From: a virus
Virus record (IMG/VR): IMGVR_UViG_3300035670_001401
Span: 1 to 21,359 of that record
Length of the DNA: 21,359 bases
Strand: one strand, 5' to 3'
Shown piece after piece: positions 1 through 21,359 of the stretch. The notes beneath the pieces are model-generated. The model saw only the letters and a program-made list of their open reading frames with translations. It did no database searches and was not told where the DNA came from. Made by a program: the position numbers and the translations under genes. Positions within the stretch are counted from its first letter, which is position 1; every line of letters begins with the position of its first letter.

Positions 1-111
1 AAGACTGTTGGTGAGAAAGTATATATTGATCCACTTATTAATTGTGGTCACTCTGGTTCCAAGAGATGGGTTGGAAACTTCTATCAATGGATTAAATTAC
101 TTAGGAGATAA
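1..111 (+). CDS. C-terminal end of an unidentified protein (partial)
   Basis: Frame 1 is open from the window edge to a TAA at 109-111 and gives 36 residues ending in WIKLLRR. The visible part contains YIDPLINCGHSGSKRW, which gives a faint impression of the C-terminal tail of phage glycosyltransferase-like proteins (an acidic or Pro residue, then CGH and a GxK), but this is too short to assign. It ends 12 bases before the next ATG, so it is probably cotranscribed with the fibre gene downstream. The AGGAG at the end of this gene and the following AAGGGTAAG can serve as ribosome binding sequence for that gene. Confidence 0.6.
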   Translation, partial: KTVGEKVYIDPLINCGHSGSKRWVGNFYQWIKLLRR

Positions 112-123
112 GGGTAAGTACCA

Positions 124-2823
124 ATGGCTTTAAAAATCCAAGGAAATGTCGTTCTTGATTATGATGGTGCTGGTTATTCCAGCACCAATATTGCCGTTGG
201 TGCTGATGCTTTAGAGAATAATACAACTGGTATTAATAATACAGCAGTTGGTTATAGAGCAATATATTCAAACACGATTGGTGTTAATAATGTAGGTGTT
301 GGTTATCAAGCACTTTATACAAATACCACAGGCATACGCAACATAGGTATTGGTTATGCAGCACTTTATGATAATACCACAGGTAGTTATAATGTAGGTA
401 TTGGTTATGCAGCACTTTTTAATAATACTACAGGTAATAATAATGTAGGTGTTGGTTATCAAGCACTTTATACAAATACCACAGGCATACGCAATGTTGG
501 AGTTGGTGATGAATCCCTCGCTTTTAATACTATAGGACAATATAACGTAGGTGTTGGTCATAGAGCACTATATTATAATACAACAGGAAATGAAAACACA
601 GCAGTTGGTTATAGAGCGTTATATACAAATACTACTGGATATAGCAATGTTGCTGTCGGCATTAACTCATTGTATTCAAACACAATAGGCAGGGAAAATA
701 CAGCCGTTGGGTCTTCGGCACTACAAACAAATACAACCGGCATTCAAAACACGGCAGTTGGAAACCTTGCTCTTTCGTATAATTCAACAGGTGCTCGAAA
801 TACTGCTGTTGGACACGAATCAATGCCTAACGCTGGAGGCACAACAGACAATGTTGCAATAGGATATTATGCATTAAGATTTCATAATTTTGGAAATAAT
901 AATGTTGCTATTGGCAGAAGTGCGGCAGAATCAAGTTATAATGCTGATAGGAATACTGCTATTGGTGCATATTCTTTATATTTTATCAATAATGGGGATG
1001 ATAATACGGGGATCGGTTATCAGGCACTAAGATCAACGACAGATGGAGCACAAAATACAGCAGTTGGAGTTAATGCACTATATTCAAATACAACAGGTGT
1101 TAATAACATAGCAGTTGGTTATTATGCGTTGTATTCGAATACTATCGGCAATTATAATACAGCATTAGGTGGTCGGTCACTAAATTCAAATACAACAGGA
1201 ACTGATAATACTTCTGTCGGTTTCCAGTCTCTTTATGCAAATAGTATCGGCACTTATAATACAGCAGTTGGTTCAGGGGCTTTGCAAAATAATACAACTG
1301 CCAGCTTCAATGTTGCAGTTGGACATGCAGCATTATATAACAATACTACTGGATTATATAATACAGCAGTTGGCTCTTACGCATTATTAAATAATACTAT
1401 TGCGAACAATAATGTCGCAGTTGGTATGCAAGCGTTAGCATCAAATACAACTGGTGTTAATAATACAGCAGTTGGTTATCAAGCATCATATTATAATACT
1501 ATTGGAACTTACAATGTAGCATTTGGCAATAACGCATTATACACCAATACAACTGGGTATCAGAATACAGCAGTCGGATACGATGCACTATATGCAAATA
1601 CAACCGGATTTAATAACACAGCAGTTGGTTTGCAGGCTTTGCGAGAAAACTCAACTGGAGAAAACAATACAGCATTTGGCATACAAGCACTATATTCCAA
1701 TACAATTGGTGGTCAGAATGTTGCTTTGGGGGCATATTCTTCATATTCAAACACAACCGGAAGTTACAATACAGCAGTGGGTTATTTTGCACTATATGCA
1801 AACACCACTGGATATATGAATACTGCAATTGGACATGCTGCATTAAGATATAATACAACCGGGTTTACTAATACAGCAGTTGGTCATGCAGCATTATATA
1901 ACAATACTATTGGATATAATAATACAGCAGTTGGGTATTATTCGCTATTTGCAAACACAACTGGATTTTGGAATACTTCATTTGGATACGGGTCATTATA
2001 TTCAAACACAACTGGTTACTACAACGATGCGTTTGGTCTTAATGCACTTTATGCAAATACAACTGGGGTTAATAATGTCGCTATTGGCATGCAAGCATTA
2101 ACATCAAATACCACTGGGGCTAGTAATGTAGCCGTTGGTTTCCAAGCATTGTATAACAATACAATTGGGATTGTAAGCACCGCTGTAGGAGTACAGGCAT
2201 TATATTCGAATACCACCGGAACAAGAAATACTGCTGTTGGTTCTTCTTCGATGTTTTCCAATACAATTGGAAGCTATAATACTTCGGTTGGCAGAGAATC
2301 ATTATACTCCAATACAACAGGACAATTTAATACAGCAGTTGGACAATCTGCCGGTTTCAATATCACAACAGGATCAAATAACACCCTTCTTGGTTATAAT
2401 GCCCAGCCATCATCGGCAACAGTTTCTAATGAATTTACTCTTGGTGATGCAAATATCTCAAACCTTCGTTGTGCTGATACAACAATCTCAACACTATCGG
2501 ACATTCGTGATAAGACCAATATTGAAAATCTTCCAGTTGGCCTAGACTTCATTAGAGCAGTAAGACCAGTTATGTTTGACTGGAATACTCGTGATGGGTC
2601 AAGAAAAGGAAGAAAAGACTTTGGCTTCATTGCTCAAGAATTAGATCAAGTCGAACAACAATTTGGATACCCACAATACACAAGACTGGTTCATAAAGAA
2701 AATCCTGATAGGTGGGAAGCAGACCCAATGAAGATGTTCCCAATTCTAATTAAAGCACTTCAAGAAGCAGCCGACAAAATCGAGACTCTTGAACAAAGAA
2801 TACAACAACTGGAGAATAAGTAA
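124..2823 (+). CDS. Long repeat-built tail fibre with C-terminal S74 chaperone domain
   Basis: This 899-residue protein has three parts. Residues 1-28 are a short N-terminal cap. Residues 29-759 are 43 consecutive 17-residue repeats with consensus ALYSNTTGxxNTAVGYx, resembling the left-handed beta-roll repeats of trimeric adhesin heads (YadA/Hep_Hag type), followed by one degenerate unit (760-776). Residues 777-899 hold an intramolecular chaperone of the endosialidase/peptidase S74 family: TLSDIRDKTNI at 790-800 contains the Ser792-Asp793 pair where this family cuts itself and the downstream Lys797, followed by FDW and GFIAQEL motifs and a final coiled coil (ALQEAADKIETLEQRIQQLENK region). 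I infer a trimeric fibre that folds with the C-terminal chaperone and then releases it. The stop codon overlaps the next start (TAATG). The receptor is unknown. Confidence 0.9.
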   Translation: MALKIQGNVVLDYDGAGYSSTNIAVGADALENNTTGINNTAVGYRAIYSNTIGVNNVGVGYQALYTNTTGIRNIGIGYAALYDNTTGSYNVGIGYAALFNNTTGNNNVGVGYQALYTNTTGIRNVGVGDESLAFNTIGQYNVGVGHRALYYNTTGNENTAVGYRALYTNTTGYSNVAVGINSLYSNTIGRENTAVGSSALQTNTTGIQNTAVGNLALSYNSTGARNTAVGHESMPNAGGTTDNVAIGYYALRFHNFGNNNVAIGRSAAESSYNADRNTAIGAYSLYFINNGDDNTGIGYQALRSTTDGAQNTAVGVNALYSNTTGVNNIAVGYYALYSNTIGNYNTALGGRSLNSNTTGTDNTSVGFQSLYANSIGTYNTAVGSGALQNNTTASFNVAVGHAALYNNTTGLYNTAVGSYALLNNTIANNNVAVGMQALASNTTGVNNTAVGYQASYYNTIGTYNVAFGNNALYTNTTGYQNTAVGYDALYANTTGFNNTAVGLQALRENSTGENNTAFGIQALYSNTIGGQNVALGAYSSYSNTTGSYNTAVGYFALYANTTGYMNTAIGHAALRYNTTGFTNTAVGHAALYNNTIGYNNTAVGYYSLFANTTGFWNTSFGYGSLYSNTTGYYNDAFGLNALYANTTGVNNVAIGMQALTSNTTGASNVAVGFQALYNNTIGIVSTAVGVQALYSNTTGTRNTAVGSSSMFSNTIGSYNTSVGRESLYSNTTGQFNTAVGQSAGFNITTGSNNTLLGYNAQPSSATVSNEFTLGDANISNLRCADTTISTLSDIRDKTNIENLPVGLDFIRAVRPVMFDWNTRDGSRKGRKDFGFIAQELDQVEQQFGYPQYTRLVHKENPDRWEADPMKMFPILIKALQEAADKIETLEQRIQQLENK
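208..2400 (+). repeat. 43 tandem 51-bp coding repeats
   Basis: The repeats run without a break or length change: every unit is exactly 51 bp (17 codons). Most begin ALY or SLY, carry NTTG or NTIG at unit positions 5-8 and N(T/V)AVG near positions 11-15. Units 13-17 (about 820-1074) are the most diverged, with the NTTG box lost in units 13-16. DNA identity between units is partial, so the array is old, but some pairs such as units 3 and 6 still share long identical stretches. Confidence 0.95.
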
Positions 2824-3140
2824 TGGCAATACAATATACTTGGACGATATCAGCACTTGACGTTAAACTATCAGAAGATGGACTAGAAAAGATTGTAACC
2901 AATGTCCATTGGAGATTGCTTGGAACAGAAGATTCACATTCTGCTGATGTCTATGGTTCTGTATCACTTGATCCACCAGTAACAACATCTTTCATTGAGT
3001 TTGATGCTCTAACCAAAGAAGATATTGTTTCTTGGATTGAAGATAAACTCGATGTTGATCAATTAAAAACAAGTCTTGAAACACAGATAAATAGTTTGAA
3101 GAATCCCGTGACGGCTTCTTTACCACCACCTTGGCAATAA
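2823..3140 (+). CDS. Small conserved phage protein, probably tail-fibre associated
   Basis: The product is 105 residues, starting MAIQYTWTISALDVK. The pattern YTWxIxxL, a central VxNVHWRLxGTE, a (V/F)xGxVxL segment and a LTKEDIVSWIE stretch resembles a small protein common in aquatic podo- and myophages that usually sits next to tail or fibre genes. I recall it as a domain of unknown function (DUF7936-like), but cannot check this. No signal peptide or membrane segment is visible. Its ATG overlaps the fibre stop codon (TAATG), implying translational coupling. A role in fibre assembly or as a minor virion component is inferred from position only. Confidence 0.7.
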   Translation: MAIQYTWTISALDVKLSEDGLEKIVTNVHWRLLGTEDSHSADVYGSVSLDPPVTTSFIEFDALTKEDIVSWIEDKLDVDQLKTSLETQINSLKNPVTASLPPPWQ

Positions 3141-3154
3141 TAATGGAGGATATT

Positions 3155-3319
3155 ATGGACAATTTAAAATTTAACTTTTCACTTGAACAAGTAAATGCGA
3201 TTCTGTTTGCACTTGGACGTATGCCATATGAGAATGTATTTCAATTGATCGAGGAAGTCAAGCGTCAGGCAAATGAACAATTGCCTCAACCACCAAACAC
3301 AACATTTAAAGAAGAGTAA
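3155..3319 (+). CDS. 54-residue conserved small protein between two fibre genes
   Basis: The reading frame is open from a TTG at 3131, but the ATG at 3155 is preferred because GGAGGA at 3145-3150 lies four bases upstream; the ATG at 3143 would overlap that site. The product begins MDNLKFNFSLEQVNAIL, continues with ALGRMPYENVFQLIEEV and looks like one compact helical domain. Similar short proteins (a hydrophobic Leu-Glu-xx-Asn-xx-Leu helix, then LPY/MPY and a second helix) occur beside fibre genes in other phages, without known function. Its TAA overlaps the next ATG. No catalytic motif is seen. Confidence 0.7.
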   Translation: MDNLKFNFSLEQVNAILFALGRMPYENVFQLIEEVKRQANEQLPQPPNTTFKEE

Positions 3320-5490
3320 TGGCAAACAATAGAGAACTTGGAGAACTTGGACAGTATTTAAGTGTAAATACCAGTTCAAATAGTGTTTCAATAACGTCTA
3401 CTTCTTTGGCAGTTGGTTCCAATACATTTACTGTTGGAACCTCTGCTTATTTTGTTTCTAATGGTAATGTTGGTATTGGTACGAGTAGTCCAGGGGCATC
3501 ATTGGAAGTGTCTGGTGGTGCAACGAATGGTTTGTTAAGAATAGGTCAACTACAATTTAAAGATAATTCCGGGTCACACATTTCTGGGACAAACGGTGTT
3601 CATATGTTTCCATTTACAGATGGAATGTTATATTTGGACAATTATGATGGTGGATTTTCTTTCAGAACCCTATCTTCATCTGAGAAAATGAGAATCACTT
3701 CTGCTGGTAATGTTGGTATTGGTACGAGTAGTCCATCAGGTACATTAGATGTTAGAGGTGGAGGGAATTATTATTTTGGTAATGTTTCAAATCCAAGATT
3801 TCGGTTAGTTAATACTAGTGGAACAGCATCTACTCTATTGTCAGGGGCAGATAGTGGTGGTGTATGGCTTGGTGCTGAAACGAACTCATTTTTATATTTT
3901 ATAACCAATTCAGCAGAACGAATGCGAATCACTTCTGATGGTAATGTTGGTATTGGTACAACAACTCCAGATGGAAAATTTACAGTTAATGCTGGTTCTA
4001 CCACATCGTTCGATGTATCAAATCCTTCAGGATATACTTTACAATTATCACACTATATGACCACGACTGGTGCATCATCAGTAAGAAAAGTTCTATCGGG
4101 AATACAAGGATTGGTCGGTAGTTCTGATATTAGCAATTATCAAGGATCACTGGCCTTTTTAACAACTCCTTCTGCTGGTTCACCGACAGAACGAATGAGA
4201 ATCACTTCTGCTGGTTATGTTGGTATTGGTACAAGTAGTCCAACAAGCACCTTTACTGTTGAAGGAGGTATAACTGAAATTCGAAGCGGCGGATATCTCA
4301 TGCTTCGTCCTACAGCGAATGATTGGGATTTTCGGTTACAGTCGCTTTCTGGTAACAAACTGGGAATTTTTTCTGGTGGAGATTTAGTTAATCCCGTGGC
4401 AACATTTGTAAACGGCGGCAATGTTGGTATTGGTACTGGATCACCTGGGGCAAAATTAGAAGTTAGAAGTGATTCTGCTAGTACTGTTTCTTCTGTTCTC
4501 GCTTTATCTAATCTAGGTGCAGGAGGAGGTGCAGGTGCAGCTTTAGATTATATAGGAGCCGGATCACAGAGCACACATGCTCGTATTAATACAATAGATG
4601 ATGGTGCATTCGCATCTCATTTGGTAATTAATACCAAGATAACAGGGGCATCAGGAAATGCACTAACAGAACGAATGAGAATCACTTCTGCTGGTAATGT
4701 TGGTATTGGTACAAGTTCTCCTTCTTATAAACTTCATGTTGAAGGAACTATTTATGGAAATTCATCGGCTGGCGTAGGTGTAAGAGGTAACTCATCATCT
4801 TCAACTGGTGTATATGGAACTTCATCTACTGGTGTAGCTACGAGAGGTGATTCTACCTCAAATTATGGTGTGTATGGGCAATCTACCAATAGTCATGGAG
4901 TTGTAGGAAGAACTGATCTCAGTGGTGGTATTGGCGTATATGCATATAATTCTGTTAATAACACTCAATTGTATGGAGCATATTCATCATATGCAGCATA
5001 TGGATCGGGAAATGCTTATTTTTCAGGTTCTCTATCAAAAGGTTCAGGATCATTCAAAATTCCACATCCTCTTCCCGAACTATCTGAAACTCACAATCTC
5101 GTTCATTCATTCGTTGAAGCTCCAACGGCAGATAACATCTATCGTGGTAAAGTCCAATTAGAAAACGGACAAGCAACAGTTAATATAGATACTCATGTTG
5201 GTATGACTGAAGGAACATTCTCTGCACTCAACGGAAACATTCAAGTATTCCTACAAAATGATTCAGGATGGGATTTGGTCCGTGGATCAGTTTCTGACAA
5301 TATCCTAACAATCATTTCACAAAACCAATCTTCAATAGATACAATTTCTTGGATGGTTATTGGTGAAAGACAAGACCAACACATGCTTGATACACAATGG
5401 ACTGACGAATTTGGCAGACCAATACTTGAACCAGTAAGAGAACCAGAACCAGACATTCCATTACCAGAGGTTTCAAATGAAAACAGCTAA
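3319..5490 (+). CDS. Tail-fibre-like protein with VGIGTSSP repeats
   Basis: The product is 723 residues. Six copies of a motif, in full form (E)RMRITSAGNVGIGTSSPxxxLxV, begin near residues 48, 123, 200, 291, 365 and 451, spaced 70-90 residues apart by variable beta-rich segments. This motif is widespread in phage fibre proteins and marks repeated beta-structured shaft units. Residues about 485-545 hold several GVYG/GVxxRG repeats. A distinct C-terminal domain starts near residue 577 (SFKIPHPLPELSETHNLVHS) and includes ADNIYRGKVQL; this type of C-terminus is common in marine phage fibres and probably forms the tip or a trimerisation unit. The ATG overlaps the previous stop (TAATG). No S74 domain is present, so maturation differs from the 899-aa fibre. 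Receptor binding is inferred. Confidence 0.85.
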   Translation: MANNRELGELGQYLSVNTSSNSVSITSTSLAVGSNTFTVGTSAYFVSNGNVGIGTSSPGASLEVSGGATNGLLRIGQLQFKDNSGSHISGTNGVHMFPFTDGMLYLDNYDGGFSFRTLSSSEKMRITSAGNVGIGTSSPSGTLDVRGGGNYYFGNVSNPRFRLVNTSGTASTLLSGADSGGVWLGAETNSFLYFITNSAERMRITSDGNVGIGTTTPDGKFTVNAGSTTSFDVSNPSGYTLQLSHYMTTTGASSVRKVLSGIQGLVGSSDISNYQGSLAFLTTPSAGSPTERMRITSAGYVGIGTSSPTSTFTVEGGITEIRSGGYLMLRPTANDWDFRLQSLSGNKLGIFSGGDLVNPVATFVNGGNVGIGTGSPGAKLEVRSDSASTVSSVLALSNLGAGGGAGAALDYIGAGSQSTHARINTIDDGAFASHLVINTKITGASGNALTERMRITSAGNVGIGTSSPSYKLHVEGTIYGNSSAGVGVRGNSSSSTGVYGTSSTGVATRGDSTSNYGVYGQSTNSHGVVGRTDLSGGIGVYAYNSVNNTQLYGAYSSYAAYGSGNAYFSGSLSKGSGSFKIPHPLPELSETHNLVHSFVEAPTADNIYRGKVQLENGQATVNIDTHVGMTEGTFSALNGNIQVFLQNDSGWDLVRGSVSDNILTIISQNQSSIDTISWMVIGERQDQHMLDTQWTDEFGRPILEPVREPEPDIPLPEVSNENS
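3463..4740 (+). repeat. Six dispersed MRITSAGNVGIGTSSP-coding repeats
   Basis: VGIGT cores lie at residues 51, 132, 210, 301, 369 and 461 of the 723-aa fibre. Four copies (from about 3685, 3919, 4192 and 4672) are close to identical in DNA across AATGAGAATCACTTCTGCTG and the bases that follow, while the segments between them are unrelated. Such spaced near-identical blocks could support recombination that swaps the intervening segments. Confidence 0.85.
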
Positions 5491-5620
5491 ATATGCTAAC
5501 GAAGAACAAACGAAAATTTTATTGACATATAATGGAAGAACAATTGAAGTTCCAGTCAATCCACATAATGCTGTATACAAGAAGATTTTGGCTGAACAAA
5601 TCGTAATTCAACCTTATTAA
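5477..5620 (+). CDS. 47-residue hypothetical protein
   Basis: The frame starts at an ATG 14 bases inside the end of the preceding fibre gene and runs to TAA at 5618-5620, giving MKTAKYANEEQTKILLTYNG and 27 further residues ending VIQPY. I do not recognise it with certainty. It has an alternating hydrophobic pattern (TKILLTYNGRTIEVPVNP), consistent with a small beta domain, and no membrane segment. Short proteins with a similar MKTAKYAN start follow fibre genes in some T4-like phages of aquatic bacteria. Despite its MKT start it lacks Ile/Leu-x-Glu at positions 8-10, so I do not place it in the capsid-targeted family. The overlap supports coupling with the fibre gene. Confidence 0.6.
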   Translation: MKTAKYANEEQTKILLTYNGRTIEVPVNPHNAVYKKILAEQIVIQPY

Positions 5621-5626
5621 TAAATA
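5619..5626 (+). promoter_or_regulatory. Possible late promoter AATAAATA
   Basis: The octamer AATAAATA differs from the T4 late promoter TATAAATA only at the first base. It lies at the start of the 125-bp gap before the homing endonuclease and could drive that gene and the 392-aa fibre. AT-rich stop-codon regions can produce this octamer by chance. Confidence 0.4.
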
Positions 5627-5745
5627 ATAAAAATAGAAACACATTTCAGGGGAGAATGAACCGAAATGGCAGCCGAAAATCAAAAAAATACGGTTCACGA
5701 GATTGGCGTCTCTAACCGTTCTAATACTTACAGGAGTATCAGCTT
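5621..5745 (+). other. Structured leader upstream of homing endonuclease
   Basis: This 125-bp gap contains a GGGGAG at 5649-5654; an ATG at 5666 whose first 15 bases match those of the downstream fibre gene at 6507 except one; a run of seven A at 5682-5688; and a two-part hairpin: outer stem ACGGTT (5690-5695) with AACCGT (5714-5719), inner stem GAGAT (5699-5703) with GTCTC (5708-5712, one G-T pair) and loop TGGC. The endonuclease ribosome binding site AGGAG (5732-5736) lies just past the hairpin. Hairpins before freestanding homing endonuclease genes are known in T4, where they limit translation from early transcripts, but here the site itself is not inside the stem. Confidence 0.55.
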
Positions 5746-6528
5746 ATGTCTATTTATACGCAACCAAAATTAATATATTACGTCTATGCTTTTCTTAGAA
5801 AAGATGGTACGCCTTATTATATAGGTAAAGGTAAAGGCAATAGGTTATTTAAAAAAAGAATAAATTCAATAAATAGGCCGAAAGACATATCAAGAATAGT
5901 TGTTTGCGAATCAAATTTAACAGAACTTGGTGCGTTTGCATTAGAAAGAAGATTAATTCGCTGGCATGGTCGTAAAGATAATGGAACTGGCATTTTAAGA
6001 AACTTAACAGATGGTGGTGAAGGTTCTTCAGGTTTGAGACATTCAGATAAAACTAAAAAGAAAATGTCCGATTCACAGAAAAATAGAGTAACAGATGATT
6101 TTAGATCATTGATATCAAGCATAAGAAAAGGCAAAAAATTATCTGAAGAAACAAAGAAAAAAATATCTGATGCAAAAAAAGGAATAAAACTTGCAAATGA
6201 TACAAAAAGAAAATTGTCTAGTGCGAATAAAGGTAAAAAACACACCGAAGAAACTAAGCAAAAAATGAAAGCTGCATATAAATATTCTGAAAAACGAACA
6301 CAAATTAGCGACGAAACACGAAAAAAACTTTCTATTTGTAAAAAAGGTAAGTCACTTAGTAAAGAACATAAAGAAAAAATGTCAGCGTCCCATAAAGGCA
6401 AAACGCTTAGTGAAGAACACAAAAGAAATCTTTCTATTGTCAATAAAGGCAAGAAACTTTCAGAAGAATCCATAAGAAAAAGAACAGAAACAAGAAGAGC
6501 AAAAAAATGGCAGCTGAAAATTTCGTAG
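5746..6528 (+). CDS. GIY-YIG homing endonuclease with NUMOD3 DNA-binding repeats
   Basis: The product is 260 residues. Residues 10-90 form a GIY-YIG nuclease domain: YYVYAFL (11-17) and [12 protein letters not shown] (22-33), with Arg33, a helix containing Glu67 ([11 protein letters not shown]) and Asn86 as candidates for the usual active-site residues. From residue 98 to the end there are about eight lysine-rich modules of the form [16 protein letters not shown], the NUMOD3 DNA-binding motif of homing endonucleases. It cuts a specific DNA site to spread its own gene. The start has AGGAG nine bases upstream. Its last 22 bases overlap the 5' end of the next fibre gene, so its C-terminal KKWQLKIS is read from that gene in another frame. 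The very Lys-rich, A-rich composition differs from its neighbours. No intron core was recognised, so it is called freestanding. Confidence 0.9.
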
Positions 6529-7685
6529 TTCGTAATGGTCTGGTAGTCGCGAATTCAACAACTACTCACGTAACAGCAAATTCCACCGGAGTTAGTGCAA
6601 ACGGCTTTTCTGGTAATGGATCGTTATTAACTACGCTAAATGCTACTCAATTAACAACTGGAACGGTTCCATCGGCAAGATTGTCTGGCACTTATAACAT
6701 CACATCGAATAATGCAACATACTTGAATGGTCAATTGAGTTCATACTATCTCGATGCAACTAATTTAACAGGAACGATTGCATCAGCAAGATTGTCTGGA
6801 TCTTATACTATTTTAGCATCAAATGCCACTCTTGCCACTAAAGCTTCTACTGTTTCGCAAGGTGGTGGCAATGGAACTGCTATGACGTTTGCATTTTCAG
6901 GTCAATCTGGACAGCCAACATATCTTTGGGGTACGAATGACGGATCTTCAACGCTAGTTTGGAATCCAGCAAACTTTTCTGTAAATTATGCAACTTCGGC
7001 TGGCAGTGCTTCAAGTGCAACAACAGCTTCTTCGGCAACTCTTGCCACTAAAGCGTCTACTTTGTCGCAAAATGGTGGAACTGGGTCGGCAATGACTTTC
7101 AATTGGGTTGGTCAAACCGGACAACCAAGTTATCTTTGGGGAAGTAACGATGGCGTCAATCATTATGTATGGGTTCCTGGAAACTTCAACGTCAATTCCG
7201 CTCAATATTCAGTGTATTCGCAAGTGGCAACTTCAGCAACCAGTGCCACCAGTGCGTCATATGCAACTTCGGCTGGCAGTGCTTCAAGTGCAACAACAGC
7301 TTCTTCAGCAACTCTTGCTACCAAAGCATCGACCCTTTCAATGGGAGGAGGGAATGGAACTGCCATGACCTTTAATTGGTCTGGTCAAAGTGGACAACCA
7401 ACATGGCTGTGGGGATCAAATGATGGAAGCAATCATTATGTATGGAACCCAGCAAACTTCTCAGTGAATTATGCAACCTCAGCTGGTAGTGCAACAAATG
7501 CAACAAATGCAACAAATGCTTCATATCTTGGAGGATATGCTGCAGCTTCTTATCCAAGAAGTGTTTCTATTACAAATGGAAACAGACCAGTGGTTGGGGC
7601 TACTATGATTGGTATGTCTGCATCTATCTCGGGAGGAGTTTTGTACATAACATTAACTTGGGAATATCCTTCTGGGACCAATTGA
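6507..7685 (+). CDS. Tail-fibre-like protein with three repeated modules
   Basis: The product is 392 residues. The N-terminus [14 protein letters not shown] is typical of a class of fibre or tail-decoration proteins in T4-like aquatic phages. Residues 50-100 have two copies of (T/I)xSARLSGxY. Three modules starting LATKAST at residues 109, 179 and 270 each read GGxGxAMTFxWxGQxGQPxxLWGxNDG, then (Y/L)VWxPxNFxVN. They are joined by Ala/Ser/Thr-rich linkers with SATSATSAS-type repeats, probably extended shaft segments. The final 45 residues (from [15 protein letters not shown]) form a separate end domain. The start overlaps the homing endonuclease end. The likely ribosome binding sequence (AAGAAGAG near 6492) lies inside the endonuclease gene, so translation may depend on coupling. 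Adhesion is inferred. Confidence 0.8.
6831..7481 (+). repeat. Three in-frame modules with recent DNA duplication
   Basis: Modules begin at 6831, 7041 and 7314. The Ala/Ser/Thr linker DNA at 6988 and 7261 is identical for 46 bases and then differs at single positions, which suggests a recent duplication or gene conversion inside the fibre gene. Confidence 0.85.
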
Positions 7686-7686
7686 C

Positions 7687-7694
7687 AATAAATA
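7687..7694 (+). promoter_or_regulatory. Weak late-promoter-like octamer
   Basis: AATAAATA sits in the 19-bp gap between the 392-aa fibre and the first holin-like gene. A start point about six bases past it would fall around 7700 and remove the AGGA ribosome site of the gene at 7705, so if real it would serve the later lysis genes. Confidence 0.25.
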
Positions 7695-7704
7695 TAGGAT
7701 TCAA

Positions 7705-8085
7705 ATGAACTCAAAATCACTTCTTTTATCAAAACCAAACAGATTGTGGAGACCAGCAATGGCCTGGCTATACTTCACAATCTGTCTATTTGATTTCATA
7801 ATTGGACCAATCATCTGGTCTATTATTCAACAAGATGCAAAAACAATTACACAATGGATTCCTCTTACTTCCAGAGGCGGAGGACTATTCCATATGGCAA
7901 TGATGGCAATTGTTGGTATTACTGCATGGGGTAGAACCCAAGAAAAAATTAATATGTCACCTTTTGGTATGGAAATGCAAAGAGATTCATTTGAGATGTC
8001 ATCGTTAGATAGACCAGCAGAAGTTAAAAAACAACAATTTCCAGATGAACCACCTCCAACAATAAAAAGAAGGCAAAATAAATGA
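7705..8085 (+). CDS. Putative holin-like membrane protein, first of pair
   Basis: The product is 126 residues. A basic N-terminus (NRLWRP, 12-17) precedes two likely membrane segments at about 18-42 (AMAWLYFTICLFDFIIGPII) and 58-76 (GGGLFHMAMMAIVGITAWGR), followed by a polar tail rich in Pro, Lys and Arg. The pattern RPAMAW, then CLFDFxIxP, then GGLxHxAMxAIVGITAWxRxQEK matches small phage membrane proteins often annotated as holins, which permeabilise the inner membrane at lysis. AGGA lies upstream. The end overlaps the next start by four bases (ATGA), so the two genes are coupled and may form one lysis unit. Holin activity is inferred from topology and family likeness. Confidence 0.65.
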   Translation: MNSKSLLLSKPNRLWRPAMAWLYFTICLFDFIIGPIIWSIIQQDAKTITQWIPLTSRGGGLFHMAMMAIVGITAWGRTQEKINMSPFGMEMQRDSFEMSSLDRPAEVKKQQFPDEPPPTIKRRQNK

Positions 8086-8576
8086 TAGCTATATTGTCAA
8101 CAATCTTCGGTGTTCTGGGAGGAATTATTCCAAACATCGTTAAAATACTAGAAATGAGGACGTCGTATAAGTATGAACTGGAGCTTACAAAGATTAAGTT
8201 GGAAGCAGCGGCTCGTGGATTGGATATGCAATTTGCTACTGAGGCTGTTAAGGCCGAGGCAAACGAGAGTGTATCTGTTCGACAACATGATACTTCTATT
8301 GTTTATAATGACACTCTTAACACACTTAGAGCTTCTATTCGACCTCTCCTTACGTACTTTTTTTTCTTCATGTTTTGCGGTATTAAAATCGCTGCTGCAT
8401 CTCTAATGTTTCAAAATGGATATAATGGAATCGAAGTGCTTAACGCAGTTTGGGATATTCATACAGTCGCAATCTTTGGTGCCGTGATGGGGTTTTGGTT
8501 CGGGTCACGATCAATGTATTACCTCAACGACAAGTATAATATAAATACTAGAACGTTTATTCCTAATAAAAAATAA
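8082..8576 (+). CDS. Putative 3TM holin, second of pair
   Basis: The product is 164 residues. Likely membrane segments are 3-20 (AILSTIFGVLGGIIPNIV), 88-110 (PLLTYFFFFMFCGIKIAAAS region) and 126-145 (IHTVAIFGAVMGFWFGSRSM region), separated by a charged helical stretch at 25-85. The WDIHTVAIFGAVMGFWFGSR ending and RPLLTY are characteristic of phage proteins grouped as 3TM holins of the gene-transfer-release type (PF11351-like). It would act in the inner membrane to time lysis. The start overlaps the previous stop. A spanin pair is not seen nearby. The GH108 muramidase encoded at 14686 is the only peptidoglycan hydrolase in the window. Confidence 0.65.
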   Translation: MIAILSTIFGVLGGIIPNIVKILEMRTSYKYELELTKIKLEAAARGLDMQFATEAVKAEANESVSVRQHDTSIVYNDTLNTLRASIRPLLTYFFFFMFCGIKIAAASLMFQNGYNGIEVLNAVWDIHTVAIFGAVMGFWFGSRSMYYLNDKYNINTRTFIPNKK

Positions 8577-8586
8577 GGAGACTACA

Positions 8587-8712
8587 ATGTTAACTCTTTT
8601 AGTTGGCATGGCAATTGGACTGGTAATTGGTTGGAACCTACTTCCTCAGCCAAAATGGGTCAAGGATAAATATGATAAACTAGTCGATTGGGTTAAACAA
8701 ACTACTGGCTAA
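8587..8712 (+). CDS. 41-residue single-pass membrane peptide
   Basis: An ATG preceded by AAGGAG (8575-8580) opens a frame for MLTLLVGMAIGLVIGWNLLP, followed by a charged tail (KWVKDKYDKLVDWVKQTTG) and TAA at 8710-8712. One glycine-rich membrane helix (2-18) with GxxxG-like spacing and a short amphipathic basic tail are visible. It is the last gene before a terminator and follows the two holin-like genes by 10 bases. Similar tiny membrane proteins occur at this place in other aquatic T4-like phages, function unknown. A role as lysis accessory or antiholin is only a guess. Confidence 0.7.
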   Translation: MLTLLVGMAIGLVIGWNLLPQPKWVKDKYDKLVDWVKQTTG

Positions 8713-8737
8713 TAATAATAAAAAAAGAAATAATACT

Positions 8738-8768
8738 AAACTGGAGGGAGTTTCTCTCCAGTTTTTTT
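8738..8768 (+). terminator. Rho-independent terminator
   Basis: Perfect 9-bp arms AAACTGGAG (8738-8746) and CTCCAGTTT (8756-8764) flank a 9-base loop and run into seven consecutive T (8762-8768). It ends the fibre/holin transcription unit just before the late promoter of the neck genes. Confidence 0.9.
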
Positions 8769-8772
8769 GTTA

Positions 8773-8780
8773 TATAAATA
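8773..8780 (+). promoter_or_regulatory. Consensus T4-type late promoter
   Basis: TATAAATA matches the T4 late promoter exactly, lies directly after the terminator and 32 bases before the gp13 start. It probably drives the neck-terminase-cargo operon from 8812 onward, using the phage late sigma factor and sliding clamp as in T4. Confidence 0.8.
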
Positions 8781-8811
8781 ATCAAAAACTACTCCGAACA
8801 AAGGATTGAAA

Positions 8812-9552
8812 ATGGCAATATCAACAACAAGAGATCAATTCAAAGAACGTTGCTTGCGACGATTGGGTAAACCTGTTGTTGAAGTAAATGTCACAGAAGA
8901 ACAAGTCGATGACTGCGTTGATGATGCCATCAGTTATTGGAATGATTATCACTTTGATGGTACTGAAAAACAATACTACAAGTACCAAGTAACGGCCGAA
9001 GATATTACAAACAAATATATTACAATGCCCGATAACATTATCGGGGTGATTCACATATTTCCAATTAGTAGCTCTTTCGGAGCTGGTGATCTATTCAATA
9101 TTAAATACCAAATCAGCTTGAATGACCTTTACACCTTAACATCAGTTTCTCTTGTTCCATATTACATGGCGTTCCAACACATTAGACTAATTGAAGAAAT
9201 TCTTGTTGGACAACAACCAATTCGCTACAATCGTCATCGTAATAGACTGCACATTGATGGCGATTGGAGTCGAATCAATGTTGGAGATTATATAATTGTT
9301 GAAGCTTATCAAGTAATCGATCCAGATACTTTTGTGGATGTATGGAAAGATCGTTGGTTGTTACAATATTGCACTGCATTGATTAAACGTCAATGGGGTA
9401 ATAATTTGAAAAAATATAGTGGAATGGTATTACCTGGTGGTATACAATTTAACGGTCAGCAAACATATGATGAAGCAGTTGAAGAGATTCGAATGCTCGA
9501 GCAAGAAATGATTACTAATTACTCTATTCCTGTTTCAGATTTTGTAGGATAA
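8812..9552 (+). CDS. 13: Neck protein gp13
   Basis: The product is 246 residues if started at the ATG at 8812, which has AAGGA (8801-8805) six bases upstream; the TTG at 8806 in the same frame is less likely. The opening MAISTTRDQFKERCLRRLGKP, acidic EEQVDDCVDDAISYWNDYHFD, central YKYQVTAEDI and late DIWK/DVWKDRWLLQYCTALIKRQWGNN-type segments match the gp13 neck family of T4-like phages. gp13 and gp14 form the neck that closes the filled head and joins it to the tail. It is somewhat shorter than T4 gp13 (about 309 residues). The gene order 13-14-15-16-17 is kept, although cargo genes now separate 13 from 14. Confidence 0.9.
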   Translation: MAISTTRDQFKERCLRRLGKPVVEVNVTEEQVDDCVDDAISYWNDYHFDGTEKQYYKYQVTAEDITNKYITMPDNIIGVIHIFPISSSFGAGDLFNIKYQISLNDLYTLTSVSLVPYYMAFQHIRLIEEILVGQQPIRYNRHRNRLHIDGDWSRINVGDYIIVEAYQVIDPDTFVDVWKDRWLLQYCTALIKRQWGNNLKKYSGMVLPGGIQFNGQQTYDEAVEEIRMLEQEMITNYSIPVSDFVG

Positions 9553-9556
9553 TAAT

Positions 9557-10561
9557 ATGTTAACATTCAAACAACTTCAAACATTAATTGAATCAAAAGA
9601 AATAAATTTTGAGTATGGTAAGCATGATTATGATCCTAAGAGCGCATTATCTATTGGCAAATCTGGCCCACATGATATACAAGTAGAATATACACACAAA
9701 TATAAAGACGAAGATGATAATGAATCTCCAGAAGGGCATTATTCAGTAGATTTTAAAACAGATTCAAAATATACTGGAACAGGAACTAACATACCTCCAG
9801 AACATAAAATTGGGTTGATGAATCATCTAAAAGATTCATTAAACTCATTTATTGAAACAAATAAACCGAAATTATTAAGGTTTGGTGTTACTTCATCGGA
9901 TCCAAACGCTTTGCAAAAAATACATCAATATCATAAATTTGCCAAAATTTTAGCTTCCAAACATAATGGTGTTGTTGAGACCAATGAACATGATAATGAG
10001 GCTAGAGTGAGATTTAATAATAAGATTGATGAATCTTATCAATACAAAGCTAATGAAGGTGAATCTAAAGTATTATATCATGCAACGCACATACCTTTTA
10101 ATGGGAATAAATTTAGACCATTTAGTCACTTTGGAACAAAAGATGCCGCCAGATCAAGAGCATCTAGAATAAATGAACAAAATCCAAAAGCAAAAAGTTT
10201 TGATACGTATAGTACAAGATTGAGACTTGGCACAACAGTTGATATACCAGATCCAATTGAACATTCTCCAAAGAAAATTGCTACGTTGTTACATAAACAT
10301 GGGCATATCGATAAAAATGATTACAGAAAAATTATTAATGCGATGAGTTCTCATGATGATGACAAAAACAAATATAAAGAACTTGCTTCTCATTTAAGAG
10401 ACAAAGGTATTCATACAATATCATACACAAATGAAGTAGAAGATCCAGGAAATAAAAGTTACATGATCACTCATCCAAACCAAGTTAGAGTATTAAAGAA
10501 AACTGAAGGTTCTAGCTTAAATATGGAAAGAGGTAAAAGAAAAACGGTATCTTTAGAATGA
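9557..10561 (+). CDS. Candidate capsid-packaged ADP-ribosyltransferase-like protein
   Basis: The product is 334 residues. The leader MLTFKQLQTLIE ends in Leu10-Ile-Glu12, a gp21-type cleavage signature. Residues about 36-155 form a domain paralogous to the 142-aa protein at 11499. A second (L/I)xE site, Ile157-Asp-Glu159, lies exactly between this and the C-terminal domain. Residues 172-313 read VLYHATH (172-178), HFGT (191-194) with Ala and Arg just after, a LRLG(T)TVDIPD strand (222-231), HTISYTNEVEDPGNKSYMI (286-304) and HPNQVRVL (306-313). That order (YHxT, FGT, YxNExE, SY, P-Q-hydrophobic-R) is seen in ADP-ribosyltransferase-like toxin domains, with His175 and Glu293 or Glu295 as candidate active-site residues. 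By analogy with T4 Alt it might be ejected with the DNA and modify a host protein. AGGA lies seven bases before the ATG. The ART call is by pattern only. Confidence 0.6.
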   Translation: MLTFKQLQTLIESKEINFEYGKHDYDPKSALSIGKSGPHDIQVEYTHKYKDEDDNESPEGHYSVDFKTDSKYTGTGTNIPPEHKIGLMNHLKDSLNSFIETNKPKLLRFGVTSSDPNALQKIHQYHKFAKILASKHNGVVETNEHDNEARVRFNNKIDESYQYKANEGESKVLYHATHIPFNGNKFRPFSHFGTKDAARSRASRINEQNPKAKSFDTYSTRLRLGTTVDIPDPIEHSPKKIATLLHKHGHIDKNDYRKIINAMSSHDDDKNKYKELASHLRDKGIHTISYTNEVEDPGNKSYMITHPNQVRVLKKTEGSSLNMERGKRKTVSLE

Positions 10562-11124
10562 AAACATTCAAACAATTTATTATTGAAATGCCTCAGGCAA
10601 GTGATAGTATATCAGATTACAAATTCTCAGATGGTGATTATGATCCAATCAAATCATCAGGGTTGGATACTTGGAATAATCAGAATCATGAACATTTAAG
10701 ATCTTATAATGGTCATGATTATTGGAAAAGCTCTGAATACAGTACAAATAGAGATAGCAATTTATATGATACAATACATGTTACTGATGCAAAAACTGGT
10801 CATGTAAAGTTTAAGATTAATGGTTCTGGTAATTCTATTAATGGAACTTTTATAGTGCATAATACAGAATCAAATAAAAAAAGAAATGAAAATTATTCAA
10901 ATGTGATAGCTAATCTAGTCAGAAATGATCATGTAAGAGAATGGCATTCAGATTTGAAACATTCTGAAGGATCAAAGATGGCATATCGTAGATTGATTGA
11001 TCAAAATAAAGATTTAAAAATGGAACATCAAGATTCTGATACTGGTATTAGATATCCGGTATCACCAGAAAATATTCATCAATTTGAAAATAAAACAGGA
11101 AGATTTATAGTTTCAAAGAGGTAA
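10558..11124 (+). CDS. Putative internal head protein, unknown function (paralog of 13694 gene)
   Basis: The product is 188 residues. Its leader MKTFKQFIIE has Ile8-x-Glu10, matching the T4 internal-protein capsid-targeting leader and the gp21 protease site. The mature part would start at Met11. Residues 72-145 (IHVTDAKTGHVKFKINGSG, then HVREWHSDLKHSEGSKMAYR) resemble the middle of the 202-aa protein at 13694 (WVHRKTGHVDFYMKTND and GIAVHDNQSKGAIRLHNRL). Both fit a phage pattern in which a (S)D, an invariant Ser-x-Gly and an amphipathic helix ending in Arg-Leu follow each other. No catalytic motif is assigned. ATGA overlaps the preceding stop, so the two cargo genes are coupled. Confidence 0.75.
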   Translation: MKTFKQFIIEMPQASDSISDYKFSDGDYDPIKSSGLDTWNNQNHEHLRSYNGHDYWKSSEYSTNRDSNLYDTIHVTDAKTGHVKFKINGSGNSINGTFIVHNTESNKKRNENYSNVIANLVRNDHVREWHSDLKHSEGSKMAYRRLIDQNKDLKMEHQDSDTGIRYPVSPENIHQFENKTGRFIVSKR

Positions 11125-11128
11125 AGAA

Positions 11129-11497
11129 ATGAAAACACTACTTCAATATATTCAAGAAAGATGCTGGAAAGGTTACAAACCAGTAAAAGGCAAAAAACCA
11201 TATTCAAAAGGTTCTTGTGAAAAAATTGATGAGGCTAAGCTTGATAAAAGTAAAATGAAATGTAATAAACCAAGAGCTCAGGCGCATGGCGACAAATCTC
11301 ATGTTGTTAAAGCGTGTTATGATGGCAAAGAAAAAATAATTCGATTTGGTCAAAAAGGTGTTAAAGGTTCGCCAAAAAAAGAAGGTGAATCGGAAGCGTA
11401 TGCAAATAGAAGAAGAAGATTTAAGTTACGTCATAAACAAAATATTGCAAAAGGCCCAAAGTCTGCCGCGTACTGGGCAAATAAGGTAAAATGGTAA
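11129..11497 (+). CDS. Small basic putative internal head protein
   Basis: The product is 122 residues and strongly basic. Leader MKTLLQYIQE has Ile8-x-Glu10, and a second gp21-type site occurs at Ile33-Asp-Glu35 before Ala36, so a linker peptide (RCWKGYKPVKGKKPYSKGSC) could be cut out. The remainder contains KCNKPRAQAHGDKSHVVKAC, IRFGQKGVKGSPKKE, ANRRRRFKLRHKQNIAKG and a C-terminal SAAYWANKVKW. This GQxGV, RRRxFKxRH, SAxYWAxxVKW pattern is a widespread phage protein family of unknown function, often without the leader. Conserved Cys and His residues and the many Arg/Lys residues suggest nucleic-acid binding, which would suit a protein stored with packed DNA. GAGGTAAAG upstream serves as ribosome binding site. 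Confidence 0.8.
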   Translation: MKTLLQYIQERCWKGYKPVKGKKPYSKGSCEKIDEAKLDKSKMKCNKPRAQAHGDKSHVVKACYDGKEKIIRFGQKGVKGSPKKEGESEAYANRRRRFKLRHKQNIAKGPKSAAYWANKVKW

Positions 11498-11954
11498 AAT
11501 GAAAACTTTCAGACAATTTATTGCAGAAACGACACAAAAAGTTGTACATGATAATGGCGATATAGATCATTCAACTATTGTTGGTAATCATCATGTCAAC
11601 GTTCGTTTTGCAAAAACACCTGGAGAACAATATCATATTTCTTTAAGAGTTAATGGAAAAACTGAAACTGACCAAGTATTATTACCTCATCATAAAGCAA
11701 GTATTTTTGATTTTGCCAAAAAGTCAGTTGATTCTTTTATTTCAACACATAAGCCAAAAGAAATTTATATGGTTGGTCATAGAACGGATAAAAGAAATTT
11801 ATTTAATAAGTTCACCGAAAGAATGGCAAAAAAACATTCTGGCGTCATGACAGGCGATAATTCGGCTAGATTTGATTGGGTTGGAAATGATCCTGTAGTT
11901 CAATTCCTAAAAAGGAATCAAAAATGAAAACTTTCAGACAATTTATTGCAGAAA
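11496..11954 (+). repeat. 34-bp direct repeat encoding two identical leaders
   Basis: Bases 11496-11529 and 11921-11954 are identical over 34 positions and cover the four bases through each ATG start and the whole decapeptide MKTFRQFIAE. The sequences before and after differ. The copy is therefore exactly a start-site plus leader cassette. Confidence 0.95.
11499..11927 (+). CDS. Putative internal head protein, paralog of ART-protein N-domain
   Basis: The product is 142 residues. Leader MKTFRQFIAE is the closest in the window to the T4 internal-protein leader (MKTYQEFIAE), with Ile8-x-Glu10. The remainder aligns with residues 40-153 of the 334-aa protein: HHVNVRF against HDIQVEY; LLPHHKASIFDFAKKSVDSF against IPPEHKIGLMNHLKDSLNSF; THKPKEI against TNKPKLL; and AKKHSGVMTGDNSARF against ASKHNGVVETNEHDNEARVRF. 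A His- and Lys-rich alpha/beta domain results, of a type common in T4-like phages, with no known activity. It could be a stand-alone partner of the ART-like protein. The stop overlaps the next start (ATGA). Confidence 0.75.
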   Translation: MKTFRQFIAETTQKVVHDNGDIDHSTIVGNHHVNVRFAKTPGEQYHISLRVNGKTETDQVLLPHHKASIFDFAKKSVDSFISTHKPKEIYMVGHRTDKRNLFNKFTERMAKKHSGVMTGDNSARFDWVGNDPVVQFLKRNQK

Positions 11955-12091
11955 TGAATGATAATGATACGGCAGAAATTCGTCGTATGTACATCAAATT
12001 AAAGAATCAAAAATCGTTAGATGATATGGAAAAACAAAAATTAAAAGTTCTCTCAAGTCATCCAAGTATTAAAGCTCTAGAAAGCGAATAA
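11924..12091 (+). CDS. 55-residue putative internal peptide with capsid leader
   Basis: The ATG overlaps the previous stop and TAA is at 12089-12091. The product is MKTFRQFIAE followed by MNDNDTAEIRRMYIKLKNQK and a further 25 residues (SLDDMEKQKLKVLSSHPSIK, then ALESE). The leader is identical in protein and DNA to that of the gene just upstream. After cleavage at Glu10 the mature peptide would be about 45 residues, helical and highly charged, similar in size and character to the small internal proteins of T4. It ends three bases before gp14. No function is recognised. Confidence 0.75.
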   Translation: MKTFRQFIAEMNDNDTAEIRRMYIKLKNQKSLDDMEKQKLKVLSSHPSIKALESE

Positions 12092-12094
12092 GAC

Positions 12095-12841
12095 ATGGTA
12101 ACTTCTCCATTCTTTAATAATTTTAGCAACTCAATGGAATCAGAACTGTTTGATAGTCTGATCGTTGAGTCTATTAAAATTTACGGCCAGGATATGTATT
12201 ATATTATTCGTACAGAGAATAATTACGATGGTATTTATGGAGAAGATGATGTTTCTTCATATGATAATGCATTATTAATTGAAATGTATATTAAGTCAGT
12301 TGAAGGATTTGGAGGCCAAGGCTCCTTCATGTCTAAGTTTGGACTTGAAATTAGAGATCAAGTAACATTCTCGGTAGCAAAACGTACTTTTGAAAATGAT
12401 ATAACAAACCAATTTGCTCATATCATTAGACCAAGAGAAGGTGATCTAATATACTTCCCATTGAATAAAAAATGTTTTGAAATTAAATACGTTGATGTAT
12501 TTCATATGTTCTATCCATTAGGATCATTGCATTTATACGATGCTCAATGTGAATTGTTTGAATACTCAAATGAGAAATTCAATACTGGGATTGCTGAAAT
12601 CGATCAATTGCAAAAGAATTACTCATTTAATACATATGATTATGGTATCAAAACAGAAGATGGTTTTGCTTTGAAAACAGAAAATGGTGTGATACTAACA
12701 ACAGATGAATACGAAGAAACGTTTGCTGAATTTGATCCATTAGCCGACAACGTCAGAATTGAACAAGAGTCAGCTAGAGATACTGCTAATTCGCTATTAG
12801 CATGGGATGAATCAAATCCTTTTGCTGAAAATAAATATTAA
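12095..12841 (+). CDS. 14: Neck protein gp14
   Basis: The product is 248 residues, close to the 256 of T4 gp14. It carries the family landmarks FFNNF near the start, LFDSLIVESIKIYGQDMYYI, IYGEDDVSSYDNA, SFMSKFGLEIRDQVTFSV and especially EGDLIYFPLNKKCFEIKYVD, which parallels the EGDLIYFP-FEI segment of T4 gp14. The C-terminal part has a KTEDG/KTENG repeat and DSNPF-like ESNPFAE ending. gp14 joins gp13 to form the neck that seals the head after packaging and to which whiskers attach. It follows the 55-aa peptide by three bases, without a strong ribosome binding site, so translation coupling is likely. Confidence 0.9.
   Translation: MVTSPFFNNFSNSMESELFDSLIVESIKIYGQDMYYIIRTENNYDGIYGEDDVSSYDNALLIEMYIKSVEGFGGQGSFMSKFGLEIRDQVTFSVAKRTFENDITNQFAHIIRPREGDLIYFPLNKKCFEIKYVDVFHMFYPLGSLHLYDAQCELFEYSNEKFNTGIAEIDQLQKNYSFNTYDYGIKTEDGFALKTENGVILTTDEYEETFAEFDPLADNVRIEQESARDTANSLLAWDESNPFAENKY
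12830..12837 (+). promoter_or_regulatory. Possible late promoter for gp15
   Basis: AATAAATA overlaps the last codons of gene 14 and lies 22 bases before the gp15 start. It differs from consensus at one base. The downstream AAAGAG near 12849 remains available for ribosome binding. Confidence 0.4.
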
Positions 12842-12859
12842 TTAAAAAGAAAGAGTTTC

Positions 12860-13684
12860 ATGTTTGGACATCAGACGTTCTATTTTTCTACAATAAGAAA
12901 AATGGTCGTATATATGGGAACGATATTAAACGATATTAATATTACGAGAACTGATAGTTCTGGTAGTACAACACACCTGATGCGTGTGCCTCTCCAGTAC
13001 GGACCCAAGGACAAAGAATTAGCTCGAATCAAAGCTGATCCTGAAATCCAAAGAGAAACTGCAATTACACTGCCTCGAATGTCTTTTGAAATGAGATCAA
13101 TGCAATATGATCCAACACGTAAGCTGAATACATTAGGTAGAATTGTTAGAAAAGACAACGACGATGCTAATAAGTTTCGTCGAATGTATAACCCGGTTCC
13201 TTATAATTTCCAATTCATCGTCAGCGTTTATGTAAAGAACATCGAAGATGGTACGAAGATTATTGAACAAATAATTCCATTCTTCACACCAGAATTTACT
13301 TCGACTGTTAATATAGTTCCAGAAATGGATATCTCAATTGACATTCCAATTGTATTAAATGATGTAACGATGGAAGATACTTATGAGGGCTCATTTGATG
13401 AAAACAGACTTGTTATATGGACATTAACGTTTACTGTTAAAGGTATGTTATTTGCTCCAATTGTTTCAAAACCAATTATTAAGTTTTCAAATACTGATTT
13501 CTATATTGGGAACACCGAGACTAGTAATACTTATGTGTCAGCAATTCAAGTAAAGCCTGGAATGGATAGTAATGGTAATCCAACAACTAATAATAGTATA
13601 ACTGTTAATACTAACATTATTGAAGTTGATGATACTTGGGGTTATATTACATTAACAGATTCTATCTATTTCTCAAACACATAA
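12860..13684 (+). CDS. 15: Tail sheath stabiliser/completion protein gp15
   Basis: The product is 274 residues, like T4 gp15 (272). The opening MFGHQTFYFSTIRKMVVYMG matches the T4 pattern MFG-YF-(S)FRR-LMG, and later features fit too: the RVPLQYGPKDKELARI segment, AITLPRMSFEM, YNPVPYNFQFIVSVYVKNIE, EQIIPFFTPEFTSTVN and VIWTLTFTVKGMLFAPI. gp15 caps the end of the tail tube and sheath as a hexamer and joins the tail to the neck. The first ATG is kept as the start because the family begins there; a downstream ATG (VVYMG) is the alternative. The C-terminal 45 residues are Asn/Thr rich. Confidence 0.92.
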   Translation: MFGHQTFYFSTIRKMVVYMGTILNDINITRTDSSGSTTHLMRVPLQYGPKDKELARIKADPEIQRETAITLPRMSFEMRSMQYDPTRKLNTLGRIVRKDNDDANKFRRMYNPVPYNFQFIVSVYVKNIEDGTKIIEQIIPFFTPEFTSTVNIVPEMDISIDIPIVLNDVTMEDTYEGSFDENRLVIWTLTFTVKGMLFAPIVSKPIIKFSNTDFYIGNTETSNTYVSAIQVKPGMDSNGNPTTNNSITVNTNIIEVDDTWGYITLTDSIYFSNT

Positions 13685-13693
13685 GAGGGTTGA

Positions 13694-14302
13694 ATGAAAA
13701 CTTTAAGACAGTTCATCAATGAAACATTTGCTAATCGAATGGGAACAGATTCAAAACTTCCCTCGGAAACAAGTATTGATGATCCAGGAATCAAGAACCA
13801 ATTTAAAAAAGCCAAGAAATATGATTCTAATTCATCAGATCATGTAATTTATCACGTTAAAGATAAAGATGGGTATAATCATCATATCTGGGTACATAGA
13901 AAAACCGGTCATGTTGATTTTTATATGAAAACAAATGATAAGCCAGGAAAATTACCAGATGAAAAGTTTCATAGTAATATCCTGATTCAAGGAAGAGCAA
14001 ATGGCCCATCAATGGGTATTACTGCATTCCATGACTTATGGAGTGGCAAGTTGGGTCATTATGGAATTGCTGTTCATGACAATCAATCAAAGGGTGCCAT
14101 CAGATTACATAATAGACTTCGCCAACATTTTGGCAAAAGAGCATTATATCATACATATAATCCAGAAACTGGAGAAGCAAAACATTTGACTCATGGCGTT
14201 GCAGCTAGTGGAAAAACGCCAGATGAATTGTTTGATGCAATACATAAAGTGCAGATTGTTGGAATGATGGCTCCAAAACATAGACCCCCTTTACCAAAAT
14301 GA
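13694..14302 (+). CDS. Putative internal head protein with capsid leader
   Basis: The product is 202 residues. Leader MKTLRQFINE has Ile8-x-Glu10. Residues 48-100 (HVIYHVKDKDGYNHHIWVHR, TGHVDFYMK) and 108-160 (GITAFHDLWSGKLGHYGIAV, HDNQSKGAIRLHNRL) are similar in layout to the 188-aa protein at 10558. His residues are abundant (about 20), and a C-terminal Pro-rich tail ends HRPPLPK. No enzyme family is recognised. GAGGG lies upstream of the ATG, and gp16 starts eight bases after the stop, placing a cargo gene between gp15 and gp16. Confidence 0.75.
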   Translation: MKTLRQFINETFANRMGTDSKLPSETSIDDPGIKNQFKKAKKYDSNSSDHVIYHVKDKDGYNHHIWVHRKTGHVDFYMKTNDKPGKLPDEKFHSNILIQGRANGPSMGITAFHDLWSGKLGHYGIAVHDNQSKGAIRLHNRLRQHFGKRALYHTYNPETGEAKHLTHGVAASGKTPDELFDAIHKVQIVGMMAPKHRPPLPK

Positions 14303-14309
14303 GAATTCA

Positions 14310-14699
14310 ATGAATGATGATAAGATTGCTGAAGCATTAGACCTGACTCCATTAATTCCTCAGAAGAAGGAATTGAAAATGATATCATCTGATGATGATT
14401 ATCAAATGGCAAAAGGTAATATGGAAAACGTTCTTGATGTTGGAACGAATGCTTTGTCCGAGCTTGCGTCAATGGCCAACTTGTCTCAGGATCCACGTGT
14501 GTATCGTGTATTAACTGAATTGATTTCTGCAATGACTACTGCAAACAAAGAATTGATGGATATTAAATTAAAACAAGTAAATATTGAGCAGAAACAAAAA
14601 AAAGAACAAACACCGCAGACAGTCAACCAAAACTTGTTTGTTGGATCGACAGCCGACTTAGTCAAAATATTAGAAAAAACTAAAAATGAAAACACTTAA
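14310..14699 (+). CDS. 16: Small terminase subunit gp16
   Basis: The product is 129 residues (T4 gp16 has 164). The order of features follows T4 gp16: an acidic N-terminus with LDLTPLIP, a DDYQMAKGNMENVLDVGTNA helix, PRVYRVLTELISAMTTANKE matching the T4 segment PRH-EVFATLMGQMTTTNRE, a charged Gln/Lys linker, and a closing NLFVGSTADLVKIL like T4 VFMGSPTELMDEI. It forms the ring that recognises concatemer DNA and regulates the large terminase. Its 3' end overlaps the next gene by 14 bases, so the muramidase gene is embedded between the two terminase genes. Confidence 0.92.
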   Translation: MNDDKIAEALDLTPLIPQKKELKMISSDDDYQMAKGNMENVLDVGTNALSELASMANLSQDPRVYRVLTELISAMTTANKELMDIKLKQVNIEQKQKKEQTPQTVNQNLFVGSTADLVKILEKTKNENT

Positions 14700-15279
14700 A
14701 AAACTGTTAGAAGAATTAGATTCAATGCCACCAGCGCACATTCAAATGGCTCCAAAGAAAAATGATGATATTGGCAATCTAATTAAATCATTGAATAAAC
14801 AAGATGAGATGACTAAATTTATCCATAAACACGTTATTGAACCACACAAGCAATTCACTGATTTTATTAAAAGAACATTTGATTATGAAGGAAAAGGTGG
14901 TGAAGTAACACATGATACTGGTGGATTAACCAAATATGGTATTAGCCAAAAATCTAATCCAGATGTTGATATCCATAATCTAACACCAGAAAAAGCTATG
15001 GATATCTATAAAGAAAGATATTACGATAAGTTAGGTCATCTTGGTAATTTCAGCAAAAAATCAAGAGCTATTATATATGATGCATCAGTTAATCATGGCC
15101 CAAATTTTGCAAAAAAATTAATGAAAAATGTTGGCAATGATCCAGATAAACTATTACAAGCCAGAAAAAATCATTATGATAGTTTAGTAAAAACCAATCC
15201 AGAAAAATATGGTATGTATCATAAAGGATGGATTAATAGATTAGATAGATTAAAACAAGACATTCAAGGTCTAGAATGA
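14686..15279 (+). CDS. GH108-like muramidase with capsid-targeting leader
   Basis: The product is 197 residues. The leader MKTLKKLLEE has Leu8-x-Glu10, the gp21-type signature in a slightly diverged form. Residues 57-120 show the GH108 N-acetylmuramidase signature: FIKRTFDYEGKGGEVTHDTG with Glu68 as the likely catalytic acid, DTGGLTKYGIS (77-87), LTPEKAMDIYKERYYDKLG (99-117). Residues 130-195 match the associated C-terminal region: IYDASVNHGPNFAKKLM and HKGWINRLDRL. It would cleave the peptidoglycan backbone. No signal peptide or membrane segment is seen, so it depends on a holin, on injection, or on virion placement. The ORF starts inside gene 16 and ends inside gene 17 (ATGA). It could be the ordinary endolysin, a head-packaged enzyme, or both. 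Confidence 0.8.
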   Translation: MKTLKKLLEELDSMPPAHIQMAPKKNDDIGNLIKSLNKQDEMTKFIHKHVIEPHKQFTDFIKRTFDYEGKGGEVTHDTGGLTKYGISQKSNPDVDIHNLTPEKAMDIYKERYYDKLGHLGNFSKKSRAIIYDASVNHGPNFAKKLMKNVGNDPDKLLQARKNHYDSLVKTNPEKYGMYHKGWINRLDRLKQDIQGLE

Positions 15280-16919
15280 ATAAACCAATTAATGGATATC
15301 GTGGATCGTCTACACTAAAAAAAGCAAATACTCCAATTCAATGGACTCCTGAATTGGTGCAAGAATTTGTTGCCTGTTCAAAAGATCCTATACATTTTGC
15401 TGAAAAGCATATGAAGATTGTTAACGTTGATTTAGGACTTATAACAATTCCTTTATATGACTATCAAAAAGAAATCGTTACTAGTGTATTAAATGAAAGG
15501 TATACCGTAGCTGAATGCTCGAGACAGTCTGGTAAAACAACTTCAATTTCGGTATTTGTTCTTTGGTATATAATTTTTAACCCAAACAAAACAGTTGCTA
15601 TTCTTGCAAACAAAGCAGAGACCGCAAGAGAAATCCTTGCACGTATTCAACTTGCGTTTGAACATCTTCCAAAATGGTTACAACAAGGTGTAATTGAATG
15701 GAACAAAGGTTCATTTGAATTAGAAAACGGGTCGAGAGTTCTTGCAGCAGCAACGTCTTCAAATAACATCCGTGGTTATGCAATCAATCTTCTAGTGATT
15801 GATGAGGCAGCGTTCATCGATAACTGGGATGAATTTTTCACATCAGTATTCCCAACAATTTCATCTGGTAAGTCTACTAAAATTGTTTTAATTTCAACAG
15901 TTAATGGATTGAATCATTTCTATAAGATCACTTCATTGGCCAGACAAGGTAAGAATAATTACAAGTTGATTTCTGTTCCATGGCAACGTGTTCCTGGAAG
16001 AGATGACAAGTGGAAACAAGACACTCTTGCAGCAATGAACTTTGATACTGATAAATTTGCTCAAGAGTTTGAAAATCAATATCTTGGTTCATCAGGTACA
16101 TTGATTGCTGGCTGGAAACTTCAACAATTGACTCCTCAAACACCAACGTTTGAAACATTAAATATTAAGCAATACTTCAAGCCTGAAAAAGGAAGAAATT
16201 ACGTTGGAATTGCCGACGTTTCCAGAGGTAAAGGACTAGATTATTCAGCATTACAAGTAATTGATGTTACTGAGATGCCTTACAGACAAGTATTGACCTA
16301 TCGAGATAACATGACCACTCCAGCAGACTTTGCTGAATTGGTCCATCGCATTGGCATTCAATATAACAATTGTGCAATATTAGTCGAAGTTAATGACATT
16401 GGTCAACAAGTAGCAGAGACGTTATATTTTGATTTTGAGTATTCTAATCTGTTATTTAGCGAGTCTGCTGGCAAGTCTGGAAAAAGAATAACACAAAGCT
16501 ATAAGTCTAATATTGCAACCGATAAGGGAATAAGAACAACAAAGACTGTAAAGTCTATTGGATGTTCGATGTTAAAGTTGTTGATTGAACAAGATCAATT
16601 AATTATTAATGATTATGAAACTATTAACGAATTATCTACATTCTCAAAAAAGAATCAGAGTTATCAAGCAGAGCCTGGATGCCATGATGATTTGGTGATG
16701 TGTTTAGTATTATTTGGTTATTTGTCTGAACAACCTTTCTTTAAACAATTGACTGATATTAATACTTTGATGAGATTGAAGGAGTTGGATCACGAACAAT
16801 TAGAGAATGAGTTGTTGCCATTTGGATTCATTGATGATGGAATATCAGATTCTGAATTTACTGATTTTGGTAGAGATCAATGGATGATTGTTGATCAAAA
16901 CTATATTTTTAATAAATAG
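15276..16919 (+). CDS. 17: Large terminase subunit gp17
   Basis: The product is 547 residues, near the 610 of T4 gp17. ATPase: Walker A-like SRQSGKTT (82-89), Walker B LLVIDEA (172-178, Asp176-Glu177) and coupling motif STVNGLNHFY (207-216), plus the family segment IEWNKGSFELENGS (140-153). Nuclease (RNase H fold): Asp314 in IADVSRGKGLDYSALQVID, Glu371 in LVEVNDIG and Asp471/Asp472 in CHDDLVM, the expected three acidic positions. GTSGTL-like GSSGTLIAGWKL (271-282) links the two domains. It powers DNA translocation into the head and cuts the concatemer. The final codons contain a late-promoter-like octamer for gene 18. Confidence 0.97.
   Translation: MNKPINGYRGSSTLKKANTPIQWTPELVQEFVACSKDPIHFAEKHMKIVNVDLGLITIPLYDYQKEIVTSVLNERYTVAECSRQSGKTTSISVFVLWYIIFNPNKTVAILANKAETAREILARIQLAFEHLPKWLQQGVIEWNKGSFELENGSRVLAAATSSNNIRGYAINLLVIDEAAFIDNWDEFFTSVFPTISSGKSTKIVLISTVNGLNHFYKITSLARQGKNNYKLISVPWQRVPGRDDKWKQDTLAAMNFDTDKFAQEFENQYLGSSGTLIAGWKLQQLTPQTPTFETLNIKQYFKPEKGRNYVGIADVSRGKGLDYSALQVIDVTEMPYRQVLTYRDNMTTPADFAELVHRIGIQYNNCAILVEVNDIGQQVAETLYFDFEYSNLLFSESAGKSGKRITQSYKSNIATDKGIRTTKTVKSIGCSMLKLLIEQDQLIINDYETINELSTFSKKNQSYQAEPGCHDDLVMCLVLFGYLSEQPFFKQLTDINTLMRLKELDHEQLENELLPFGFIDDGISDSEFTDFGRDQWMIVDQNYIFNK
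16911..16918 (+). promoter_or_regulatory. Probable late promoter for gp18
   Basis: AATAAATA (one difference from TATAAATA) overlaps the end of gene 17 and lies 47 bases before the sheath gene. The intervening leader has a strong AAAGGGAG (16951-16958) ribosome site seven bases... before the ATG region, as expected for a very highly expressed gene. Confidence 0.5.
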
Positions 16920-16964
16920 TTTTGAATTAAATAACAATAACAATCCTAACAAAGGGAGATTACA

Positions 16965-19466
16965 ATGGCAACTTCATTAATTTCGCCCGGCGTAGAAGTA
17001 AGAGAAATTGATCTTACTACGATTGTTCCATCAGTAACAACAACTGAAGGTGCAATTGCCGGGGTATTTCGCTGGGGACCAATTGAACAACGTGTTCTAA
17101 TTGATTCAGAAACCCAGTTAGTTAATCGTTTTGGTAAACCAACCAATCTAAACGCTGAAACATTTTTCACAGCTGCATCGTTTCTTGCATATGGCAACCG
17201 TTTATATGTTTCTCGTGCTGCAAATACCGCTGGCAAAACACCATCTGTAACAGCTAACGTACAATCTTCAAACTCAACTGTAACATTATCAACAGGTAAT
17301 ACGTCTGAACTTGAAGTTGGAATGATTGTCGTTTCTTCATCAGATTCTGGTCTTGCTGTTGGAGCAACCATTTCTTCAATTACCAATTCTACAGCGTTTG
17401 TATTAACAGCTGCTTCGGATGCAATTGCAAATACCACGACTGATGCTATCCAATTCGTAACCAACACAGTATTTTCTGCTGTTGCTAATACGGGTGCAGT
17501 TGCAAACCTTGAGTATCAAATCGTTAAAAACGAAACACATTTCACCACAAAAGAAGGTACGTTTGATTCTGACGTTAAGTTTGTTGCTCGTTTTCCAGGG
17601 GAACTTGGCAATTCATTGAAGATTTCTGTTTGCGGAAACTCTGCAGGTTACAACTCAACTGTTAATCTTGCAACCTCAAACGCAACATCAAACCTTGTGT
17701 TTACATCTGGTTCCAATACAGCAACAATGACTGTCAACGGAACAGTTGCCGAAGCCACTGCTCTTATTGGCAATTTCCAAGTAACCGATAAAATTGAAGT
17801 TGGTAATACTCTAATTGGAACACAATACCTAACAATTAGTGCAATTTCAAATGCAACAAGCACAAGCTCTGGCACCAGACTCGACGAAGTGAAAGATATC
17901 GTCATCGACTTTGAAAATGGTAACACTGAAGTAACTGTGACGTCTGGTAATACTTCTAATATTCTTGCTGGTTACATCTTCACATCAACAACTGCTGCCG
18001 CTAATGGACTAACAGTTGCAAGCGTGACGAACTCTACTTCATTCGTAGTCTCTTCTGCACCGGCCGCGAACGGTACCAGCGTTAGTGTAACTGCTAATGA
18101 GCCAGTTTCAGTTTTCAACAGTTCTTATACAATTAGTCTAGAGGATCGTTATACACTTGCAGAAGATTATACTTTTAATTCAGCAAATGCAACGACCAGA
18201 ACAATCTCACGTTATTGGGAATTCTTCAATCTAGTGGATGCTGCTCCTGGCCAATCCGACTATCAACGTGAATTTGGTAACTCATCTGTCAATTCAGATG
18301 AAATGCATATCGTTGTTACAGACGAAGGTGGTAAATTTACCGGTGTTCCTGGAACGGTTCTTGAAGTATATCGTGCAGTCTCTCGTGCAACAGATGCAAA
18401 GACAGTTGATGGGGCATCAAACCATTGGAAGACTGTAATCAACGATGCTTCACAATACGTTTATGCAACTAACGACATTTCTGGCGCAGCTTCTCAAACA
18501 GCTGAAAATCTTGTAAGCTCAACTCTGGATGTTGTGTCATATCGAATGACGCTTGGTCGTGATGGAAGAGATGAAGCAAACATTCAACGCTCTGTAGTAA
18601 CAGCTGCTTATGACCTTTATAAGTCTGCCGAAGACGTTGACGTTTCTCTACTTCTCACAGGTAAGTCAAACAACTTCCAGTTGGCAAATTACCTAATTGA
18701 TAATATCGCAGAAGTCCGTAAAGATTGCATCGTTCTCGTTTCTCCACAAAAAGGAGACGTTGTTAACAATATTGGTCAAGAAGCTGATTCAGTAGTTACT
18801 TTCCGAAACAACCTAAGATCAACGTCTTATGCTGTATTGGATTCTGGCTACAAGTATATGTATGATCGATACAACGATATCTATCGTTGGATTCCATTGA
18901 ATGGCGACGTTGCTGGTCTTTGTGTTCGTACAGATGCAACTAACGATCCATGGTGGTCACCAGCTGGTTATAATCGTGGTCAGATTAAGAACATCGTTAA
19001 ACTGGCATTCAATCCAAGACAATCAGAACGCGATACACTTTATAAGAGTGGCATCAATCCAGTAGTAACATTTCCTGGTCAGGGTACTGTTCTATTTGGT
19101 GACAAGACTCTTCTTGCAAAGCCATCAGCGTTTGATCGAATCAACGTTCGTCGTCTATTCATTGTTCTTGAAAAAGCAATTTCACGTGCTTCAAAGTATA
19201 CACTATTCGAGTTCAACGATGAATTTACAAGACTACAATTCAAGAATCTAGTTGTACCATATCTTCGTGACGTACAAGGTCGCCGTGGTATCACAGATTT
19301 CCTTGTTGTCTGCGATGGAACCAACAATACACCAGAAGTAATCGATCGTAATGAATTCATTGGTGATATTTACATCAAACCAGCACGTTCGATCAACTTC
19401 ATCCAGCTAAACTTCGTAGCAGTTCGTACTGGAGTTGCTTTCTCGGAAGTAGTTGGCAGGTTTTAA
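16965..19466 (+). CDS. 18: Contractile tail sheath protein gp18
   Basis: The product is 833 residues, longer than T4 gp18 (659). The N-terminus SLISPGVEVREIDLTTIVPS and GAIAGVFRWGPIEQRVLI, and the C-terminal half (GINPVVTFPGQGTVLFGDKT, FDRINVRRLFIVLEKAISRA, FTRLQFKNLVVPYLRDVQGR, FIGDIYIKPARSINFIQLNF) are classic myovirus sheath signatures. The extra length lies between about residues 95 and 385, a Ser/Thr/Asn-rich section containing two related domains (100-166 and 318-378). The conserved ends form the contractile core and handshake with neighbouring subunits; the inserted part should face outward. The ATG has AAAGGGAG upstream. Followed by an intergenic inverted repeat. Confidence 0.95.
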   Translation: MATSLISPGVEVREIDLTTIVPSVTTTEGAIAGVFRWGPIEQRVLIDSETQLVNRFGKPTNLNAETFFTAASFLAYGNRLYVSRAANTAGKTPSVTANVQSSNSTVTLSTGNTSELEVGMIVVSSSDSGLAVGATISSITNSTAFVLTAASDAIANTTTDAIQFVTNTVFSAVANTGAVANLEYQIVKNETHFTTKEGTFDSDVKFVARFPGELGNSLKISVCGNSAGYNSTVNLATSNATSNLVFTSGSNTATMTVNGTVAEATALIGNFQVTDKIEVGNTLIGTQYLTISAISNATSTSSGTRLDEVKDIVIDFENGNTEVTVTSGNTSNILAGYIFTSTTAAANGLTVASVTNSTSFVVSSAPAANGTSVSVTANEPVSVFNSSYTISLEDRYTLAEDYTFNSANATTRTISRYWEFFNLVDAAPGQSDYQREFGNSSVNSDEMHIVVTDEGGKFTGVPGTVLEVYRAVSRATDAKTVDGASNHWKTVINDASQYVYATNDISGAASQTAENLVSSTLDVVSYRMTLGRDGRDEANIQRSVVTAAYDLYKSAEDVDVSLLLTGKSNNFQLANYLIDNIAEVRKDCIVLVSPQKGDVVNNIGQEADSVVTFRNNLRSTSYAVLDSGYKYMYDRYNDIYRWIPLNGDVAGLCVRTDATNDPWWSPAGYNRGQIKNIVKLAFNPRQSERDTLYKSGINPVVTFPGQGTVLFGDKTLLAKPSAFDRINVRRLFIVLEKAISRASKYTLFEFNDEFTRLQFKNLVVPYLRDVQGRRGITDFLVVCDGTNNTPEVIDRNEFIGDIYIKPARSINFIQLNFVAVRTGVAFSEVVGRF

Positions 19467-19492
19467 GTCGTAGGAGAGTTCTAAAAATAATT

Positions 19493-19528
19493 AATTGGTG
19501 TCTGTATAAATAGTTACAGACACCAATT
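19493..19528 (+). terminator. Perfect 14-bp hairpin between gp18 and gp19
   Basis: Arms AATTGGTGTCTGTA (19493-19506) and TACAGACACCAATT (19515-19528) are exact inverted complements around an 8-base loop. It lies 26 bases after the gp18 stop. Only three T follow closely (TTTC), so it is not a textbook Rho-independent terminator. It may reduce read-through, stabilise the 3' end of the sheath mRNA or insulate the two genes. It overlaps the late promoter at 19505. Confidence 0.75.
19505..19512 (+). promoter_or_regulatory. Consensus late promoter for gp19
   Basis: TATAAATA is an exact T4 late promoter match, 46 bases before the tube ATG. Its first two bases are the end of the left hairpin arm and the other six are in the loop, so transcripts starting here would carry only the right arm at most. 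Confidence 0.8.
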
Positions 19529-19557
19529 TCAACAATAATAATAACAAGGAGTCGGAA

Positions 19558-20163
19558 ATGGCTTTTAATATTAACGATTTCAGAGCAAATGGTCTGAGCC
19601 TTGGTGGTGCTCGCCCATCGCTATTTGAAATTATTTTTCCAGAGTGGCCAGGATCTGCTGGTTCAGATGCTCGTCAGAAGCTAACGCTTCTTGCTAAAGC
19701 ATCACAGATTCCACCATCAATCATCGGACAGGTCGAAATTCCATATTTCGGTCGTCGTATCAAGCTTGTTGGCGATAGAGTTTATACCAACTGGAACGTT
19801 ACGATTATGAACGATGAAGACTATCAAGTTCGTCAAGCGATGGAAACCTGGCACGAACAGTTAAACGATCATCAATTCAATCTAATGCAAACGGACAGTG
19901 CACCTCGTCCTGGCACATCAACAACCAGCTCCACGTCTGGTTATAAAAGAGATGCAATTGTCAACCATTATTCAAAGACTGGAACATTGTTGAAAACATA
20001 TACAATGGTTGGCTTATTTCCTGTAACAATCAGTGAAATGGCTCTTGATTGGGAAGCTATCGATCAGGTTCAACAATTTGACGTTGAATTTGCTCTTGAT
20101 TATTGGGTCCCATTTGAAATGACTTCAAGCAATCCTGGTGTAACAATTCAAGGCGTAATATAA
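19558..20163 (+). CDS. 19: Tail tube protein gp19
   Basis: The product is 201 residues (T4 gp19 has 163). Landmarks of the tube family: an N-terminal FRANGLSLGGARPSLFEIIF, LLAKASQIPPSIIGQVEIPY followed by FGRRIKLVGDR, a FxxWNVTIMNDEDYxVRxAMExW helix, and a C-terminal GLFPVTISEMALDWEAIDQV that ends with QQFDVEFALDYW. It polymerises inside the sheath to make the tube through which DNA passes. The extra residues lie in a Thr/Ser-rich loop (about 116-130, PGTSTTSSTSG) and at the C-terminus. AAGGAG sits upstream of the ATG, and a perfect late promoter lies 46 bases upstream. Confidence 0.95.
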   Translation: MAFNINDFRANGLSLGGARPSLFEIIFPEWPGSAGSDARQKLTLLAKASQIPPSIIGQVEIPYFGRRIKLVGDRVYTNWNVTIMNDEDYQVRQAMETWHEQLNDHQFNLMQTDSAPRPGTSTTSSTSGYKRDAIVNHYSKTGTLLKTYTMVGLFPVTISEMALDWEAIDQVQQFDVEFALDYWVPFEMTSSNPGVTIQGVI

Positions 20164-20167
20164 TCTC

Positions 20168-21359
20168 ATGAAAATTTTTGGTTTTAGAATTGAACGTGAC
20201 GTCGAGCAAGATCCTCAAGTAGAAAAGTCATTCGCTCCTGAAGTGAATGACGATGGTGCCGTATTAGTTGCGGCTGGAGGAACTTTTGGTACTTATGTTG
20301 ATTTGGATGGTACAGTTCGCACAGAAGCTGAATTGGTTTCAAAATACCGCGAAATGTCTCTACAACCAGAAATTACCAAAGCAGTTGATGAAGTAACAAA
20401 CGAAGCAATAGTCGTCGAGGACAACAAACCTATCGTGGAAATAGTTCTCGACGATTTACCAGTTAAAGACAACTTGAAAAAAGTGATGATTCAAGAGTTT
20501 AATAACTTACTTGATATCATTGATTTTCAAAACGATGCTTACGATATTTTCAAGAGATGGTATATTGATGGTAGAAGTTACTACCATGTAATCATTAATG
20601 AACAGAATCCCGATGAAGGAATTCAAGAACTAAGATACGTCGATCCTCGTAAGATTCGTAAGATTAGAGAAATTCAAAAAGTTTCAGATCAAGAAACTGG
20701 TATTCCAATTCAAAAAACCAAAGCTGAATATTACATTTATAATGATAGAGGATTTAATTACTCGAATCGCCAAGCAATTCCAGATTCTAGTACATCAACA
20801 GGAATTAGAATTCAACCAGACTCTATAATCCACGTAACGTCTGGTATTATGGATGAAAATAATACGATGGTATTATCGTATCTCCATCCAGCAATTAAAC
20901 CATTAAACCAATTACGGGCTCTTGAAGATTCGTCGTTAATCTATCACTTATCTCGAGCTCCAGAAAGAAGAATCTTTTACATTGATGTTGGTAATCTACC
21001 AAAGATTAAGGCTGAGCAGTATGTTCGTGATATGATGGTTAAGTATAAAAACAAACTATCATACAATGCTCAGACCGGTGAGATCAAAGACGAGCGCAAA
21101 TTTATGACAATGCTTGAAGATTATTGGTTGCCTCGTCGTGAAGGTGGTAGAGGGACGGAAATTGATGTGCTTGAAGGTGGTACTGCATTACCACAACTAT
21201 TAGAATCTGTACAATACTTCCAAGATAGACTGTATAGATCATTACAAGTTCCACTAACAAGAATGAAACCTGATGCAGTATATAATTTAGGTAGAGCGAC
21301 TGAAATTACAAGAGATGAAGTAAACTTTTCTAAGTTTATAGACCGTGTTCGTTCAAAGT
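20168..21359 (+). CDS. 20: Portal protein gp20 (5' part)
   Basis: An ATG four bases past the gp19 stop opens a frame that runs to the window edge (397 codons plus one base). The product starts MKIFGFRIERDVEQDPQVEK. Family landmarks are clear: EAELVSKYREMSLQPEITKA, VDEVTNEAIV, IDFQNDAYDIFKRWYIDGRS, YVDPRKIRKIREIQ, SYLHPAIKPLNQLRALEDSS, RAPERRIFYIDVGNLPKIKA, WLPRREGGRGTEIDVLEGG and RSLQVPLTRMKPD. It forms the dodecameric portal at the unique head vertex, starts head assembly and passes DNA during packaging. T4 gp20 is 524 residues, so roughly the last quarter is missing here. In T4 the next genes are 67, 68 and protease gene 21. Confidence 0.95.
   Translation, partial: MKIFGFRIERDVEQDPQVEKSFAPEVNDDGAVLVAAGGTFGTYVDLDGTVRTEAELVSKYREMSLQPEITKAVDEVTNEAIVVEDNKPIVEIVLDDLPVKDNLKKVMIQEFNNLLDIIDFQNDAYDIFKRWYIDGRSYYHVIINEQNPDEGIQELRYVDPRKIRKIREIQKVSDQETGIPIQKTKAEYYIYNDRGFNYSNRQAIPDSSTSTGIRIQPDSIIHVTSGIMDENNTMVLSYLHPAIKPLNQLRALEDSSLIYHLSRAPERRIFYIDVGNLPKIKAEQYVRDMMVKYKNKLSYNAQTGEIKDERKFMTMLEDYWLPRREGGRGTEIDVLEGGTALPQLLESVQYFQDRLYRSLQVPLTRMKPDAVYNLGRATEITRDEVNFSKFIDRVRSK

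Follow-up and report, generated by a model that had tools for sequence, protein, structure and literature searches.

The window, as we call the whole 21,359-nt stretch of viral DNA analyzed here, is a T4-like myovirus structural cluster that carries the neck, terminase, and tail genes from gp13 to gp20 (Table 1). gp17 lies at 15276-16919 and is followed by gp18, gp19, and the start of gp20; the genes from gp17 to gp20 were named based on gene order, our reading of the sequences, and their relatives. All between gp13 and gp17, six ORFs start with a short leader of one type, a capsid-targeting sequence (CTS) as explained below, and a seventh, orf334, has a weaker one. A T4-late-promoter-like motif, TATAAATA, precedes gp13, and the next match on the coding strand is found only at 19505; thus, the leader ORFs downstream of gp13 probably share one late transcript, as suggested by a motif whose count is weakly above chance.

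Elsewhere in the window, positions 124-2823 encode a protein of 899 aa that contains dozens of degenerate repeats of 17 aa (51 nt) and ends in a Peptidase_S74 chaperone; it is probably a tail fibre or adhesin. A 260-aa ORF with NUMOD3 motifs between tail-fibre-like genes (5746-6528) is likely a mobile endonuclease, and two consecutive ORFs (7705-8576) have weak, sub-threshold matches to one 3-TM holin family. The window has an uninterrupted large terminase gene; in two related loci (L004 4699-5370 and L005 4381-5052), this gene is split around an inserted ORF, which has a GIY-YIG endonuclease domain in L004 and looks alike in L005.

Table 1. Coordinates of features from the promoter-like motif to the gp16-gp17 junction of the window
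Feature	Position	Strand	Description	Basis
TATAAATA	8773..8780	+	T4-late-promoter-like, upstream of gp13	5 matches in window vs 2.3 expected: weak
gp13	8806..9552	+	Neck protein (head-tail adaptor)	
orf334	9557..10561	+	Leader-like start MLTFKQLQTLIE, weaker, outside the CTS pattern	Absent in L004, L060
orf188	10558..11124	+	CTS-type leader MKTFKQFIIE	Absent in L004, L060
orf122	11129..11497	+	CTS-type leader MKTLLQYIQE on conserved body	phrog_7595
ATGGTAA, left	11491..11497	+	Left edge of inserted two-ORF segment, end of orf122	
Leader copy 1	11496..11529	+	AAA + ATG...GAA + A, encodes MKTFRQFIAE	34-nt identity with copy 2
orf142	11499..11927	+	CTS leader + 132-aa body homologous to orf334 N-terminal domain	E about 1e-9
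Leader copy 2	11921..11954	+	Encodes MKTFRQFIAE	34-nt identity with copy 1
orf55	11924..12091	+	CTS leader + 45-aa body without relatives	Searches for relatives
ATGGTAA, right	12095..12101	+	Right edge of inserted two-ORF segment, start of gp14	
gp14	12095..12841	+	Neck protein	
gp15	12860..13684	+	Tail sheath stabiliser	
orf202	13694..14302	+	CTS-type leader MKTLRQFINE	Present in L004, L060
gp16	14310..14699	+	Small terminase	
orf197	14686..15279	+	Leader MKTLKKLLEE on GH108 endolysin-type body	Different body in L060 slot

Two adjacent ORFs with one leader

The initial annotation had noted that orf142 and orf55 are identical through start codon and decapeptide and then diverge at once. We confirmed this identity, which extends over 34 nt (11496-11529 and 11921-11954) with differing bases on both sides, and comprises 3 nt (AAA) 5' of the ATG and 31 nt from the ATG, i.e., the codons for MKTFRQFIAE and one further base. 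The start of orf55 overlaps the stop of orf142 as ATGA, and the ribosome-binding regions of the two ORFs are different. CTS starts often overlap the upstream stop in this way (in the window at 10558 and 11924), and the leader's own ATGA can therefore close the previous frame and couple translation.

The bodies behind the two leaders had been described as unrelated. This holds for the pair itself, since orf142 and orf55 showed no similarity outside the leader on comparison, but the orf142 body does have a relative within the window: it is homologous to residues ~55-150 of orf334 and is, judged by this homology, a paralogue of the orf334 N-terminal domain. Using single sequences and an orf142/orf334 alignment, we found no relatives of either body, or of the orf334 N-terminal domain beyond its orf142 paralogue, in viral contigs or annotated phages; from residue 1, orf55 has a weak match to a PHROG of the category "internal virion protein" (phrog_8765, E 0.048).

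Both ORFs are absent from the closest relatives, L004 (gp14 92% identical) and L060 (81%). In these, orf122 overlaps gp14 directly, and a single ATGGTAA forms the end of orf122 and the start of gp14. Because L004 and L060 lack both ORFs, the orf142/orf55 pair is probably a recent gain in the lineage of the window, which is the simplest reading.

A leader of the T4 capsid-targeting type

The internal head proteins of T4 are made with an N-terminal propeptide, the CTS, which directs them into the prohead core; residues 1-10 of IPIII are enough for head targeting, the propeptides of IPII and IPIII are identical, and the protease gp21 cuts the CTS off after L/I-x-E (PMC9026906). MKTFRQFIAE has 7 of 10 residues in common with T4 MKTYQEFIAE, with differences at positions 4, 5, and 6, of which Y/F is conservative, and has a cleavage-type motif, I-A-E, at positions 8-10. 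Based on its sequence, the leader fits the T4 CTS in length, N-terminal position, and pattern.

The T4 sequence also provides an exact precedent for the arrangement, and by this comparison the window pair belongs to the T4 capsid-targeting kind. Like orf142 and orf55, ipII and ipIII are adjacent small genes that start with a DNA-identical 10-codon leader ending in F-I-x-E and continue with different bodies; they have 47 nt in common, of which 15 precede the ATG and 32 start with it, and which encode MKTYQEFIAE. The two cases differ in that (i) the T4 pair lies near gene e and the window pair in the neck/terminase operon; (ii) the T4 repeat spans the ribosome-binding region, whereas the window repeat reaches only 3 nt upstream of the ATG; (iii) the ipII/ipIII bodies differ from those of orf142/orf55; and (iv) the window, unlike the T4 pair, has six CTS-type ORFs as well as orf334 with its leader-like start, all between gp13 and gp17.

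The genes from gp21 to gp23 fall outside the 21-kb window and were read in relatives only. A gp21-type protease is encoded in six related contigs, with a match to PF03420 (E 2e-41) in the phage G001, whose contig contains L060. In G001 gp23, QFLVE|T aligns to T4 FLTE (residues 62-65), directly before the start of mature T4 gp23, which comprises 456 of 521 aa. Thus, the protease site and the end of the leader have the form F-[IL]-x-E in common.

The repeat had been regarded as a cassette on two ORFs. The pair alone is identical, but related leaders start at 10558, 11129, 13694, and 14686, and these are identical at 18-25 of 30 nt among themselves and to the 34-nt pair. We built the pattern Mx[TSKNR][FLYI]xx[FLYIM][ILVM]xE on this leader type and applied it to the window and 58 gp14-anchored loci, where it matched 22 of 1301 early coding-strand ATGs, none of 2538 internal ATGs, and none of 1309 ATGs on the other strand. 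One leader type is found on unrelated bodies, with 94 distinct leader ORFs falling into 40 body families. The bodies behind such leaders elsewhere include glucosaminidase and acetyltransferase-like proteins and one HEAT-repeat protein. The latter, a 426-aa protein that starts with the CTS-like MLSFKQYILE (L153 6904-8184), is encoded just after the capsid genes.

Probable recent copying of the leader

Overall, we consider it very probable that the 34-nt repeat encodes a T4-type CTS with the sequence MKTFRQFIAE, which two neighbouring genes for accessory internal head proteins have in common, and that this tag is portable and was recently copied. The case for copying, which the initial annotation had proposed, was strengthened by the comparison with relatives. 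Neither ORF is present in L004 or L060. Moreover, orthologues of the window and L004 use the same codon at only ~58% of identical residues, while the two window leaders do so at 9/9, which argues that the copying occurred after that split. Finally, where unrelated bodies from different genomes follow one and the same decapeptide, only 2/100 pairs are identical at the DNA level.

To distinguish a leader kept as peptide from one kept as DNA, we compared codons across the 94 leader ORFs and 40 body families. The same codon was used with a frequency of 0.55 between genomes (0.52 expected) and 0.65 within genomes (0.55 expected), and, at synonymous sites, the orthologous leaders of the window, L004, and L060 vary in the same way as the remainder of their genes. 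The suggestion that synonymous sites in leaders might be unusually conserved is therefore not borne out between genomes; because synonymous codons are near random there, we conclude that what is maintained in the leader is mainly the peptide and not the DNA. Strong conversion between leaders, the other process that had been proposed, finds no support as a general one: the mean similarity of leaders on unrelated bodies is 21.6/30 within genomes and equally 21.6/30 between genomes, and the only exceptions among 68 within-genome pairs, i.e., the two that reach 29/30, are the window pair and a pair in L111. For pairs of at least 29/30, a Fisher test gave p about 0.02, a value that is indicative only because the within- and between-genome pair counts are non-independent. 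As synonymous codons are near random and leaders within a genome usually differ, the identity in the window points to recent copying rather than to a conserved DNA element.

It is very unlikely that orf142 and orf55 instead arose by tandem duplication of one internal-protein gene, with bodies that diverged beyond recognition, rather than by copying of the leader only. The two genes are adjacent and in the same orientation, as expected for a duplication, and in one related locus (L131) several paralogous CTS genes do lie side by side. However, the identity covers 9/9 codons and stops at codon 10-11, beyond which the bodies of 132 and 45 aa have no similarity; slow divergence would have scrambled the leader codons too. 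Moreover, the orf142 body matches orf334 and not orf55.

We regard as highly improbable the separate arrival of two cassettes that encode one peptide and whose codons agree through coincidence and a common codon bias. Decapeptides of this class are frequent, with 84 contig stretches matching the degenerate pattern. Based on window codon usage and given the decapeptide, the chance of all nine variable codons agreeing is about 0.0024 for one pair; with all pairs in the window considered, it may reach a few per cent, nine codons being few. Against separate arrival, DNA identity is as rare between genomes as described above, and the exact 30-nt leader was not found in any other viral contig searched.

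We give least credence, and very little, to the leader being a conserved DNA or RNA element (a translation enhancer, coupling signal, or recombination site) with an incidental peptide, and rejected it based on the synonymous-site test: the identity is one of DNA and begins 3 nt ahead of the ATG, and the block common to the T4 genes takes in the ribosome-binding region, but the peptide pattern is kept across 40 body families with near-random codons, orthologous leaders vary like their genes, the two window ORFs have different ribosome-binding regions, and the pattern is confined to ORF starts.

Exchange of leaders and bodies

We also searched related phages for leader swaps onto different bodies, the check that had been proposed, and found three cases. 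First, in the slot between gp16 and gp17, an MKTL leader overlaps the end of gp16 in both the window and L060, but the bodies differ, the window having one of the GH108 type and L060 one of 313 aa with no named function; a GH108 body is found behind MKTFKQFLKE in L008, and L004 has none. Second, orf122-family bodies in the window, L005, and L008 have different leaders (MKTLLQYIQE, MKTFKEYIEE, or MLTFSQFLSE). Third, the second of two adjacent CTS genes in L111 (4774-5615) has the leader of the first gene at 29/30 nt, while in L081, L121, and L138 the same two-gene arrangement has a distinct leader on the second gene. The L111 leader is consistent with overwriting; because the body of the second gene is itself more diverged, the whole gene may have been replaced instead. 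Altogether, the three cases support that the leader is portable. GH108 endolysin-type proteins occur with a CTS-like leader in the window (14686-15279) and L008 (12250-12882), and one encoded upstream of gp13 in L029 (8139-8651) starts without such a leader.

Recombination between the two repeats of the window would remove 425 nt, which is exactly orf142, and leave orf55 intact. Homology of 2-10 bp reportedly suffices for recombination in T4 (PMC9391042), and 34 bp would therefore be ample.

For orf142 and orf55, we infer the following course, which extends from the direction of copying to packaging, cleavage, injection, and a counter-defence role of the bodies. As a portable tag, the leader would have come with the pair when it entered between orf122 and gp14; once the lineage had parted from the nearest known relative, recombination would have put a copy of one leader at the start of the adjacent ORF, either added to it or overwriting it. 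Expression of the neck/terminase operon late in infection would yield both proteins, which the decapeptide would then dock in the prohead scaffolding core. The gp21-type prohead protease would then cut after FIAE, freeing the bodies inside the head to be injected with the DNA. The T4 proteins IPI, IPII, and IPIII counter host defences (PMC12373910, PMC9391042) and, by analogy, the bodies likely have an injected counter-defence role. We assign no function to the bodies because their AlphaFold models are poor, with a mean pLDDT of 41 for orf334 and 63 for orf142, and fold searches with these models gave nothing significant in the PDB or a viral library. A GNAT-like succession of helices and strands was considered for the orf142 model but is not claimed.

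According to Repoila et al. 1994, as cited in PMC12373910 and PMC3012670, T-even internal-protein loci have a conserved signal sequence and variable bodies. On this account, those loci resemble the window in their conserved leader, plastic cargo, and gene gain and loss between relatives; the window differs from them in host and lineage, and in having orphan domains and a body of the GH108 endolysin type among its cargo. Arbiol et al. in 2010 reportedly described mobile regulatory cassettes of T4-type phages. Going by that title, such cassettes resemble the window repeat as short repeats that accompany accessory ORFs and can mediate shuffling; they differ in being regulatory, whereas the window repeat is the coding sequence of a protein sorting tag.

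The initial annotation further suggested that such a leader shows how a phage can recruit new cargo. This fits our data; however, the idea has already been published for the T4 CTS (PMC9026906), and ipII/ipIII are an exact precedent of the window pair. What we add is how far the leader extends among uncultured T4-like phages, together with one recent, dated event and the reassortment in relatives. Tentatively, the CTS-coding DNA in these phages might be an exon-like module, in which repeats let recombination swap, delete, and re-tag bodies in frame, making the head-gene operon an expandable array of injected effectors. With its ten residues, the start tag offers an easy way to search sequences for proteins that are probably packaged in the heads of T4-like phages and injected on infection. 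The dozens of orphan bodies behind the tag in the window and its relatives are candidates for injected counter-defence or host-takeover proteins, and these genomes give datable examples of the movement of a tag between bodies.
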